In this document: one piece after another, positions 1 to 64,000 of the stretch
Numbering within the stretch: the stretch's first letter is position 1
How the letters are laid out: each line of letters starts with the position of its first letter
Assembly: GCA_016791385.1 (NCBI GenBank)
Contig: JAEUMR010000072.1
Location: forward strand, 58,931-122,930
DNA length: 64,000 bases
Direction of reading: 5' to 3'
Source: Hyphomonadaceae bacterium
GTDB lineage: Bacteria > Pseudomonadota > Alphaproteobacteria > Caulobacterales > Aquidulcibacteraceae
Program-made: the position numbers and the translations under genes
The notes under the pieces: generated by a model
The model's database searches: none
Seen by the model: the letters and a program-made list of their open reading frames with translations, nothing else
What the model was told of the DNA's origin: nothing

Positions 1-132
1 ACGCTCACGATGGCCCTCCTTGCGACACTGCCGCACCGATATAGCAAGCGCGGAATTGACGCCAGCCTCATTTTTTCAGAGTGTCGGAGAAGTCGCGCCG
101 CAGGCAAGCGGGCGCGGCGCAAGGGCGAGACC

Positions 133-3100
133 ATGCAGATAAAGAGTTTGCTCATCGCCAATCGAGGCGAGATCGCCCTGCGCGTCATCCGCGCGGCGCG
201 CGAATTGGGCGTTGAGACCTTCGCCGTCTATTCAGCCGACGACGCCAACGCGCCGCACGCAGCGCTCGCCGATCACGCCCTCGCCCTGAGCGGGATCGGG
301 CCGCGCGCTTACCTCGATCAAGCGCAGATCGTCGGCGCGGCGCGCGGGCGCGCACAGGCGATCCACCCAGGCTATGGCTTTCTCAGCGAGAACGCAGCGT
401 TCGCGCGCGCCGCCGCCGCCGCTGACATTATCTTCATCGGGCCCTCACCTGAGACCCTCGATCTGTTCGGCGACAAGGCCAAAGCGCGCAGCTTCGCCAG
501 CGATCTCGGTGTGCCGATCCCCACCGGCACGCCGCACGATTGTAGCGCCGAGGACGCCCGCGCCCTGCTGGCCTCGATGGGGCCGAACGGCAAAATCGCC
601 GTCAAGGCGCTGTCAGGCGGCGGCGGGCGGGGTATTCGCTTCGTCAGCGCCGCTGACGATATGGACGAGACATTCGAGCGCTGCCGCGCCGAAGCGCGGC
701 TCTCGTTCGGTGATGATCGCCTCTACGCCGAGGAGATGATCGCCAATGCCCGCCACGTGGAGGTTCAAGTGGTCGGCGACGGCGAGGGCGCTGTTCACCT
801 CGGCGAGCGAGACTGCACGCTGCAGCGGCGCAACCAAAAGTTGGTCGAAATCGCGCCCGCGCCATTCCTGACCGACGCTACCCGCCGCAAGCTGCATGAA
901 GCCGCCCTCAAGCTCGCGACTGCGGCCCGGCTGCGCGGCGTCGCCACTTTCGAATTTCTGCTCTCAGGCGCGGGCTCGCGATCGCCGCGTTTTGTCTTCA
1001 TCGAAGCCAATCCGCGCATTCAGGTCGAGCACACGATCACCGAGGAAATCACCGGCGTTGACCTGGTTCGGGCCCAGATCGAAATCGCAAGCGGCCGCTC
1101 GCTGGCCGAATTGGGGCTCGCCGAGCGCTCGCCCAGCGCGCGCGGCAGCGCCATCCAAATTCGCGTCAACGCCGAGATCGTCAGCGCCGCGGGTGCCATT
1201 CAATCCGCAGGCGGCCGGATCAGCGCGTTCCATCCCCCCGGCGGGCCTGGGGTGCGGATCGATTCCGCCGCCCGCGCCGGCATGCAAAGCAATCCCGCCT
1301 TCGATTCACTGCTGGCTAAGCTGATCGTTCGTGACAGCGACTACCCACGCGCGCTCACCCGCACCCGCGAAGCGTTGAGGGAATTCTTGATCGAGGGCGT
1401 TCCGACCAATCTCGCCTTCGTCCGCAGCATTGTCGGCCGCCCCGAGGCGGAGAGCTATGACGTGCATACTGCCTTCGTGGAGGAACACTGGTCCGAACTC
1501 GTCGCGACGGCGCAGGGCCTCGCTCCTGTTCAGACCAGCGCCACCTCGCCCATCGGCAGCGCGGCGGAAACACCGATCGCGCCACCAGGGGCCGACGCCG
1601 TCAGCGCACCCATGCAAGGCACAGTCGTGCATCTCGCCGTTAGCGTTGGCGATCATGTTGCGCCGGGCGATCCGATCGTCGTGCTCGAAGCCATGAAGAT
1701 GGAGCACGTCGTCAGCGCCGATCGCGCTGGCCGCATCATCGCCGTTCACGCCGGCGCCGGCGACATCGTCACCGCCGGCGCGGTGATCGCCTTCCTCGCT
1801 CCCGGCGATGCGCCCGAAGAAAGCAAGCGCACGGCAGCCGAAATCGATCTCGATCAGATCAGGCCTGATTTGGCCGAAATTCAGGCCCTGCACGCGTTTG
1901 GTCTTGACGAGAACCGGCCTGAGGCGGTCGCCAAGCGGCGCAAAGCCAACAAGCGCACCGCGCGCGAAAACATCGCTGACCTTTGTGACGACGGCGCCTT
2001 CGTCGAGTACGGTGCGCTCGCCGTCGCCGCGCAACGCACGCGGCGCTCGCTCGATGACTTGCGCCGCGCCACCCCCGCAGACGGGCTTGTCGCCGGCCTG
2101 GGCGCCGTGAACGGCGCACATTTCGGCGCCGAGGCCGCGCAATGCGCCATCATGGCCTACGACTTCACGGTGCTCGCAGGCACCCAGGGGTACATGAACC
2201 ACCGCAAGAAGGATCGCGTGCTGCACCTTGCCCGCGATTGGCGCCTGCCCACGATCATCTTCACCGAGGGCGGCGGCGGCCGGCCAGGCGACACCGACCT
2301 CCTCGCCCCGACTTGGCTTGAGATGACGACATTCCGCGACTACGCGGCGCTAAGCGGGCTCGTTCCGCGCATCGCCATCAATGCCGGATACAGCTTCGCC
2401 GGTAATGCCGCGCTGGTCGGCTTGAGCGATGTCGTCATCGCCACCGAGGATTCCAGTATCGGCATGGGCGGCCCGGCGATGATTGAAGGCGGGGGTCTGG
2501 GTGTTGTCCCTCCGGGCGAGGTCGGCCCCACCGCTTCGCAAGCGCCGGCTGGCGTTGTTGATCTTGTGGTCAAGGACGAAGCCGAAGGCGTCGCCGCCGC
2601 GAAAAAGTACCTCGCATATTTTCAGGGACCGCTGCGCGAATGGCGTTGCACAGATCAGCGTCTGCTACGCCACCTCATCCCCGAAAACAGGATGCGCGTG
2701 TACGACATCCGCAAAGTCATCGAGACGCTTGCGGACGATGATTCCGTTTTGGAGCTGCGGGGCGCTTTCGGCCGCGGCATGGTCACCGCGCTGATCCGCA
2801 TCGAAGGCCACCCGTTCGGCCTGATCGCCAACGACCCCAGCCACCTCGCTGGCGCCATCGACGCCGACGGCGCGGACAAGGCCGCGCGTTTTCTGCAATT
2901 GTGCGACGCTTTCAACCTCCCCGTGATTTCGCTCTGCGACACGCCAGGGTTCATGGTTGGCCCCGCCGCCGAGAAGACTGGGCTCGTGCGTAAGGTCTCG
3001 CGGCTTTTTCTGATCGGCGCGCAGATGCGCGCGCCGATGTTCACGATCGTCTTGCGAAAGGGCTACGGGCTCGGCGCCCAGGGCATGACCGCCGGTCATT

Positions 3101-3411
3101 TCCACGCCCCCGCTTTCACTGTCGCCTGGCCAACGGGCGAGTTCGGCACCATGGGCCTGGAAGGCGGCGTGCGCCTGGGCTTCAAGAAGGAATTGGAAGC
3201 CGCGCCGGACGAGGCGGCGCGTGCCGCGCTCTATCAGCGGCTCGTGGCCGAGGCGTACGAAAAAGGCAAAGCGTCTAATGCCGCTGCGTTCCTGGAGATC
3301 GACGCCGTCATCGACCCGCGCGACACCCGCCACTGGGTGCTGCGCGGACTGCAAGCGACCCGGCGCAGCGCGCACGAGGACCGCGGCCCGCGTTTCGTCG
3401 ATTCCTGGTGA
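133..3411 (+). CDS. Single-chain biotin-dependent acyl-CoA carboxylase (BC-BCCP-CT)
   Basis: The 1092-residue product fuses all parts of an acyl-CoA carboxylase. An N-terminal biotin carboxylase opens with IANRGEIALR and has a glycine-rich ATP-grasp loop near residue 160. A biotinyl domain follows, with the EAMKMEH biotinylation site (Lys near residue 521). The C-terminal carboxyltransferase (about 575-1080) starts with a conserved KRRKANKRTAREN stretch. It would carboxylate an acyl-CoA at the alpha carbon using ATP and bicarbonate. The domain order matches the single-chain long-chain acyl-CoA carboxylase family rather than split AccC/PccB subunits. I chose the ATG at 133 because the conserved BC start follows immediately; an in-frame ATG at 10 would add 41 residues without family character. 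The next gene is a TonB-dependent receptor on the same strand. Substrate length (acetyl, propionyl or long-chain) cannot be read from the sequence. Confidence 0.9.
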   Translation: MQIKSLLIANRGEIALRVIRAARELGVETFAVYSADDANAPHAALADHALALSGIGPRAYLDQAQIVGAARGRAQAIHPGYGFLSENAAFARAAAAADIIFIGPSPETLDLFGDKAKARSFASDLGVPIPTGTPHDCSAEDARALLASMGPNGKIAVKALSGGGGRGIRFVSAADDMDETFERCRAEARLSFGDDRLYAEEMIANARHVEVQVVGDGEGAVHLGERDCTLQRRNQKLVEIAPAPFLTDATRRKLHEAALKLATAARLRGVATFEFLLSGAGSRSPRFVFIEANPRIQVEHTITEEITGVDLVRAQIEIASGRSLAELGLAERSPSARGSAIQIRVNAEIVSAAGAIQSAGGRISAFHPPGGPGVRIDSAARAGMQSNPAFDSLLAKLIVRDSDYPRALTRTREALREFLIEGVPTNLAFVRSIVGRPEAESYDVHTAFVEEHWSELVATAQGLAPVQTSATSPIGSAAETPIAPPGADAVSAPMQGTVVHLAVSVGDHVAPGDPIVVLEAMKMEHVVSADRAGRIIAVHAGAGDIVTAGAVIAFLAPGDAPEESKRTAAEIDLDQIRPDLAEIQALHAFGLDENRPEAVAKRRKANKRTARENIADLCDDGAFVEYGALAVAAQRTRRSLDDLRRATPADGLVAGLGAVNGAHFGAEAAQCAIMAYDFTVLAGTQGYMNHRKKDRVLHLARDWRLPTIIFTEGGGGRPGDTDLLAPTWLEMTTFRDYAALSGLVPRIAINAGYSFAGNAALVGLSDVVIATEDSSIGMGGPAMIEGGGLGVVPPGEVGPTASQAPAGVVDLVVKDEAEGVAAAKKYLAYFQGPLREWRCTDQRLLRHLIPENRMRVYDIRKVIETLADDDSVLELRGAFGRGMVTALIRIEGHPFGLIANDPSHLAGAIDADGADKAARFLQLCDAFNLPVISLCDTPGFMVGPAAEKTGLVRKVSRLFLIGAQMRAPMFTIVLRKGYGLGAQGMTAGHFHAPAFTVAWPTGEFGTMGLEGGVRLGFKKELEAAPDEAARAALYQRLVAEAYEKGKASNAAAFLEIDAVIDPRDTRHWVLRGLQATRRSAHEDRGPRFVDSW

Positions 3412-3549
3412 GCAGATGCAGCGCCAGCGCATCGCAGCTAGACATTCCTCGCCACGCCCGCGCCGCTGGGGCAAAGTCCGATTGACAAAATCCAGGTTCC
3501 GTGTTCGCGTAATTGAACTTGGCCTCAATTTTAATAATAGGGAGGGGAC

Positions 3550-5727
3550 ATGCGCCAATCGATGGTTCTGCTGGGAGCGCTCAGCCTGCTTGGGGTGGTC
3601 GAGACCGCGCATGCGCAGGAAAGCGCAGACCAGGGCGGGCTCGAGGAAATCATCGTCACCGCACGCCGCCAGGAAGAGCGGCTGCAAGACGCCCCCATTT
3701 CGGTGACCGCGTTCACCGCCGCCGGCATGGAGCGGCTGGGCATCGATAACGTCGCCGATGTCGCGCGCCGCACGCCGGGCCTGCAGTACGGCAATTTCGG
3801 CGACGTGAAGCTGTCGCCGACATCGCTGCGCGGCATCATCGGCAGCTCCGGTTCGGCCGGATCGGACCCCGCCGTCGGTTATTACGTCGACGAAGTGTTC
3901 GTGGGCCAGGGCGCGGGCGCAAACCTTGATCTCTATGACATCGCGCGCGTGGAAGTGCTGCGCGGGCCGCAGGGCACCTTGTTTGGACGCAACACCGTCG
4001 GCGGCGTCATCAGCCTGACGACGCAGCGCCCGAGCGACGAGTTCGAGGCCTCGGCTCAGGCCACTTACGGCAATTACGATTACTCGCGCATCGGCGCGTC
4101 GATCTCGGGTCCGCTCGGCGATCGCGCCCGCGCAGGGCTCTCGGCGGTGTTCACAAGCCGCGACGGGACCTCCGACAACGTCGTGCTCGGCCGCGATGTC
4201 AACACGCTCGGCTCATACTCCATCCGCGCCGCGCTCGATCTCGACATCGGCGACCATTCTTCGCTGCAGCTCAACGCCGATTATCGCGGCGTCGATGAAG
4301 AACCGCTGGTGTTCGAAACCCTCCGCTACAACAATGCGATGCTGCTGCCGAATCTGCTCGACGCTTACAGCCTCGACCGCAACACCAATCCTTATGATCG
4401 CGTCGTGTACACCGACGATGTCAACACCGAGCAGCTGGATGCCTGGGGCCTGTCTGCACGGTTCTCCACCCGCATTGGCGGCGTCGACCTCACCAACATC
4501 ACCTCCTATCGCACGCACGACTATTACAGCCGCGTCGACACCGATCGCTCGGCGCTGCGCATCGCTTATGACGGCGACCCGGAAGAAATCTGGCGCGCTT
4601 CGGAAGAACTGCGGCTCAACTGGAACACGGGCGCGTTCGCCTGGCTCGCCGGCGTCTACTATTACGTGCAGGACGGCGCCAACCAGAGCTTCATCGAAAT
4701 CGGCGCGGACCTTGCCGACCTCTTCGGCGATCCCGGCCTGACCGGCGTGCTCGCTGGTTCTGATGCGCAAATGACGACCACCAGCGCCGCCGCGTTCGGC
4801 AGCGTGACCTGGACCGCCACCGATCGCTTCGACATTACCTTGGGCGGCCGCTATGTCCGCGACGATAAGGAAATCGATTACGTCCAAAGCGATCCGCTGG
4901 GGATTCTGGGCGGCTCTGGCGCGATCCAAGGCGACGATTCGTGGACGCAGTTCACCCCCAGCATAAATCTGCGCTACCGCCTCCAGCCCGACGTGCTGAC
5001 CTATCTGACGGTCTCGCAGGGCTTCAAGAGCGGCGGCTTCAACGACGCGCTGGGCGACGCCAACGGCATCGCCTTCGGCCCGGAAACAGTCACCAATTAC
5101 GAGTTCGGCCTGAAGAGCGAATTGTTCGACCGCCGCCTGATCGCCAATCTCGCGGTCTTCTACATGGATTGGACCGACATTCAGATCGCGCAGGACAATC
5201 CGGTCACGCCGGTGTTCGACCCGATCATTCTGAATGCGGGCGCGGCCCACAGCCAAGGCATCGAACTGGAAGTTCAAGCCGCACCCACCGATCACCTGCT
5301 GCTCGGCGCCAATCTTTCGCTGCTGGAAGCTGAATTCGACGAGGGCACGTTGCCGAGCGGACAGGCGCTACGGCGCATTCCGCAAGCGCCGGAATACACC
5401 GCCGCGCTCAACGCCGAATATACCTGGCCGGTGGCGTCTTGGGGCGAGCTGTCACTGAGCGGCGAGTACATCATGCGCGGGGAATCCTTCCTCACGCTCG
5501 ACAACATCGATGATGGCCGGGTGGACCCGTATCAGCTCATGAACCTGCGCCTCACGCTGGCGAACCCCGATCAGGGATGGCGGCTCACGCTGTGGGGTGA
5601 GAACATCACCGACGAGATCTACAAGACGCGGATGTTCGATCTCTCCGGGCAGGATCTCGTTGGGCAACGCTTCATCGTGCTCGGCGATCCCAGCACTTAT
5701 GGTCTGGAACTCCGCGTCCGCTACTGA
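3550..5727 (+). CDS. TonB-dependent outer-membrane receptor
   Basis: The 725-residue protein has a signal peptide ending at AHA-Q (residues 1-22) and then a TonB-box-like EEIIVTARR segment. The plug domain has typical motifs (RTPGLQ, VYVDEV-like YYVDEVF, VLRGPQGTLFGRN). A long beta-barrel ends in YGLELRVRY with a terminal aromatic residue. It should import a scarce substrate across the outer membrane using TonB energy. The ATG follows a strong GGGAGGGG ribosome site. Only 7 bases separate its stop from the lipoprotein hydrolase downstream, so the two are likely co-transcribed. Ligand is unknown; the closest general type is the large receptor group common in Caulobacterales and sphingomonads, which includes both siderophore and organic-substrate receptors. 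Confidence 0.93.
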   Translation: MRQSMVLLGALSLLGVVETAHAQESADQGGLEEIIVTARRQEERLQDAPISVTAFTAAGMERLGIDNVADVARRTPGLQYGNFGDVKLSPTSLRGIIGSSGSAGSDPAVGYYVDEVFVGQGAGANLDLYDIARVEVLRGPQGTLFGRNTVGGVISLTTQRPSDEFEASAQATYGNYDYSRIGASISGPLGDRARAGLSAVFTSRDGTSDNVVLGRDVNTLGSYSIRAALDLDIGDHSSLQLNADYRGVDEEPLVFETLRYNNAMLLPNLLDAYSLDRNTNPYDRVVYTDDVNTEQLDAWGLSARFSTRIGGVDLTNITSYRTHDYYSRVDTDRSALRIAYDGDPEEIWRASEELRLNWNTGAFAWLAGVYYYVQDGANQSFIEIGADLADLFGDPGLTGVLAGSDAQMTTTSAAAFGSVTWTATDRFDITLGGRYVRDDKEIDYVQSDPLGILGGSGAIQGDDSWTQFTPSINLRYRLQPDVLTYLTVSQGFKSGGFNDALGDANGIAFGPETVTNYEFGLKSELFDRRLIANLAVFYMDWTDIQIAQDNPVTPVFDPIILNAGAAHSQGIELEVQAAPTDHLLLGANLSLLEAEFDEGTLPSGQALRRIPQAPEYTAALNAEYTWPVASWGELSLSGEYIMRGESFLTLDNIDDGRVDPYQLMNLRLTLANPDQGWRLTLWGENITDEIYKTRMFDLSGQDLVGQRFIVLGDPSTYGLELRVRY

Positions 5728-5734
5728 GGTGAAG

Positions 5735-7573
5735 ATGATACAAGGCCGCTCCCGCCGCGCGCTGCTGCTCACGGCGGCGCTGATCACGCTGACGGCGTGC
5801 GCATCCAGCGCTCCGGCGCCGCCAGCACCGGCGGCGCCGGAGCGGTCGCAATATTGGAGCGACCGCTCCTATTATCTGCCCATGCGCGACGGCGTGCGCC
5901 TAGCGCTCAGTCTTTACTTTCCGGACTCGCGCGCGCCAACGCAGCCGGCGCCGACGATCTTGGTGCAGACACGCTACGGGCGCGCCGGACAAATGCGCAG
6001 CGCCGAAAACCAGATGTGGCGCGCGCACGGCTACGTCGTGGCCGTTGTCGACACCAGAGGCACGACCTCCTCCTTCGGCGAGCGCATGCTCGAACTGGGC
6101 GATGAAGAGCAACGCGACATGGACGAGATCATCGCCCATATCGCGGCGCAGCCATGGTCCAACGGCCAGGTGATCGCGGCGGGCGTCTCCTACATGGGCG
6201 ACACCTCCGATTTCGCCACCACAAGGCCCGCGCCCGCGCTGATCGGCGCCATCCCGCGCGAGGTGGATTTCGACGGCTACGCCCACCTGATGGCGCCGGG
6301 CGGCGTGATCAACGACTACATGCTCACCATGTGGGGCGGCAGCACGCTCAACATGGACCTGGGCCAATGGGAGCGCGACGGGCGCACGCTGCAATGTGCG
6401 CAGAACGTCGACGATTGCCGCGCGCTGTTTCCGTTGCTGCAGCCGGTCGACGGCGACGATTCCTACGAGCAAGTACGCACCGCACTGCGCGACCGGCGCC
6501 GTTGGCAGCCGGGCGATTATCTGGCGATGACGTTCCGTGACGATGTCGGCGCCAACGGTCACAGCATCGACGAATCCGCGCCATCGCAACACATTGATGC
6601 GATCCGCCGTGAGCGTAAGCCCGTCATGTACTGGGGCTCGTGGATCGACGCCGGCACCGCCGAGGCTGCACTTTCACGCTTCCGCTCCACGCCAGAAGTC
6701 CCAGCCGAAGTCTGGATCACGGGCAACGACCACGGCAACCGGGTCAGCGCGGATCCGTTCGAACAGCCGGAATCTGCGCCCCACCCAAGCGTCGATGAGC
6801 AATTCGCGCGCATGCGCGATTTCGCCGAACGCACACGGCGAGGCGAGGCGATCGGGCGCGTGATCAATTATTACGTGCTGGGCGCTGGCGTGTATCGCCA
6901 GACCGCGGTGTGGCCGCCGGCGGGCGTCACCCCCAGCACGCTCTATCTCAACAGCGACAACACGCTGGCGGCGCGTCCCGGCCGAGAGCGCCGCGTGCAT
7001 CACAATGTCGATCTCACTGTCGGCACCGGCGATCAGACGCGCTGGTCAACGCAGATCGGCACGCCGCCGGCCTACGCCGACCGCGCCGCGATCGATCGCC
7101 GCCTGCTCGTCTTCGACAGCGCGCCGATGAGCGCGGACATGGAAGTGGTTGGCACGCCGGTGATCAATCTCCAGGTCGCCACGCGCACATCCGACCCGGC
7201 GTTCTTCGTCTATCTTGAGGATGTCGCGCCGGACGGGCGGGTCACCTACCTTACCGAAGGCCTCTTGCGGGCTATCCATCGCCGGCCCGCCGATCCCAGC
7301 ACGCTGCCGTACGACATGGGCCCCGCCCCGCACAGCTTCCGCCGGGCCGACGCTATGCCGGTGGTTCCGGGCGAGATGATGCAAGTGCGTTTCGCGCTTT
7401 TCCCCACCGCCGCGTTGATCCGCGCCGGGCACCGCTTGCGCATCGCCGTCGCGGGTGCGGACGCTTCGGTCTTCCACGTCTACTCGGACGGAGGGCCGGA
7501 AACGTTCGATCTGCGCACGGGCGGCAGGTCGCCATCGACGCTTGAGATCACGATGCGGCCCTGGACGCCGTAA
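5735..7573 (+). CDS. CocE/NonD (S15 X-Pro peptidase-like) hydrolase, lipoprotein
   Basis: The 612-residue product begins with a lipoprotein signal ending in the lipobox LTAC, so it is predicted to be membrane-anchored in the periplasm or outer membrane. The alpha/beta-hydrolase part contains the nucleophile motif G-V-S-Y-M-G (Ser near residue 155) and an NDHGN segment likely to hold the catalytic His. The C-terminal third resembles the jelly-roll domain of X-Pro dipeptidyl peptidase/CocE proteins (RAGHRLRIAVAGAD). Members hydrolyse esters, amides or Xaa-Pro bonds. I chose ATG 5735 because it starts the signal peptide; the open frame extends further upstream but overlaps the receptor gene. Being tight behind a TonB-dependent receptor suggests it processes that receptor's substrate. 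Confidence 0.83.
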   Translation: MIQGRSRRALLLTAALITLTACASSAPAPPAPAAPERSQYWSDRSYYLPMRDGVRLALSLYFPDSRAPTQPAPTILVQTRYGRAGQMRSAENQMWRAHGYVVAVVDTRGTTSSFGERMLELGDEEQRDMDEIIAHIAAQPWSNGQVIAAGVSYMGDTSDFATTRPAPALIGAIPREVDFDGYAHLMAPGGVINDYMLTMWGGSTLNMDLGQWERDGRTLQCAQNVDDCRALFPLLQPVDGDDSYEQVRTALRDRRRWQPGDYLAMTFRDDVGANGHSIDESAPSQHIDAIRRERKPVMYWGSWIDAGTAEAALSRFRSTPEVPAEVWITGNDHGNRVSADPFEQPESAPHPSVDEQFARMRDFAERTRRGEAIGRVINYYVLGAGVYRQTAVWPPAGVTPSTLYLNSDNTLAARPGRERRVHHNVDLTVGTGDQTRWSTQIGTPPAYADRAAIDRRLLVFDSAPMSADMEVVGTPVINLQVATRTSDPAFFVYLEDVAPDGRVTYLTEGLLRAIHRRPADPSTLPYDMGPAPHSFRRADAMPVVPGEMMQVRFALFPTAALIRAGHRLRIAVAGADASVFHVYSDGGPETFDLRTGGRSPSTLEITMRPWTP

Positions 7574-7576
7574 TTC

Positions 7577-8875
7577 TCAAGCCGGACGCTTGAAGCCCAG
7601 CAACGGCGCCAGCGAGAGCACGAACAGGATCGGCGAGGCGCCGATCAGAAGCACACTCGCAGCCTGCGAGATGTTTTCCTGGGTCAGCGCCAGCACCAGC
7701 CCCGCAACGGCGGGGCCAAGCGCCAAGCCGAGCTTCTCCGATGCGGTCCATACGCCGGTGAAGACGCCCTCAAGACTGGCACCATCGCGTGATTCCGCGT
7801 GCGCCAGGTGCGCCATCAGCACGAACGGCAGCACCTGCACCGCCGCCAGCGGCGCGCCCATCAGGCCAAAGCCGATCAGCGCGGCGTTCCAATCACCGCC
7901 CCGCAGCAGCGACACGCCCAAGGCAGCGCTTGCAGCGGCATAGGCGAGCGCGCCCAGCGCCAACACGGCCCGGTTGCCGAAGCGGCCGCCGAGCCATCCC
8001 AATAAAGGCGTCGCCAGGATGGTGACGATCAGCATGACGCCCATGGCGATGCCGATGTCGCCTTCGCCGCGTCCAAGCAAACCTGTGACGACATACGGCG
8101 TCAGCGCCGAAATCGCGCCTGTCGCCGTGAGCTGGAGGAAATAAGAAAACGCGAGCAGGCGGAACTGATGGTGCGCAAACGCCGTCTTGAGCTGACGGAT
8201 CAAGCTGGGCCCCTGCGACGCCGCGCTCGCGCGCACGGCCTCCCGTCCTTTCAGCATGATAACCGGCCCAAACATCGCCGCCAGGCACAGGGCCGCGATG
8301 ATGACGGCCATGAACCCGTAGCCCGCACGGCCGCCGCCGCCTTGCGCGACGAGCATGGGCGCCAGCGCCGCGCCGGCGAGCAAGCCGATCATTGCACCAG
8401 TGATGCGCATGGTGACCATGCGCCCGCGCTCAGCTTCAGTGCGGCCGAGTTCGGCGGGGACGGCGATGTAAGGAACCGCGAACAACGAATACGTCGTCGC
8501 CAGCACAAAATAGGCTGCCGACACCCAGATGAAAGCGTTCAACGGCGCCAAGTCCGGCGTGCTGAAAACCGCAATAAAAGCCGCAAATACGCCGAGCGCG
8601 CCAAGCACCAGAAAGGGACGGCGGCGGCCAAAGCGGGTGTAGGTCCGGTCAGACAGCGCACCGACGAAGGGATCCCAAAGGATCGACCAGACTTTCGGGA
8701 TGGCAACCGCCGCGGCCGCCCAGGCTGGCGGAATCGCCAGCGTCTCGGTGCAATAATAGAGCAGCAGGATAGTGGGAACGGTCGAAAACACGCCCGTGCC
8801 GAGCGAACCTGCGGCGTAGAGCAAACCTGCTCCGGTTCCGACGCCGCGTGGCGCCGCCTCGGCCGCAGCGGTCAT
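7577..8875 (-). CDS. MFS permease, GPH (glycoside-pentoside-hexuronide) type
   Basis: The 432-residue protein has about 12 hydrophobic segments. The first loops carry DPFVGALSDRT-TRFGRRRPF, the signature of the MFS_2/GPH cation-symporter branch. It probably moves a small organic solute across the inner membrane. The start ATG overlaps the TGA of the upstream MaoC gene (ATGA at 8872-8875), so the two are translationally coupled. An in-frame start 21 bases upstream exists but lies inside the MaoC gene. The gene converges with the CocE-type hydrolase, leaving only 3 bases between stops. Substrate is unknown; not every GPH-like protein carries sugars. Confidence 0.83.
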   Translation of the reverse strand: MTAAAEAAPRGVGTGAGLLYAAGSLGTGVFSTVPTILLLYYCTETLAIPPAWAAAAVAIPKVWSILWDPFVGALSDRTYTRFGRRRPFLVLGALGVFAAFIAVFSTPDLAPLNAFIWVSAAYFVLATTYSLFAVPYIAVPAELGRTEAERGRMVTMRITGAMIGLLAGAALAPMLVAQGGGGRAGYGFMAVIIAALCLAAMFGPVIMLKGREAVRASAASQGPSLIRQLKTAFAHHQFRLLAFSYFLQLTATGAISALTPYVVTGLLGRGEGDIGIAMGVMLIVTILATPLLGWLGGRFGNRAVLALGALAYAAASAALGVSLLRGGDWNAALIGFGLMGAPLAAVQVLPFVLMAHLAHAESRDGASLEGVFTGVWTASEKLGLALGPAVAGLVLALTQENISQAASVLLIGASPILFVLSLAPLLGFKRPA

Positions 8876-9363
8876 TGCGCCTCCGCCGGCACCCACATCG
8901 AGAGCCAGTCGGCGATCAAAGCGGGTTTTTCCTCACCCTCGATCTCCATCACGCAATGCAGGCAATTGACGGTGCGGCCGCCCTTGACCTGGCGCCGGTC
9001 GTTCAACCAGAATCGGCCGCGCACCTTCGCCCCCACCCTCACTGGCGAAACGAGGCGCATTCTGTCGAAGCCATAGTTGAGGGGATACCCAAATTTTGTA
9101 TGCTCACGGATGTTCTGCGTCTTCGTCGCGCCGTAGAGCAGATGCGTAAGCAGCGAAGTGGTGAGAAAACCGAACGCGATGGTGTCTTTGAAGGGGGAAT
9201 GGATGCGCGACCATTCGGGGTCGATATGCATCGGGTCCGGATCCAGCGTCGACGCGCCAAATTGATTTATCATGTCCTGCGTGATCTCCACCCAGTGCGA
9301 CACTCCAATTTCATCGCCCGGGGCGAGGTTAGCTAGCGGATCGTACACGGCGGTCTGGCTCAC
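8872..9363 (-). CDS. MaoC-family (R)-hydratase/dehydratase
   Basis: The 163-residue single hot-dog-fold protein contains the hydratase-2 style motif with D-P-M-H-I-D-P-E-W, followed by HSPFKDTIAFGFLT (Asp and His acting on enoyl-CoA thioesters). Members hydrate trans-2-enoyl-CoA or dehydrate 3-hydroxyacyl-CoA. It is coupled to the MFS gene by ATGA and divergent from the TetR regulator with only 24 bases between starts. With the acyl-CoA carboxylase close by, it supports acyl-CoA metabolism as the theme of this cluster. An exact substrate cannot be given. Confidence 0.85.
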   Translation of the reverse strand: MSQTAVYDPLANLAPGDEIGVSHWVEITQDMINQFGASTLDPDPMHIDPEWSRIHSPFKDTIAFGFLTTSLLTHLLYGATKTQNIREHTKFGYPLNYGFDRMRLVSPVRVGAKVRGRFWLNDRRQVKGGRTVNCLHCVMEIEGEEKPALIADWLSMWVPAEAQ

Positions 9364-9387
9364 GACAAAAACCCATCTCCAAGGTTT

Positions 9388-10197
9388 ATGAGGATGACCT
9401 CAATTTCAAAGAAACGTCAACCCAGTACGGCCAGGCCGCAACCGGAGGCGCCCGCCCGATCCCGCGCCCGCGACCCCAAATGGTCGCTGATCGACCACCT
9501 TTCTCGCCAATTGCGCGATGACCCGCCAAAGCAGAAGGGCGAGCGCACCCGGCTGCGCATTCGCCTGGCCACGGCCAAGGTGCTGGAAAAGAACGGCTAC
9601 CTCGCCGCACGCGTGGCCGACATCACCAACGAAGCCGGGTTGGCGGAAGGCTCGTTCTACGTCTACTTCAAGGACAAGACCGACGCCGCGCTCGATGTGC
9701 TCACCGAACTCGCCGAAGAGTTCAATCTGCTGCAGCACGAACATGTCGCCGAGGATTCGGCGATGGCGGCGATCCGGCAAGCGAACCGGCACTGGTTCGC
9801 GATCTGCCGCAACAATGCCGGGCTGATGCGGTGCATCCTCCAACTCGGCGATGAAGTCCCCGCCTTCGCGCAATTGGCGCAGCGCTCGAACGTGACCTGG
9901 TTCGAAGTCGTGGCGCGCTCGGTGCTGCGCCGCCACCCCGAAGGCGCGCTCGACAAGAACGACGTGCTGCTTGCGGTGCATATGCTTGGTTCGATGATGG
10001 ACGAACTCACGCGCAAGCTGATCGTCTATCCAGAGCCCTCTTTCGTGAAACTGCTGACCAAGCTGAAGCTCGATGACGGCGGCCTGGCCGACGCAGCGAG
10101 CGTGGTCTGGTTCAGAACGCTTTATCCCAACAAGAAGATGACCGACGAATTGGACGGCGCGGCGGCGCGCATCGCCCGATGGGGCGGCGGAACTTAA
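9388..10197 (+). CDS. TetR/AcrR-family transcriptional regulator
   Basis: The 269-residue protein has a canonical TetR helix-turn-helix at about residues 55-100 (RIRLATAKVLEKNGY, then VADITNEAGLAEGSFYVYFKDKTD). A roughly 170-residue helical ligand-binding part follows. Unusually, about 50 Arg/Pro/Lys-rich residues precede the DNA-binding domain. ATG 9388 is used; ATG 9394 is an alternative with GAGG directly before it. It is divergent from the MaoC-MFS pair and most likely represses it and/or itself in response to an acyl-type ligand. Confidence 0.87.
   Translation: MRMTSISKKRQPSTARPQPEAPARSRARDPKWSLIDHLSRQLRDDPPKQKGERTRLRIRLATAKVLEKNGYLAARVADITNEAGLAEGSFYVYFKDKTDAALDVLTELAEEFNLLQHEHVAEDSAMAAIRQANRHWFAICRNNAGLMRCILQLGDEVPAFAQLAQRSNVTWFEVVARSVLRRHPEGALDKNDVLLAVHMLGSMMDELTRKLIVYPEPSFVKLLTKLKLDDGGLADAASVVWFRTLYPNKKMTDELDGAAARIARWGGGT
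9389..9402. promoter_or_regulatory. Short dyad TGAGG-N4-CCTCA at the TetR start
   Basis: A perfect 5-bp inverted repeat with a 4-bp centre lies over the first codons of the TetR gene, next to the 24-bp gap from the divergent MaoC start. It could be half of an autoregulatory operator, but such a short dyad can occur by chance. Confidence 0.2.
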
Positions 10198-10406
10198 CTC
10201 GCGCCGATGTGCGAGCCTTTCATAGGCCGAGCCCGGTGGCCTCGCCTGTCGAGATATCTCAGCAAATCCTGGACCGATACGCTGATGCAGACTCTGCAAA
10301 GCAGCGGCTATCGCGTCCACCGACGGAAGGTCTATGGCGCTAGGCCGGCGCTGAACATCGCGCCGCCCGTTCGTTCGCACAACGGTGTGATCCGCGCAGT
10401 TTAGGC

Positions 10407-10428
10407 CCCATCGGTTGACGCCGGTGGG
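10407..10428. terminator. Weak hairpin downstream of the SSB-tail protein gene
   Basis: CCCATCGG and CCGGTGGG form an 8-bp stem with one G-U pair and a 6-base loop. It lies just past the stop of the minus-strand gene ending at 10447. No clear T-tract follows on either strand. The surrounding 10198-10446 gap holds nothing else that I can support. Confidence 0.3.
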
Positions 10429-10446
10429 ACCTTTCTGCGTGCGCGT

Positions 10447-11187
10447 TCAGAACGGAATTTCGTCGTCCAGATCGGCGCTGAAGGTCTCGCGCTGTCCATT
10501 GACGACCTTCTTCGCCTTCTTGGGCTGATGGGTGATGCGCACCCGCTCCGGCTTGGACGGAAGCGCCTGCATCTCGAACTTCTCCTTGGCCACCGCGACA
10601 ATGTCGGTGATCTCGGAGACGAAGCGTCCCAGCGGCATGAGGTTCTTCGCCGCCTTGCCGACCGTGGCCGACACCGTGAGCACCGTGTCCATCCAGATGT
10701 CGAGCCTCAGACGCGCGCGATCGACCTCGGCGGCGAATGCGTTGAGCTTCTCCAGCAACCCGGTGCGCTTGCGCTCCTCCAAATCGGATGCCGCTTCAAC
10801 CACCTGCCTGATGTTGCCGATCAGCGAGTGGATGCGCGTCTTTGCGTCGGCGTCCAATTCCACCGAATAGCGCCGCGTGCGCTTGGCGCGCGTCATCTGA
10901 ATTTCAAGGACGATCCGGTTGGCAGCGAGATAGAAGCGCTGGAAGTTGTAGTCGAAGTTGTCGTCGTCGGTGCAGCGCAGCTCGTATTCGGTGAGGGTCG
11001 GAATTTCGCAGACGCTCGCCGCCGCGTGGACGGCGGTCATGTATTCGAGCTGCGCACCCTTCACTTGGTTACAGTTGTCCGCCATCTCGCGGCATTTCTC
11101 GTAGAGATCGCGCTGGCGGCGCTCCACCGCCACGAAGGCGTCATCCGGGTCGTCGGGCAGATCATCGAAGGGATTGTTGTCCATCAT
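10447..11187 (-). CDS. Helical protein of unknown function with SSB-like C-terminal tail
   Basis: I do not recognise this 246-residue protein. The N-terminus is very acidic (DDLPDDPDDAF). The middle is long, charged and mostly helical, with a conserved-looking CTDDDNFDYNFQRFY stretch near residue 70. A Lys/Arg-rich segment follows, and the last residues are DLDDEIPF. That tip closely resembles the DDDIPF tail by which single-stranded DNA-binding protein recruits repair and replication partners. No OB fold is visible, so it does not look like an SSB. The start ATG at 11187 overlaps the TGA of the upstream 46-residue gene; a second ATG at 11184 is equally spaced from GAGGAA. A role at replication forks or in DNA repair is an inference from the tail only. 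Confidence 0.7.
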   Translation of the reverse strand: MMDNNPFDDLPDDPDDAFVAVERRQRDLYEKCREMADNCNQVKGAQLEYMTAVHAAASVCEIPTLTEYELRCTDDDNFDYNFQRFYLAANRIVLEIQMTRAKRTRRYSVELDADAKTRIHSLIGNIRQVVEAASDLEERKRTGLLEKLNAFAAEVDRARLRLDIWMDTVLTVSATVGKAAKNLMPLGRFVSEITDIVAVAKEKFEMQALPSKPERVRITHQPKKAKKVVNGQRETFSADLDDEIPF

Positions 11188-11324
11188 TTCCTCTTGTTGG
11201 GGCGCTGCGTCAGCGCGGAAGCCGCTGCCGTTTTCGCCGCCTTGCCGGAGCCGGAACTCTTGAGCGTCTTGCTCGCCGCAGAGGCGGCGCGGGCGCTGGT
11301 GACTTCGCTGTTCTTCTTGGCCAT
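11184..11324 (-). CDS. Small basic 46-residue protein, coupled to the downstream gene
   Basis: A 46-codon frame opens with MAKKNSEVTS and continues in Ala/Ser/Lys-rich sequence, ending in TQRPNKRK. Its TGA overlaps the ATG of the SSB-tail protein gene as ATGA, a strong sign of translational coupling. GGAGAG lies a few bases upstream of the start. The composition resembles small, widespread 'MAKK...ASALTQ' proteins that I recall as conserved hypotheticals in several bacterial groups. Function is unknown; the high positive charge would allow nucleic-acid binding. Confidence 0.6.
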   Translation of the reverse strand: MAKKNSEVTSARAASAASKTLKSSGSGKAAKTAAASALTQRPNKRK

Positions 11325-11493
11325 GGGGCTCTCCTAGGGTGAAGGCCAACCCTTACGACGATTCTCCTTTCGTTCCGAGTCCGGTTCCCAGCGCAGAGAT
11401 TGCTGACAGTCGCGCGGTCCTTAGCGCAGCCCCAAGCGCAACCCCGGCCCTCTTGGGTCGCTTCGATTTGCTCGCTAAGTGCTTGATATTTAT

Positions 11494-11568
11494 TGGAGCG
11501 GGCGATGAGATTCGAACTCACGACCCCAACCTTGGCAAGGTTGTGCTCTACCCCTGAGCTACGCCCGC
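11494..11568 (-). tRNA. tRNA-Gly (GCC anticodon)
   Basis: Read on the minus strand, the gene starts GCGGGCG and ends CGCCCGC-T-CCA, giving a perfect 7-bp acceptor stem with an encoded CCA end. The D-arm (AGCTCAGGGGTAGAGC), the anticodon stem AACCT/AGGTT with loop containing GCC, and the T-arm with GTTCGAATC are all present. The flanking gaps 11325-11493 and 11569-11697 show no further gene. Confidence 0.96.
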
Positions 11569-11697
11569 ATCCGTGGGGTGGCCTGAGCTGACGCTCCGGC
11601 CTGAGGGGCGCTCCTATCGCAGAGCGGCGGCCCGGGCGCAAGAGGCCGCGCATCCGATCCGCCCGAGTTCTGCATCCTTGCGGGCGGAGGGACCATT

Positions 11698-12315
11698 ATG
11701 AAGAAGCTTCTCGTGGCCGGCCTGATCGCCGCGCCGCTGCTCTACTATTTCGGCCTGCTGGCCGGATCGGCCACCTATCCGGGCTACGACCACGCCACGC
11801 GCTACGCCAGCGAACTCGGCGCGGCGGGCGCGCCCTATCCCTGGCTTTTCAACGACAGCATCATCGCCAGCGGCGTGTTCACGCTGTTGGGGGCGCTTGG
11901 GCTCGTGCTGGCGCTGCGTGAGATCACGGGCCGTTCTGGCTTCGCCATCGCTGCGGCTGTCGTCCTCGCCATGTGGGGCGTTGGCCTGGTGATGGGCGGC
12001 CTTTTTCCGATGCCGGACGAGCGGCATGGCGGCTTCGGGCTCGGGCTTGCCGAACCGCTCGCGCCCTTGCTTGTTCTGCTCGCGCTTTGGCGGGCGCCGG
12101 ATAGCGGGGCGCTGAAAGCGTTCCTCGCCTTCGTGTTCGTCGGCTCGATCGTACTGCTCGCCATCATGATGGGCGTCGGCGAACTGGTGCGGCTCTCCAA
12201 TGTCGGCATTTGGCAGCGGATCAATTCCGCCTTCTCCATTCCGTGGACGGCGGTGCTTGGACTTTGGCTGTTGATGCGGAGCGGGAAGGCGGCTTTGCGC
12301 CCTGCGATGGCCTGA
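11698..12315 (+). CDS. DUF998-type integral membrane protein
   Basis: The 205-residue protein has about six hydrophobic helices. An early conserved region reads YPGYDHATRYASELGA after the first helix, as in DUF998 proteins. A strong GGAGGG ribosome site precedes ATG 11698. The family has no settled function. It stands alone between tRNA-Gly and a convergent DUF6065 gene. Confidence 0.7.
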   Translation: MKKLLVAGLIAAPLLYYFGLLAGSATYPGYDHATRYASELGAAGAPYPWLFNDSIIASGVFTLLGALGLVLALREITGRSGFAIAAAVVLAMWGVGLVMGGLFPMPDERHGGFGLGLAEPLAPLLVLLALWRAPDSGALKAFLAFVFVGSIVLLAIMMGVGELVRLSNVGIWQRINSAFSIPWTAVLGLWLLMRSGKAALRPAMA

Positions 12316-12317
12316 CG

Positions 12318-13073
12318 CTATTCCCCCTTCTCCGCCTTGCGCGGCGCTTTCAGGCGGCGGCGGTTGATATGGCCATCGGGCGCGACGTGGCCTTCGGGCG
12401 TGCGGCCGCGAAAATAGTCGCGCTGCCAGCCGTCTTTCAACGCGTCCTCGTCCTTCTCGCTGAGGCGCTCGAGGAAGTTGGTGCGGCTGGCGCCCCAGGC
12501 TTCGTACTGGCGCTTGAGCTCGGGATCGTCGTGGATCGATTTGATGATCGGCTGCACGTCATCGATCGCCGCGTGCGGCACCGGCATCACGAACGCGAAC
12601 GGCTCGCCGCGCTTGAACGAAATCATGCCCGGACGCGTGAACTTCCAGTTCATCGTGAACGGGAACGGCAGCCAGAATGTCTCGACCACGCCGACAAGCG
12701 GCTGGATGCCGTCCTTGATCAGGTTCGGCGGCCCGCCGACCCAGATGTCCCAGCCCGGATCGGTGCGGTAGAGCCAGCCGGTGTGGAACGTCAGCACGCC
12801 GCCGGAGAAGTGCGACACCGCCCAGCGGTTCATCAGCTCCTTCGGCGTGCCGTCGTCGGGATCGAGGCGGATGTCCTCGATGCGCGGGCCGCCATTCCAG
12901 GTGGCGGTGAAGGAGACCGGCGAGAGCAACGACCAGCCGGTGGTGTTGGCCACCACCAGCGGCAGGCAGCGATAGGGGTGGCGGTCCGAGAAGCGATCCA
13001 TCCAATCGCGGTCCGGCGAACCGGGGACCATTTCAGCCGGCTGGGGATCGACCTGATAACACGTGAGTTTCAT
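12318..13073 (-). CDS. DUF6065-like conserved protein
   Basis: The 251-residue soluble protein is rich in Trp and Pro and has no signal peptide. Visible motifs are WSLLSPVSFTATWNGG, HFSGGVLTFHTGWL, GGPPNLIKDGIQPL and FTMNWKFTRPG. This pattern matches what I recall of DUF6065, a family of unknown function found near sugar- or 2OG-oxygenase-like genes; that match is from memory. The start has AGGAC upstream. It is divergent from the ProX-type deacylase gene. Confidence 0.6.
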   Translation of the reverse strand: MKLTCYQVDPQPAEMVPGSPDRDWMDRFSDRHPYRCLPLVVANTTGWSLLSPVSFTATWNGGPRIEDIRLDPDDGTPKELMNRWAVSHFSGGVLTFHTGWLYRTDPGWDIWVGGPPNLIKDGIQPLVGVVETFWLPFPFTMNWKFTRPGMISFKRGEPFAFVMPVPHAAIDDVQPIIKSIHDDPELKRQYEAWGASRTNFLERLSEKDEDALKDGWQRDYFRGRTPEGHVAPDGHINRRRLKAPRKAEKGE

Positions 13074-13120
13074 GGCCTTTGTCCTAGACGCGCGAGCCGG
13101 GCCGCGCCAAGGGAGGCGTG

Positions 13121-13675
13121 ATGACGCCCGCCACGGAAGAAGAGCTGTTCGCCCGCTTCGATGGGCTCGGCATCGCCCACACGACCCATCGCCACCGGCC
13201 GGTGTTCACCGTCGAGGAAGGCCGCGACCTCAAGGCCTCGATGCCGGGCGGTCACACCAAGAATTTGTTCCTAAAGGACAAAAAGGGCGCGCTCTACCTG
13301 CTCTGCGCCATCGCCGACAGCAAGATCGACCTCAACGCGGTGTCGAGACTGCTTGGTGTGTCGGGGCGCTTCAGTTTCGGCTCGGCGGAGCTGTTAATAC
13401 AGCACCTTGGCGTCGAGCCCGGTTCGGTGACCCTGTTTGCGCTGATCAACGACCCCGGCCGCACCGTCACCCTGATCCTCGACGAGGCCCTATTCGCGCA
13501 CGACCCGGTCAATTTCCACCCGCTGCGCAATGACGCCACCACCGCCGTCAGCCCAGCCGGCATGCTGCGCTTCGTACGCGCGCTCGGGCGCGAGCCGATC
13601 CGGCTCGCCTTCGACGCCGCAGGGGTCCCGTCAAGAATTGAACCGCCCCCGGCTTCGGCCCATGTAGAGGCCTGA
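13121..13675 (+). CDS. ProX/YbaK-type aminoacyl-tRNA deacylase
   Basis: This 184-residue protein is a stand-alone editing domain of the YbaK/ProXp family. It removes mischarged amino acids (typically Ala or Cys) from tRNA-Pro or related tRNAs. Signatures are HRPVFTVEE near residue 25, the [14 protein letters not shown] segment with the key Lys, and [12 protein letters not shown]. The ATG at 13121 has GGGAGG four bases upstream; a GTG directly before it is too close to that site. It starts a run of co-directional genes leading to CnoX. Confidence 0.85.
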
Positions 13676-13691
13676 ATTCGAAGAGGCATGC

Positions 13692-14594
13692 ATGACCTTT
13701 ATTGACGGCTCCGCCCCGCCGACCGGCGATTTGGTGATGGAGGGATCCGACCAGGGCTTCATGGCCGACGTCGTCGAAGCGTCGCGCGCGCAGCCGGTGA
13801 TCGTTGATTTCTGGGCCCCGTGGTGCGGCCCCTGCCGGCAACTTGGCCCAGCGCTGGAGAAGGCCGTGCGCGAGGCCGGCGGCAAAGTGAAGATGGTCAA
13901 GATCAATATCGACGAGCATCCGGGCGTGGCTGGCCAGCTCGGCGTGCGCTCGATCCCGGCTGTGTACGCGTTCGACCAAGGCCGCCCTGTCGACGGCTTC
14001 ATGGGCGCGATTCCGGAAAGCCAGATCAAGCTGTTCGTCGAGCGTCTCGGCGGCGCCAGCATGGAAGACGAGATCGAGCCGCTGCTGGAACACGCCGCCG
14101 AAAGCCTGAAGCTCGGCGATGCCGGCGGCGCGGCGCAATCTTATGCGGCGGCGCTGCAGATCGATCCCGCCCACCCCAAGGCCATCGCCGGCCTCGCCCG
14201 CGTCTATCTGCAAGCTGGCGATTCCGAACAGGCGCGCGCGATCCTTGACATGGCGCCGCCGGAAAAGGCCAACGACGCCGACATCGCCGGCGTGCGCGCC
14301 GCGCTCGAACTCGCCGCCAACGCCGAGAGCGCCGGCGACACCGGCGATCTTGCGCTCAAGGTGGCGAACAACCCCAACGATCTGGAGGCGCGCTTCGAAC
14401 TAGCCGAAGCGCTGTCCGCGCGCGGCGATCTGCAGCAAGCCAGCGAGCATCTGCTCACCATCATCGCCAAGGACCGCGCCTGGAACGAGGAAGCGGCGCG
14501 CAAGCAGCTGTTGAAGATTTTCGAAGCGGCCGGACCGATGTCCGACGTCGCCAAGCAGGGACGCCGCAAGCTGTCGGCGATTCTGTTCTCGTGA
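13692..14594 (+). CDS. CnoX/YbbN-type thioredoxin with TPR-like C-terminus
   Basis: The 300-residue protein has a thioredoxin domain (about residues 15-120) with active site WAPWCGPC and the cis-Pro segment RSIPAVYAF. A helical tetratricopeptide-like part (about 130-300) follows. This layout is that of CnoX, a chaperedoxin that protects proteins from hypochlorous acid stress and hands them to GroEL. Here the CxxC motif is intact, as in many non-enteric homologs that keep redox activity. Its stop overlaps the GTG of the LON-domain gene, so they share an operon. Confidence 0.87.
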   Translation: MTFIDGSAPPTGDLVMEGSDQGFMADVVEASRAQPVIVDFWAPWCGPCRQLGPALEKAVREAGGKVKMVKINIDEHPGVAGQLGVRSIPAVYAFDQGRPVDGFMGAIPESQIKLFVERLGGASMEDEIEPLLEHAAESLKLGDAGGAAQSYAAALQIDPAHPKAIAGLARVYLQAGDSEQARAILDMAPPEKANDADIAGVRAALELAANAESAGDTGDLALKVANNPNDLEARFELAEALSARGDLQQASEHLLTIIAKDRAWNEEAARKQLLKIFEAAGPMSDVAKQGRRKLSAILFS

Positions 14595-15247
14595 GCGCGT
14601 TCGGCTTCCGCAAGCCGGCGGACTTGCCGCAGACGCTGGCGCTGTTTCCGCTGGAGGGCGCGATCCTGTTGCCGCGCGGCGTGGTCGCGCTCAACGTGTT
14701 CGAGCCGCGCTATCTCAACATGGTCGACGATGCGCTCGGCGGCGAACGGCTGATCGGTCTGATTCAGCCGGCAGCGGGGCACGAAGGCGACGCCGCGCCC
14801 GATCTGGCCGACATCGGCACCGTTGGCCGCATCACCTCGTTCAGCGAAACCGACGATGGGCGCTACCTCGTCACCCTCACCGGCATTTGCCGCTTCGAGT
14901 TCGAGCAGGAATTGCAGGCCGGCACGCCCTATCGCCAGGCGCTCGTCTCTTACGAGCGCTTTGCTGATGATTTTTCCTCTTCGGCCGGCCGCAGCGTCGA
15001 TCGCGAGACGCTGATCGCCTCACTCAAGACCTACGCCGCGCTGCACGGCTTCGACGTCGAGTGGGACGCGGTCGAGCAGGCGCCGACGGAGACGATCATC
15101 AATGTCGCCGCGCAAGTCTGCCCGTTCGATGGCCTGGCCAAGCAGGCGCTGTTGGAAGCGCAAACGCTGGAAGACCGCGAGCGCGTGCTGATCGCGCTGC
15201 TGGAGTGGGACGCGGCCGACGATCGCACGCCGCGGCCGATGCAATGA
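14591..15247 (+). CDS. LON peptidase substrate-binding-domain protein
   Basis: The 218-residue protein consists of the N-terminal (LAN) domain of Lon protease without ATPase or protease parts. Visible motifs are [28 protein letters not shown] and [21 protein letters not shown]. The GTG start at 14591 overlaps the TGA of the thioredoxin gene. Its partners are not known. A neighbourhood with CnoX and Trm112 is commonly seen in alphaproteobacteria and hints at a protein-quality role. Confidence 0.88.
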
Positions 15248-15426
15248 CCGATCCTGATCCGAAGCTGCTTGAAGTGCTGGTCTGCCCGCAGACGCGCACG
15301 CCGTTGCGCTACGATCGCGCAAAGCAGGAACTGATCAGCGAAAGCGCGCGGCTTGCCTATCCGGTGCGTGACGGCGTGCCGATCATGCTGGTGGATGAAG
15401 CGCGCGAATTGGGGCCCGAGGAATGA
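15244..15426 (+). CDS. Trm112-like small protein
   Basis: The 60-residue protein reads [17 protein letters not shown] near its start and [12 protein letters not shown] near its end, the usual Trm112/YcaR pattern. Only one Cys remains of the zinc-binding CxxC pair, which is typical for proteobacterial members. In eukaryotes and archaea, Trm112 activates methyltransferases; bacterial partners are unclear. ATG overlaps the TGA of the LON-domain gene and its own stop overlaps the next start, so translation is coupled on both sides. Confidence 0.87.
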
Positions 15427-15797
15427 GCGCTGAAGCTGTGACGCGGCCATGGCCGACCGATCTGGTGTTCGACCGCGCCGCCAAGGCGCTGCGCATCAGC
15501 TTCGATGACGGCGCTGCGTTTGAGATTCCGTTCGAGCTGCTGCGCGTGGAAAGCCCGTCCGCCGAGAACAAGGGCCACGGCCCCAACCCGCTGCCGCCCG
15601 TCACCGGCAAGGCCAATGTCGATGTCGTGCGCGCCGATCCGGTCGGCCGCTACGCCGTGCGCATCAGCTTCGACGACGGCCACGACACCGGGCTCTATTC
15701 CTGGGACCTGCTCTACGATCTCGGCCGCGACAAAGACGAGCGCCTGCGCATCTACCGCGAAACCCTGGCGCAACGCTGGCTGCGCGACGAGGCGTGA
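15423..15797 (+). CDS. DUF971 (gamma-butyrobetaine hydroxylase-like N-terminal) protein
   Basis: The 124-residue protein is a free-standing DUF971 domain. It has [23 protein letters not shown] early, then [27 protein letters not shown], the paired motif of the family. DUF971 proteins are often encoded near Fe-S assembly or ParA/Mrp genes and have been linked to Fe-S or nucleotide handling. Here the gene ends the CnoX-LON-Trm112 operon, overlapping Trm112 by ATGA. Confidence 0.87.
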
Positions 15798-15880
15798 CTC
15801 CCGTCACAGCGCCCCGCTAAGGGCGCGCATATCTTCTCCTCATCGAAGCGAGGCCGCTTCGAACCTGAGGAGCGAGCGCC

Positions 15881-15973
15881 ATGACCAAGTTCTACTGCCT
15901 GATCGTCGCCACGATGATGTTCATGCCGATGGCGTTCGCCGCTTTGAATCAAGCCGCGCAAATCGTCGCCTAG
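15881..15973 (+). CDS. 30-residue single-span membrane peptide
   Basis: A 30-codon frame begins MTKFYCLIVATMMFMPMAF and ends AAQIVA. It is preceded by GAGGAG at ideal spacing. The sequence is one hydrophobic helix with a short polar end and could be either a membrane-inserted peptide or a cleaved signal with a tiny product. It is followed about 40 bases later by a strong hairpin terminator, which supports an independent short transcript. I recall similar short peptides in related genera but cannot verify this. Confidence 0.55.
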   Translation: MTKFYCLIVATMMFMPMAFAALNQAAQIVA

Positions 15974-16013
15974 CCCCGGCGAACCCGCCAGCCCCGAAGC
16001 GCGGCCCACAAGA

Positions 16014-16049
16014 GAAGGGCGCGGAGGAAGCTCCCCCTCCGCGCCCTTC
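16014..16049. terminator. 14-bp perfect hairpin between convergent genes
   Basis: GAAGGGCGCGGAGG pairs perfectly with CCTCCGCGCCCTTC around an 8-base loop. It lies between the 30-residue peptide gene (plus) and the cold-shock gene (minus), so it can serve both. Tails are only moderately T-rich (TCTCTT on the minus strand). Confidence 0.7.
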
Positions 16050-16117
16050 GTCCATTCAACACAACGTCGGATGTATCGGCTCAGCCTCGTCTGGGCGTTC
16101 GCCGATCTCCGCGGCGG

Positions 16118-16324
16118 CTATTCCGCCTTGAGGTTGGTCGCGTTGTCACGGCCTTGGCGGTCGCGCTCGAGATCGAAACTCACGCGTTGTCCGTCGCGCA
16201 GGCCCGGAAGGCCCGAACGCTCGACGGCGGAGATGTGCACGAACACATCCTTGCCGCCGGTTTCCGGCGTGATGAAGCCGAAGCCCTTGGTGGAGTTGAA
16301 AAACTTAACAGTGCCGACAGCCAT
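16118..16324 (-). CDS. Cold-shock protein, CspA family
   Basis: The 68-residue protein is a single cold-shock domain with both RNA-binding motifs, KGFGFI (RNP1) and VFVHI (RNP2), and the usual GTVKFFN start. It binds single-stranded RNA or DNA and melts RNA structure. AGGAGA lies at good spacing before the ATG. The upstream leader is about 165 bases and contains a perfect GGGGAC-N-GTCCCC hairpin (16351-16363) close to the ribosome site, consistent with the structured leaders of cold-shock mRNAs. Confidence 0.95.
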
Positions 16325-16350
16325 TGCCGTCTCCTAGTCTAAACGCCCGC

Positions 16351-16363
16351 GGGGACTGTCCCC
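16351..16363 (-). promoter_or_regulatory. GGGGAC-N-GTCCCC hairpin in the cold-shock gene leader
   Basis: A 13-base near-perfect palindrome sits about 27 bases upstream of the cold-shock ATG, close to its AGGAGA site. With a single-base centre the top base pairs would open to form a loop. It may act as a leader structure affecting translation or as an operator. Confidence 0.3.
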
Positions 16364-16492
16364 GGCAGACATCGATTTTTCGAGGGAAACAGCAGAGACC
16401 TGGCGCGCAAGCGAGGGATCAAAGCGTGACGCGACGAGGATCGATGGCCCGCATATAAGGGCTCTGCGCCGGGAAGTCCATGAACCGCGGTG

Positions 16493-16744
16493 CTACGCGT
16501 TTGGCGCCTTGCTCAACGCCATTAACTTGGCGTTCCGCACGAAATTCTCGACGTCCATAGCGGTATGGGGGCCATCTTCGCGATCCTCGACCAAGGCCGC
16601 TTGATCGATGATGAGATCCTGCAGCGCGTCAGGCAGAGCATCCCACTGCACCACCAGCGCGCTGCCCAGCCGGCGCAGCAAATGCTCGTCGGTCAGCTTG
16701 CAGCGGACGGTTTTCGGAATCGGACGCGGCGGTTGCTCAATCAT
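16493..16744 (-). CDS. Small protein of unknown function
   Basis: I do not recognise this 83-residue protein. It starts MIEQPPRPIPKTVR and contains GSALVVQWDALPDALQDLIIDQA, then an acidic EDREDGP stretch. Its start overlaps the end of the upstream 66-residue gene by 8 bases, so the pair is probably one operon. No membrane segment is present. Confidence 0.6.
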   Translation of the reverse strand: MIEQPPRPIPKTVRCKLTDEHLLRRLGSALVVQWDALPDALQDLIIDQAALVEDREDGPHTAMDVENFVRNAKLMALSKAPNA

Positions 16745-16937
16745 TCGAAACCGCCTCCAGACGCGCTTCGTCGACAATCCTGTCAAAGGTCTCGCCTTCG
16801 CTTCGCACGCGATATTGCTGCGGCCCACGCTCGAGCGGCAGCGCACTGACGATACGGCACAACCCCGATGGGGCTGCCAATGAGCCCGACCTCAGAATCG
16901 ATACGCGCTGGCCCTCGCCGAATTTCGTGCGCGCCAT
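16737..16937 (-). CDS. Small SH3-barrel-like protein of unknown function
   Basis: The 66-residue protein (MARTKFGEGQRVSIL..., then YRVRSEGETFDRIVDEARLE) has the look of a small beta-barrel such as SH3 or KOW: short alternating strands with conserved Gly and Arg. Similar 60-70-residue proteins with a final 'YRV+SE..E.RVV.E..L' pattern occur in alphaproteobacteria as conserved hypotheticals, from memory. It overlaps the next gene. Function unknown. Confidence 0.6.
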   Translation of the reverse strand: MARTKFGEGQRVSILRSGSLAAPSGLCRIVSALPLERGPQQYRVRSEGETFDRIVDEARLEAVSND

Positions 16938-17152
16938 GAAATGTTCCTTTGCTGGATACGCTCGCGCCGCCAAGGGCGAGTATGCGTTACGTCTAAATGG
17001 GACATTTCGGCGCAAAAACAAGGTGGAGCGGCCGCACGGGTGAGAGGCCCTCCGCCTCGGCTGCGCCCTTGAGGCCAGCGCTTCATGCTTAATGCCCGCG
17101 CGCTTGCGCGAACGCGTTGGCGCCGTGGCACGCCAATCCCTAAGCTGCGCGC

Positions 17153-18760
17153 ATGCCGCTTTGCCCCGCCTCCGCCCTCGACAGCGACTATGATGTCTGC
17201 GTGATCGGCGCGGGCCCCGCGGGGCTGGCCTGCGCCTTCGATCTGCACGACGCGGGTCTGCGCGTGCTGTCGCTGGAGGCGGGCGGTGAACAGCCCGTCC
17301 CCGGCGAGCCCGACGTGCGCGCCGCCGAGATCGCGCACCCCGATTGCCACGACCCGATCGACATCGTCGCCGCCAGCGCGCTCGGCGGCTCGACGCACTG
17401 GTGGGGCGGGCGCAGCATTCCGTTCGACCCCGCCGACTTCCGCCACTGGCCGCTCTCATATGACGAGCTGCTGCCCTGGTACGACAAGGCGGCGGACTTC
17501 CTTGGCAGCAAGAGCGTCAGCGAAAGTCCCGCGCCGGGCGCGTTCGCCAAGCTCAGCGCGTTCGATGCGGTGCGTGACGAATGCTGGGGGCCGGAACTCA
17601 ACATGGCGCGCCGCTGGCGCACCCGCATCCGCGCCGCCGCCGGGCCCGCCATCGTGCTCGGCGCGCGCGTGCTGAAACTTGAACGCGACGGCGCGCGCAT
17701 CAGCGCAGCGCACGTGCGCATCGGCGGCGAGGATAAGCGCGTGCGCGCAGCGCGCTTCGTGCTCACCGCCGGCGGGCTCGGCACGCTGAAGCTTTTGCTG
17801 CTGCTGCAACGCGAGGCGCCGTCGCTGTTCGGCGGCGCAGGCGGCCCGCTTGGCGCAGGCTATATGGGCCACCTCACCGGAACCATCGCTACGCTCGAAC
17901 CTGCTGATCGCACTGACATCGCCGCGTTCGCGACGCGCCCGCTTGGCGATGGCGTGTTCGCCCGCCGCCGCATGCGCCCGCGCGCCGAGACGATCGCGCG
18001 CGAAGGCATCGTCAACATCGCTTTCTGGCTCGAAAATGGCTCGGCCGCCGATTCCGCGCACGGTTCGGCCACCGCCTCTGCGCGCTTCCTCGCCACCCGC
18101 CTCATGCGCTTTGGCCGCGGCGAAGGCGCGCTCGGGCCGCACATCGCCAATGTGGCGCGCGATCCCTTCGGCGCTGCGGCGGGCTTGTTCAATGCCGCCT
18201 ACCTGCTCGCCTATGCGCGCATCACCGGACGCCATCCGCGCCCGACGACGCTGACGCCCTCCGGCGCCAATGCCTGGCGGCTCGACTACCACGCCGAACA
18301 GCCCCCGCACGCGAGCAACCGCATCAGCCTTGCTGACACGCTCGATTCCTGCGGCCAGCCGAAGCTCAAGATCGATTTCCGCATGCAGGACGAAGAGATC
18401 GAGGCGGTGGTGCGCGCGCATGAGCTGCTCGACGCCGATCTGCAAGCAGCGGGCGCTGGGCGTCTGCGTTTCGCCGGCCCGCGTGCGGACTGCCTTGCCC
18501 GCGTCAAAGCCGCCGCGCGCGATGGCTATCACCAGCTCGGCGGCGCGATCATGAGCGAAAGCGCAGCCACTGGCGTTGTCGATATCCAGTGCCGCACGCA
18601 CGATCTCGACAACCTCTACCTCGCCGCTGGCAGCGTATTTCCCTCCGGCGGGCAAGCCAACCCAACGCTCACCATTGTCGCGCTCGCGCGCCGCCTCGCC
18701 GCGCACATCGCCGCGCAAGCGCCCGCTGCGCGCACGGTCGCAGAAACCGTCTCGACCTAA
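17153..18760 (+). CDS. GMC-family FAD-dependent oxidoreductase
   Basis: The 535-residue protein has an N-terminal FAD-binding GAGPAGLACAFDLHDAGLRVL, an early LGGSTHWWGG segment where the flavin sits, and the C-terminal GMC motif with YHQLGG followed by NLYLAAGSVFPSGGQANPTLTIVALA. Such enzymes oxidise alcohols, sugars or polyols with FAD. No signal peptide is seen, so it is cytoplasmic. Its stop overlaps the stop of the convergent UbiH-family gene by 4 bases. Confidence 0.85.
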   Translation: MPLCPASALDSDYDVCVIGAGPAGLACAFDLHDAGLRVLSLEAGGEQPVPGEPDVRAAEIAHPDCHDPIDIVAASALGGSTHWWGGRSIPFDPADFRHWPLSYDELLPWYDKAADFLGSKSVSESPAPGAFAKLSAFDAVRDECWGPELNMARRWRTRIRAAAGPAIVLGARVLKLERDGARISAAHVRIGGEDKRVRAARFVLTAGGLGTLKLLLLLQREAPSLFGGAGGPLGAGYMGHLTGTIATLEPADRTDIAAFATRPLGDGVFARRRMRPRAETIAREGIVNIAFWLENGSAADSAHGSATASARFLATRLMRFGRGEGALGPHIANVARDPFGAAAGLFNAAYLLAYARITGRHPRPTTLTPSGANAWRLDYHAEQPPHASNRISLADTLDSCGQPKLKIDFRMQDEEIEAVVRAHELLDADLQAAGAGRLRFAGPRADCLARVKAAARDGYHQLGGAIMSESAATGVVDIQCRTHDLDNLYLAAGSVFPSGGQANPTLTIVALARRLAAHIAAQAPAARTVAETVST

Positions 18761-20016
18761 GCGGCCAAGCTCTCGCCGCGCAGCAGCTTCGGCAAATTGC
18801 CCGCCGCGCCGCCAGCGTATTTCATGAAGAAACGCCGCGCCGGACCGACAGCGTTCACCGCTGCAAGCCCCAGGGTGCGCGCCGCGCGCAGCGGGGCGAT
18901 GTCGTTGGAGAACATCTTGTCGAAGAATTCCATGCCCAGCGCCATGGTGACATTGTCGAAGCGCCGCCAGCGCTGATAGCGCTCGAGGATCGACACCTCG
19001 CCCGGATCGAGGCCGACGGAAATGCCATCGGCGATGCATTCAGCCAGCGCCGCCACATCCTTGAGGCCAAGATTGAGCCCTTGCCCCGCGAGCGGGTGGA
19101 TGCCGTGCGCGCTATCGCCAGCAAGCGCAACGCGCGCATCGATCATGCGCTCGGCCAATTGCAGCGACAGCGGATAGCCAAAGCGCGGCCCTTCCAGCGA
19201 CAGCTCGCCGAGGAAATCGCCGAAGCGGCGGCGCAGCTCGGCGATGAAGTCGCGCTCCTCCAACTTCAAAATCGCTTCCGCCGTCTTGCGCGGCTCGGCC
19301 CAGACGATGTTCGAGCGCTCGCCCTTCAACGGCAGGATCGCAAACGGCCCGGCTGGCAGAAAATATTCGTGCGCGACGGCGTCGTGCGGTTTCTCGTGCC
19401 GGATCGTCGCGACGATCGCCGTCACCGGATAATCCCAGCCGATGGTGCGGATGCCGACCGCTTGACGCACAAACGAACGCCGCCCATCCGCGCCGACCAG
19501 CAGCGGCGCGCGCAAACTCTTGCCGTTCGATAGCGCTATGGTCACGCCCGCCGGATCGCGCGTCAGTGCGTTCACGCTCATCGGCTGCACCATCTTGATC
19601 GAAGGGCGCGCTTTGATCGCCGCGTCGAGCGCCAAGCGTACGTGCCGCGCTTCGAGCATCAGCCCAAGCGGCTCGTCGTGATCGTGCAGCTCGGTGCGAT
19701 CAAAGTGCAGATGCAGCAGCGAGGGCCCGCCACGGCGCGCGCCATCGCCCAGGCGCCCATCCGTGACCATGATCTGCTCGATCGGCTGCGCCGTCTTGTC
19801 GAGCATCTCGCCAAGGCCGAGCGCGCGCCACATCCGGTACGAGGCAAAGGCGATGGCGAAGGCGCGGCCATCGAAACTGGGCGCCAGCGTTTCGGACGGC
19901 TTGGAGGCGTCGATGACGATCACCTTCAGGCCGGCCTGGTCCAAAGCCAGCGCCAAGGTCGGCCCTACCAAGCCGCCGCCGCCAATCAGGACATCCGCGT
20001 CAAAGCCATTGCTCAT
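18757..20016 (-). CDS. UbiH/UbiF/COQ6-family FAD-dependent monooxygenase
   Basis: The 419-residue protein shows the three class-A flavoprotein hydroxylase motifs: GGGGLVGPTLALALDQAG at the N-terminus, the DG motif in LLVGADGRRSFVRQAVGI, and GDSAHGIHPLAGQGLNLGLKD near residue 290. Family members hydroxylate the ubiquinone ring. I place the start at ATG 20016 because the FAD motif follows at once; the frame stays open far upstream without family character. Which ring position it modifies cannot be read here. Confidence 0.87.
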   Translation of the reverse strand: MSNGFDADVLIGGGGLVGPTLALALDQAGLKVIVIDASKPSETLAPSFDGRAFAIAFASYRMWRALGLGEMLDKTAQPIEQIMVTDGRLGDGARRGGPSLLHLHFDRTELHDHDEPLGLMLEARHVRLALDAAIKARPSIKMVQPMSVNALTRDPAGVTIALSNGKSLRAPLLVGADGRRSFVRQAVGIRTIGWDYPVTAIVATIRHEKPHDAVAHEYFLPAGPFAILPLKGERSNIVWAEPRKTAEAILKLEERDFIAELRRRFGDFLGELSLEGPRFGYPLSLQLAERMIDARVALAGDSAHGIHPLAGQGLNLGLKDVAALAECIADGISVGLDPGEVSILERYQRWRRFDNVTMALGMEFFDKMFSNDIAPLRAARTLGLAAVNAVGPARRFFMKYAGGAAGNLPKLLRGESLAA

Positions 20017-20095
20017 AGCCAACGACTTAACGCGGCGGCCCCCGCCCGTCGATGCGGCCCCGCCGCGCAAGCTTGAGGCACGGCGCCGCTTTTCT

Positions 20096-20112
20096 GTGCA
20101 GAGCCGCTGCAC
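20096..20112. promoter_or_regulatory. Dyad GTGCAG-N5-CTGCAC upstream of the ammonium transporter
   Basis: A perfect 6-bp inverted repeat lies about 86 bases before the amt ATG in the divergent gap with the UbiH-family gene. NtrC sites also carry TGCA halves, but with different spacing, so NtrC binding is only a guess. Confidence 0.3.
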
Positions 20113-20197
20113 TGCACAATGAACGCCGCCGCTTGGCTTGCTCCGAGACGCAGTCGGCCAGCCAATTCCGGTTCCAAACCAAGAGGGAGCCGGGGTT

Positions 20198-21772
20198 ATG
20201 AACCTATCCAGAGTGAAGCTGCGCAATTTGGGGCGCGCGCTTCGAACCGGCGTGGTGGCGCTTGCCGCTGCGTTCGCTTTGAGCACGCTCGCGCCGGAAT
20301 TGGCGTTGGCGCAAGACACCACCGCCGCAGCGCCCGCCGTCGCGGTCGAAACCACTGAGGCAGCGCCCGCCGCAGAAGCGGCGCCAGCAGCACCCGCGGA
20401 AATCACCGCGCCGGAATCGACGGTCGACAAGGCCGACACCGGCTGGATGATGGTCTCGGCCATTCTCGTTCTGTTGATGATCATCCCGGGCTTGGCCCTG
20501 TTCTATTCGGGTCTGGTCCGCACCAAGAACGCGCTTTCCGTGCTGATGCAGGTCGGCACCGTGACCGTGATCGGCATGATCCTCTACGCGTTGGTGGGCT
20601 ACAGCCTCTCCTTCACGTCAGGGGGATCGCTCGACACCTTCATCGGCGGAACCGCGCGCTTCTTCTTGATCGACGGCGCCGACGGCTCGGATCTTTCCGA
20701 CAACCTCGCCGCCACCTTCTCGACCGGCGTCTACATCCCCGAACTCGTGTTCATCGTGTTCCAGATGACCTTCGCCTGCATCACCGCCGCGCTGGTTCTC
20801 GGCGGCCTGGCTGAACGCGTGAAGTTCATCGGCGTCGTCATCTTCGCGATCGTGTGGCCGCTGCTTGTCTATTATCCGATGGCGCACATGGTCTGGTGGT
20901 GGCCGGGCCCGGACGCGGTCGCGACGCACCCGAACGATCCGATTGCCTCGGGCCTGATCTGGAGCTTCGGCGCGCTCGACTTCGCTGGCGGCACGGTTGT
21001 GCACATCAATTCCGGTATCGCCGCCCTGATCGGCGCCATCGTTCTCGGCAAGCGCACCAGCTACAAGAAGGAGCCGATCCCGCCGCATTCGCTGATGATG
21101 ACGCTGATCGGCACGGGCCTGTTGTGGTTCGGCTGGTTCGGCTTCAACGCCGGCTCGAACCTGGAATCCAACTATTATTCAGTGCTGGCGATGGCCAACA
21201 CCTTCCTCGCCCCGGCCGCCGCTGGCTTCTCCTGGGTGATGGTGGAATGGCTGACGAAGGGCCGCGCCAGCTTGCTCGGCCTCTGCTCGGGCATCGTCGC
21301 GGGCCTCGTCGCGGTGACGCCGGCCGCGGGCTTCGCCGGCCCGATGGGCGCCATCATCCTCGGCCTCCTCGTCAGCCCGATCTGCGTGTTCGCCTGCTCG
21401 GCGCTGAAGAACCTGCTTGGCTATGACGACAGCCTCGACGTGTTCGGCATCCACGGCGTTGGCGGCATCGTCGGCGCGCTTGGCACCGGCCTGGTTGTGA
21501 ACCCAGCCTGGGGCGGCGCGGGCGTTGTCGATTACGTGCACTGCTCGGAAGCGGGCGCCGTGCTCGCCACCTGCCCGGTCGCTGCCTACGACCTCGTCGC
21601 GCAAATGACGGCGCAGGCCAAAGGCGTACTCGTCACCATCGGCTGGTCGGGCGTCGGCTCGGCTGCGATCTGGATCGTGCTGCGCGTGCTTGGCTTGTTG
21701 CGGGTCTCGAAGGAAGTCGAGACCGAGGGCCTCGACGTCGCCGTGCACGGCGAAGCTGCCTATCACCCCTGA
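20198..21772 (+). CDS. amtB: Ammonium transporter, Amt/AmtB family
   Basis: The 524-residue protein begins with a signal-peptide-like helix ending near ALAQ, then an Ala/Glu/Pro-rich periplasmic stretch, then about 11 transmembrane helices. Family landmarks are PGLALFYSGLVRTKN, the DFAGGTVVHINSGIAALIGA region, GTGLLWFGWFGFNAGS and DVFGIHGVGGIVGALGTG. It conducts ammonium/ammonia across the inner membrane. The ATG has AAGAGGGAG upstream. In most proteobacteria a PII gene (glnK) precedes amtB in an operon; here the upstream neighbour is a divergent UbiH-family gene and no PII gene is in the window. A strong terminator follows. Confidence 0.95.
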   Translation: MNLSRVKLRNLGRALRTGVVALAAAFALSTLAPELALAQDTTAAAPAVAVETTEAAPAAEAAPAAPAEITAPESTVDKADTGWMMVSAILVLLMIIPGLALFYSGLVRTKNALSVLMQVGTVTVIGMILYALVGYSLSFTSGGSLDTFIGGTARFFLIDGADGSDLSDNLAATFSTGVYIPELVFIVFQMTFACITAALVLGGLAERVKFIGVVIFAIVWPLLVYYPMAHMVWWWPGPDAVATHPNDPIASGLIWSFGALDFAGGTVVHINSGIAALIGAIVLGKRTSYKKEPIPPHSLMMTLIGTGLLWFGWFGFNAGSNLESNYYSVLAMANTFLAPAAAGFSWVMVEWLTKGRASLLGLCSGIVAGLVAVTPAAGFAGPMGAIILGLLVSPICVFACSALKNLLGYDDSLDVFGIHGVGGIVGALGTGLVVNPAWGGAGVVDYVHCSEAGAVLATCPVAAYDLVAQMTAQAKGVLVTIGWSGVGSAAIWIVLRVLGLLRVSKEVETEGLDVAVHGEAAYHP

Positions 21773-21797
21773 GGGGACACTCCTCCCTCAAACTGGA

Positions 21798-21833
21798 GCG
21801 CGGTTCCCCCGGGAGCCGCGCTTCTTTGTTTTT
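21798..21833 (+). terminator. Rho-independent terminator after amtB
   Basis: GCGCGGTTCCC and GGGAGCCGCGC form an 11-bp stem (one G-U pair) with a 2-base centre, followed by TTCTTTGTTTTT. It closes the ammonium-transporter transcript. Confidence 0.9.
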
Positions 21834-21971
21834 ACCTTTATGAATAAGCGTTTCGCGCGCGCCACATGAATGCTCGGGTAACCCTGTTCGCATCCGAATC
21901 TTCACGGCTCGTTTACCGGCAGGGCCAAGAGTCCGGCGCGGTACCGGGCCGGACGAGAGCGCCTCCATTTC

Positions 21972-24374
21972 ATGACCGACGACGCCTATCATGCCGAGGG
22001 GAGAATCCCCTCCGTCGCCACTTCCACGGCCGCGCGGCTGGCGTTGAAGCGCGCTGCGCTTTCCGTCGGCGCGGCGATGGTCGGCCTCTACGGGCTCGGC
22101 GCGGTGTTAACCTATTCGCCCGAAGACCCCAGCCTCAACACGGCGACCGACGGGCCGACGCATAATCTGTTCGGCGGGCCGGGCGCTGTCGTCGCCGATC
22201 TCGCCATCCAAGTTCTCGGCGCGGCCGCGCCGCTGGCAATGGGCGCGCTTCTGGCTGCGGGCGCGCTGCGCATTTGGCGCAAGCAATTGGTCGCGCGCAT
22301 CGATAAGCGCCGCGTGCTGACAGCGACGCTTGGCGTTGCCCTGCTCGCCGCCGCCGCCGCCACCATTCCAACGCCGGAAGGCTGGCCGCTCGCGGCTGGC
22401 TTCGGCGGCCTGATCGGCGACGGCGTTTCGCATCTGATCGCCGGCATCGCGTCAGCGCCGGGGCTGCCGTTCCCGGTGGTGCTGACGGGCATCGTCTGCG
22501 CGCTGGGCGGCCTGCTCGCCAGCGGCTGGGCGTTCCAGGTGCGCGCGCAGGACGTCAAGAGCGCAGCGCAACTGGCGCAACGCGCAGCCGGCGCTGGCGC
22601 AGGCGCCGCGCAGCGCGCGATCAAGCAGGTTTCCGAGCGCAGCCCGCGCGCTGAAGAAGCGCCGCGCATCGAGCATACGCGTGAGCCCGAACGCGTGCGC
22701 CCCGCGCCCGCGCCGCGGGCCGAGCGCACTGTCGCCATGCCCTCCACGCGCCGCAGCGAAGCGGACGAAGCGCCCGCGCCGCAGCAGCAGCGCCGCGAGC
22801 GCGCGCCTGCACCCCCGCGCGCCGAGAAGCGCGCGCCCAAGCACCACGCCACCACCGCGTTCGGCCGCGAATTCGAGCTGCCGGACACCGATCTGCTCGC
22901 CACGCCAAAGCAGCGCGTGACGCAAACCGATGCGCAAACGCTGCACCAGATGAGCCGCCAGCTCGAAGGCGTGCTGGCCGATTTCGGCGTGCAGGGCGAA
23001 GTGCTGTCGGCGCGCCCGGGCCCGGTGGTGACGCTGTTCGAATTCGAACCGGCGGCCGGCGTGAAATCTTCGCGCGTCATCGGCCTTTCCGACGACATCG
23101 CCCGCTCCATGAGCGCGACCGCCGCGCGCGTGGCTGTCATTCCCGGCCGCAACGCCATCGGCATCGAGCTGCCGAACGCCAAGCGCGAGACGGTGTATCT
23201 GCAGACGCTGCTCAACAGCGCCTCGTTCGCGGGCACGCAAGGCGATCTGCCGCTGGCGCTGGGCGAGACCATCGAAGGCGACCCCTTCGCCGCCGATCTC
23301 ACCAAGATGCCGCACCTGCTGATCGCCGGCACCACCGGCTCGGGCAAGTCGGTCGGCATCAACGCCATGATCCTGTCGCTGCTCTACCGGCATACGCCCG
23401 ATGAGTGCCGCTTCATCATGATCGACCCGAAGATGCTGGAACTCAGCGTCTATGAGGGCATCCCGCACCTCTTGCACCCCGTCGTTACCGATCCGAAGAA
23501 AGCCGTCGTCGCGCTGAAATGGACCGTGCGCGAGATGGAGGACCGCTACCGGCGCATGTCCAAGCTCGGCGTGCGCAACATCACCGGCTACAACGAACGC
23601 GTCCGCGATGCGCTCGAGCGCGGCGAGCGGCTCGAACGCACCGTGCACGCGGGCTTCGATCCCACTTCAGGCGAGCCGATCTACGAAACCCGCGAGCTGC
23701 CGCTCGAGCCGATGCCCTACATCGTCGTCGTCATCGACGAGATGGCCGATCTGATGATCACGGCCGGCAAGGAAATCGAAGCGGCGGTGCAGCGGCTGGC
23801 GCAAATGGCGCGCGCGGCGGGCATCCACGTCATCATGGCGACGCAGCGCCCCAGCGTCGACGTCATCACCGGCACCATCAAGGCCAACTTCCCGACCCGC
23901 ATCTCCTACCAGGTCACCAGCAAGATCGACAGCCGCACCATCCTCGGCGAACAAGGCGCCGAACAGCTGCTCGGCCAGGGCGACTTGTTGTTCATGGCCG
24001 GCGGCGGGCGCATCCGCCGCTTGCACGGCCCGTTCGTCACCGACGCCGAAGTCGAGCGCGTGGTCGACATGCTGAAGGCGCAAGGCGCGCCGCAATATCG
24101 CACCGACGTCACCGCCGAGCCGAACGAGAACGCCGACGAAGACAATCCCGAATTGTTCGATGCCGATGGCGGCGGCGACGATCTGTTCGAGCGCGCCGTC
24201 GAGATCGTGCGCCGCGACCGCAAGGCCTCCACCTCCTACCTGCAGCGCCGCCTGCAGATCGGCTACAACCGCGCCGCCACCCTGATCGAAAAGATGGAAA
24301 AGGCGGGAATCATCTCGGAAGCCAATGCGGCCGGGAAGCGGGATATTCTGGTCGATGTGGTGGATGAGGATTAA
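21972..24374 (+). CDS. ftsK: DNA translocase FtsK
   Basis: The 800-residue protein has about four N-terminal membrane helices (to about residue 190) and a Pro/Ala/Arg-rich linker (about 200-290). The motor domain carries Walker [13 protein letters not shown] (near residue 455) and Walker [14 protein letters not shown]-terminal winged-helix gamma domain ([22 protein letters not shown]...) recognises the polar KOPS sequences. It pumps chromosomal DNA at the division septum. Length and domain order are normal. No strong ribosome site precedes ATG 21972. Confidence 0.95.
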
Positions 24375-24439
24375 GGGGTTTCCAGCGACACGGCTCTGAG
24401 ACTCGGGTATGCTGTTCACGTCAGTTCAGTGGACATTGC

Positions 24440-24814
24440 GTGAAAAAACCTGATTTGTCGGAGCAGACTTGGATCGGTGCCGCTATCATCGCAGTGGGCG
24501 GTGTGGGGGCGGTGGTCGGCATCGCGGCAATATTCTCGCAAGAGCCGAATGTGTTGCTTGCAATCGGCATGGGGTCAGGCTGGGCGTTGTTTCTTGCGCT
24601 GCTTGTTAGCAACTCTTGGCTGAGGCGACGCGTCTCCGATCTGGAAGCCGACCTGCTCGACGCCCGAAATCAAGCGGCGACCTGGGCTGAGACAGCGAAG
24701 AGCGTTTCTGATGCCTCGCTAGGCGCAGTGAACACAATTCGCCGCGCTGAGCCACTCGACCGGCCGTCGACCCAGCCACCGAAGAGAACCCGCAAGCCGA
24801 AGAGCACAATGTAA
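24440..24814 (+). CDS. Small two-span membrane protein with coiled coil, accessory
   Basis: I do not recognise this 124-residue protein. It starts at GTG 24440 and has two hydrophobic helices (about 12-32 and 38-58). A helical, probably coiled-coil segment (RRRVSDLEADLLDARNQAATW) and a Lys/Pro/Arg-rich tail follow. Its TAA overlaps the ATG of the beta-family gene (TAATG), implying coupled translation and a shared function. Base composition drops relative to ftsK from here on. As a membrane partner of a putative effector pair it could anchor or sense, but that is inference. Confidence 0.65.
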   Translation: MKKPDLSEQTWIGAAIIAVGGVGAVVGIAAIFSQEPNVLLAIGMGSGWALFLALLVSNSWLRRRVSDLEADLLDARNQAATWAETAKSVSDASLGAVNTIRRAEPLDRPSTQPPKRTRKPKSTM

Positions 24815-25911
24815 TGGCGAAGCACAGTTCCGCCCTCCTCGAAGGCATTACGTACCTGCCTGCGATCCGATCAAGGCAAGCCGAGCTTCGCGGATACCGT
24901 GAACTCCGTGCCGAGACCAAAGCCACTCTGCGGCCAATAGTTTCATTGGGGAAGCTCGGTCGCGTCGACGACCCTGCGCGAGTGCTTGAAGCGATCAACG
25001 CAGCTGCTGCTGGGACATATTTTCTCGACCTGAATACCATGCCGGGACAACAATGCGCTGGTTGGGAAGGTCTCTGCGATCCGGCGGACAACTACGCGCG
25101 CTGGAGAATGTTCGCGGCTCTGTCGGAGAATGCGATACCGGTTGCGTTGTTGCAGGATGGCGCGCTTGAGCGCGCTTTCGTCAAACAAGTGCAGGCGCTG
25201 GAGGCGAGTTATGGCATCGTCATCGCTCGCTCCCGCCGTCCGGGCCGCGATCTTGGCGCGCTGCAAGCCGCGCTTTCGGCCGTGGACGACGTGAACAATC
25301 TCCTGATCGTTCTGGATTTCGGGTACATTCGGGGCGCGATGGACGTGCGCGAAACCGAGGCTCGCCAAGTTATCACGGCGCTTCGCACAATTGACGGGGC
25401 CGCGCGGATCGCAATCCTCGCGTCGAGCTACCCAAGAGCGGTCACTGCATTTGGCGAATTGAGAGGGAGCCTCGAAATCGTCGAAAGAGCTTTCCACTAT
25501 CGGCTTGGCGGCGACGACGTAGCCATCTACGGCGACCACGCGTCAATCTATCCTGAGTATTTTGAGCCAAGCGTCAGTCGGTGGGTGCCCCGCATCGACT
25601 ACTGCACAGACAATGCCTGGATTTATCGACGTCACAGAGATGCCGAGGTCGATGGAAAAATGACTAGCGGCTACGTTATCTGCGCCCGGCAGATCACGGC
25701 CCTGCCAGAGTGGGAGCCAGAGTTTGCAACGACCGCCTGGGGGGCGGGCATCATTCAGCAGACGGCAACATCCGGCTCAGCTCCTCAGGGTTTTGGCTCC
25801 CCGTCAAACTGGATCGCTGCACGCTTGAACATGCACATCGAACGACAGAATGCTCTAGCAACGCGCATCGGGGACTTTGACATGTGGTCGGAGGACGATG
25901 GCGAAGACTAA
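24814..25911 (+). CDS. Beta-family (sce7725-like) protein, accessory
   Basis: The 365-residue soluble protein fits the pattern of the beta-protein family (phage-derived name; Pfam Beta_protein as I remember it). An early YLPAIRSRQAELRGYREL segment is followed by an IRPI-like TLRPIVSLGKLG. The rest has a TIM-barrel-like alternation of strands and helices (YFLDLNTMP, NAIPVALLQDG, NLLIVLDFGYIRGA, RIAILASSYPRA). In Sorangium the sce7725 and sce7726 genes are neighbours, and the facing gene here looks like sce7726, which supports the call. Codon use is relaxed: two sampled 60-base lines inside it are 47% and 48% GC, against 75% in a line of ftsK. Biochemical role is unknown to me. Confidence 0.6.
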   Translation: MAKHSSALLEGITYLPAIRSRQAELRGYRELRAETKATLRPIVSLGKLGRVDDPARVLEAINAAAAGTYFLDLNTMPGQQCAGWEGLCDPADNYARWRMFAALSENAIPVALLQDGALERAFVKQVQALEASYGIVIARSRRPGRDLGALQAALSAVDDVNNLLIVLDFGYIRGAMDVRETEARQVITALRTIDGAARIAILASSYPRAVTAFGELRGSLEIVERAFHYRLGGDDVAIYGDHASIYPEYFEPSVSRWVPRIDYCTDNAWIYRRHRDAEVDGKMTSGYVICARQITALPEWEPEFATTAWGAGIIQQTATSGSAPQGFGSPSNWIAARLNMHIERQNALATRIGDFDMWSEDDGED

Positions 25912-26735
25912 CGGCTGTTCCGACGCCTAAGTATAGGCCCAGCCGGCGAGTGCACTAGTAGCGGATGACCGTGCTCAATCTCAAAGTTTGGCACCGAAAG
26001 AGCGCCCTCTTCGGGTCGCGTGTCCCGATTGCGCCCCTTCCGGTGCAAGGCCGACACCGCCGAAAGCGTTCCTCTCGCGGCGCGGTCTGACAAGAATGCC
26101 AGGTGCTTTGCGCGGTATCGTGCCTTCACTGCATTGCGGGCTGCGTTTACAAGATCCGCCTCTGGCAGTCTCATTGCCAGCTCATGCAGCTCATGACGCG
26201 CGAGGCGTTGCGCGTTCCGAACCCCGTTGCAGAAAAGCAAATGCTTGAGTTCCGAGGCAGTCATGAGCTGGATTGAAGCTTCGCGGGCCAAGGTCCGTTT
26301 TCGCGCCCGTTGCCGCTCCTTCAACGAACCGTCTCGGCCAACTACCCAAACTCCAACACCGCCACTGGCAAGCTGAAGCGCCTTCTCCTCGAAGCGTGGA
26401 GCAACGACCAAGATCACCTTCTCGAAGGCCCGATTCAGCGACTCCATTTGACCTTCGAGGCGAGTGAGAGAGTCCGCCGGCGACTTGATCTCAAACGCAA
26501 CGAGCGACCCATTCGCGAGCACAACATCGGCGCGCCTCGTCCAGTCAGCGATTACCATCTCGGAAATAATCACTGCATCATCGTCAATGGCGCCGCTGTC
26601 AAACAGGCGATCAATGACGGCGGCCTTCAGATCGGCCTCATATGGCAGCAAGAACGGGCGCATCTCACGATCATGGGCGGCAGCGATTGAAGAATGGTGG
26701 TCTACGCCGCCTTCTCGCACCACCCTGGCCTCCAT
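25908..26735 (-). CDS. sce7726-like protein with PD-(D/E)xK-style nuclease motif
   Basis: The 275-residue protein has, near its N-terminus, DREMRPFLLPY. A nuclease-type core follows with Glu59, then RRADVV (Asp70), then FEIKS (Glu82-x-Lys84) and DSLTRLEGQ. That spacing and the RAD...EIKS.xD.L.RL pattern are what I recall for the sce7726 family. The C-terminal half is helical and Arg/Ala-rich. ATG 26735 is preceded by TCAGGAGAG. It converges on the beta-family gene with a 3-base overlap of stops. Catalysis of nucleic-acid cleavage is an inference from the motif; the second half may hold a target-binding part. Confidence 0.6.
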   Translation of the reverse strand: MEARVVREGGVDHHSSIAAAHDREMRPFLLPYEADLKAAVIDRLFDSGAIDDDAVIISEMVIADWTRRADVVLANGSLVAFEIKSPADSLTRLEGQMESLNRAFEKVILVVAPRFEEKALQLASGGVGVWVVGRDGSLKERQRARKRTLAREASIQLMTASELKHLLFCNGVRNAQRLARHELHELAMRLPEADLVNAARNAVKARYRAKHLAFLSDRAARGTLSAVSALHRKGRNRDTRPEEGALSVPNFEIEHGHPLLVHSPAGPILRRRNSR

Positions 26736-27360
26736 CTCTCCTGACGATATAGTTGCGATGAGTCCGCTCGGCCACACTGCCAAGCGGTTCGATGACGAAA
26801 CCACCCAGCCCAAAAAAATCTATCCGCCCCCTCCCGCACTGCACTTACACTCCCTCTCATCCCACACCGGGAGGATTTCGAAGTGCACCGAACCTTTGAG
26901 ATGTGTGGGATGCGGTCGAGCGTGGGGCGAAGCTATCCGCCCGCCGCCGGCGGGGTGAAAAACCGCCGGGTCCGCGCTCTCATCGGTGAGAGCGGCGCAC
27001 GCGGCCGGCTTAGCCGCCTCCAGGAGTGAAAAACCTCCCGCGACGGCGCCGGCGAAGCAACGATCGCAGCGGGCGCGCGTTCGAGCGCACCGTCCGCTTG
27101 CCGCTCCCCAAGGGCGACGAGCGGAAAGACTAATCCCGTAGGCGCTTGAACGCGCGCCCGCCCTCCTCTATCGCGCTCGCGTCAGGCTCTGACGCGGCGG
27201 GTTTTGCGTGCGATCAAGCGCGCTCATGCTGCGCTGCGGTAGGGCTGGCGCCGAGATGAGTATTTCCCAAGCGCGCGCCAAGCCTCGCCGCGCCCCGCCG
27301 CGGCTGGTGCTGCTCCGGGGCGCGCTCGGCCCGCGCCCAGCCAAGCGAACCGCCCCGCCG
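26736..27360. other. Long gene-poor gap with dense RNA-like structure and mini-ORFs
   Basis: This 625-base stretch has no gene of normal size. On the plus strand it holds a 10-bp inverted repeat (26858-26867 with 26903-26912). Perfect hairpins follow at 26947-26969, 26975-26994 and 27001-27017. A weaker one lies at 27023-27038 and another at 27101-27124, before a terminator at 27178-27205. Two loops share GTGAAAAA. Read as protein, a 48-codon GTG frame (26883-27029) has a good GGGAGGA site. It overlaps, as GTGA, a 35-codon basic frame (27026-27133) that has CAGGAG just before it. Either a structured RNA of about 350 bases or a pair of coupled mini-genes is possible. I could not match it to RNase P RNA, tmRNA, 6S or SRP RNA. 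Confidence 0.4.
27178..27205 (+). terminator. Hairpin terminator closing the structured gap
   Basis: CGCGTCAG and CTGACGCG form a perfect 8-bp stem with a 3-base loop, followed by GCGGGTTTT. No normal gene lies upstream on the plus strand since 25911, so it suggests a separate short transcript ending here. Confidence 0.6.
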
Positions 27361-28170
27361 ATGCAGAAGCCCACGCCGCCGCCGCTCCACACCGAGGAAA
27401 AAGGCACGTTCTCCGAACGGGTGCTGTCGATCCACCACTACACCGACAAGCTGTTCAAGTTCCGCACCACGCGCCCGCCGAGCTTCCGCTTCCGCTCCGG
27501 CGAGTTCGTGATGATCGGCCTGCGCACCGAAGGCGGGGGCCCGCTGCTGCGCGCCTATTCGGTCGCCTCGCCGGCCTGGGACGAAGAGCTCGAATTCTAC
27601 TCGATCAAAGCGCCGGACGGGCCGCTGACATCGCGTCTGCAGCACATCGAGCCGGGCGATGAAGTGCTGGTGGGCAAGAAGCCGACGGGCACGCTGGTGC
27701 TCGATGCGCTGACGCCGGGCAAGCGGTTGTTCCTGTTCTCGACCGGCACCGGCTTTGCTCCGTTCGCCAGCCTGCTGCGTGATCCGGAAACGTACGAGAA
27801 GTTCGCGCAGGTGATCGTCACGCACACGACGCGGGTGGCGGCGGAGCTGGCCTACAGCCAGGAAATCGTCGATGGCCTCGCAGAAGATCCGCTGGTGAGC
27901 GAGGCGGCGTGGGGGCGCGTGGTGCGCTACGCCACCTGTACGCGCGAAGCCGCCGCCCGCACCGGCCGCATCACCGACCTGATCGCCAGCGGCAAACTCT
28001 GCACCGATCTCGGCATCGAGCCGCTCTCCCCCGCCACCGACCGGGCCATGATCTGCGGCTCGCTGCCAATGATCCAAGACACAGCGAAACTGCTCGAAGG
28101 GCTGGGCTTTGTTGAAGGATCGAACGCAGCGCCAGCCGCTTACGTGATCGAGAAGGCGTTCGCCGGCTAG
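27361..28170 (+). CDS. fpr: Ferredoxin--NADP(+) reductase
   Basis: The 269-residue protein has the FAD-binding LLRAYSVASPAW segment (R-x-Y-S-x-x-S/T type) near residue 65 and a nucleotide-binding FSTGTGFAPFASLLRDPETYEKF. A C-terminal RAMICGSLPMI precedes an AAPAAYVIEKAF ending. These features place it in the bacterial subclass of plant-type FNRs, which pass electrons between NADPH and ferredoxin or flavodoxin for redox stress and Fe-S work. ATG 27361 is preferred because the family length starts there; the frame is open to 27208 but that part is Arg-rich and uncharacteristic. Confidence 0.88.
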   Translation: MQKPTPPPLHTEEKGTFSERVLSIHHYTDKLFKFRTTRPPSFRFRSGEFVMIGLRTEGGGPLLRAYSVASPAWDEELEFYSIKAPDGPLTSRLQHIEPGDEVLVGKKPTGTLVLDALTPGKRLFLFSTGTGFAPFASLLRDPETYEKFAQVIVTHTTRVAAELAYSQEIVDGLAEDPLVSEAAWGRVVRYATCTREAAARTGRITDLIASGKLCTDLGIEPLSPATDRAMICGSLPMIQDTAKLLEGLGFVEGSNAAPAAYVIEKAFAG

Positions 28171-28242
28171 CCTTGGTGAACGCGGATTAGCGAAACTTGC
28201 TGGCCCGTTTCTAAAGCTTTCGCGTGCATTGTAGCGCACGGG

Positions 28243-30840
28243 ATGCAGAAAGCGGCGGCACTTCAAAGAGCGATGGCGCGGACACGCGCGCGCAGGCGCA
28301 CGCCTGGGATCGCGAACGACAACGCGCTCGTACAAGCGCCAGCCTTCGAGCCGCCGGCGCCCGATCCGCTCTTTCTGGAAGAGATGGTCGATGCCTTCCT
28401 CGGCGCCGCGCGGCCCAAGCCCGCGGACGAAGAGCCCCCGTTCGATCCCCCGGACGAAGCCGATCTCGAAGCCGCGCCCGAGAGCGAAGACGAAGACCCG
28501 CCGTTCGATCCGCCGGAGTTCGAAGAGCCGCTTGTGCTCTCGCCCCCGCCCGGCGCGGCCGAGCTGCTGCTCGAACCCGCCAACGAAAATCCCGAGCCGC
28601 CCCGCCGGGTGCTCGGCCCCGCCCGCGCCGAAGCCGCGCCGCGCGAGCAAAAGCTCCCCGCCCTCCGCATCCACGCCAGCTGGGACCGCCCGCAGGTCGC
28701 CGACCTGTTCGCCGCCTTCGCCCACGATGATCGCTGCGCGCGCGCTGAGATCAGCGTCGATCGCGGCGGCATCGACGCCGCCATCGTGCGCTTCAGCAGC
28801 GAAGAGAGCCCCGATCTGCTGCTGCTCGACACCACCTTGCGCGGCGCGGCCATGCTGGCCGGGCTCGACCGGCTCGCCGCGATCCTGGCGCCGGAAACCA
28901 AGATCATCGTGCTCGGCGCCGTGAACGACGTGCCGTTGCTGCGCGAACTCGCCAGCCGCGGCATCGCCGAGTACATCGTGCCGCCGATCGGCGCCGACCA
29001 ACTCGTGCGCGCCGCCTGCAAGCTCTTTGTCAACGCCGATAAGACCCGCGTCGTCGCCGTGATCGGCGCACGCGGCGGCATCGGCGCCTCGACCATCGCG
29101 CAGAATGTCGCCTGGTCGATCGCCGAGCGCCAGCACGTCGGCGCGGCGCTGGTTGATCTCGATCTCGCCTTCGGCGCTGCCGCGTTCAGCTTCAATGCGC
29201 CGCCTTCAGAGGCCGTGGCGAAAATCGTCGGCGCCGCCGAAGATATGGACGACGCGATCGATCGGCTGATTGCCAAGCCCTACCCGCATCTCAAGCTGCT
29301 CACCGCACCCGCGGCGCTGCAACAGGATTTCGAACTCGACGCCACGACGCTGGAGGCGCTGCTCTCTACAGTGCGGCGCACGAGCCCTTACGTCGTGCTC
29401 GACCTGCCGCACGCCTGGAACGGCTGGGTCAAGCACGCGCTGACCAGCGCCGACGAAGTGCTGATCGTGGCGGGCCCTGACCTCGCCAGTTTGCGCAATG
29501 CTGACAATATGTGCCGCTTGCTGCGCGATGCGCGGCCTGCGGAACGCGCGCCGATGATCGTGCTGTCGATGACCGGCGTTCCCAAGCGTCCGGAAATCCC
29601 GGCCAAGGAATTCGCCGAAGCGCTCGGCGCAGATCCAGTTGCATCGCTCGCCTTCGACCCGGCGCTGTTTGGCGCTGCGGCGATGGACGGACAAATGCTC
29701 GCCCATGTCGATCCTCACTCGCGCGCGGCGGCGACGATTGACCTTATCGCGAGCGCGATCACAGGCCGCGAACCGCTGAAGGCATCGCTGCCCAAGCCAG
29801 CTCTGCCGCCAGTGTATCAAAGCCTCGAACGCAAGTACGCGATGGCCGCGCAGGCGATGGCTTCAGCGCCCGCGCCGGCAAACGACGTGCTCGAGGCGGC
29901 GAATGAGAACGCGCCCTTGCCAGCTGAGCCGGAAGCAAAGCCGGATGAAGCGCCGCTCGAACTCGTGCAGCAGGCGCCGCCTGAAACGGACCCAGCCATT
30001 GAACGCGCGCGCGCCGCCGCACAGGCGGAAGCGGACTTGAAAGCCAGCGCCCGCACGATTGGGCAAAGGCCGCGCCGCTTGCTGTGGGCCGCAAGCGCGG
30101 CCGTGACTTTGTCGGCGATCGGCGCATGGCAAATCACGGACCATCTCGGCGGCGCAGCGCCCGCGCCGTCGCAAGCCGCGGCGGCAACGCCGGCGGCTGC
30201 GCCTTCTCAAGTCCTCGCACCGGAAGCGGCGCTCACACGCTACAGCGACATCGTCGCGCAACTGGATGTCGCGCCCGATGCGGCGCTGGCCGATCTGCAA
30301 GCCCTGGCTGAGCAAGGCTACGCGCCGGCGCAATATCATCTCGCGAAGCTTTATGAAGAGGGAGAGCACGCGCCGCTCAATCTCACGCAAGCGCGGCAAT
30401 GGACCGAACGCGCGGCCGCGGCGGGCAATGTGCGGGCAATGCACGACCTTGGCGTCTATTATGCGCGCGGCGAAGGCGCTGCCCTCGACGAAGCGGCGGC
30501 GTTTCGCTGGTTCAGGCAGGCAGCCGAGTTCGACCTCGGCGACAGCCAATACAATCTCGGAATCCTCTACGAGCAAGGACGCGGCGTCACCGCCAATGCT
30601 GCGGAAGCGCTGTTCTGGTTCCTGCTGGCGGCGCGCCAGGGCGACGCCGACGCGGCGCGGCGCGCGGCGGACCTGCAAACGCGCGTCTCACCGCTTGACG
30701 CTGAGCAGGCGCGCACGCGCGCGCAGGCCTTCCGCGGGCGGACAGCGGACCCGGTCGCCAATGCGCTGCCTGTTATGAACCAAGCGCCCGCGGAAAGCAG
30801 CGCGCCTGCCCCGATTGCTGCGGCGGCGAGCGAGAGCTGA
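28243..30840 (+). CDS. CpaE/TadZ-like ATPase fused via a membrane helix to Sel1 repeats
   Basis: The 865-residue protein has an unusual layout. Residues 1-135 are acidic, Pro-rich and probably disordered. Residues about 140-262 form a receiver-like fold (PDLLLLDTTLRGAA, IIVLGAVNDV, EYIVPPIG). Residues about 268-520 are a MinD/CpaE-type ATPase with GARGGIGASTIAQN at 275-288 and a DLDLAFG segment. A Pro/Ala-rich linker leads to one membrane helix near 613-632, and residues about 690-800 hold Sel1 repeats (AQYHLAKLYEEGE, AMHDLGVYYARGEG, SQYNLGILYEQGRG). CpaE/TadZ positions Flp-pilus machinery at the pole, and Sel1 repeats mediate protein-protein contacts. No other pilus gene is nearby. A polar-localisation hub is an inference. 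ATG 28273 is an alternative start. Confidence 0.78.
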   Translation: MQKAAALQRAMARTRARRRTPGIANDNALVQAPAFEPPAPDPLFLEEMVDAFLGAARPKPADEEPPFDPPDEADLEAAPESEDEDPPFDPPEFEEPLVLSPPPGAAELLLEPANENPEPPRRVLGPARAEAAPREQKLPALRIHASWDRPQVADLFAAFAHDDRCARAEISVDRGGIDAAIVRFSSEESPDLLLLDTTLRGAAMLAGLDRLAAILAPETKIIVLGAVNDVPLLRELASRGIAEYIVPPIGADQLVRAACKLFVNADKTRVVAVIGARGGIGASTIAQNVAWSIAERQHVGAALVDLDLAFGAAAFSFNAPPSEAVAKIVGAAEDMDDAIDRLIAKPYPHLKLLTAPAALQQDFELDATTLEALLSTVRRTSPYVVLDLPHAWNGWVKHALTSADEVLIVAGPDLASLRNADNMCRLLRDARPAERAPMIVLSMTGVPKRPEIPAKEFAEALGADPVASLAFDPALFGAAAMDGQMLAHVDPHSRAAATIDLIASAITGREPLKASLPKPALPPVYQSLERKYAMAAQAMASAPAPANDVLEAANENAPLPAEPEAKPDEAPLELVQQAPPETDPAIERARAAAQAEADLKASARTIGQRPRRLLWAASAAVTLSAIGAWQITDHLGGAAPAPSQAAAATPAAAPSQVLAPEAALTRYSDIVAQLDVAPDAALADLQALAEQGYAPAQYHLAKLYEEGEHAPLNLTQARQWTERAAAAGNVRAMHDLGVYYARGEGAALDEAAAFRWFRQAAEFDLGDSQYNLGILYEQGRGVTANAAEALFWFLLAARQGDADAARRAADLQTRVSPLDAEQARTRAQAFRGRTADPVANALPVMNQAPAESSAPAPIAAAASES

Positions 30841-30843
30841 GCG

Positions 30844-31521
30844 CTACTCGATTTCCCACTCGATTTCGCCGCGCACATCCATCGGCACACGGTCGCAAAG
30901 CGCCCGATGCAGCGCCTCTTGCGACGCGCGGCGCGGCGCGCGGAAGACGTAGTCGATGCGGTTCTTGGAGAACGATTTGCTCTCCTTGATCAGCTTGCAG
31001 CCGAGTTCGGCTAGCACGCCGCGATAAGCTTCCGCCGCTTGCTTGACGCGGCCTTCGGGAATTTGCCGCACTTCGAGGCTGCACACCGGGTGGCCGTCGA
31101 AGATGTAGATCATCACCCAGGCAAACGCCGTCGACATCACGGCGAAGTGCGGCAGGTTCAGACCTGCGATAAGGCCAGCCAGCGTAACGATGATGAGCCG
31201 GCTGGTGTCGCGCGTCGAAGCCGTGTCGGTGCGAAAGCGCATCAGCCCGCCAAGGCCGAAGATCACGAAACCGACGACCATGCCGTACTTCAGGACGATC
31301 TCGCCGATCACCGCGCCGACCAGGGCGTACATGATGTACACCTTCGGCAACTCGGCTTCTTCGCGCGTGTCGATGGTGCGCGCGGTCGTCGGGTGGAAGG
31401 CGATGACGGCGCCGAGCACGGTGGCGAGCACCAGAGCCAGGAACGACTGCAGCATGTACTGCCAGTCGAGAAAGCCCGCCCAGCCGATGGACGGAAGCTG
31501 GTCGCCCGCCATTGGAAACAT
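30844..31521 (-). CDS. DUF4956/MgtC-like integral membrane protein
   Basis: The 225-residue protein has four to five hydrophobic helices and then a roughly 80-residue cytoplasmic part. The central motif FGLGGLMRFRTDTASTRDTSRLIIVTLAGLIAGL resembles the RFRTxxxxTRD core of DUF4956 and, more distantly, MgtC proteins. Function is unsettled. GAGAGGGG precedes ATG 31521. It converges on the CpaE-like gene with only 3 bases between stops. Confidence 0.65.
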   Translation of the reverse strand: MFPMAGDQLPSIGWAGFLDWQYMLQSFLALVLATVLGAVIAFHPTTARTIDTREEAELPKVYIMYALVGAVIGEIVLKYGMVVGFVIFGLGGLMRFRTDTASTRDTSRLIIVTLAGLIAGLNLPHFAVMSTAFAWVMIYIFDGHPVCSLEVRQIPEGRVKQAAEAYRGVLAELGCKLIKESKSFSKNRIDYVFRAPRRASQEALHRALCDRVPMDVRGEIEWEIE

Positions 31522-31669
31522 CCCGCCCCTCTCTCGATTCGCGCTTGAGGATTAAGCGCCGCCGCACCGGTCCGCCAAGCGCCTTCGCCGGGAAAATGAA
31601 CGGCGCCTGAAGCAAAAAGGCGTCTTCTGGCCGGAGCGAACCCTTTTTTTCGCCACGCGGTTTGGGCAC

Positions 31670-32317
31670 ATGACGCCCATGCTGAGACGCACACTCCTCA
31701 CCGGCCTGGCCGCGTTTGCGGTTGCAGCGCCTGCGCTGGCCCAGGCGCCGGCCCAGATCGTAGCGCTGGAGGGCGCCGACCGCGCCGCCGCGCTGACCCG
31801 CGCCAATGCCTCGCTCAACGGCGTGCAGCGCCTGCAGGGCCGCTTCACCCAGCGCTCGCCCGACGGCAGCTCGGCCGGGGGGCTGTTCTACCTGCAACGC
31901 CCAGGCAAGCTGCGCTTCCAGTACGACCCGCCCGCGTCGCTGCTGATTGTCTCGGACGGCAGCGTCGTGTCCATGCGCGACACCGCCTTGCGCACGACCG
32001 AGCGCACGCCCCTGCGCTCGACGCCGCTGCACCTCATTCTGGCCGAGCGTGTCGATCTTGAGCGGAATGCCCGCATCACCCGCGTTTCGCGCTCCGGCGA
32101 TTGGCTGATGGTCACCGCCCGCGATCGCACCGGGGAAATGGACGGGCAGATCACGCTGCAATTCTTCGGACCGCAGGCGGAGCTACGCTCGTGGGACGTG
32201 ACCGATGCAACCGGGGCCCGCACCCGCATCACCCTTTCGGGCCTAACCCAGCCGGCCAGCCTCGACCGCAACCTGTTCCGCCTGGAAGACCAGGTCTCCT
32301 CGCCGCGCCGGCGCTAG
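31670..32317 (+). CDS. lolA: Outer-membrane lipoprotein carrier protein LolA
   Basis: The 215-residue periplasmic protein has a signal peptide ending APALA-Q and the LolA core LQGRFTQ, then GLFYLQRPGKLRFQYDPPASLLIVSDG. LolA ferries lipoproteins from the inner-membrane LolCDE complex to the outer membrane. ATG 31670 or the in-frame ATG 31679 could start the signal peptide; the second gives a tighter one. It is monocistronic. The candidate sRNA lies about 85 bases downstream. Confidence 0.88.
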   Translation: MTPMLRRTLLTGLAAFAVAAPALAQAPAQIVALEGADRAAALTRANASLNGVQRLQGRFTQRSPDGSSAGGLFYLQRPGKLRFQYDPPASLLIVSDGSVVSMRDTALRTTERTPLRSTPLHLILAERVDLERNARITRVSRSGDWLMVTARDRTGEMDGQITLQFFGPQAELRSWDVTDATGARTRITLSGLTQPASLDRNLFRLEDQVSSPRRR

Positions 32318-32332
32318 CGCCACCCGCAGAGA

Positions 32333-32342
32333 AGATTAATCT
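32333..32342. promoter_or_regulatory. Palindrome AGATTAATCT upstream of the sRNA promoter
   Basis: A perfect 10-base palindrome lies 25 bases before the -35 element at 32368. This is a usual place for an activator or repressor site. The factor is unknown. Confidence 0.3.
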
Positions 32343-32367
32343 GGCAAGAACCTTCTGCTTTCGCACC

Positions 32368-32396
32368 TTGATTTTTCCGCCCCTGTGGCGTAGATA
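32368..32396 (+). promoter_or_regulatory. Sigma-70-like promoter of the candidate sRNA
   Basis: TTGATT at 32368-32373 and TAGATA at 32391-32396 are separated by exactly 17 bases, close to the housekeeping consensus. Transcription would start near 32403, where the first stable stem of the candidate RNA begins. Confidence 0.6.
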
Positions 32397-32402
32397 CAAC
32401 GG

Positions 32403-32552
32403 TACGGTCGCCGCTTATCCCCTTGGGTGCGTCGTCCCCCCCGCTGACGTAGCCAGTCCGTGGCGGCCGTAAGCCGGTTTCCCCTGCCGGCGAAATGCGC
32501 CCCTCCTAGGCGCTAAGAGAGGCCCGGCAGCCGAAGGCGCCGGGCCTCTTCA
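32403..32552 (+). ncRNA. Candidate trans-acting sRNA with C-rich, anti-SD loops
   Basis: About 150 bases downstream of a good promoter fold into consecutive hairpins. A 10-bp outer stem (32403-32412 with 32462-32471) encloses a 6-bp hairpin (32428-32433 with 32446-32451) whose loop has seven Cs in a row. A 5-bp hairpin at 32473-32491 has the loop TTTCCCCTG. Another at 32497-32513 has the loop CCTCCTA. A strong 11-bp terminator stem ends the unit. C-rich or CCUCC loops pair with ribosome sites and are typical of alphaproteobacterial trans-acting sRNAs (for example the CCUCCUCCC-loop families and Caulobacter GsrN). I cannot assign it to a named family. Confidence 0.5.
32518..32550 (+). terminator. 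Terminator hairpin of the candidate sRNA
   Basis: AGAGGCCCGGC pairs with GCCGGGCCTCT (11 bp) around a 10-base loop. The tail is short (TCATGTC). It lies about 75 bases before the xthA start. Confidence 0.7.
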
Positions 32553-32623
32553 TGTCTGCGGCGCCGCTCTGGCCGAGCAGCGCCGAGTCCGGCTAAGGCC
32601 GCGCATTGGCTGAAGAGAGAGCG

Positions 32624-33418
32624 ATGCTGCGGATCGCGACTTGGAACATCAACTCGGTGCGGCTGCGCATCGACATGGTCTGCCGCTTCCTCGGCGACGA
32701 GAAGCCTGACGTTCTGTGCCTGCAAGAGATCAAATGCCGGAACGGCGAGTTCCCGGAGAAGGCGTTCAAGCAGGCCGGCTACAAGCACATGCACGTGGTC
32801 GGGCAGAAGGGCTGGCACGGCGTCGCCATCGTCTCGAAGCTGAAGCTCGAGCCGATCGAAGCGCCGGCGCTGTGCCCGAAAGACGAAGCACGCGTCGCCG
32901 CGGCGAAGGTCGCCGGCATCGAGGTGCACAACCTCTACGTTCCTGCTGGCGCGGACGTGCCTGATCCGGAAGCCAACCCAAAGTTCGCGCACAAGCTTAC
33001 AGTGCTCGACCGCATGAAGAGCGCCTACAAGAAGCGCCGCGGCTCGGCGCCGATGGTGTTGGTTGGCGATCTCAACGTGGCGCCGGGCGAGTTCGATGTC
33101 TGGAGCCACAAGCAATTGCTCAATGTGGTCTCGCATACGCCAGCGGAAACGGAGCGGCTCAACGCGGCGCGCGAGGCGGGCGGCTTTGTCGATCTGGCGC
33201 GGCTGCACAAGCCCGATCCGGAAAAGGTGTTCACCTGGTGGAGCTATCGCAGCCCGGATTGGACCAAGAATAATCGCGGCCGAAGGCTCGATCATATCTG
33301 GGCCAGCGCCGATCTGGCGCCGCACTCGCAGGGCGATCTGTTCCAGATCCATGCGCCGTGCCGCTCCTGGGAGCGGCCAAGCGATCACGTCCCCGTCGTC
33401 GCCGGCCTCAAGCTCTGA
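32624..33418 (+). CDS. xthA: Exodeoxyribonuclease III
   Basis: The 264-residue protein belongs to the EEP nuclease superfamily. It has ATWNINSVRLRID at the start, the metal-binding LQEIKC, the GDLNVAPGEFDVW motif, RRLDHIWAS, and the catalytic SDHVPVVA near its end. It cleaves at abasic sites and removes 3' blocking groups in base-excision repair. ATG 32624 with GAAGAGAGAG upstream is preferred over a TTG 18 bases earlier. Confidence 0.93.
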   Translation: MLRIATWNINSVRLRIDMVCRFLGDEKPDVLCLQEIKCRNGEFPEKAFKQAGYKHMHVVGQKGWHGVAIVSKLKLEPIEAPALCPKDEARVAAAKVAGIEVHNLYVPAGADVPDPEANPKFAHKLTVLDRMKSAYKKRRGSAPMVLVGDLNVAPGEFDVWSHKQLLNVVSHTPAETERLNAAREAGGFVDLARLHKPDPEKVFTWWSYRSPDWTKNNRGRRLDHIWASADLAPHSQGDLFQIHAPCRSWERPSDHVPVVAGLKL

Positions 33419-33491
33419 GACGTCTGTCGCAACCGCGATTGCGTCCCAGCCGCACGCGGCTAAACAAGCACCAAGTCACCAGGGGGTCATC

Positions 33492-35354
33492 ATGCAGATT
33501 TCCAGACGCGCCATGCTCGGCGCTGGCGCAGCCGCCGTCGCCGTACTGACAGGCTGCGCCACCAGCGCGCCGCCAGCCGCAGTGCCCGTAGCGCCACCGC
33601 AAACCGAGGGGCAGCGCCTCGCCGCCCTGCTCGACCGCATCTCTACGGACATGCTGCGTGAATCGCCGGAACGCGCCACCGCGCTGGGCATATCGGAAGA
33701 GCGCGCTGGCGGGCGCTTCATCGATCGCCTCGGCGACAGCACCAAGGAAAGCGCGCGCCGGTACCGCGGCATCCTCGAAGCAGCGCTGCGCGATCTCGAC
33801 GCGCTCGACCGCGCCCAGCTCTCGACGCCAGATGTTGTCACCGTCGACGTGGTCAAGACCTCGTTTGAAAACAGCGTCGCCAATGCGCGCTACGAAGTCG
33901 GCGGCGGCGCGGGCGCGCCCTACGCGATCACGCAGCTGACCGGCAGCTACACCGACTTCCCCGACTTCATGGATCAGCAGCATCCACTGCGCACACGCGA
34001 CGAGGCCGACGCGTATCTGGCACGGCTGCGGCAATATCCACGCGTTCTTGACCAAGAAACCGCCGTCGCCGCCGAAGACGCCGGCAATGGCGTGATCGCG
34101 CCCGACTTTGCCATCGACAAAGCGCTGATCCAGCTCAACGCCTTCGCCAGCACCGCGCCTGCGGAAACGGTGCTGGTGCAGTCGCTGGTGCGCCGCCTGC
34201 CGGACGACAGCGAAGTGCCGGAAGCAGAGCGCGCGCGCTATGTCAGCACGGCCGAGCAGATCGTGCGCGACGAGATCATGCCGGCTTACCAGCGCCAGAT
34301 CGCAGAAATGCAGCGCCAGCGCCGTCTCGCCGCCCACGACGCCGGCATTTGGCGCCTGCCGAACGGCTCGGAGATGTACGCAGCCGCCCTGCGCAGCCGC
34401 ACCACCACCAACATGAGTCCGGACGAAATCCATGAAATGGGCCTCGCCTTGATCGCGCAGCTGCACGGCGAGATGGACCAGATCCTGCGGGCGCAAGGCA
34501 TGCGGCGCGGGACAGTTGCGCAGCGTGTGCAAAACCTCTCACGCCGCGCCGATCAGCTCTATCCGAACACCGACGCCGGCCGGGCGCAAATTCTCGCCGA
34601 CCTCAACGCGCAGACGCGCCACATCGTCTCGCTGATGCCGCAGGCGTTCAACGTGCTCGCGCGCGCGCAGCTGGAAATCCGGCGCGTGCCGGTGACGACG
34701 GAGGCTGGTGCGCCGGGCGGCTATTATCAACGCGCCGCGCTCGATGGTTCACGCCCGGGCGCCTATTACATCAATCTGCGCGACACGCGCGAATGGCCGA
34801 AGTTCACGCTGCCGACGCTGAACTACCATGAGGGCGTGCCGGGCCATCACTGGCAGATCTCGATTCAGCAAGAAACCGGCGAGACCCCGTTCATCCGCCG
34901 CGCGCTGATCGGCTTCTCCGCTTTCAGCGAAGGCTGGGGCCTCTACGCCGAACAACTCGCGGACGAACTCGGCGTCTACGCAGACGATCCCCTCGGCCGG
35001 CTCGGTTATCTGCAATCGGCCGCCTTCCGCGCCTCGCGCCTGGTCTGCGACACCGGCATCCACGCCAAGCGCTGGAGCCGCGAACAGGCCATCCGCTCGA
35101 TGGTGGAAGCGACGGGCGACCAGGAAAGCTCGGTCACGACCGAGATCGAGCGCTATTGTGTCTGGCCGGGCCAGGCCTGCAGCTACATGGTTGGCCGCCA
35201 AGAGATAAATCGCATCCGCACACGCGCGCAGCAGGCGCTCGGAACCCGCTTCGACCTGAAATCGTTCCACGATGCGTTGCTCGCGAACGGCGCCGTGCCG
35301 CTCTCCGTCGCCGACCGCATCATGGCCAACTGGCAAGCCGCGCAGGCTGGTTAA
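33492..35354 (+). CDS. DUF885 zinc-peptidase-like lipoprotein
   Basis: The 620-residue protein starts with a twin-Arg-containing signal (SRRAML) and a lipobox LTGC, so it is predicted to be anchored outside the cytoplasm. Its C-terminal half has the DUF885 metal-site motif HEGVPGHH (near residue 447), then EGWGLYAEQL with a likely third ligand. DUF885 proteins are treated as zinc metallopeptidases of uncertain substrate. The ATG follows AGGGGG. It is monocistronic, with a hairpin just after the stop. Confidence 0.85.
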   Translation: MQISRRAMLGAGAAAVAVLTGCATSAPPAAVPVAPPQTEGQRLAALLDRISTDMLRESPERATALGISEERAGGRFIDRLGDSTKESARRYRGILEAALRDLDALDRAQLSTPDVVTVDVVKTSFENSVANARYEVGGGAGAPYAITQLTGSYTDFPDFMDQQHPLRTRDEADAYLARLRQYPRVLDQETAVAAEDAGNGVIAPDFAIDKALIQLNAFASTAPAETVLVQSLVRRLPDDSEVPEAERARYVSTAEQIVRDEIMPAYQRQIAEMQRQRRLAAHDAGIWRLPNGSEMYAAALRSRTTTNMSPDEIHEMGLALIAQLHGEMDQILRAQGMRRGTVAQRVQNLSRRADQLYPNTDAGRAQILADLNAQTRHIVSLMPQAFNVLARAQLEIRRVPVTTEAGAPGGYYQRAALDGSRPGAYYINLRDTREWPKFTLPTLNYHEGVPGHHWQISIQQETGETPFIRRALIGFSAFSEGWGLYAEQLADELGVYADDPLGRLGYLQSAAFRASRLVCDTGIHAKRWSREQAIRSMVEATGDQESSVTTEIERYCVWPGQACSYMVGRQEINRIRTRAQQALGTRFDLKSFHDALLANGAVPLSVADRIMANWQAAQAG

Positions 35355-35365
35355 CAAAAAGCTGA

Positions 35366-35393
35366 GCCAGCGGCGTCTGCGGGCGCCGCTGGC
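35366..35393 (+). terminator. Hairpin after the DUF885 gene
   Basis: GCCAGCGGCG pairs perfectly with CGCCGCTGGC around an 8-base loop, 11 bases after the stop codon. No T-tract follows, so termination efficiency is uncertain. Confidence 0.5.
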
Positions 35394-35518
35394 GCCGCAC
35401 CTGCGAAGCAGCCGCCAGCGCAAATCAGCCTTGCAGGCGCGCGGCGCGGAATGCCACGTTGTTCCAGGGAACGCGTTTGACTTAAGAGCCTGCAAATACA
35501 ATTAGACGGCTCAAAGGC

Positions 35519-35539
35519 GCGCCCCGCGGTCCGGGGCGC
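35519..35539 (+). promoter_or_regulatory. GC hairpin next to the pckG ribosome site
   Basis: GCGCCCCG pairs with CGGGGCGC over a 5-base loop and ends 2 bases before the GGAGGG ribosome site of pckG. An upstream TTGACT at 35477 with poorly spaced AT-rich sequence may be the promoter. The hairpin could modulate translation. Confidence 0.3.
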
Positions 35540-35552
35540 TCGGAGGGATTCC

Positions 35553-37451
35553 GTGAACACAGAAATCGCCGGCCTGCACCCCGCACCGACGCGCCACAAG
35601 GGCCTGATCGCCTGGGTCGAAAGCATCGCCGCGCTGACCAAGCCGGACCGCGTTCATTGGTGCGATGGTTCGGATGAAGAATGGGAACGCCTGACCAACG
35701 AGCTGGTCGCCGCCGGCACGTTGAAGCGCCTCGATCCGAAGAAACGCCCCAATTCATTCTACGCCGCCTCCGACCCCAAGGACGTTGCGCGCGTCGAGAG
35801 CCGCACGTTCATCTGCTCGCAAGACAAGGACGACGCAGGCCCGACCAACAATTGGCTGGCGCCGGCGGAAATGCGCGGCAAGCTTAACACCCTGTTCGAC
35901 GGCTGCATGCGCGGGCGCACGATGTATGTCGTGCCGTTCTCGATGGGTCCGCTCGGCTCCAAGATCAGCGCGCTCGGCGTCGAGATCACCGACAGCGGTT
36001 ACGTCGCCGCCTCGATGCGCGTGATGACGCGCATGGGCAAAGGCGCGCTCGATCAGATGGGCGAAGACGGCTTCTTCGTTCCCGCCGTGCACACGCTCGG
36101 CGCGCCGCTCGCGCCCGGCCAGAAGGACGTGCCGTGGCCCTGCAACGACGAGAAGTGGATCGTCCACTTCCCGGAGACGCGTGAGATCTGGAGCTACGGC
36201 TCCGGCTACGGCGGCAACGCGCTGCTCGGCAAGAAGTGCTACGCGCTGCGCATCGCTTCGGTGATGGCGCGCGACGAAGGCTGGCTGGCCGAGCACATGC
36301 TGATCCTCAAGCTCACCAATCCGCAGGGTGAGCACAAATATATGGCGGCCGCCTTCCCCTCAGCGTGCGGCAAGACCAACCTCGCCATGCTGCAGCCCGC
36401 CATTCCCGGCTGGAAAGCCGAGACGATCGGCGACGACATTTGCTGGATGCGCTTTGGCGACGATGGCCGCCTCTACGCGATCAATCCGGAGGCGGGCTTC
36501 TTCGGCGTCGCGCCCGGCACCAGCACGGCGACCAACAAGAACGCACTCGATACGCTGCACGCCAACACCATCTTCACCAACGTCGCGCTGACGAAGGACG
36601 GCGATGTGTGGTGGGAAGGCATGACCAAGGCGCCGCCTCCAGGCCTCACCGATTGGCAGGGCAATGCGTGGCTGCCGGACTCCAAATTCCCCGCCGCGCA
36701 TCCGAACGCGCGCTTTGCCGTGCCGGCTGGCCAGTGCCCGATGATCGCGCCGGAATGGGAAGACCCCAAGGGCGTGCCGATCGATGCGATCCTGTTCGGC
36801 GGCCGCCGCGCTACCGCCGTGCCGCTGGTGACCGAAGCGTTCGATTGGCAACACGGCGTGTTCCTGGCCTCGAACGTCGCCTCCGAAGGCACCGCCGCGG
36901 CCGAGAACAAGGTTGGCGAATTGCGCCGCGATCCGTTCGCTATGCTGCCCTTCTGCGGCTACAACATGGGCGATTATTTCGCCCACTGGCTGAAGATCGG
37001 CGAGCGCAAGGGCGCCAAGCTGCCGAAGATCTTCTTCGTCAACTGGTTCCGCAAAAATCAGGACGGCAAGTACATTTGGCCGGGCTTTGGCGACAATGCG
37101 CGCGTGCTGAAGTGGATCAGCGAGCGTCTCGACGACAAGGCCGAGGCGCGCGAAACCGCAATCGGCCTGCTGCCCACCAAGGACGCGCTCGATCTCAGCG
37201 GCCTCTCCATCGATGACGCTTCGCTCGACATCCTGCTCGGCGTCGATCTCGACGTGTGGGACGAAGAAGCGGCGCTGGTGAAGCCGCACTACGAAAAGTT
37301 CGGCGAGCGTCTGCCCCAGCGCCTTTGGGGTGAGCACGCCGCGCTGCTTGAGCGGTTGGCCGAGGCACGCAGCGGCAAGCCAGCGCTGAAGGCCGCCGCC
37401 GCTCGCGGCCCCGCAGCGCCGCGCGCGACTGCGAAGGCCGACGCGAGCTAG
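35553..37451 (+). CDS. pckG: Phosphoenolpyruvate carboxykinase (GTP)
   Basis: The 632-residue protein is the GTP-dependent type. It carries the kinase-1 loop [13 protein letters not shown] with the reactive Cys (about residue 271), the early NWLAP and [15 protein letters not shown] blocks, and the nucleotide region [12 protein letters not shown]. It converts oxaloacetate to PEP at the entry to gluconeogenesis. Length matches bacterial PckG (about 600-630). The start is GTG 35553 with GGAGGG at good spacing. The last 30 residues are a low-complexity Ala/Lys/Arg tail. Many alphaproteobacteria use the unrelated ATP-type PckA, so the type is worth noting. Confidence 0.95.
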
Positions 37452-37477
37452 GCAGCGCGACCACGCCGCTAAATAAG

Positions 37478-37504
37478 AAAGGCCCGGATCACTCCGGGCC
37501 TTTT
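37478..37504. terminator. Bidirectional terminator between pckG and a small lipoprotein gene
   Basis: AAAGGCCCGGA pairs perfectly with TCCGGGCCTTT around the 4-base loop TCAC, with a T-run after the stem on both strands. It serves pckG (plus) and the convergent lipoprotein gene (minus). Confidence 0.92.
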
Positions 37505-37506
37505 GC

Positions 37507-37725
37507 TTATTCCGGCTTGCCGCCGCCTTCGTCTGGCGCTGCGGGCTTGTCGCCGCCGCCTTGCGCGGGCTCGGCCGGCTTGCCGGACGCGTCCGCCGGA
37601 GCGGGCGCAGCTTCCGTCGTCGTCGCTGCGGGCGCACTGGTCGTGGCGGCTTGGCCAGCAGGCTGATTGCAAGCGGCGAGCACGGCCAGCGTGCTCAGCG
37701 CCATCATGGTACGCGTAATCGTCAT
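37507..37725 (-). CDS. Small low-complexity lipoprotein
   Basis: The 72-residue protein has a signal ending in the lipobox LAAC (Cys19), then only Ala/Pro/Gly/Thr/Glu-rich sequence with no fold visible. It should be a short lipid-anchored, disordered tail protein. Its own terminator lies directly after the stop. No function can be assigned. Confidence 0.75.
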   Translation of the reverse strand: MTITRTMMALSTLAVLAACNQPAGQAATTSAPAATTTEAAPAPADASGKPAEPAQGGGDKPAAPDEGGGKPE

Positions 37726-37786
37726 GGATTGACCCTCTACCTAAGCGGGCGCGCCTTTAGCATGCAGCGCAGCGTGCGTCAGCGGC

Positions 37787-38476
37787 CTACACCTGCAACC
37801 GATAGCCGCCCGTTTCTGTGATCAGCAGCTTCGGGCTCTGCGCGTCCGGCTCGATCTTTTGGCGCAGGCGGTAAATGTGCGTCTCCAGCGTGTGCGTGGT
37901 GACGTTGGCGTTGTAGCCCCACACTTCGCGCAGCAGCTCATCGCGCCCAACCGGCTTCTGCCCGGAGCGATAGAGGTAACGCAAGATCGACGCTTCCTTG
38001 TCGGTGAGGCGAATCTTCTTTGCGCTCGGATCAATCAGCAGCCGCATGGCCGGACGAAATTCGTACGGGCCGATGCGATAGACCGCGTCTTCGCTGGCTT
38101 CGTGGCTGCGCAAATGCGCGCGGATGCGCGCCAGCAGCACCGAGAACTTGAACGGCTTCAGCACGTAATCGTTGGCGCCGGCGTCGAGCCCCTGCACCTG
38201 GTCCTGCTCTTCGCGGGCCAACCCGGTAAGCAGGATGATCGGCGCCTTGACGCCCTGCTCACGAAATCTGCGGCACGCTTCGATGCCGTCCATGTCGGGC
38301 AGGCTGACGTCGAGCACGATGATCGCAGGCTTGTGCTCAGCGGCGGCGGCGAAGGCCTCGGCCGCGTTGCCGACAGCCACCGCCGCGAACGCGTCTTCCA
38401 GATCGAATTGTTCGACCAGCGCCTGCCGCAGCTCGGCGTCGTCGTCGACGATCAGGATCGGAATCTCGCGGCTCAT
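37787..38476 (-). CDS. OmpR-family response regulator (orphan)
   Basis: The 229-residue protein has a receiver domain with the acidic pocket VDDD, the phospho-acceptor Asp in IIVLDVSLPDMDG (about residue 56) and the conserved Lys in LKPF. A winged-helix DNA-binding domain ends THTLETHIYRLRQKIEP...GGYRLQV. It is a two-component transcription factor. No histidine kinase gene is next to it, so its partner lies elsewhere. Confidence 0.92.
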   Translation of the reverse strand: MSREIPILIVDDDAELRQALVEQFDLEDAFAAVAVGNAAEAFAAAAEHKPAIIVLDVSLPDMDGIEACRRFREQGVKAPIILLTGLAREEQDQVQGLDAGANDYVLKPFKFSVLLARIRAHLRSHEASEDAVYRIGPYEFRPAMRLLIDPSAKKIRLTDKEASILRYLYRSGQKPVGRDELLREVWGYNANVTTHTLETHIYRLRQKIEPDAQSPKLLITETGGYRLQV

Positions 38477-38536
38477 CAGCTCATACTACCATTGGCGATT
38501 GACCATGTCCTGCAAGGGCTTGGCAATTGCTCTCGC

Positions 38537-39211
38537 CTAGCCGCGCGCGCCAAACAGCGCCGAGCCAACCCGCACTTGGGTGGCGCCGAAACGGATCGCC
38601 GTTTCGAAATCGTCGCTCATGCCCATGCTCAATTCGCTCAGCCCATTGCGGGCGGCGATCTTCGCCAGCAGGGCAAAATGCATCGCTGGTTCCTCATCGG
38701 CCGGCGGGATGCACATCAGGCCCGCAACCGGAAGCTGATACTCACGCTGCACGGCGGCGATGAAGGCGTCGGCGTCAGCTGGCGCGACACCCGCCTTTTG
38801 TGGCTCCTCGCCGGTGTTCACCTGCACCAGCAGCTGCGGGCAGCGGCCTTGTTTTTGAACAGCGTCGGCGATGGCCGCGGCGAGCTTGGGCCGGTCGAGG
38901 CTGTCGATGGCGTCGAACAGGCGCACGGCGTCGCCGGCTTTGTTGCTTTGCAGGGGGCCGATCAAACGCAGGCGCAGATCGGGGCTGGCCGCGCGGCGTT
39001 CGGCCCAGCGCACCTGCGCTTCTTGCACCCGGTTTTCGCCAAACAGGCGCTGGCCGGTCGCCAGCATGGCGTCGATACGCTCATCGGGCTGTTGCTTCGA
39101 GACCGCGACCAGCGCAATCGCATCCGGGGACCGGCCAGCGGCCTTGGCCGCGTTGGCGATGCGCTCGATGATCGAGGCGCGGGCGGCGGCGATTTCTGAG
39201 GAGAGGGTCAT
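38537..39211 (-). CDS. YggS-family PLP homeostasis protein
   Basis: The 224-residue protein has the PLP-binding Lys motif ALVAVSKQQP near residue 36, FGENRVQEAQ, LIGPLQSNK, QVNTGEEPQK and the C-terminal LSMGMSDDFETAI...RVGSALFG. These are the full YggS/PROSC set. It carries pyridoxal phosphate and buffers its level. The ATG at 39211 directly abuts the divergent ThiE-like start at 39212. Confidence 0.92.
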   Translation of the reverse strand: MTLSSEIAAARASIIERIANAAKAAGRSPDAIALVAVSKQQPDERIDAMLATGQRLFGENRVQEAQVRWAERRAASPDLRLRLIGPLQSNKAGDAVRLFDAIDSLDRPKLAAAIADAVQKQGRCPQLLVQVNTGEEPQKAGVAPADADAFIAAVQREYQLPVAGLMCIPPADEEPAMHFALLAKIAARNGLSELSMGMSDDFETAIRFGATQVRVGSALFGARG

Positions 39212-39808
39212 TTGCGGGCGCTCCAGGCACTAGCGGCGCAGGCCGCGCGCCTCAACCGGCAAGCCGGGGCGCCGGCCATTCCAGCGCTGTTTTTCTTCAC
39301 CGACCCAGAACGGACGCCCGATCCGGTAGCAGCGGCCCGGCGCCTGCCGCGCGGGACGGCCGTGGTCTACCGCCATTTTGGCGCAACCAACCGAACCGTC
39401 ACGGCGCGCCGGCTGGCGCGGATCGCCAAGGCGCGGGGCCTGGTGCTGCTGATCGGGGCCGACCCGGCGCTCGCGGCGGCGGTTGGGGCCGCGGGGGTCC
39501 ACTGGCCGCAGCGGCTGGCCGGGAGCGCCAGCCGGGGGCCAGGCCTCATGACCGTCAGCGCCCATGATGCGGCCGGGGTGGCTCAGGCGGGCGCGCTCGG
39601 AGCGGACGCCTGCGTGTTGGCCCCCATCTTCCCCACCCGCAGCAGCTCTGGACGGGCCCCGCTTGGGCTGTTCCGGGCCAGCCAGCTCGCCAGGGTTTCA
39701 GGCGTCCCGGTCATAGCGCTCGGGGGGGTCAATGCGCGCACGGGTGCGCGCCTGAGCGGGCGCGGGTTTGCTGGATTAGCGGCTGTGGAGGCCCTGGCTG
39801 GACCTTAG
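39212..39808 (+). CDS. Thiamine phosphate synthase-like protein
   Basis: The 198-residue TIM-barrel protein resembles ThiE/TenI. It has FFFTDPERTPDP at the start, VHWPQ (in place of the usual VHLGQ), DACVLAPIFPTRSS (matching the GPIFPTxTK loop) and IALGGVN near the end. ThiE joins the thiazole and pyrimidine halves of thiamine; TenI-like members are isomerases, so activity is uncertain. Many family residues such as the DR of the phosphate site look altered. It starts at TTG 39212 with GAGGAGAGGG at good spacing; no nearby in-frame ATG fits. The upstream start of YggS is immediately adjacent. Confidence 0.72.
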   Translation: MRALQALAAQAARLNRQAGAPAIPALFFFTDPERTPDPVAAARRLPRGTAVVYRHFGATNRTVTARRLARIAKARGLVLLIGADPALAAAVGAAGVHWPQRLAGSASRGPGLMTVSAHDAAGVAQAGALGADACVLAPIFPTRSSSGRAPLGLFRASQLARVSGVPVIALGGVNARTGARLSGRGFAGLAAVEALAGP

Positions 39809-40254
39809 AAGCGGAAGGCCGATTCGATCCGGACGTCGGCCCGGGATTCTTCTTCCTGCTGCTGGCTGACCACCGACGGGCGTTGCGATTCCAGCGAGAC
39901 TTCGCCGCCAACGCGCATATTCGGGGTGAATTGGTAGAACGCGCCGACTGAGGTCTGATCGCCCCGGGCGCCTTCCGGCGAGCGCTCGATCCGCTGCGCT
40001 TCGCGCACGTCGAGGGTCACGCCCCAACGCTGGTTCAAGGTCCAGGCCGGCGGCAGAACGCGGTCGTTTTCGCTCTCACCGGTGATCGACTCGGTGACGC
40101 CGTTGGACGTTGTGAAGCGCTGGTACCAGGGGGTGGCGGAGGACGCCGGAGCATCCACGGCCGGGGCCACGGGCGTGCGGGTCTGCGCATGCGCGACGCC
40201 GGCCGTCGCCATGACGGCAGCCCCCGCGATCAGCCATGCAGACGCCCTAGACAC
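39805..40254 (-). CDS. ntrZ: NtrZ-like periplasmic protein
   Basis: The 149-residue protein has a signal peptide ending VAHA-Q. The mature part contains WYQRFTTSNG, WGVTLDVREAQ, TSVGAFYQFTPNMRVGGEVSL and an AFRF ending. This looks like NtrZ, a periplasmic protein that in Caulobacter controls the sensor kinase NtrY. The match is from memory of the family pattern. The C-terminus resembles a few outer-membrane beta strands, so a small barrel-like fold is the alternative. Its stop overlaps the convergent ThiE-like gene by 4 bases. Confidence 0.62.
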   Translation of the reverse strand: MSRASAWLIAGAAVMATAGVAHAQTRTPVAPAVDAPASSATPWYQRFTTSNGVTESITGESENDRVLPPAWTLNQRWGVTLDVREAQRIERSPEGARGDQTSVGAFYQFTPNMRVGGEVSLESQRPSVVSQQQEEESRADVRIESAFRF

Positions 40255-40422
40255 GAACTTACCCCTCGGCTCCCCTGAGCCTAGCCCGATAACATAAACT
40301 ACGTTTGCCCGTTCGGCTGTGAATTCTAAGACACAGGTCTTCCGAATATTTCGTCAAAATCGTGTCGGTTGCCGCCTCGTTCCCTAACGACAAGCGCCTT
40401 GGGCGAGTGGCAGCCACAACAT

Positions 40423-40456
40423 CGCCGGGTTCGCAGTGGACCACTGGCCCCCGGCG
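40423..40456. promoter_or_regulatory. Large two-part palindrome between ntrZ-like and DUF3576 genes
   Basis: CGCCGGG...CCCGGCG encloses CAGTGG-A-CCACTG, with short unpaired bases between. The whole is a 34-base dyad in the middle of the 271-base divergent gap, about 70 bases upstream of the DUF3576 start. It may be an operator or an RNA hairpin in a leader. The rest of the gap holds no gene. Confidence 0.35.
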
Positions 40457-40525
40457 AGCCGCATGGTATATGGGCGCTCGCGCCGCCTGGGGGATGCCAG
40501 GGGCTGACAAAGGCGGAGGAATTCA

Positions 40526-41029
40526 ATGACGCAGGCTGGGCGCACGCTGTTCAAGGGCGCACTGTTCATGGTGGCGGCCTTGGCGCTTTCTGCCTGTTCC
40601 ATGTTCCGCGGCGACGACGCCCGCACCGAAGGCCAGTCGCGCGTCAGCGACACGGCCGACAGCGGCGTTTCCCTGTTTGGCGGCGGCGGCCAGCGTGGCG
40701 GCGACGCCGGCATCGGCGTGAACTCGTTCCTGTGGCGCGCCTCGCTCGACACGCTGAACTTCATGCCGCTAGCTTCGGCCGACCCGTTCGGCGGCGTCAT
40801 CATTACCGATTGGTACTCCGCGCCGACGACGCCGAACGAGCGCTTCAAGGCGACTGTGTACATCCTCGACACGCGCCTGCGCGCCGATGCGCTCAACGTC
40901 TCGATCTTCCGCCAGACGCAAGTGAACGGCCAATGGGCCGACGCGACCGTCGATCCGGATACGGAAATCCAGATCGAGAACGCGATCCTGACGCGCGCCC
41001 GTCAGCTGCGGCTTAGCAACGTCAACTAG
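40526..41029 (+). CDS. DUF3576 lipoprotein
   Basis: The 167-residue protein has a lipobox LSAC (Cys24), a Gly/Asp-rich stretch, and a conserved domain with GVNSFLWRASLDTLNFMPL, DPFGGVIITDWY, FKATVYILDTRLRADAL and a helical ending ENAILTRARQLRL. This is the DUF3576 pattern, largely restricted to alphaproteobacteria. Function is not known. A GGAGGAAT site precedes the ATG. It lies 53 bases before leuS and is probably co-transcribed. Confidence 0.88.
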   Translation: MTQAGRTLFKGALFMVAALALSACSMFRGDDARTEGQSRVSDTADSGVSLFGGGGQRGGDAGIGVNSFLWRASLDTLNFMPLASADPFGGVIITDWYSAPTTPNERFKATVYILDTRLRADALNVSIFRQTQVNGQWADATVDPDTEIQIENAILTRARQLRLSNVN

Positions 41030-41082
41030 ACAGTTCGATCGTTTGCAGTCTTAACAACGCTCCGGAAGGGGCGTGAGCAGCT

Positions 41083-43722
41083 ATGTCGTCAAGGTACAAT
41101 CATCGCGAAGTCGAGCCGAAATGGCGCGCCCGCTGGGCCGACGCCAAGATCGATCGCGCGCTCTCGCCTGAAGAAGCCAAGGGCAAGAAGAAAGCCTACG
41201 TGCTCGAGATGTTTCCCTACCCGTCGGGACGCATCCATGTCGGCCATTCGCGCAACTACACGATGGGCGATGTGATCGCGCGCTTCCGCCGCGCCAACGG
41301 CTACAACGTGCTGCACCCGATGGGCTGGGACGCGTTCGGCCTGCCGGCGGAAAACGCCGCAATGGAGCGCGGCATCCATCCGAAAGGTTGGACCTACGAC
41401 AACATCGCGGCGATGCGCGAGCAGCTGAAATTGCTTGGCCTTGCGATCGACTGGTCGCGCGAGATCGCGACCTGCGACCCCGCCTATTACAAGCACCAGC
41501 AAGCGATGTTCCTGGCTTTCTGGAAGAAGGGCCTCGTCTACCGCAAGAAGCAGAAGGTGAATTGGGACCCGGTCGACAACACCGTGCTCGCCAACGAGCA
41601 GGTGGTGGACGGCAAGGGCTGGCGCTCCGGCGCGCCGGTGGAAACGCGCGAGCTCGAGCAATGGATGTTCAAGGTCACCGCCTACGCCGACGATCTGCTC
41701 GCCGCGATCGAGAAGCTGGACAAATGGCCGGACAAAGTCCGGCTGATGCAGTCGAACTGGATCGGCAAGAGCCAGGGCGCGAAAGTATGGTGGGAAATCG
41801 CGCATGCGCCCGACTTCCTGCCGCCCTCGCCCGCGGGCGAACCCAATCACGCGCGTGATCCGATCGAAGTGTACACCACGCGCCCGGACACGCTGTTCGG
41901 CGCCAGCTTCCTGGCGCTCGCGCCCGATCATCCGCTGACCAAAGCGATCGCTGCGCATCGCCCTGACGTCGCCAAGTTCATCGAGGATTGCGCGCGCCTG
42001 GGCACCAGCGAAGCGGACATCGAAAAAGCCGAGAAATTCGGCGTCGATCTCGGCATCCGCGTGAAGCATCCGTTCGACGAGAGCTGGGAGCTGCCGGTGT
42101 GGGCGGCGAACTTCGTGCTCTCGACCTACGGCACGGGCGCGATCTTCGGCTCGCCCGCCGGCGATCAGCGCGACCTCGACTTCGCCAACAAGTACAAGCT
42201 GCCGTTCAAGCCGGTGGTGCTGCCGCCCGGCGCCGACGCGGCGACGTACACGGTGACGAAAGACGCCTTCACCGACGATGGCGTGATCTACAATTCGCGC
42301 TTCCTCGACGGGCTCTCCACGCGCGATGCGATCAAGCGCGCGATCGAAGAATTGGTGAAGCTCGGCCGCGGCGAAGCGACGACGCAATGGCGCCTGCGCG
42401 ATTGGGGCGTCTCGCGTCAACGCTATTGGGGCTGCCCGATTCCGGCGATTCACTGCGCCAAGTGCGGCGTCGTGCCTGTGCCGGAAAAGGATCTGCCGGT
42501 CGCGCTGCCGGACGATGTGACGTTCGACAAGGACAAGCCGGGCAATCCGCTCGACCGTCATCCGACTTGGCGAAACGTGAAGTGCCCTTCTTGCGGTGGC
42601 GATGCGCAGCGCGAGACCGACACGCTCGACACCTTCGTCGATTCAAGCTGGTACTTCGCCCGCTTCACCGACCCGAACAACGAGGCCGCGCCATTCGACA
42701 AGGCGTTGGCGAACTATTGGCTGCCGGTCGATCAATATGTCGGCGGCGTCGAGCACGCGGTGCTGCACCTGCTCTACGCGCGCTTCTTCACCCGCGCGAT
42801 GCGCGATTGCGGCTTGCTCGACCTGCAGAGCGGCGAGCCCTTCGCCAGCCTGTTCACGCAAGGCATGGTCGTGCATGAGACGTACAAGTCTCAAAGCGGC
42901 GCCTGGCTGTTGCCGGAAGACACTGACATCAAGGACGGCAAGCGCGTCGAACTGACAACTGGGGCCACCGTTGAAGTCGGCGCGATCGAAAAAATGTCGA
43001 AGTCGAAGAAGAACGTCGTCGATCTCGACGCGTTCGTGAATGATTTCGGCGCCGACGTTGCGCGCTGGTTCGTGCTCTCCGATTCCCCGCCCGAGCGCGA
43101 CGTCGAATGGACCGCGAGCGGGGTCAAAGGCGCCTGGGGTTTTGTGCAGCGGGTGTGGTCGCTGGTCGAAGCGCATGGCCGGCCTGCGCCCAAGCCTGGC
43201 GAAGACGCGCCCGCTGCCGCCAACGAGGGTGAAGCGTTGGCGTTGCGCCAGCTTGCGCATCGCGCGGTGCAGAGCGTCACCGACGACATCGAAAACTTCC
43301 GCTTCAATGTCGCCGTGGCGCGCAGCTATGAGCTGGTCAACGCCATCGCCAAGCTGAAGGGCGACGACGAAGGCAAGGTGTTTGCACGCGGCGAGGCGCT
43401 GCGCATCCTGAGCCAACTGATCGCCCCGTTCATGCCGCACCTGGCCGAAGAGTGCTGGGAGAAGCTGAACTTTGCCCCGTTCGTCGCCACCGCGGCTTGG
43501 CCGGTGGCCGACCCCAAACTGGCGGCGCGCACGACGGTGTCGCTCCCCATCCAGGTGAACGGCAAGAAGCGCGGCGAAGTAGAAGCGCCGGTCGGCGCCC
43601 CTGAAGCGGACGTGCGCGAACTCGCGCTCGCCCATCCGGCGGTGAAGCCGTTCCTGGAGGGCGTCACCATCCGCAAGGTGATTGTCGTTCCGGACAGGAT
43701 CGTGAATATCGTGGCAAACTAG
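41083..43722 (+). CDS. leuS: Leucyl-tRNA synthetase
   Basis: The 879-residue class I synthetase has the HIGH-type motif [12 protein letters not shown] (near residue 50), a CP1 editing domain with the [10 protein letters not shown] threonine-rich region, and a [10 protein letters not shown] motif (about residue 637). The anticodon-binding and C-terminal leucyl-specific domains follow. It charges tRNA-Leu and edits mischarged products. Length and order are normal. The DUF3576 gene precedes it; lptE and holA follow in a tight run. Confidence 0.97.
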
Positions 43723-43752
43723 CCCGGCGGTCGCCGCGGCGGAGACGGTGTG

Positions 43753-44250
43753 ATGCGGGTATTGCTCAGCAGCTTGGCGCTTCTGCTTCTGGCCGCATGC
43801 GGCTTCTCGCCGATGTACGCCCAGCCCGGCGGCGGGCCCGCCATCGGTCCGGTGCAGGTCGGCGAGATCGAAGGCAAGGCCGGCCATGTGCTGCGCACCG
43901 AGCTGACACGCATCCTCGCCGTCGAGAACGACGGCTCGGCGCCGATGCAGCTGGAGATCACGCTGGCGGAAGTGGTCACTCCGCTCGGCCTGCGCCGCGA
44001 CGAATCGGCGACGCGCGCGGAGCTGCGCCTCATTGCCAACTATCTGATGACGCCGCCCGCGCCGGGTGCGCGGCCAATGCGCGGCTCGGTGGTGACGGTC
44101 GTGAACTACGACATCCCCACGGCCGCGTTCGGTGAAATCTCGGCGCAGGACGATGCGCGCGAGCGCGCCGCCGAGACCATGGCCGAGCGCTTCCGCGCCG
44201 AACTTGCACTGCGCATGGCGCAAGCGCGGGCCGAGAGCGCGGCGCGGTGA
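43753..44250 (+). CDS. lptE: LPS-assembly lipoprotein LptE
   Basis: The 165-residue protein has a lipobox LLAAC followed by GFSPMY, the usual LptE/RlpB start. The rest is a mixed alpha/beta domain with a terminal helix ending in an Ala/Arg-rich tail. LptE plugs the LptD barrel in the outer membrane and helps insert LPS. ATG 43753 is used; a GTG just before it is an alternative. The position between leuS and holA is the classic leuS-lptE-holA order of proteobacteria, which strongly supports the call. Its stop overlaps the holA start. Confidence 0.9.
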   Translation: MRVLLSSLALLLLAACGFSPMYAQPGGGPAIGPVQVGEIEGKAGHVLRTELTRILAVENDGSAPMQLEITLAEVVTPLGLRRDESATRAELRLIANYLMTPPAPGARPMRGSVVTVVNYDIPTAAFGEISAQDDARERAAETMAERFRAELALRMAQARAESAAR

Positions 44251-45269
44251 AAATCACTGGCGCTGGCATCCGGCGCTTTCTCGACAAGCCTGACAAGGAT
44301 GTGCGGGCTGTCCTGCTCTATGGTCCGAACGAGAGCTTTGTGCATGAAGCCGCGCAGCGGCTCGCGGCGCATGCGCTCGGCAAGTCGGACGATCCCTACG
44401 CCATCACCAAGCTTGGCGAAGACGAGATCAAGCGCGATGGCGCGCGGCTCGCCGATGCGCTGGCGGCGCAATCGCTGCTTGGCGGGCCGACCATCGTGTG
44501 GGCGCGCATCGCCGGCAAAGCTGCGGACGAGGCCATTCTTGATGCGCTCGCCGGCATCGAACGCAGCGAGGCCAGCGGCACGCTGATCGTGGAAGGCGGC
44601 GAGCTGGGCTCGACAGCAGCGCTGGTGAAAGCGTTCGCCGACGCCAAGCACGGCGCAGTGATCGCGTTCTACGAAGAAACCGAAGCTGAGCGCGCGCAGT
44701 TCGCGCGCACGCTGGCGAAGGAGCTTGGCATCGGCTTCGACCGCGATGCGGAAGAAGCCTTTCTCGCTGCGCTGCCGGCGGACCGAGGCCTGGCGCGCCA
44801 GGAGATCGACAAGCTCGCGCTCTACGCGCACGGGCTCGGACGCCCCATCAACACCGCAGACCTCGATGCGCTGATGGCGAGCGAGGCCGAGAGCGCGCTC
44901 GACGCCGCGAGCCTGGCCGCAGCGCAGGGACGCGCGGCACAGGCAGTGGAATCCCTCGCGCGCATTGACGCGCTCTCCGGCGTTTCGGCGCTGCGCGCTC
45001 TGTTGCGGCGGCTGCATCAGTTGCGCGACGCGCGCGCGCTGATCGACAGCGGCATGAGCGCCAGCGACGCGGTGGGCAAGCTGAGGCCGCCCGTGTTCTG
45101 GAAAGAACGCGACGCGGTGGCGGCGCAAGCGCGGCTATGGACAGCGAAGAAACTCAATGCCGCCTATGACGTGCTGTGGGCTGCTGAATTGCGGGCCAAG
45201 ACCGCTGGCGCGCCGCAAGAGCTGATCGCCGCCGACGCGTATCGCAACGTGGCCAAGCTGGTCGCCTAG
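44247..45269 (+). CDS. holA: DNA polymerase III subunit delta
   Basis: The 340-residue protein matches HolA. It opens with an RRFLDKPDKDVRAVLLYGPNESFVHEAA segment resembling a degenerate P-loop, followed by the AAA+-like delta core and a helical collar domain. Delta opens the beta sliding clamp within the clamp loader. It starts at GTG 44247, overlapping lptE by four bases. Its stop overlaps the stop of the convergent comM gene. Confidence 0.93.
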   Translation: MKITGAGIRRFLDKPDKDVRAVLLYGPNESFVHEAAQRLAAHALGKSDDPYAITKLGEDEIKRDGARLADALAAQSLLGGPTIVWARIAGKAADEAILDALAGIERSEASGTLIVEGGELGSTAALVKAFADAKHGAVIAFYEETEAERAQFARTLAKELGIGFDRDAEEAFLAALPADRGLARQEIDKLALYAHGLGRPINTADLDALMASEAESALDAASLAAAQGRAAQAVESLARIDALSGVSALRALLRRLHQLRDARALIDSGMSASDAVGKLRPPVFWKERDAVAAQARLWTAKKLNAAYDVLWAAELRAKTAGAPQELIAADAYRNVAKLVA

Positions 45270-46783
45270 GCGCTCACGCGCTGCGCCTCGCCGCCGGCCC
45301 ATTGCCGCTTCAAGCTCAACGCTTCGGCGACGTGGATGCGCCGAACGGTGGTCGAGCCGTCGAGATCGGCGATCGTGCGCGCCACTTTCAGCGTACGGTG
45401 ATAGGCGCGCGCCGACAGCGCCAGCGATTCCGCCGCCTTCGCCAGCAAGGCGGCGCCAGCCGCATCGGGCGCGGCGACGCTCTCAAGCGATTCCAAGTCC
45501 AGCACCGCATTGAGGCCGCGGCCGCGCGTGCTTTGCGCCTCGCGCGCGCGGCCAACGCGCGCGGCGGCTTCGGCCGTGCCCTCGACCGGCGGCGGCAGCG
45601 CCAAATCGGCTGCCGTCACCGGCGGTACGTCGAGCTGAATGTCGATGCGGTCGAGCAGCGGCCCGGAAAGCCGCGCCTGGTAATCGATCGCGCAGCGCGG
45701 ACCGCGCCGGCACCTGCCCGCGCCCGGACCGCCGCCGCAGCGGCACGGGTTCATCGCCGCCGCCAGCAGAATACGCGCGGGATAGGTCACATGGTGATTG
45801 GCGCGCGCGATCAGCACTTGCCCGGTTTCCAAAGGTTGGCGCAGCGCATCGAGCGCCTGCTGCGAAAACTCCGGCAATTCGTCGAGGAACAGCACGCCGT
45901 GATGGGCAAGGCTGATTTCGCCCGGCTTGGCGCGCAAGCCGCCGCCGACCAGCGCCGCCATCGACGCAGAATGGTGCGGCGCGCGGAACGGGCGCGTGCG
46001 GGTCAGGCGTCCGCGCTCAAGCAGACCCGCCACCGAATGCAGCATCGACACTTCGAGCAATTCCTCGCTCGACAGCGGCGGCAACAGGCCGGGCAGCCGT
46101 TGCGCCAGCATCGACTTGCCTGCGCCGGGCGGGCCGACAAACAGAATGTTGTGTGCGCCAGCGGCTGCGATTTCGAGCGCGCGCTTGGCTTGCTCCTGCC
46201 CGCGCACATCGCGCAGGTCCGGCACGCTGGCGCCGCCGATGAGATCGCCGCGCTCGGGCGGCTTCAAGGCCGCGCCGCCGCGGAAATGATTGATCAGCGC
46301 AAGCAGCGAGGGCGCGGCGATCACCTCCCCACCCGCCCAAGCCGCTTCAGAACCGCACGCTTCGGGGCAGATGAAAGCCGCATCCATGCTGTGCGCAGCC
46401 ATCGCTGCAGGCAGCGCGCCGGGCGCGGGCGCAAGCGAACCATCGAGCCCGACTTCGCCGAAGCAGACGACGCCGTCGAGAGCATCGTGCGGCAAGGCGC
46501 CGATCGCCGCCATCATGGCGAGCGCGATGGGCAGGTCGTAGTGCGTGCCCTCTTTCGGCATGTCCGCCGGCGCGAGATTGACCACCAAGCGGCCAGCGGG
46601 GATGGCCAGACCGATCGAAGCGAAGGCGGCGCGGACGCGCTCACGCGACTCCGACACCGCCTTGTCGCCCAGGCCGACGATGACGATTCCCGGCGTGCCG
46701 CCGGTGAGCTGCACCTGCACCTCGACGCGGCGCGCTTCGAGCCCGGAAAACGCAATCGTGGTGGCGTTGGCGCACGTCTGCAT
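45266..46783 (-). CDS. comM: YifB/ComM-type Mg-chelatase-like AAA ATPase
   Basis: The 505-residue protein has an N-terminal Lon-S16-like domain (VQVQLTGGTPGIVIVGLGDKAV). The AAA core carries Walker A GPPGAGKSMLAQRLPGLLPPL, the FRAPHHSASMAALVGGG loop and Walker B VLFLDELPEF. A Cys-rich CRCGGGPG...CRRGPRC insert and the Mg-chelatase C-terminal helices follow. ComM is a helicase that drives branch migration during natural transformation. A degenerate LexA-like box lies upstream. Confidence 0.94.
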   Translation of the reverse strand: MQTCANATTIAFSGLEARRVEVQVQLTGGTPGIVIVGLGDKAVSESRERVRAAFASIGLAIPAGRLVVNLAPADMPKEGTHYDLPIALAMMAAIGALPHDALDGVVCFGEVGLDGSLAPAPGALPAAMAAHSMDAAFICPEACGSEAAWAGGEVIAAPSLLALINHFRGGAALKPPERGDLIGGASVPDLRDVRGQEQAKRALEIAAAGAHNILFVGPPGAGKSMLAQRLPGLLPPLSSEELLEVSMLHSVAGLLERGRLTRTRPFRAPHHSASMAALVGGGLRAKPGEISLAHHGVLFLDELPEFSQQALDALRQPLETGQVLIARANHHVTYPARILLAAAMNPCRCGGGPGAGRCRRGPRCAIDYQARLSGPLLDRIDIQLDVPPVTAADLALPPPVEGTAEAAARVGRAREAQSTRGRGLNAVLDLESLESVAAPDAAGAALLAKAAESLALSARAYHRTLKVARTIADLDGSTTVRRIHVAEALSLKRQWAGGEAQRVSA

Positions 46784-46829
46784 GACAGCCCTTTATCCAC
46801 AGACCCAGGGCAGGCATCGTACAAGGAGA

Positions 46830-46844
46830 GAACAAAACCGCAAC
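46830..46844 (-). promoter_or_regulatory. Degenerate LexA (SOS) box upstream of comM
   Basis: Read on the minus strand the bases are GTTG-N7-GTTC, one mismatch from the alphaproteobacterial LexA consensus GTTC-N7-GTTC. It lies 47 bases upstream of the comM ATG. Confidence 0.35.
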
Positions 46845-46939
46845 AAAAAAAGAACTGTCGCGAGTCTCTGTCAAGATATGCCCAAACTTACCCCCAGCCG
46901 GCGAGGGTCGCCAGCGGAAAACTACGATCGGGCGAAGTC

Positions 46940-47608
46940 TCAGTAGGACGGCGAAGCGCTGGGCGCGGGCTGTTGTTCAGAGGCAGCGCGATAGTCAGGC
47001 GCCGCTGGCGCTTGGGCGTAATAGGGCAGCGGCGGCTCGCGCACCTGCATGAAGGAAACGACGCGGCGCACACCCGGCACAACGCTCGCGATCTCAGCCG
47101 CGCGGTGCAACTCCTGGTCGGTGCGTGCGGTGCCCATCAAGTACACGTTGCCGTGGAAGGTCTCGATATTGATGTTGATCGCGCGCACCGACGGGCTCGC
47201 CGTTAAACGCGTGCGGATTTGCGCGGTGATGAACTCGTCTTGCGCGCTGCGCACGAAGCTCGACGGCTCGCCGACAACAATCTCATTGTAGACGTTCTCG
47301 ATGGTGCGGGCGCTGCGCGCGATCGTTTCCGCCGCCACGCGATGCTCTGGCGTCGGCACGGTGCCGGACAGCAGCAGATTGCGCTCGGCCACTTCGACAT
47401 CGACTTCCTGGAACGCGGCGCGGTCTGCCGCCATCAGGCGCATCTTCACTTGCTCGGACGCAGCCGCATCGTCGATGCCCTCGCCGATGGTGCGGTCCTG
47501 CGCGGCATACAAGCCAACGCCGGCGACAGCGCCGACGGCGGCGGTGACGCAGCCGCTGAGCAAGGGCGCGGCGGCGGCCGTTAACAGAAGGGTAAGAGGC
47601 GCACGCAT
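46940..47608 (-). CDS. Two-BON-domain lipoprotein (DolP/OsmY-like)
   Basis: The 222-residue lipoprotein has lipobox LSGC and two BON domains, first around AASEQVKMRLMAADRAAFQEVDVEVAERNLLLSG and second around ITAQIRTRLTASPSVRAININIETFHGNVYLMG. A Pro/Ser/Tyr-rich tail follows. Such dual-BON lipoproteins (E. coli DolP/YraP) bind anionic lipid and support outer-membrane integrity. I use ATG 47608 because the signal peptide starts there. It follows rsmI and yraN on the same strand, as dolP does near the E. coli yra cluster. Confidence 0.87.
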   Translation of the reverse strand: MRAPLTLLLTAAAAPLLSGCVTAAVGAVAGVGLYAAQDRTIGEGIDDAAASEQVKMRLMAADRAAFQEVDVEVAERNLLLSGTVPTPEHRVAAETIARSARTIENVYNEIVVGEPSSFVRSAQDEFITAQIRTRLTASPSVRAININIETFHGNVYLMGTARTDQELHRAAEIASVVPGVRRVVSFMQVREPPLPYYAQAPAAPDYRAASEQQPAPSASPSY

Positions 47609-47646
47609 GCGCGCATACTGCGCCTGGATCGTTTCGGCACACTTAA

Positions 47647-48012
47647 TCAGGCGCCGAGCCGCTCGTAGAACCACGCCCCGCGTTCATGCCTTGGCAACCA
47701 TCCCGCGCCAACGACGATCAGATCGAAACGGATCGGCGCGGCGGTCAAGCGCCAGCGGCCGGCAAGAGCCTGCGCCGCGCGGGCAATGCGTTGCTGCGCC
47801 GTCGCGGTGATGGCGTAGGCGCCGGCGTCGTAGCTCGTGCGCGCCTTCACTTCGACAATGACGAGGGTCCGGTTCTTCCACGCCGCGATGTCGACTTCGC
47901 CGTACGGCGTGCGCAGGCGATGGCCGAGAATGCGATAGCCTTTGCAGATCAGGAAAAGCATCGCGGCCCACTCGGCGGCGCGGCCACGGCGCTCGGCTTC
48001 TTGCCGTCTCAC
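47647..48012 (-). CDS. YraN family protein (endonuclease-like)
   Basis: The 121-residue protein has AERRGRAAEWAAMLFL, then GYRILGHRLRTPYGEVDI and VIVEVKART. The PD-(D/E)xK-like core has E, D and E-x-K in the right order. YraN has a Holliday-junction-resolvase-like fold and unknown role. It overlaps the end of rsmI by 4 bases, matching the conserved rsmI-yraN arrangement. Confidence 0.9.
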   Translation of the reverse strand: MRRQEAERRGRAAEWAAMLFLICKGYRILGHRLRTPYGEVDIAAWKNRTLVIVEVKARTSYDAGAYAITATAQQRIARAAQALAGRWRLTAAPIRFDLIVVGAGWLPRHERGAWFYERLGA

Positions 48013-48911
48013 GCCTCGCCCTTGAGCGCCAGCGCGCGTTGATAGGCGCGCTTGCGCGCAACGCCGAGCACGTCAGCGGCGCGCTGCGCCGCTTCCTTCA
48101 CGCCATGTTCGAGGTGTTGTCGCAGGAAAGCGTCGAGCGCTTCATCGCTCGCTTCCGCGGCTTCGGGTGGCGGCGCGACCAGCACGACGATCTCGCCTTT
48201 CGGTGCGCCGGCTTCCGCGTAGTGCGCGGCAAGCTCCGCCAGCGATCCACGCCGTGTTTCCTCGAACAGCTTGGTGAGTTCACGCGCTACAGCCGCCGGC
48301 CTCGCGCCGAGAATATCGGCCATGTCCGCCAAAGATTCCGCAAGGCGCGGGCTGGTCTCATAGAAGATCAGCGTCGCATCCACATCAGCGAGAGCGGCCA
48401 GCGCTTCGCGGCGCGCGTGCTGCTTGGGCGGCAGGAAGCCCGCGAACTGGAACCGGTCGCTCGGTAGCCCCGAGACGACAAGGCCTGCCAACAGCGCCGA
48501 TGCGCCGGGGATCGGAAACACGCGGAACCCGGCGGCAATGACTGCGCGGGTCAACTTGAAGCCTGGGTCGGACACCAGCGGCGTGCCCGCGTCGGAGATC
48601 AGCGCCACGCTCTCGCCGCGTTCGAGCGCAGCGAGGATTTCCGAACGCGCCGCTTCGGCGTTGTGTTCGTGATAGGCGCCCAGCCGGGGTTTCAGCCCGT
48701 ACGCGTCCAATAGCTTGCGCGCCACGCGCGTGTCCTCTGCGTAAACACGGCTGGCGCCGCCCAGCACGTCGAGGGCCCGCAGCGTGATGTCGCGCAGGTT
48801 GCCGATCGGCGTGGCGACCACATAAAGGCCCGCTTCCAGCGGTGGACTGGGCCCGCGGGCGCCGATAGGGTCCGGCCCGCTTGTTTCGGGGTCTGTCGAA
48901 GGGTTGTTCAT
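48009..48911 (-). CDS. rsmI: 16S rRNA (cytidine-1402-2'-O)-methyltransferase
   Basis: The 300-residue protein has the RsmI signatures GLYVVATPIGNLRDIT, the ISDAGTPLVSDPG SAM-binding motif and RELTKLFEETRRG. It methylates the 2'-O of C1402 in the ribosomal decoding site with SAM. A 25-residue Pro/Gly-rich lead precedes the core. The ATG at 48911 overlaps the divergent ATG of the LpoA-like gene (shared CATG). Confidence 0.94.
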   Translation of the reverse strand: MNNPSTDPETSGPDPIGARGPSPPLEAGLYVVATPIGNLRDITLRALDVLGGASRVYAEDTRVARKLLDAYGLKPRLGAYHEHNAEAARSEILAALERGESVALISDAGTPLVSDPGFKLTRAVIAAGFRVFPIPGASALLAGLVVSGLPSDRFQFAGFLPPKQHARREALAALADVDATLIFYETSPRLAESLADMADILGARPAAVARELTKLFEETRRGSLAELAAHYAEAGAPKGEIVVLVAPPPEAAEASDEALDAFLRQHLEHGVKEAAQRAADVLGVARKRAYQRALALKGEA

Positions 48912-50124
48912 GGCTTCCGCCAAATCATCGCCGCGCCTCCTTCTCACGCCAAGCGCGAAGACGATCTCCGCCCTTGGCGTCGCGGCCCTGGCCGCTGCGT
49001 GCGCCACCGCGCCCAGCTCGGTCCCGCCCCCGCCCGGCCCGCCGACCACCGTGGAGACCCGCGAAGGGGTCACACCACCGTTCATGCGTGGACGCAACGT
49101 CGTCCGCGTGGGGCTGTTGCTGCCGTTCTCGCTGCGCCCCCAGGATGCCGCCGGCCTCTATAACGCCGCTGAACTCGCACTGTTCGACCACGGCGACCAG
49201 AATACGCTGATCATTCCGCGCGACGCCGGTTCCACCGAAGCGTCCGCCAACGCCGCCGCGCAAGCGCTGATCGCGGACGGCGCGGACATCATCATTGGCC
49301 CTGTGTTGCGCGAGGGCGTGATCGGCGCTTCGCAGGCCGCGCATGCGCGCAACATCCCCGTGATCGGCTTCTCGTCGGACAGCACGGTCGGGGGTAGCGG
49401 CACTTACCTGTTGAGTTTCCAGCTTGAGGACGAAATCTCGCGCCTCGTCACCTACGCAGCGTCGCGCAACATCCGCAGCATCGCGTTGCTGGCGCCGTCC
49501 AACGAATACGGCCGCCGGGTTGAGTCGGCGCTGCGGGCCGAGGCGCAAGCGCACGGCGTCACCATTGTCGCCGCGCAGCTCTATAATCGCACTGACGCCG
49601 ACGCTTCCGCGGCGGCGGCCGCGCTTGGTGCTTCGTTGAGTACTGCGCCCGCGCAGGCGATCCTGATCGCCGAAAGCGGTTCGCCGCTGCGCTCGATCGG
49701 CGCGGCGCTGGTGCGCGCAAACGTCGACCGCAACCAGGTGCGCCTGTTGGGCACCAGCGTGTGGGCCGGCGAAGCGCAGCGCGAGCCGAGCTTGTCTGGC
49801 GGTTGGTACGTTTCGCCCGATCCGGCGGCGCGCACGGGCTTCGAGAACCGCTACCAGCAAACCTACGGCACGGCGCCGACGCGGCTCTCGACGCTCGGCT
49901 ATGACGCCGTCGCGCTCGCTGCACTACTTTCACGCGAAGGCGGCGCGCGCGGTTTTTCGCGCAACCGGATCGAGAACGGCGAAGGCTTCTCAGGCTCGGA
50001 TGGGCTCTTCCGCTTTCACGCCAATGGCGCGATCGAGCGCGGGCTGGCGATCATCGAAGTGCGGCAGAACGACGTGACCATCCTCGACGCCGCGCCCAGC
50101 CGCTTCCCGCGCTCCGGCGCTTAA
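48910..50124 (+). CDS. Penicillin-binding-protein activator, LpoA C-terminal-like lipoprotein
   Basis: The 404-residue protein has a lipobox LAAAC at residue 36 after a longish signal, and a periplasmic-binding-protein-type domain (RVGLLLPFSL..., IIGPVLREGVIGA, IPVIGFSSDSTV, SIALLAPSNEYGRR). It matches the C-terminal domain of LpoA, which activates PBP1A from the outer membrane; the N-terminal TPR half of E. coli LpoA is absent, as in most alphaproteobacteria. Position divergent from rsmI mirrors lpoA-rsmI in E. coli and supports the call. Alternatively it could be a branched-chain amino-acid binding protein, but no transporter genes are near. Confidence 0.85.
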   Translation: MASAKSSPRLLLTPSAKTISALGVAALAAACATAPSSVPPPPGPPTTVETREGVTPPFMRGRNVVRVGLLLPFSLRPQDAAGLYNAAELALFDHGDQNTLIIPRDAGSTEASANAAAQALIADGADIIIGPVLREGVIGASQAAHARNIPVIGFSSDSTVGGSGTYLLSFQLEDEISRLVTYAASRNIRSIALLAPSNEYGRRVESALRAEAQAHGVTIVAAQLYNRTDADASAAAAALGASLSTAPAQAILIAESGSPLRSIGAALVRANVDRNQVRLLGTSVWAGEAQREPSLSGGWYVSPDPAARTGFENRYQQTYGTAPTRLSTLGYDAVALAALLSREGGARGFSRNRIENGEGFSGSDGLFRFHANGAIERGLAIIEVRQNDVTILDAAPSRFPRSGA

Positions 50125-51260
50125 GCGGCGAGTTCCGCGGCGATTGCATTGGTGAGCACGCGGCCGCGCGGCGTCACGCGGATGCGGCCATCGGCCAGCG
50201 CGATCAAACCTTCCCCAAGCAGCAGGTCGAGCGCGCGCTGCTGAATCGGCCGCCCGCGCAGACGTTCGAACGCGGCGCGATCGACGCCCTCTCCGATGCG
50301 CAGGCCCATGATCAGCATTTCGTCCGCGATCGCTTCTCCTGAGAGCGCTTCTTCGCTGGCAGCGCCGATGCCGCGCTGAGTAACGGCGGCGACGTACTCT
50401 GCCGGCCGGCGCGCGGCTTCGAGCGCGATGCGCGCGCCGCCCTGCGTGATGCGTCCGTGCGCGCCCGGGCCAACGCCAACCCAATCCTGGCTCCGCCAAT
50501 AGAGCGCATTGTGGCGCGAGCGTGCGGCGTCGCTGCGCGCGTGGTTTGAAATTTCGTAGGCGGGAAAGCCCGCTGCATCGCAGAGCTCTTGCGTCGCTTC
50601 ATAGAAGCGCGCTGCGGTTTCGTTGTCTGGCGGCTTGAGTTCGCCGCGTGCAACGCGGCGGGCGAAGGCGGTGTCGGGCTCGATCGTCAGCTGATAGAGC
50701 GACACATGTTCGGTCGGCAGCGCCAAAGCCTGCTGCAACTCGGCGCGCCACGCAGGCAGGCTCTGCCCCTCGCGCGCATAAATGAGATCAAGCGAGACGC
50801 GCTTTCCTGTCGCTGCAGCGGCCTCGACCGCCTCGACCGCGCACGCCGCGTCATGCCAACGGCCCAGCGCTTTCAGCGCGGCGTCGTCCAAGGCTTGCAC
50901 GCCGACCGAGAACCGGTTGACGCCGGCAGCAGCGTGCTCGGCGAACAGCGCCAGATCTTCCGGGTTTGCCTCCAGCGTGATCTCGCAATCGCTGCCGAGA
51001 CCGAAAGCGCGATCCGCCGCCTCGATCAGGCGCGCGAGCTCAGCGCCGCGCAGTAAGGACGGCGTGCCGCCGCCGAAGAAGAGGCTGACCGCCTCGCGTT
51101 TGCCAAAGCGCGCGGCGTGCGCGGCGAGATCGGCGGCTATCGCGTCGATCAGCGCGCCGCGATCCTCGCCGCGCGAGCGATAAACGTTGAAATCGCAGTA
51201 CGGGCAGATGGCGGCGCAATAGGGCCAGTGCACGTAGAGGCCGAGGTCAGGCGCGCTCAT
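50121..51260 (-). CDS. hemW: Radical-SAM heme chaperone HemW
   Basis: The 379-residue protein has the radical SAM motif [15 protein letters not shown] near residue 10, with GGGTPSLL and the NPEDL region. The C-terminal HemN-like domain follows. The DFN form after the last Cys and the lack of the N-terminal HemN extension favour HemW over coproporphyrinogen oxidase. It transfers heme to respiratory enzymes. Start ATG 51260 is set by ATGA coupling to rdgB. It converges on the LpoA-like gene with a 4-base overlap. Confidence 0.92.
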
Positions 51261-51850
51261 CTGAGCGCCGCGAGCAGCTTCTCGAACGCACGCGCGCGGT
51301 GCGTCAGCGGCAGCTTTTCCTCGTGCGTCATCTCGCCGAATGTGCGGTCGCCGCCTTCGGGCAGGAAGATGGGATCGTAGCCAAAGCCCTTCTCGCCGCG
51401 CGGCGGCCACACGATGGAACCGCGCGCCTCGCCTTCGAACACCTGCGTCTCGCCGCCCGGCTCGGCCAGCGCCAGGGCGCAGACAAAGCGTGCCGAGAAA
51501 TCGGTCGCGCCTTTTTCCTGTAGCTCGCGCCAGACGCGCTCCATGGCGAAGCGGAAGTCCTTGTCCGGGCCGGCCCAGCGGGCGGAATAGACCCCTGGCG
51601 CGCCGCCCAAGGCAAACACCTCAAGCCCGCTATCGTCCGAAAGCGCCGGCAAATTCGACGCCTGCGCCGCAGCGCGCGCCTTCAGGGCGGCGTTGCCGGC
51701 GAAGGTGGTTTCCGTCTCTTCGGGCTCAGGCAGACCGAGCGCGGCGGCGGAAATCGCCTCCACCCCCAGCGGGGCCAAAAGCGCGCCGATTTCGCGGACT
51801 TTCCCAGAATTGTGGCTGGCGACGACAAGGCGGCCATGGAGGCGGGACAT
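51257..51850 (-). CDS. rdgB: XTP/dITP diphosphatase RdgB (HAM1)
   Basis: The 197-residue protein has [13 protein letters not shown] near its start, [13 protein letters not shown] in the middle and [14 protein letters not shown], the complete HAM1 set. It hydrolyses non-canonical purine triphosphates (ITP, XTP) to keep them out of nucleic acids. It is coupled to hemW by ATGA. No clear ribosome site precedes ATG 51850; a TTG two codons upstream is an alternative. Confidence 0.95.
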
Positions 51851-51949
51851 TTGCAACGTTTGTTTGACGGGACGCGGGCGGGTCTATATCGTTTATCAAT
51901 AAACTCGCTCTAGGGTGTGAGCCGGGAGCTAATTGATGAAGGCGACGCC

Positions 51950-52555
51950 ATGAAGGCGCTGGGTAAGGGCTCGATCGCCTCGATCGTCGAGATCGGGCTG
52001 ACGATCGCCTGGTACGTGCTGTGGGCGGCGGCGATCTGTCTGGCAGTCGGGGCCGTTGGCTACGCCGTCGTGCTCGTGCTTATCCAGAACGGAACCGTCG
52101 ACCCGGCCATCCTGAGCGGCGGCGAAGGTCACGTCCGGCTCGGCGGCGGCGACGGCAGCAGCTTTCACCTCACCTACAACGACCCCGGTGGCGCCACCTG
52201 GCCCGTTGTCGTGCCGGCGCTGCTGATCGGGGGCGTCGCCATCACCGGATCGCTGATCATCGTGTGGCGGCTGCGCAAGCTGTTCGACAGCTTCACCTCC
52301 GGCGAACCCTTCCGGCGCGAGAACGCGCAGCACCTGCGCGCGATCTGGATGACGATGCTGGCGATCGAGGTCGCACGCTATCTTCTGCTGGCGCTGACTG
52401 CGGCGCTGCTTGCCGCTTTCGAGCCTGATATCGACGCCAACTTCACCTTCAACCTCGACCTCTCCACCTGGGGCTCAATCCTCATTCTGATTGTGCTGGC
52501 TGAAGTGTTCCGCGAAGGCGCGCGGCTCCGCGAAGAGCAGGAGCTGACGATCTGA
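51950..52555 (+). CDS. DUF2975 membrane protein
   Basis: The 201-residue protein has four hydrophobic helices and the DUF2975 motif KLFDSFTSGEPFRRENAQHLRAIW after the second pair. GAAGG lies before ATG 51950; a GTG at 51917 would add 11 residues. DUF2975 genes are regularly followed by a small XRE regulator, as here, with stop and start overlapping (TGATG). The pair is a recognised but uncharacterised membrane/regulator unit. Confidence 0.85.
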   Translation: MKALGKGSIASIVEIGLTIAWYVLWAAAICLAVGAVGYAVVLVLIQNGTVDPAILSGGEGHVRLGGGDGSSFHLTYNDPGGATWPVVVPALLIGGVAITGSLIIVWRLRKLFDSFTSGEPFRRENAQHLRAIWMTMLAIEVARYLLLALTAALLAAFEPDIDANFTFNLDLSTWGSILILIVLAEVFREGARLREEQELTI

Positions 52556-52800
52556 TGGCCATTCGCGTCACCCTCGACCGCATCTTGCTCGAACGCCGCA
52601 TGTCGCTGACCGACCTCAGTGAAAAGGTCGGCGTGACGCTCGCAAACCTGTCGATCCTCAAGACCGGCAAGGCCAAGGCGATCCGCTTCTCGACGCTGAA
52701 TGCGCTCTGCCGCGTGCTCGAATGCCAGCCCGGCGAATTGCTGGCGTATGAGCCGAGCGACAGCGACGTGCTCGAAGAAGTCGCCGACGCGGCGGAATAA
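52555..52800 (+). CDS. XRE-family small regulator (YozG-type)
   Basis: The 81-residue protein is one Cro/C1-type helix-turn-helix (LDRILLERRMSLTDLSEKVGVTLANLSILKTGK) with a KAIRFSTLNALCRVLECQPGELL continuation, typical of the HTH_26/YozG group. It overlaps the DUF2975 gene and probably regulates it. Its stop abuts the convergent hypothetical gene without a gap. Confidence 0.88.
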   Translation: MAIRVTLDRILLERRMSLTDLSEKVGVTLANLSILKTGKAKAIRFSTLNALCRVLECQPGELLAYEPSDSDVLEEVADAAE

Positions 52801-53262
52801 TCAGAGCAACGGCCCAGCGACCAAGCCGAAGCTTTCAAGCTCCGGATCGTCAAGGCTCGCGGCGAAGGTGAAATCGGCTTCGCCAAACAGCGCGAAATCG
52901 CGCCCGCCAGCGTCGAATACATAGCCGACATCGAGACGATAGGGCAGCGTCATCGTCAGCCGGCGCGGGTGTTTGAGGCTCGCGCCGATCAGCCAGGGCA
53001 GATCGATATCTTCATGCGTCCAGTCGCGCGCGATGGCGGCGAATGTGCCGGGCTCTTCCGTGCGCAGATGCGCGTAGGCGTGCTCAAGCAGCGGACCTTC
53101 ACGGACGACGATATCGGCCGCGGCTTCAAAGCCGATATCTACGTGAAACACGGCGCCGCTTGCGAAGAAGATCTCGATCGGATCGTCGCCACCCAAAGGC
53201 AAATGGCCGACGCGGGCGATGCGCGCGATCGGCCCAGCCTTGGTCAGCGCCTCGATGCTCAC
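52801..53262 (-). CDS. Protein of unknown function
   Basis: I do not recognise this 153-residue soluble protein. It has alternating strands ([42 protein letters not shown]) and [13 protein letters not shown], an acidic mixed alpha/beta composition and no signal peptide. Its ATG overlaps the TGA of rph, so it is co-translated after RNase PH. Confidence 0.6.
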
Positions 53263-53972
53263 GCGATGGCTTTGCGTTGCAGCTCGAACAATTGCCCGCA
53301 GCCGGCGCGAGCGAGGCGCATCAGCTCATCGAATTCTTCCTGCGAGAAGGGGCGCTGCTCGCCCGTTGCCTGCACCTCGATCATGCGGCCATCGCCCGCG
53401 AGCACGAAATTGCAGTCGACCTCAGCGCTGGAATCTTCCGGATAGTCGAGATCGAGCACGGGGGTCGCTTCGAACACGCCGCACGAAATCGCCGCGACCT
53501 GGCCGGTGATCGGATTGGCCTTCAGCACTTGCTCTTCCACCAGGTACGCGCACGCCCGCGACAGCGCCACCCAAGCGCCAGTGATCGCGGCGGTGCGGGT
53601 GCCGCCATCGGCCTGGATCACGTCGCAATCGATGGTGATGGTGCGGTCGCCCAAAGCTTTGAGGTCGACCACCGAACGCAGTGATCGGCCGATCAGGCGC
53701 TGGATTTCCTGGGTGCGGCCCGATTGCTTGCCTTGCGCCGCCTCGCGCCGCCCGCGCGTGTGCGTGGAGCGGGGCAGCATGCCGTACTCGCCGGTAACCC
53801 AGCCGCGGCCCTGGCCCTTCAGCCAGCCCGGCACGCCCTGCTCGACGCTGGCGGCGCAGAGCACATGCGTCTCGCCAAACTTGGCTAGGCACGAGCCCTC
53901 CGCGTAGCGCGAAACGCCCGTCTCCAGCGTGACGGGGCGTAGTTGATCGGGCGCGCGGCCGGATGGGCGCAT
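53259..53972 (-). CDS. rph: Ribonuclease PH
   Basis: The 237-residue protein has [13 protein letters not shown] at the start, the [17 protein letters not shown] segment, [28 protein letters not shown] and the final [19 protein letters not shown]. This is a complete phosphorolytic 3'-5' exoribonuclease that trims tRNA ends. It lies upstream of an operator-like array and, further along, hrcA-grpE, the alphaproteobacterial rph-hrcA-grpE order interrupted here by two extra genes. Confidence 0.96.
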
Positions 53973-53997
53973 GGAAGCTCCTGCATTTCTACGAAAG

Positions 53998-54151
53998 TTA
54001 GGCTCAATTGGCCTAAATTGACCGAACTTGTCTATACGGGGCTATAGGCCGGAGCGGGCGAAGCGTCTATAGCGCTCTTATTGTGAGTTAGGCTGAGTCG
54101 CCCTAATTGAGGTGCTATGGGAAAGTTAGGTCGATAACGGCTAACTTTCCC
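53998..54151. promoter_or_regulatory. Array of three 19-bp dyads (TTAGGC-N7-GCCTAA type)
   Basis: Three dyads of equal length lie in the gap between rph and the AAA ATPase gene. They are at 53998-54016 (TTAGGC-N7-GCCTAA, perfect), 54088-54106 (TTAGG-N9-CCTAA) and 54126-54144 (TTAG-N11-CTAA). The last is extended to an 11-bp perfect inverted repeat at 54119-54151 (GGGAAAGTTAG with CTAACTTTCCC). The first two are exactly 90 bp apart. CTATAG also recurs three times (54042, 54067, 54160). This looks like a multi-site operator for a dimeric regulator. It is not the CIRCE element of HrcA. Confidence 0.55.
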
Positions 54152-54172
54152 TAACAATTCTATAGAGGCCGC

Positions 54173-55369
54173 GTGCAGTCAGCCCAGAACCCCTACAATC
54201 CCGGCGCCGGCACCCCTCCCCCGGAGCTGGCCGGGCGCGACCCGCTGATCGCGCAGGCGCGGCTCGCAATCGAACGCGTGCGCAATGGCAGGCCGGCCAA
54301 GAGCTTCGTGATGCTGGGGCTGCGCGGCGTCGGCAAGACGGTGCTGCTGAACGAGTTCGAGCAGATCGCCGAGCAGCATGGCTGCCAGACGGCGATGCTG
54401 GAGACCGATCCGGACAAGCCGCTGGCGCAGCAGCTCGCGCCGCAACTGCACCGCATCCTCTTGCGCCTCGACCGCATCAAGAAAGCGGGCAGCGACATGC
54501 AGGCGGCGTTCAACTCGCTGCGCGCCTTCGCCGCCGCCTTCAAGGTGCAGCTCGGCGACCTCGAGTTCGGCCTGGTGCCGAACCCGGCGACCGGCGATCT
54601 CGTTGTCGATCTCACCGACTTGTTCGTGGCGATCGGCGAAGCGGCCAAGAAGCGCGACACCGCCGTCGTGCTGCTGATCGACGAGATCCAGTATATCCAG
54701 AAAGGCGACCTTGGCGCGCTGATCATGGCGCTGCACAAGATTTCGCAGCGCCAATTACCGGTGCTGTTGTTTGGCGGCGGCTTGCCGCAACTGGCGAAAC
54801 TCGCAGGCGATGCGAAATCCTACGCCGAGCGTCTGTTCGACTATCCGTCCGTCGGCCCGCTCGACGCCATCAGCGCCAAGCAAGCGCTGGCGACGCCTGC
54901 CTTGCGCGACAAAGTCAAATTCAGTGACGACGCGCTCGATTACATCGTCGCGCAGACAGGCGGCTATCCGTTCTTCCTGCAAGTGTGGGGCGCACATTGC
55001 TGGGAAGCGGCCCCCGCCTCCCCGATCACGCTGACGCACGCGAAGAAGGCAAGCGAACAAGCCGTGGCGGCGCTGGATGAGAGCATTTTCAAAGTGCGCC
55101 TGGCGCGCCTGACAGACAGGCAAAAAGCCTATGCCCGGGCCATGGCCGAGCTCGGCCCCGAACCAGCCAATTCATCGGACGTGGCGCGTTTGCTTGGCCT
55201 CACCGTCGCGCAATCAGCGCCGATCCGCGACGAGTTGATCAAGAAGGGCATGGCCTATTCGCCGGAGCGCGGCCTGATCGGTTTCACCGTGCCGAAGTTC
55301 GACGAATATATGCGCCGCGCCATGCCGGCGCCGAAGCCCAAACGCACAAGCCGCCCGGCGAAAGCTTAA
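54173..55369 (+). CDS. AAA (ORC/CDC6-like) ATP-binding protein
   Basis: The 398-residue protein has Walker A GLRGVGKT at 49-56 and Walker B VVLLIDEIQYIQ near 165. A sensor-like GGGLPQLAKL follows, and a C-terminal winged-helix segment ends in FTVPKFDEYMRRA. The layout resembles stand-alone ORC/CDC6-like or 'archaeal ATPase' proteins found near mobile or defence genes, but also in chromosomal loci of unknown role. It starts at GTG 54173 with GAGG upstream, directly after the dyad array, so it is likely controlled by it. It converges on the retropepsin-like gene with a 4-base overlap. Confidence 0.8.
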   Translation: MQSAQNPYNPGAGTPPPELAGRDPLIAQARLAIERVRNGRPAKSFVMLGLRGVGKTVLLNEFEQIAEQHGCQTAMLETDPDKPLAQQLAPQLHRILLRLDRIKKAGSDMQAAFNSLRAFAAAFKVQLGDLEFGLVPNPATGDLVVDLTDLFVAIGEAAKKRDTAVVLLIDEIQYIQKGDLGALIMALHKISQRQLPVLLFGGGLPQLAKLAGDAKSYAERLFDYPSVGPLDAISAKQALATPALRDKVKFSDDALDYIVAQTGGYPFFLQVWGAHCWEAAPASPITLTHAKKASEQAVAALDESIFKVRLARLTDRQKAYARAMAELGPEPANSSDVARLLGLTVAQSAPIRDELIKKGMAYSPERGLIGFTVPKFDEYMRRAMPAPKPKRTSRPAKA

Positions 55370-56244
55370 AGCGCGCAGCGCAGGGTCAAACGCCGCGTAC
55401 GCCGCTCGACGGTGATGGTGCTGCAATTCGACAGCGCGGCGCGGCCGAGCGTGATGCGCGCGGGCGGGGGATCGCGCGGCTCGGCCTCCACCACCACCGC
55501 ATCTTCCTCGTCAGCGCCAAGCAGCGGCGCGTTGGTGCGCGCGAAGGATGGGCCGACCGGGATGCCGTTGACATCAAGCGATGTGGTCACCGGCTGCATC
55601 TGCGTACGCAAGCCCAGCACGACCGGCATCTCCGCCAGCGCCCCGGCCGCCTGGATGCCGCCGCTGGCGTCGAACACGCGCGCCGCGGTGCGGTTGAAGA
55701 CGCTGCCTTCAACGCCCGGATTGAAATTGACCAGCACCGATTGCCCGCCGGCCTCTGTGCGCGTCACCCATTCGTCGTTGTCGCTGAGGTTGAAGGCGAT
55801 GTCGCGCGCGCCCTCCTGAGCGGGGCGCACGCGCACGACAACCACGTCATAAGGCAGCACGCCCGGGCCGATCACGCCGTCGGCGCGGGTCGATACCGGA
55901 GCGGCGAACACGCCAGAGAACGCGCTCGTCGATTCATCGTCCGCCGCGCCCCGGAAGGTGATGCGCGGACGCGCCACCCGCCCGCCGATGCTGGCGTCGC
56001 TGCCCTCCAGAGCGATGCGAATGCCGACGAACGGCACGCGCCGCACGCCGATGCGCTCGGCCGCCTGGGTGCTGAGGGCAAGGCCGCGCGGAAAGGTCAG
56101 ATCGACCTCCAGCCGCACCGGGCGACCATTGATCTGGGCGTCGACGATCGGGACCGGGTTGGCCTCCAGCGTCAGGGTCGATTGCGCCCAAGCGGGTGCG
56201 GCGGCGATCAGGGCGGCGGCGAAGATAAGAGTTCCAAGGCGCAT
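55366..56244 (-). CDS. Exported retropepsin-like protein with degenerate active site
   Basis: The 292-residue protein has a signal peptide ending PAWA-Q. It has a first-lobe segment [27 protein letters not shown] that aligns in style with clan AA aspartic proteases, where a DTG/DSG triad should follow. Here the triad position reads DLTF, so proteolysis looks unlikely. A later [12 protein letters not shown] resembles the usual DGILG. It may be a non-catalytic binding protein. This assignment is tentative; the protein may be simply a conserved exported hypothetical. Confidence 0.55.
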
Positions 56245-56332
56245 CGCCGCCGATTGGCCAGGGAACTGGGCGAATCCATGTCGCGCCTCGCCCGCTTGCG
56301 CGCGCGCTCATGTTCGCTACCTAGTGCCCGCG

Positions 56333-57412
56333 ATGGCGCTGCCGCCCTCCCCCGACCTTTCGAGCCTGGACGCCCGAGCCCGCGAGATCTTCCGCGAGAT
56401 CGTGGAATCCTATCTCGCCACCGGCGAGCCCGTGGGCTCGCGCACGCTGTCGAAGCTCGGCGGCGTGGGGCTCTCGCCGGCCTCGATCCGCAACACGATG
56501 TCGGACCTGGCCGCGCTCGGACTGCTGGACGCGCCGCACGCCATGGCCGGCCGTCGCCCGACCCAGGCGGGCCTGCGCTTCTTCGTCGACAGCCTGTTGC
56601 AGCTCGGCGACCTGCCGGAAGACGAGAAGCGCGAGATCGACAGCCGCATTGGCTCGGCCGGCGCCAGCCCGCAAGAAGTGCTGGGCGCAGCCTCTGAGCT
56701 GCTTTCGGGCCTTGCCGGCGGGGCCGGGCTTGTCGTCACGCCCGAGCGCGACGCGCCGGTGCGCCACGCTGAGATCGTCTCGATCGGACCGGGCCAGGCG
56801 CTGCTGGTGCTGGTGTTCGAAGACAACCAGATCGAAAATCGCGTCATCTCCGTTCCGCCGGACCTGCCCTCCGGGGCGCTGACCGAAGCGGCCAATTATT
56901 TGAACGCCCGCTTCAAGGGCCGAACCCTTGGCGAAGCGCGCGCGGCCGCCGGCGAATCGCTGGCGCGCGACCGCGCCGCCTTGGACGCCGCCGCCGCCAA
57001 GCTGGTGGAACGCGGGCTGGTGGAATGGTCCGGCGAGGATCCCACCCTCGGGCGCGCCCTGATCGTGCGCGGCCGCGCCAATCTGCTGAAGGATCAACAG
57101 GCGATCGCCGACCTGGAGCTGGCGCGGCGCTTGTTCGACGACCTGGAAAAGACGCGCGAACTGATCCAGGTGCTCGATCTGGCCAAGGCAGGCGAAGCGG
57201 TGCGTGTCTTTATTGGCTCGGAAAACCCGCTGTTTTCGTTGTCGGGGTCGAGTTTGATCGTCGCTCCCTATATGAACGCCGAACGGCGGGTGGTCGGAGC
57301 GCTCGGGGTGATCGGGCCGACCCGGCTTAACTACGCCAAGGTCATTCCAGTGGTGGACTATACCGCCCGCGTCGTCGGCAAGGTGCTCGATGGGCGCGGA
57401 AGCGAACGTTGA
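56333..57412 (+). CDS. hrcA: Heat-inducible transcription repressor HrcA
   Basis: The 359-residue protein starts with a winged-helix domain ([26 protein letters not shown], then [18 protein letters not shown]) and has the later IGSENP and [29 protein letters not shown] motifs of HrcA. It represses chaperone genes by binding CIRCE elements. ATG 56333 gives the family length. grpE follows after 11 bases. No CIRCE sequence is visible nearby, consistent with alphaproteobacteria where CIRCE mostly precedes groESL. Confidence 0.95.
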
Positions 57413-57423
57413 ACGAGGGATCG

Positions 57424-57975
57424 ATGACGAACGACGCGAACGCCGAACAAGGCCAGCTGGCTGAAGCGACCGAGGCGCAATCGCCCGAAATCGCCGCACT
57501 CGAAGCCGAACTCGCCAAGGCGCGCGATGAAATGTTGCGCGCGCTGGCGGAGGTGGAGAACACGCGCCGGCGCGCAGAGCGCCAAGCCGCTGACGCCCGC
57601 GCCTATGCGATCGATCGCTTCGCCGGCGATCTGCTGCCGATCGCCGACACGCTGGGGCGCGCGCTCGCCGCCGCGCCGCACGACAGCGCCGACGACGCGA
57701 CGCGCAATCTGATTACGGGCCTTGAGCTCACCGAGCGCACGCTGATCGATACGTTCGCGAAACACGGGTTGAAGCGCGTCGGCGCCAAAGGCGAGACGTT
57801 CAATCCAAACCTGCACCAAGCCGTCGCGCAGGCGCCGTCAGATCAGCCGCAAGGCGTGATCCTTGAAGTGATGCAGCCCGGCTACATGCTGGGCGAGCGC
57901 ACCTTGCGCGCCGCCATGGTGCTGGTTTCTTCCGGCGTGGCGCAGCAAGCCCATACCGTTGACGTCAAGGTCTAA
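57424..57975 (+). CDS. grpE: Nucleotide exchange factor GrpE
   Basis: The 183-residue protein has a long N-terminal helix (ALEAELAKARDEMLRALAEVENTRRRAER) and a small beta domain with FNPNLHQAV, VMQPGYMLGERTLRAAMVLVS, the GrpE signature. It releases ADP from DnaK. ATG 57424 follows GAGGG; a TTG at 57409 is an alternative. Confidence 0.95.
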   Translation: MTNDANAEQGQLAEATEAQSPEIAALEAELAKARDEMLRALAEVENTRRRAERQAADARAYAIDRFAGDLLPIADTLGRALAAAPHDSADDATRNLITGLELTERTLIDTFAKHGLKRVGAKGETFNPNLHQAVAQAPSDQPQGVILEVMQPGYMLGERTLRAAMVLVSSGVAQQAHTVDVKV

Positions 57976-58111
57976 GCAGCGAGCTATCCACTTCGGATTC
58001 GCCGTCCTGCGACATTGAGAATCAAAAGCCGCGCATCCGCCCGAATTCGCCTTTACTCAGCGGATGACCGATTGTTAACCATGCGGTTTGTTGTGCGAGG
58101 GGAGAGAAGCG

Positions 58112-60316
58112 ATGCGGACGAAGCTTTGGGTTGGCGCGGCGAGTGTCGCGCTCATGATGACGTCTGCGCTGGCGCCCGCGTCCGCGCAACAAGCCGCTGA
58201 CCCCGCCGGCGATGCGTCGACCGAAGCGCGTTTTGCCGCTGGCCAAGCCGTTGACGGTGAAATCGGCGCCGCAGGCGATGTCGATTGGTATCGCATGCAG
58301 GTCGAACAAGGTCAGCGCTACAGCTTCACGCTGGACGGCGTCGCCGACGCTGAAGGCAACGCGCTCGATCCGATGCTGTCGATCTACGACGCGCAAGGCA
58401 ATCAGCTCGCCTTCAACGACGATACTAACGGCCTCAATTCGGCGCTGAGCTACGTGCCGAGCGCTAGCGGGGAAGTGTTCGTCGAAGCCCGCGCGTTCAG
58501 CGATCAGGCCACCGGCGCCTATCGTTTGAACGCCACCGCCGCACCGATGCCCGCCGATGACGCCGGCAATGACGCGAGCACGCGCGCACGTGTTGCGCCT
58601 GGCCGCACCGTCAGTGGCAATCTCGAATATGAAGGCGACCTCGATTGGTATCGCCTCAGCGTACGCCAAGGCCAGCGCTACACGATCGATCTCGCTGGCG
58701 TCGAGGGCGGCGTCACCGATCCCCTGCTGCGCGTGCTCGACGCCGACGGCAATGAGCTTGCTTACAGCGACGACACCGAGAACAGCCTGAATTCCCAGGC
58801 GCAGTACATTCCCCGCGAGAACGGCGAAGTGTTTGTCGAAGCCCGCGCCTACGGCGACGCCTACACTGGCGCTTACACGCTGAACGTCAGCGCCGAGCGC
58901 ATGCCGACGGACAACATCTCATCCAACCGCAACACGCGGGGGCGCATCGCCATCGGCGGCGCGCTGGATGGCTCACTCGACTTCCCGACCGACACCGATT
59001 GGTATCGCGTGCGGCTGACCGAGGGCCAATCCTATCACTTCACGCTGACGGGCGGCGGCGACAGCGCGCTGAGCGATCCGCTGATCAATTTGTACGACCG
59101 TAGCGGCCAAGTCGTCGGGACCGATGATGATGGCGGCGAAGGCCTCAACTCGTATCTCGAATTCACCGCGCCCGCGACGGGCGATTATTTCATCGAAGCG
59201 CGCGGCTTCGGCGAGGATATGACCGGGGGCTATCACCTCGCCGCGCAAGCGGGCGATATCCCTGCCGATGCGAGCACGGACGCAAGCGTCAGCGCCGACG
59301 GCGATTATCGCGAAGGCATGCTCACCCCCGGCGGCGATCATGACTGGTACCGGATCGATCTGAGCGAAGGCCAGGTCATTCGCGTCGACATGACGTCGAC
59401 GGAGAGCGAAGACTCGCTCGGCGATCCCTACTTGACGATCCGCGGCGCCGACGGCGCTGAACTCGCCTCGGACGACGATGGCGGCGAAGGTCTGAACGCG
59501 CAGATCGAGTTCCAGGCCCCGGCCGATGGCGCTTACTTCATCGAAGCGCGCGGATTCAGTGAGGATGCAGAAGGCCGCTACGCGCTGTCGGTCAGCTCCG
59601 GCGAAATCGGCAACAGCGCCGAAGGCGCGGAATACCTGCAGCCCAACGGCGAAGGCCGCAGCAGCCTGATCGGCGCGCCGGACGATGCAGACTGGTTCGC
59701 TATCGAATTGGTCGAGGGCCGCTCTTATCGCTTCAATCTTGTAGGCGCCGAGCCCAACCCGCTCGCGGACCCTAATCTCGTGGTCTATGACGCTGAAGGC
59801 CATGAAGTCGCCGCGGACGACGACGGCGGCACAGGCCTCAACTCGTATCTCAGCTTCGCCACGCCAAAAGGCGGCACGTACTACCTCGCCGTGTCTTCGT
59901 ATGGCGCGTCTGGAACCGGCCGCTACTTGCTGACGGCGATCGATACGGACGTGCCGGGCACCGCCTATACGGATGAAGGTCTCGACGCGAACGACGACAG
60001 CCGCATCAGCCGCATCGAAATGCAGGGCGATCTCGACAGCTACCGCGTCTCGCTCGAAGCTGGCGCGCACTACACGATCAGTGTCAGCGGGCACGGCGCA
60101 AGCCCGCTCGCCGACCCCTTCGTGGCCGTGCTTCACGCTAGCGTCACTGAAGAAGGCGAGAGCGCTAGTGAAACGGTCGCATCGGACGACGATAGCGGAC
60201 CGGGCCTCGATGCACGGTTGCGCTTCACGCCGGCCGAGAGCGGAGAATTCTACATCCAGGTGAGCGGCCTTGGCGGCTCGACCGGCGACTATCAAGTTCA
60301 GATCGTGCGTCAGTAG
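58112..60316 (+). CDS. Secreted protein of six PPC-type repeats
   Basis: The 734-residue protein has a signal peptide ending ASA-Q and then six repeats of about 115 residues. Each has a G-D-x-D-W-Y-R core (DVDWYRM, DLDWYRL, DTDWYRV, DHDWYRI, DADWFAI, DLDSYRV), a GQRYSF-like strand and a later FVEARA/FIEARGF segment. This is the pre-peptidase C-terminal (PPC) fold, normally an appendage of secreted proteases, but here no catalytic domain is present. DPMLSIYD/DDTNGLNS segments with Asp clusters suggest calcium binding. A GGGGAGAG site precedes ATG 58112, and a strong terminator follows, so it is a single-gene unit. Repeats 5 and 6 are the most diverged. Confidence 0.82.
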   Translation: MRTKLWVGAASVALMMTSALAPASAQQAADPAGDASTEARFAAGQAVDGEIGAAGDVDWYRMQVEQGQRYSFTLDGVADAEGNALDPMLSIYDAQGNQLAFNDDTNGLNSALSYVPSASGEVFVEARAFSDQATGAYRLNATAAPMPADDAGNDASTRARVAPGRTVSGNLEYEGDLDWYRLSVRQGQRYTIDLAGVEGGVTDPLLRVLDADGNELAYSDDTENSLNSQAQYIPRENGEVFVEARAYGDAYTGAYTLNVSAERMPTDNISSNRNTRGRIAIGGALDGSLDFPTDTDWYRVRLTEGQSYHFTLTGGGDSALSDPLINLYDRSGQVVGTDDDGGEGLNSYLEFTAPATGDYFIEARGFGEDMTGGYHLAAQAGDIPADASTDASVSADGDYREGMLTPGGDHDWYRIDLSEGQVIRVDMTSTESEDSLGDPYLTIRGADGAELASDDDGGEGLNAQIEFQAPADGAYFIEARGFSEDAEGRYALSVSSGEIGNSAEGAEYLQPNGEGRSSLIGAPDDADWFAIELVEGRSYRFNLVGAEPNPLADPNLVVYDAEGHEVAADDDGGTGLNSYLSFATPKGGTYYLAVSSYGASGTGRYLLTAIDTDVPGTAYTDEGLDANDDSRISRIEMQGDLDSYRVSLEAGAHYTISVSGHGASPLADPFVAVLHASVTEEGESASETVASDDDSGPGLDARLRFTPAESGEFYIQVSGLGGSTGDYQVQIVRQ

Positions 60317-60341
60317 GCAGAAAGCCGGGGGACGCACGCAT

Positions 60342-60379
60342 GCGGCGGCGCTGGACAAGAGCGCCGCCGCTTTTGTTTT
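60342..60379 (+). terminator. Rho-independent terminator after the PPC-repeat gene
   Basis: GCGGCGGCGCT pairs perfectly with AGCGCCGCCGC around a 7-base loop, followed by TTTTGTTTT. Confidence 0.92.
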
Positions 60380-60383
60380 GCGC

Positions 60384-61445
60384 TTACGAAAGCCCGGCGA
60401 GCCGCTCGCCGCCTTGGCGATCGAGCATCCAGCCGGGATATTCCGGCTTCAGCTTTGACGCTGCATCCAGCTTGGCCAAATCGTCGCTCGACAACTCAAC
60501 GTGCGTGGCCGCGATGTTGTCGCCCAGCTGCGCTTCGCTCTTGGCGCCGATGATCACGCTGGTGACGTGCTTCTGGTGCAGCAACCAAGAGAGCGCGATC
60601 TGCGCGACGGAGACGCCGCGGGCGTCGCCGATCTCTTTCATCACATCGATAATGTCATAGGCCTTCTCCTTGTCGACCGGCGGGAAGTCGAAAGCAGCGC
60701 GGCGCGCATCGCTTGGTGCGCTGCTACGCGTAAACTTGCCCGACAGGAATCCGCCTGCGAGCGGGCTCCAGGGCAGGATCGCAAGCTCCTCCTCCTTCGC
60801 CAGCGGCACGACTTCGCGTTCGAGATCGCGGCCGGCGATCGAGTAGTACATCTGCAGCGACTCGAACCGCGCCAGTTCCTTGCGCTCAGAAACGCCGAGA
60901 GCCTTGGCGATCTGCCAAGCGGCGAAATTGCAGAGGCCGATGTAACGCACGCGGCCGGAGCGGACGAGATCGTCCAGCGCGCTCAGCGTTTCTTCGAGCG
61001 GCGTCGCCGGATCGAAGGCGTGCACTTGGTAGAGGTCGATGTGATCGACCTCGAGCCGCTTCAGGCTGGCGTCCACAGCGTCGAAAATGTGCTTGCGCGA
61101 CAGGCCCCACAGGTTGGGGTTTGCGTATCGGCGCTTGGCCTCCGGCGTCTCGGCTGAGCCATAAGCGCCCATGCGGCCGAACACCTTGGTGGCGATGACG
61201 AGTTCGTCGCGCGGCAGCGCCTTGATCGCCTTTCCAGTGACCTGCTCCGACAAGCCGTTGGAATAGACGTCCGCGGTGTCGATGAAGGTGACGCCTTTGT
61301 CGAACGCGCTCTTCACCAGCTTGGTGACGGTTTCCTGTTCGAGTGCGCCGATGACTTTCCAGAAGCCGTCGCCGCCGAACGTCATTGTGCCGAGGCAGAT
61401 TTCTGAAACGACAAGGCCGCTACGGCCGAGTTTGCGATAGCGCAT
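60384..61445 (-). CDS. Aldo/keto reductase
   Basis: The 353-residue protein has the AKR barrel with catalytic residues in FIDTADVYSNG (Asp, Tyr), VIATKVFG (Lys) and LYQVHAFDP (His). NADPH-binding features follow near LPWSPLAGGFLSGKF and VTSVIIGAKSEAQLGDN. It reduces carbonyls with NADPH. It precedes the dienelactone-hydrolase-like gene's 3' end on the same strand (15-base gap), so the two may be co-transcribed with this one second. Confidence 0.93.
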   Translation of the reverse strand: MRYRKLGRSGLVVSEICLGTMTFGGDGFWKVIGALEQETVTKLVKSAFDKGVTFIDTADVYSNGLSEQVTGKAIKALPRDELVIATKVFGRMGAYGSAETPEAKRRYANPNLWGLSRKHIFDAVDASLKRLEVDHIDLYQVHAFDPATPLEETLSALDDLVRSGRVRYIGLCNFAAWQIAKALGVSERKELARFESLQMYYSIAGRDLEREVVPLAKEEELAILPWSPLAGGFLSGKFTRSSAPSDARRAAFDFPPVDKEKAYDIIDVMKEIGDARGVSVAQIALSWLLHQKHVTSVIIGAKSEAQLGDNIAATHVELSSDDLAKLDAASKLKPEYPGWMLDRQGGERLAGLS

Positions 61446-61460
61446 GGGGGAGCCCTTCTC

Positions 61461-62339
61461 TTAAGCGACGTGATGTTCGCGGAACCAGGCAAGGCAGCGC
61501 CGCCAGCCATCGGCAGCGGCTTCGGCGTTGTAGCTTTGGCGATAATCGGCGTGAAAGCCGTGACCCACGCCCGGATAGACAATGATCTCCGAACCTGTCG
61601 GATTGTCCGCCGCATTGAGCGCGGCGCGCATCTGCTCGACGCTCGCGAGCGGAATGCCCTGATCGTTCTCAGCGTAGAGTCCGAGCACAGGCGCGTGAAT
61701 GGTCGCGGCAATGTCATACGGCCACGGCCGGTCTTCGTCCGCGCCCCAGCTGCCGGGCGCGGGATGCACAAGGCGGCCGTACCATGCCACGCCGGCTTTC
61801 ACTTGCGGACACTGCGCCGCCGCCATCCAAACCACGCTGCCGCCCCAGCAGAAGCCGGTGATGCCGATCGCGTCGGCTTTGACGAAGGCCTGCGAGGTGA
61901 GCCAGGCGATCGTGCCTTGCGTGTCGGCCATCACCTGCGGATGGGTGGCGGTCGCCACGATTGGAAGGATTGCGTTGAAGTCGGTGAGCGGCGCGGGATC
62001 GCCGGCGCGGTCGAAATAGTCCGGCGCAATGGCGACGAAGCCCTCACGGGCGAGGCGGCGGCAGACATCTTTGATATAGTCATGGATGCCGAAGATCTCA
62101 TTCACGACAATCACCGCCGCGTGGCGGCCGCGGCCGGAGGGGCGCGCGACATACGCTGGCAGCGCGTAGCCGCCGGCGCCGGTGACGTGAACGTCTTCGA
62201 TGACGAGGTCGTCCGACGGCGTTGTCAGCGGACTGGCGCAAGCCGAAAGCGCCGCGGGCGCGTAGCCTGCGAAGAACAGCGACGCCGCAATGGAGCGGCG
62301 CGACGGGTGCAGATTCCCTTCCGGCGTGTCCAGGCGCAT
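61461..62339 (-). CDS. Dienelactone hydrolase family protein, exported
   Basis: The 292-residue protein has an N-terminal stretch with a twin-Arg (SRRS) and a possible lipobox LSAC. The alpha/beta hydrolase has Glu in VNEIFGIHDYIKD, the nucleophile Cys in GITGFCWGGSVVW and His in GVGHGFHADYR. The Cys nucleophile and Glu match dienelactone hydrolase. It hydrolyses lactones or esters. It is divergent from the M48 protease gene. Confidence 0.87.
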   Translation of the reverse strand: MRLDTPEGNLHPSRRSIAASLFFAGYAPAALSACASPLTTPSDDLVIEDVHVTGAGGYALPAYVARPSGRGRHAAVIVVNEIFGIHDYIKDVCRRLAREGFVAIAPDYFDRAGDPAPLTDFNAILPIVATATHPQVMADTQGTIAWLTSQAFVKADAIGITGFCWGGSVVWMAAAQCPQVKAGVAWYGRLVHPAPGSWGADEDRPWPYDIAATIHAPVLGLYAENDQGIPLASVEQMRAALNAADNPTGSEIIVYPGVGHGFHADYRQSYNAEAAADGWRRCLAWFREHHVA

Positions 62340-62441
62340 GGATTTGGTCCCCTCTTCTTGTCCGGCAATCGCAGCTTTGCTTGCGGCAGAGATGGTTCCG
62401 GGTAAGGCTTGGCGCCAGTTTTATTTTCGGGGGACACGAAA

Positions 62442-63779
62442 ATGCGTCTTATCGGCTGGGCCGCCTTCGCGGCTGCAATAACCTTTGCCGGCGCTGCCGC
62501 AGCGCAAACGGGAGATGCGCTGCCGTTCGATCCGGATGTCGCAACGCGGCAATGGCTTGACACGATGGGCCCGGAAGCGACGGCGCGCTCCAACGCCTAT
62601 TTCGAGGGCGGTTACTGGATTCAGTTTGTCGGCCCCCTGCTTTCGATCATCATCTCGATGGCGATGATGGCGCTAGGCTTCGCCAAGGGCGTGCGCAGCT
62701 GGCTAGAGAAGACGGTGAAGTTCTACTTCCTCGTCACGCTTGGCATGGCGCTGTTTTACAATCTGATCAGCACCGTGCTGACATTCCCCTTCACCTATTA
62801 TGTGGGCTTCGTACGCGAGCATCAGTTCGGCTTGGCCACACAGGACTTTCCGGCCTGGTTCAACGAGCAATTGATCGGCGCAGGCATCGGTCTCGTCATC
62901 GGCTCGATCGCCATCGCCCTGCTCTACCTGATCATCCGCGCCACCAAGCGCACCTGGTGGCTGTGGGGCACGGGCGCGACATTGGTATTCGTCGCCATCC
63001 TGGCGATGCTGGCGCCGGTTTACATCTCGCCGATCTTCAATTCTTACACGCCGATGCAGGAAGGTGCGCTCAAGACCAGCATCCTGCAGATGGCGCAGGC
63101 GAGCGGGGTTCCCGCCGACAACGTCTATGAGTTCGACGTGTCACGGCAATCGAACCGCGTCACCGCCAACGTCTCCGGCTTCATGAGCACGACGCGGATT
63201 TCGCTTTCCGACACGCTGCTGCAACGCGAGAGCCCCGGCGGCGTGCGCAGCGTTCTGGGCCACGAGATCGGCCATTACGTGCTCAACCACACGGTTTCGC
63301 TCTTGGTGATGAACGCGCTGCTGATCATGGCGATGTTTGCGCTCGCAAACGTCCTGTTCAATTGGCTGAGCAAAGGCGAACGCTGGGGCGTGCGGGATGT
63401 TTCCGATCCCGCCGGCATGCCGCTGCTGTTTGCGATCCTCGCCTTCCTCGGCGCGGTGGCGACGCCAATCAACAACAACATCGTTCGCTTCCACGAAATG
63501 CAGGCCGACATCTTCGGTGTGAATGCCGCGCGCGAGCCGGATGGCTTTGCGGAATCGGCGCTGCTTCTATCAGAATATCGCAAGATGGAGCCGACGCCGC
63601 TGGAGGAATGGTTCTTCTACGACCACCCCTCGGGCTACACCCGCATCCACATGGCGATGCAATGGAAGGCGCACGAAATGGCGGCCGGCCGCTATCCGAT
63701 CGGGCCGGGCGGTCCGCCCGCAGGCTGGCGTCCCGATTTCGTGGTGATGCACAGCCCTAGCGCGCCTGCACCGAACTAA
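62442..63779 (+). CDS. M48-family membrane metalloprotease (Ste24-like)
   Basis: The 445-residue protein has a signal-like first helix, several more membrane spans, and the zinc motif HEIGHYVLNH (His274). The third ligand lies in RFHEMQADIFGVN. The spacing and extra helices match Ste24-type peptidases, which cleave membrane or misfolded proteins. ATG 62442 starts the first helix. A TTG 33 bases upstream is less likely. Confidence 0.9.
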   Translation: MRLIGWAAFAAAITFAGAAAAQTGDALPFDPDVATRQWLDTMGPEATARSNAYFEGGYWIQFVGPLLSIIISMAMMALGFAKGVRSWLEKTVKFYFLVTLGMALFYNLISTVLTFPFTYYVGFVREHQFGLATQDFPAWFNEQLIGAGIGLVIGSIAIALLYLIIRATKRTWWLWGTGATLVFVAILAMLAPVYISPIFNSYTPMQEGALKTSILQMAQASGVPADNVYEFDVSRQSNRVTANVSGFMSTTRISLSDTLLQRESPGGVRSVLGHEIGHYVLNHTVSLLVMNALLIMAMFALANVLFNWLSKGERWGVRDVSDPAGMPLLFAILAFLGAVATPINNNIVRFHEMQADIFGVNAAREPDGFAESALLLSEYRKMEPTPLEEWFFYDHPSGYTRIHMAMQWKAHEMAAGRYPIGPGGPPAGWRPDFVVMHSPSAPAPN

Positions 63780-63882
63780 CCGTCAGCGCCAAACCGCGTC
63801 ATGATTGTCGGCGCCCTTGGCCTGTGCCAGGAAGCCGCGGCGGGCGCTGCGTCCGCCTAACTCATCTTTGGGAGCATTCCGC

Positions 63883-64000
63883 GTGCTGACTGTTACGCAT
63901 TTGCGACAGCGCATTTTGGACAGCGGCGCCGCCGCTGAGGTCGCGCACGCGCTTGGCTTTACGCAGGCCGATCTGTCAGACGTTCCGGACCGCGAGGTCC
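63883..64000 (+). CDS. Truncated N-terminus of an unidentified protein
   Basis: The window ends within a frame that begins GTG at 63883 behind TTGGGAG and reads MLTVTHLRQRILDSGAAAE, then VAHALGFTQADLSDVP. Only 39 residues are seen. The helical, Ala-rich start resembles no family I can name from so little sequence. Confidence 0.45.
   Translation, partial: MLTVTHLRQRILDSGAAAEVAHALGFTQADLSDVPDREV

Follow-up and report, generated by a model that had tools for sequence, protein, structure and literature searches.

Do the three genes that follow ftsK in the window (the 64,000-nucleotide stretch of a Hyphomonadaceae contig that was analyzed as a whole) represent an undescribed trio, or do they belong to a known system? 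The first-pass annotation had read them as a membrane protein, a beta-family protein, and an sce7726-like protein forming a defence or other conflict module delivered by horizontal transfer. All three frames were indeed open (Table 1). ORF1 and ORF2 are coupled by a TAATG overlap at 24812-24816, as had been proposed, and ORF3 converges on ORF2, although the overlap of the two convergent genes is 4 bases (25908-25911) and not the 3 bases claimed. For ORF3, agreement with the homologues is better from another ATG, at 26663, and the longest frame begins at 26813.

Table 1. Features of the locus and content of the site behind ftsK in relatives (positions are those of the window)
Feature	Position	Strand	Description
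ftsK	21972-24374	+	FtsK domains by Pfam; left anchor of variable site
ORF1 (Gop-like)	24440-24814	+	124 aa; GTG start
ORF2 (Beta protein)	24814-25911	+	365 aa; candidate antitoxin or sensor with a predicted TIM barrel
ORF3 (cII/sce7726 family)	25908-26735	-	275 aa from ATG at 26735; predicted PD-(D/E)xK nuclease fold
Short recurring sequence	26809-26839	+	Right side of variable site in relatives
ftsK site, G050			EcoRV-like enzyme and 5mC methylase
ftsK site, G037 and G044			Type IIG pieces
ftsK site, G054			SIR2 and NACHT
ftsK site, G039			SIR2 and HerA
ftsK site, G058			LmuB with ABC-3C protein (Lamassu-like)
ftsK site, G047			OLD/AriA-like

At 59.5%, the GC content of the module was below that of the window (65.8%) and of ftsK (68.5%), and GC3 was 66, 65, and 64% in ORF1 to ORF3 versus 86% in ftsK. 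No other stretch of this length in the window was as low (minimum of 61.1% among non-overlapping stretches), so that the composition, on which the earlier reading could have failed, upheld it. The GC values of 47 to 48% quoted for the module do occur, in the 60-base lines starting at 24421, 25441, and 25621, but these are its lowest lines, and the 75% quoted for ftsK is likewise a high value, reached by 8 of its 40 lines. Neither flanking gene (ftsK on the left, an NAD-binding oxidoreductase on the right) is a phage gene. A search of 24300-27300 yielded neither a sigma-70-like promoter nor a terminator-like site (shuffled sequences gave 0.7 and 2.9 on average). At 27069-27161, in the gap that separates the trio from the following gene, lies an inverted repeat with arms of 20 bases that are 95% complementary and spaced by 53 bases.

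ORF2 matched Pfam PF14350 (Beta_protein; E = 2.7e-40), PADLOC beta (1.5e-79), and, more weakly, PADLOC PD-Lambda-2_C (4.3e-7), whereas no NCBIfam model matched it. ORF3 matched NCBIfam NF033832 (sce7726) above the cutoff of the model (E = 2.2e-32) and PADLOC cll (4e-56). A tblastn search of 50,697 phage records returned four, three of them of phage P4 and one of Pasteurella phage Pmp11. P4 (NC_001609) carries gop (247-648, plus strand), beta (651-1718, plus strand), and cII, an sce7726 gene (1746-2540, minus strand), and the gene layout in Pmp11 is the same. Identity between ORF2 and P4 Beta was 32% over 97% of Beta (E = 4e-53), compared to 29% over 92% for Pmp11 Beta, and ORF3 and P4 cII were 39% identical over 188 aa (E = 6e-35). 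With a Beta protein recognized by both PF14350 and PADLOC beta and a convergent sce7726-family cII directly behind it, the locus is almost certainly a Gop-Beta-cII system. Since both the layout and the homology of the trio match P4, the possibility of an undescribed trio was discarded, and the statement of the first-pass annotation that no experimental description was known has to be withdrawn: in excerpts of Rousset et al. (2022; PMC9122126), cloned P4 gop-beta-cII protects Escherichia coli against lambda and P1, abortive infection is suggested as the mode of action, and Ghisotti 1990 is cited for the toxicity of Gop in the absence of Beta.

Identification of ORF1 depended on wider profiles. 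Four profile libraries (including Pfam, NCBIfam, and PADLOC) gave no match to ORF1 better than an E value of 0.03, and the PADLOC gop model gave none at an E value of ≤1. This model recognized P4 Gop (5e-70) and weakly a Rhodocyclus protein (L041; 2.5e-4) and missed the Aureimonas protein (L037) as well as ORF1. By BLASTP, ORF1 and P4 Gop were 30% identical over 46 aa (E = 8e-4), and identity in the alignment of the two was just 12%; the pairwise match to the Pmp11 protein was not significant (E = 1.5). However, a family HMM built from 22 proteins (some of them near-copies) at the Gop position of other loci retrieved ORF1 with an E value of 2.4e-11, the next best of 357 window ORFs scoring 0.59. 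After removal of the nearest relatives, those of Asticcacaulis (L032) and Aureimonas (L037), the remaining 20 proteins, among which near-copies of P4 and an alphaproteobacterial metagenome-assembled genome (MAG; L039) were retained, gave 4.7e-5, with the next best ORF at 0.94. ORF1 has two hydrophobic stretches, the latter with a GW pair, and a charged C-terminal part; the GW pair occurs at this place in 22 of the 23 family members, the window included, and is AW in the Aureimonas protein. Judged by its sequence, this small membrane protein 5′ of Beta is a divergent Gop, and it is predicted to be a membrane toxin.

A structure model of Beta (pLDDT of 90.8, pTM of 0.90) yielded 14 PDB matches with E values of <0.001, all of them triosephosphate isomerases; the best match was modest (E = 1.1e-4; TM of 0.34 by query and 0.47 by target), and Beta is thus predicted to be a TIM barrel that is remote in detail. 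Residues D72, D168, S205, Y239, and D241, which are invariant or nearly so among 23 Gop-type Betas, lie within or just past predicted strands, mostly close to strand ends. Going by the strand limits rather than by coordinates, they would occupy positions expected of a barrel pocket.

P4 cII owes its name to a phenotype that marked it as a regulator. Six columns of the cII alignment (E59, D70, E82, K84, D88, and Q96, in a numbering that fits the start at 26735) were invariant in all 18 homologues, whose loci span every type of Beta partner. The cluster E59/D70/E82/K84, which the earlier reading had singled out and which thus proved conserved, was also kept in another alignment of 18 proteins from Gop-type loci that partly overlaps the former; the EIK motif had been ascribed to the second protein and is in fact in the sce7726 protein. 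In the model of cII (mean pLDDT of 82, with 182 of 275 residues at ≥90), a helix, three strands, a helix, and a strand follow each other. The sole PDB match with an E value of <0.001 was 3dnx (SPO1766; 5.1e-5), followed by 1y88, 2ph7, YaeQ, and Bax1 (5e-3 to 0.09), and AAA proteins appeared with low probability. The PDB titles of 3dnx, 1y88, and 2ph7 read "unknown function" or give no function; we take all three to have the PD-(D/E)xK nuclease fold. Both the core fold and the conserved E/D/ExK residues that characterize this fold are present in the cII model, which fits a PD-(D/E)xK nuclease whose activity is putative. Taken with the low GC content and the membrane partner, this conserved site leaves the earlier proposal standing as far as defence and transfer are concerned: the locus is probably a horizontally acquired module of defence type, although not an undescribed one.

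Other Betas were collected by PF14350 searches of 60 genomes of the family, 398 of the phylum, and 299 of the order (overlapping sets, with matches in 2, 13, and 17 genomes, respectively). These gave 32 distinct loci, of which 30 were classed by the gene before Beta, after two fragments (L019 and L021) had been dropped; classes were assigned by eye from protein size and the HExxH motif, with flanks of 1.5 kb. The partner was Gop-like at two loci, both with cII; a peptidase of 163 to 186 aa at 13 (5 with cII); a peptidase of 294 to 442 aa at 11 (5 with cII, or 10 loci and 4 with cII when L008 and L024, which are 99.9% identical, are counted once); and another gene at 4, all with cII. At these loci, found by Beta alone, cII was a neighbour in 16 of 30 cases, always convergent and with at most 134 bases between its end and that of Beta, and none was seen within 1.5 kb in the other 14. 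The prediction that the homologues would not be scattered without the partner therefore had a mixed outcome: just over half of the Beta loci have cII, but every classed locus with a Gop-like gene does. A search with Gop-type Betas only gave 17 distinct loci (duplicates L038 = L032 and L049 = L042 being merged), 16 of them with Gop and a convergent cII. The cII frame of L053 is short, and at L042, which ends about 250 bases past the match, neither Gop nor cII is seen. Loci found with a cII query are biased to cII and were left uncounted in these tallies. A single-protein scan of genome contigs covered 83 stretches and gave no relative, and scanning with wide alignments (A1 and A3) was likewise of no use.

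Gop-type loci were also found in phage and viral contigs, from a collection that is viral by construction. A mixed form, with sce7726, a convergent beta, an XRE-type protein, and a small gene, is carried by an Agrobacterium plasmid. In Mycolicibacterium phage Mycofy1 (L155:3501-5058), an unannotated sce7726 relative is convergent with a Beta-like protein (hhalign probability of 92%, E = 5e-7), and this pair sits behind the lysis genes.

Partner class was clustered on a quick tree of 53 Betas (7 changes versus a mean of 24.8 after shuffling), from which fragments, L042, and some near-copies were omitted and in which other near-copies and loci from the cII query were included. Gop-type Betas lay on one side of one branch with a support of only 51%. 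The window Beta grouped with those of Aureimonas and Asticcacaulis (SH-aLRT of 100) and then with that of MAG L039 (99), all of Gop type; Asticcacaulis taihuensis (L038 = L032) belongs to the Caulobacterales, the order of the window. Presence of cII changed three times on the tree, which is not a fair test as some rows had been found via cII. The tree, with its long deep branches, fits an old Beta-cII pair in which cII was lost in some lines and the partner was exchanged. A wider reading, for which the case is evenly balanced, is that Beta and convergent cII are an old two-gene recognition core paired with membrane Gop, with short ImmA-like peptidases, or with long PD-lambda-2-type HTH-peptidases, so that Gop-Beta-cII and PD-lambda-2 would be one modular family sharing a TIM-barrel sensor, with the present module at a fixed site behind ftsK.

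That site (24375-30800 in the window, L125 to L151 in relatives) is highly variable within the genus. Of the 30 genomes of the genus, 27 yielded an ftsK gene, and Beta was present in the window's own genome only, being absent from all 29 others (several of them incomplete). In all 26 relatives compared, the main DNA match to the window ended at 24372-24392, that is, at the ftsK stop codon (24372-24374), with short further matches at six loci. In the 1.5 kb that follow (a shorter stretch in one or two cases), 19 of the 26 had no match of >150 bases to any other, and the remaining regions fell into one set of four and one set of three. Genes of the right flank of the window reappeared further right in 21 of 25 relatives read. 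Cargo proteins at the site (17 proteins from 11 of these 25 relatives) were searched, and recognizable defence genes were present in 7 of 25 relatives when the ftsK site alone was scored (Table 1); G034, with an AAA protein, and G035, with an ImmA-like piece, are weaker cases. Four proteins had no PADLOC match (two from L135 and one each from L137 and L151), of which one was HIT-like and one ABC-3C-like by Pfam. Two genes in regions of lowered GC at the site (L135:16512-19217 and L137:17937-18650), with neither PADLOC nor Pfam matches, are candidate undescribed systems.

On the right side of the variable site, the short recurring sequence was matched in the same orientation in 15 of 25 relatives, again behind ftsK and in part weakly (E values up to 0.004), and in six of the seven relatives with defence genes it lies within about 270 bases of the last frame. 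This short sequence, noted in the window within 26809-26932, reads AAAAAATCTATCCGCCCCCTCC. Because partial copies occur elsewhere in the genomes (any match in 21 of 30), it could represent either a promoter or a repeat. Exact direct repeats of at least 9 bases were sought at both ends of the insert in the window and not found; border repeats in relatives were 30 bases long in G049, 18 in G056, and 9 in G035, G039, and G045. A pair of imperfect 17-base repeats in the window (24247 and 26620; 88%) was taken as chance, as was an Rfam mir-H3 match near the right side (34 bits versus a gathering score of 70), and a tRNA-linked insertion was rejected, the only tRNA of the window being at 11494-11568. 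In L136 (G054), the last 90 bases of ftsK recur with 75% identity about 1.3 kb past the stop, as a previous insertion might have left them. Within the order but in a different family (L034, G648), a peptidase-Beta system abuts an FtsK gene 74% identical to that of the window, convergently and 3 bases from its end. Among the matches listed, no paper combined the phrase "downstream of ftsK" with defence terms, and in view of this limit we make no claim that the site is unreported.

What the system does in this chromosome can be argued from its parts. Chromosomal alphaproteobacterial Gop-Beta-cII is, in our judgment, likely a defence of the toxin-antitoxin-like abortive-infection type, in which Gop would be a small inner-membrane toxin and the TIM-barrel Beta, made from the same message through the TAATG coupling, would silence Gop and sense infection. 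Release of Gop would then damage the membrane, and the infected cell would stop. That Gop is a toxin held by Beta is probable. The putative cII nuclease, encoded on the opposite strand, might cut phage nucleic acid or make a signal read by Beta; that it is an active nuclease needed for defence is about as likely as not. As a further guess, read-through of cII antisense to Beta could occur, because the stops overlap and no terminator-like site was found. In excerpts of Vassallo et al. (2022; PMC9519451), the Beta-like gene of PD-lambda-2 is dispensable for neutralization of the toxin, and Beta may therefore be a sensor rather than an antitoxin.

The invariant PD-(D/E)xK-type site and the position of cII on its own strand would also suit a defence whose effector is cII, acting by cleavage of phage DNA, while Gop and Beta are an addiction pair that retains the genes in the genome. 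Convergent Beta-cII pairs with several kinds of upstream gene point the same way, to a cII independent of Gop; however, the 14 loci lacking a nearby cII indicate that Beta systems can exist without it, and the excerpts of PMC9519451 describe PD-lambda-2 with three components, the third related to the P4 antitoxin, and name no cII. We hold this order of roles to be rather unlikely. The low GC3, the restriction to a single genome of the genus, and the lack of a promoter-like match could instead betray an old insertion, decayed or silent and no longer selected for defence. Three frames are nevertheless open, the invariant Beta and cII residues are retained, gene order and coupling are intact, and the relatives in Aureimonas and Asticcacaulis retain the same trio, which makes a remnant quite improbable. 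Least probable of all is a set of phage or satellite genes whose role would be regulatory and not defensive: the Gop-type loci in phage and viral contigs favour it, with the reservation made above on that collection, but the window module is flanked by ftsK and an oxidoreductase gene rather than by phage genes, and other defence genes occupy the ftsK site in relatives.

The locus extends a defence system of phage satellites to a free-standing chromosomal form in the Caulobacterales. Two alphaproteobacterial copies, those of the window and Aureimonas, are missed by the PADLOC gop profile, and the TIM barrel of Beta, the nuclease-type site of cII, and the GW-motif hairpin of Gop are parts that can be tested. 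For undescribed defence genes of the genus, the site behind ftsK offers a circumscribed region to search. On the modular reading, such a module would have come to rest in this genus at one fixed site, which in other species holds restriction-modification, SIR2-HerA, SIR2-NACHT, Lamassu-like, and OLD-like genes.

Compared with known systems, the locus shares with PD-lambda-2 the P4-antitoxin-related component, matched by Beta through PADLOC PD-Lambda-2_C. The other PD-lambda-2 components are a HigB-like protein and an Xre-peptidase, whereas the partner in the window is a membrane protein; membership was rejected since the 124-aa membrane-type protein 5′ of Beta has no HExxH motif and there is no peptidase partner. 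No open-access paper was found that names PD-lambda-2 together with sce7726. Excerpts from the literature list sce7725 along with sce7726 among the genes of mobile or variable regions in Pseudomonas aeruginosa and Leptospira. The third gene of the window is an sce7726 gene, but its partner is a Beta_protein; no sce7725 model matched Beta or its relatives, and one Acinetobacter candidate for sce7725 compared with Beta gave an hhalign probability of 3% (E = 0.015). P4 gop-beta-cII has the number, order, and orientation of genes and the convergent cII in common with the window, its proteins are of similar size (133, 355, and 264 aa versus 124, 365, and 275 aa), and homology extends to all three. 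The P4 trio belongs to a satellite, has its convergent genes 27 bases apart and an annotated terminator, and encodes a Gop within range of the PADLOC gop model, whereas the window trio lies beside ftsK in an alphaproteobacterial chromosome, with convergent genes that overlap, no terminator found, and a Gop outside that range.
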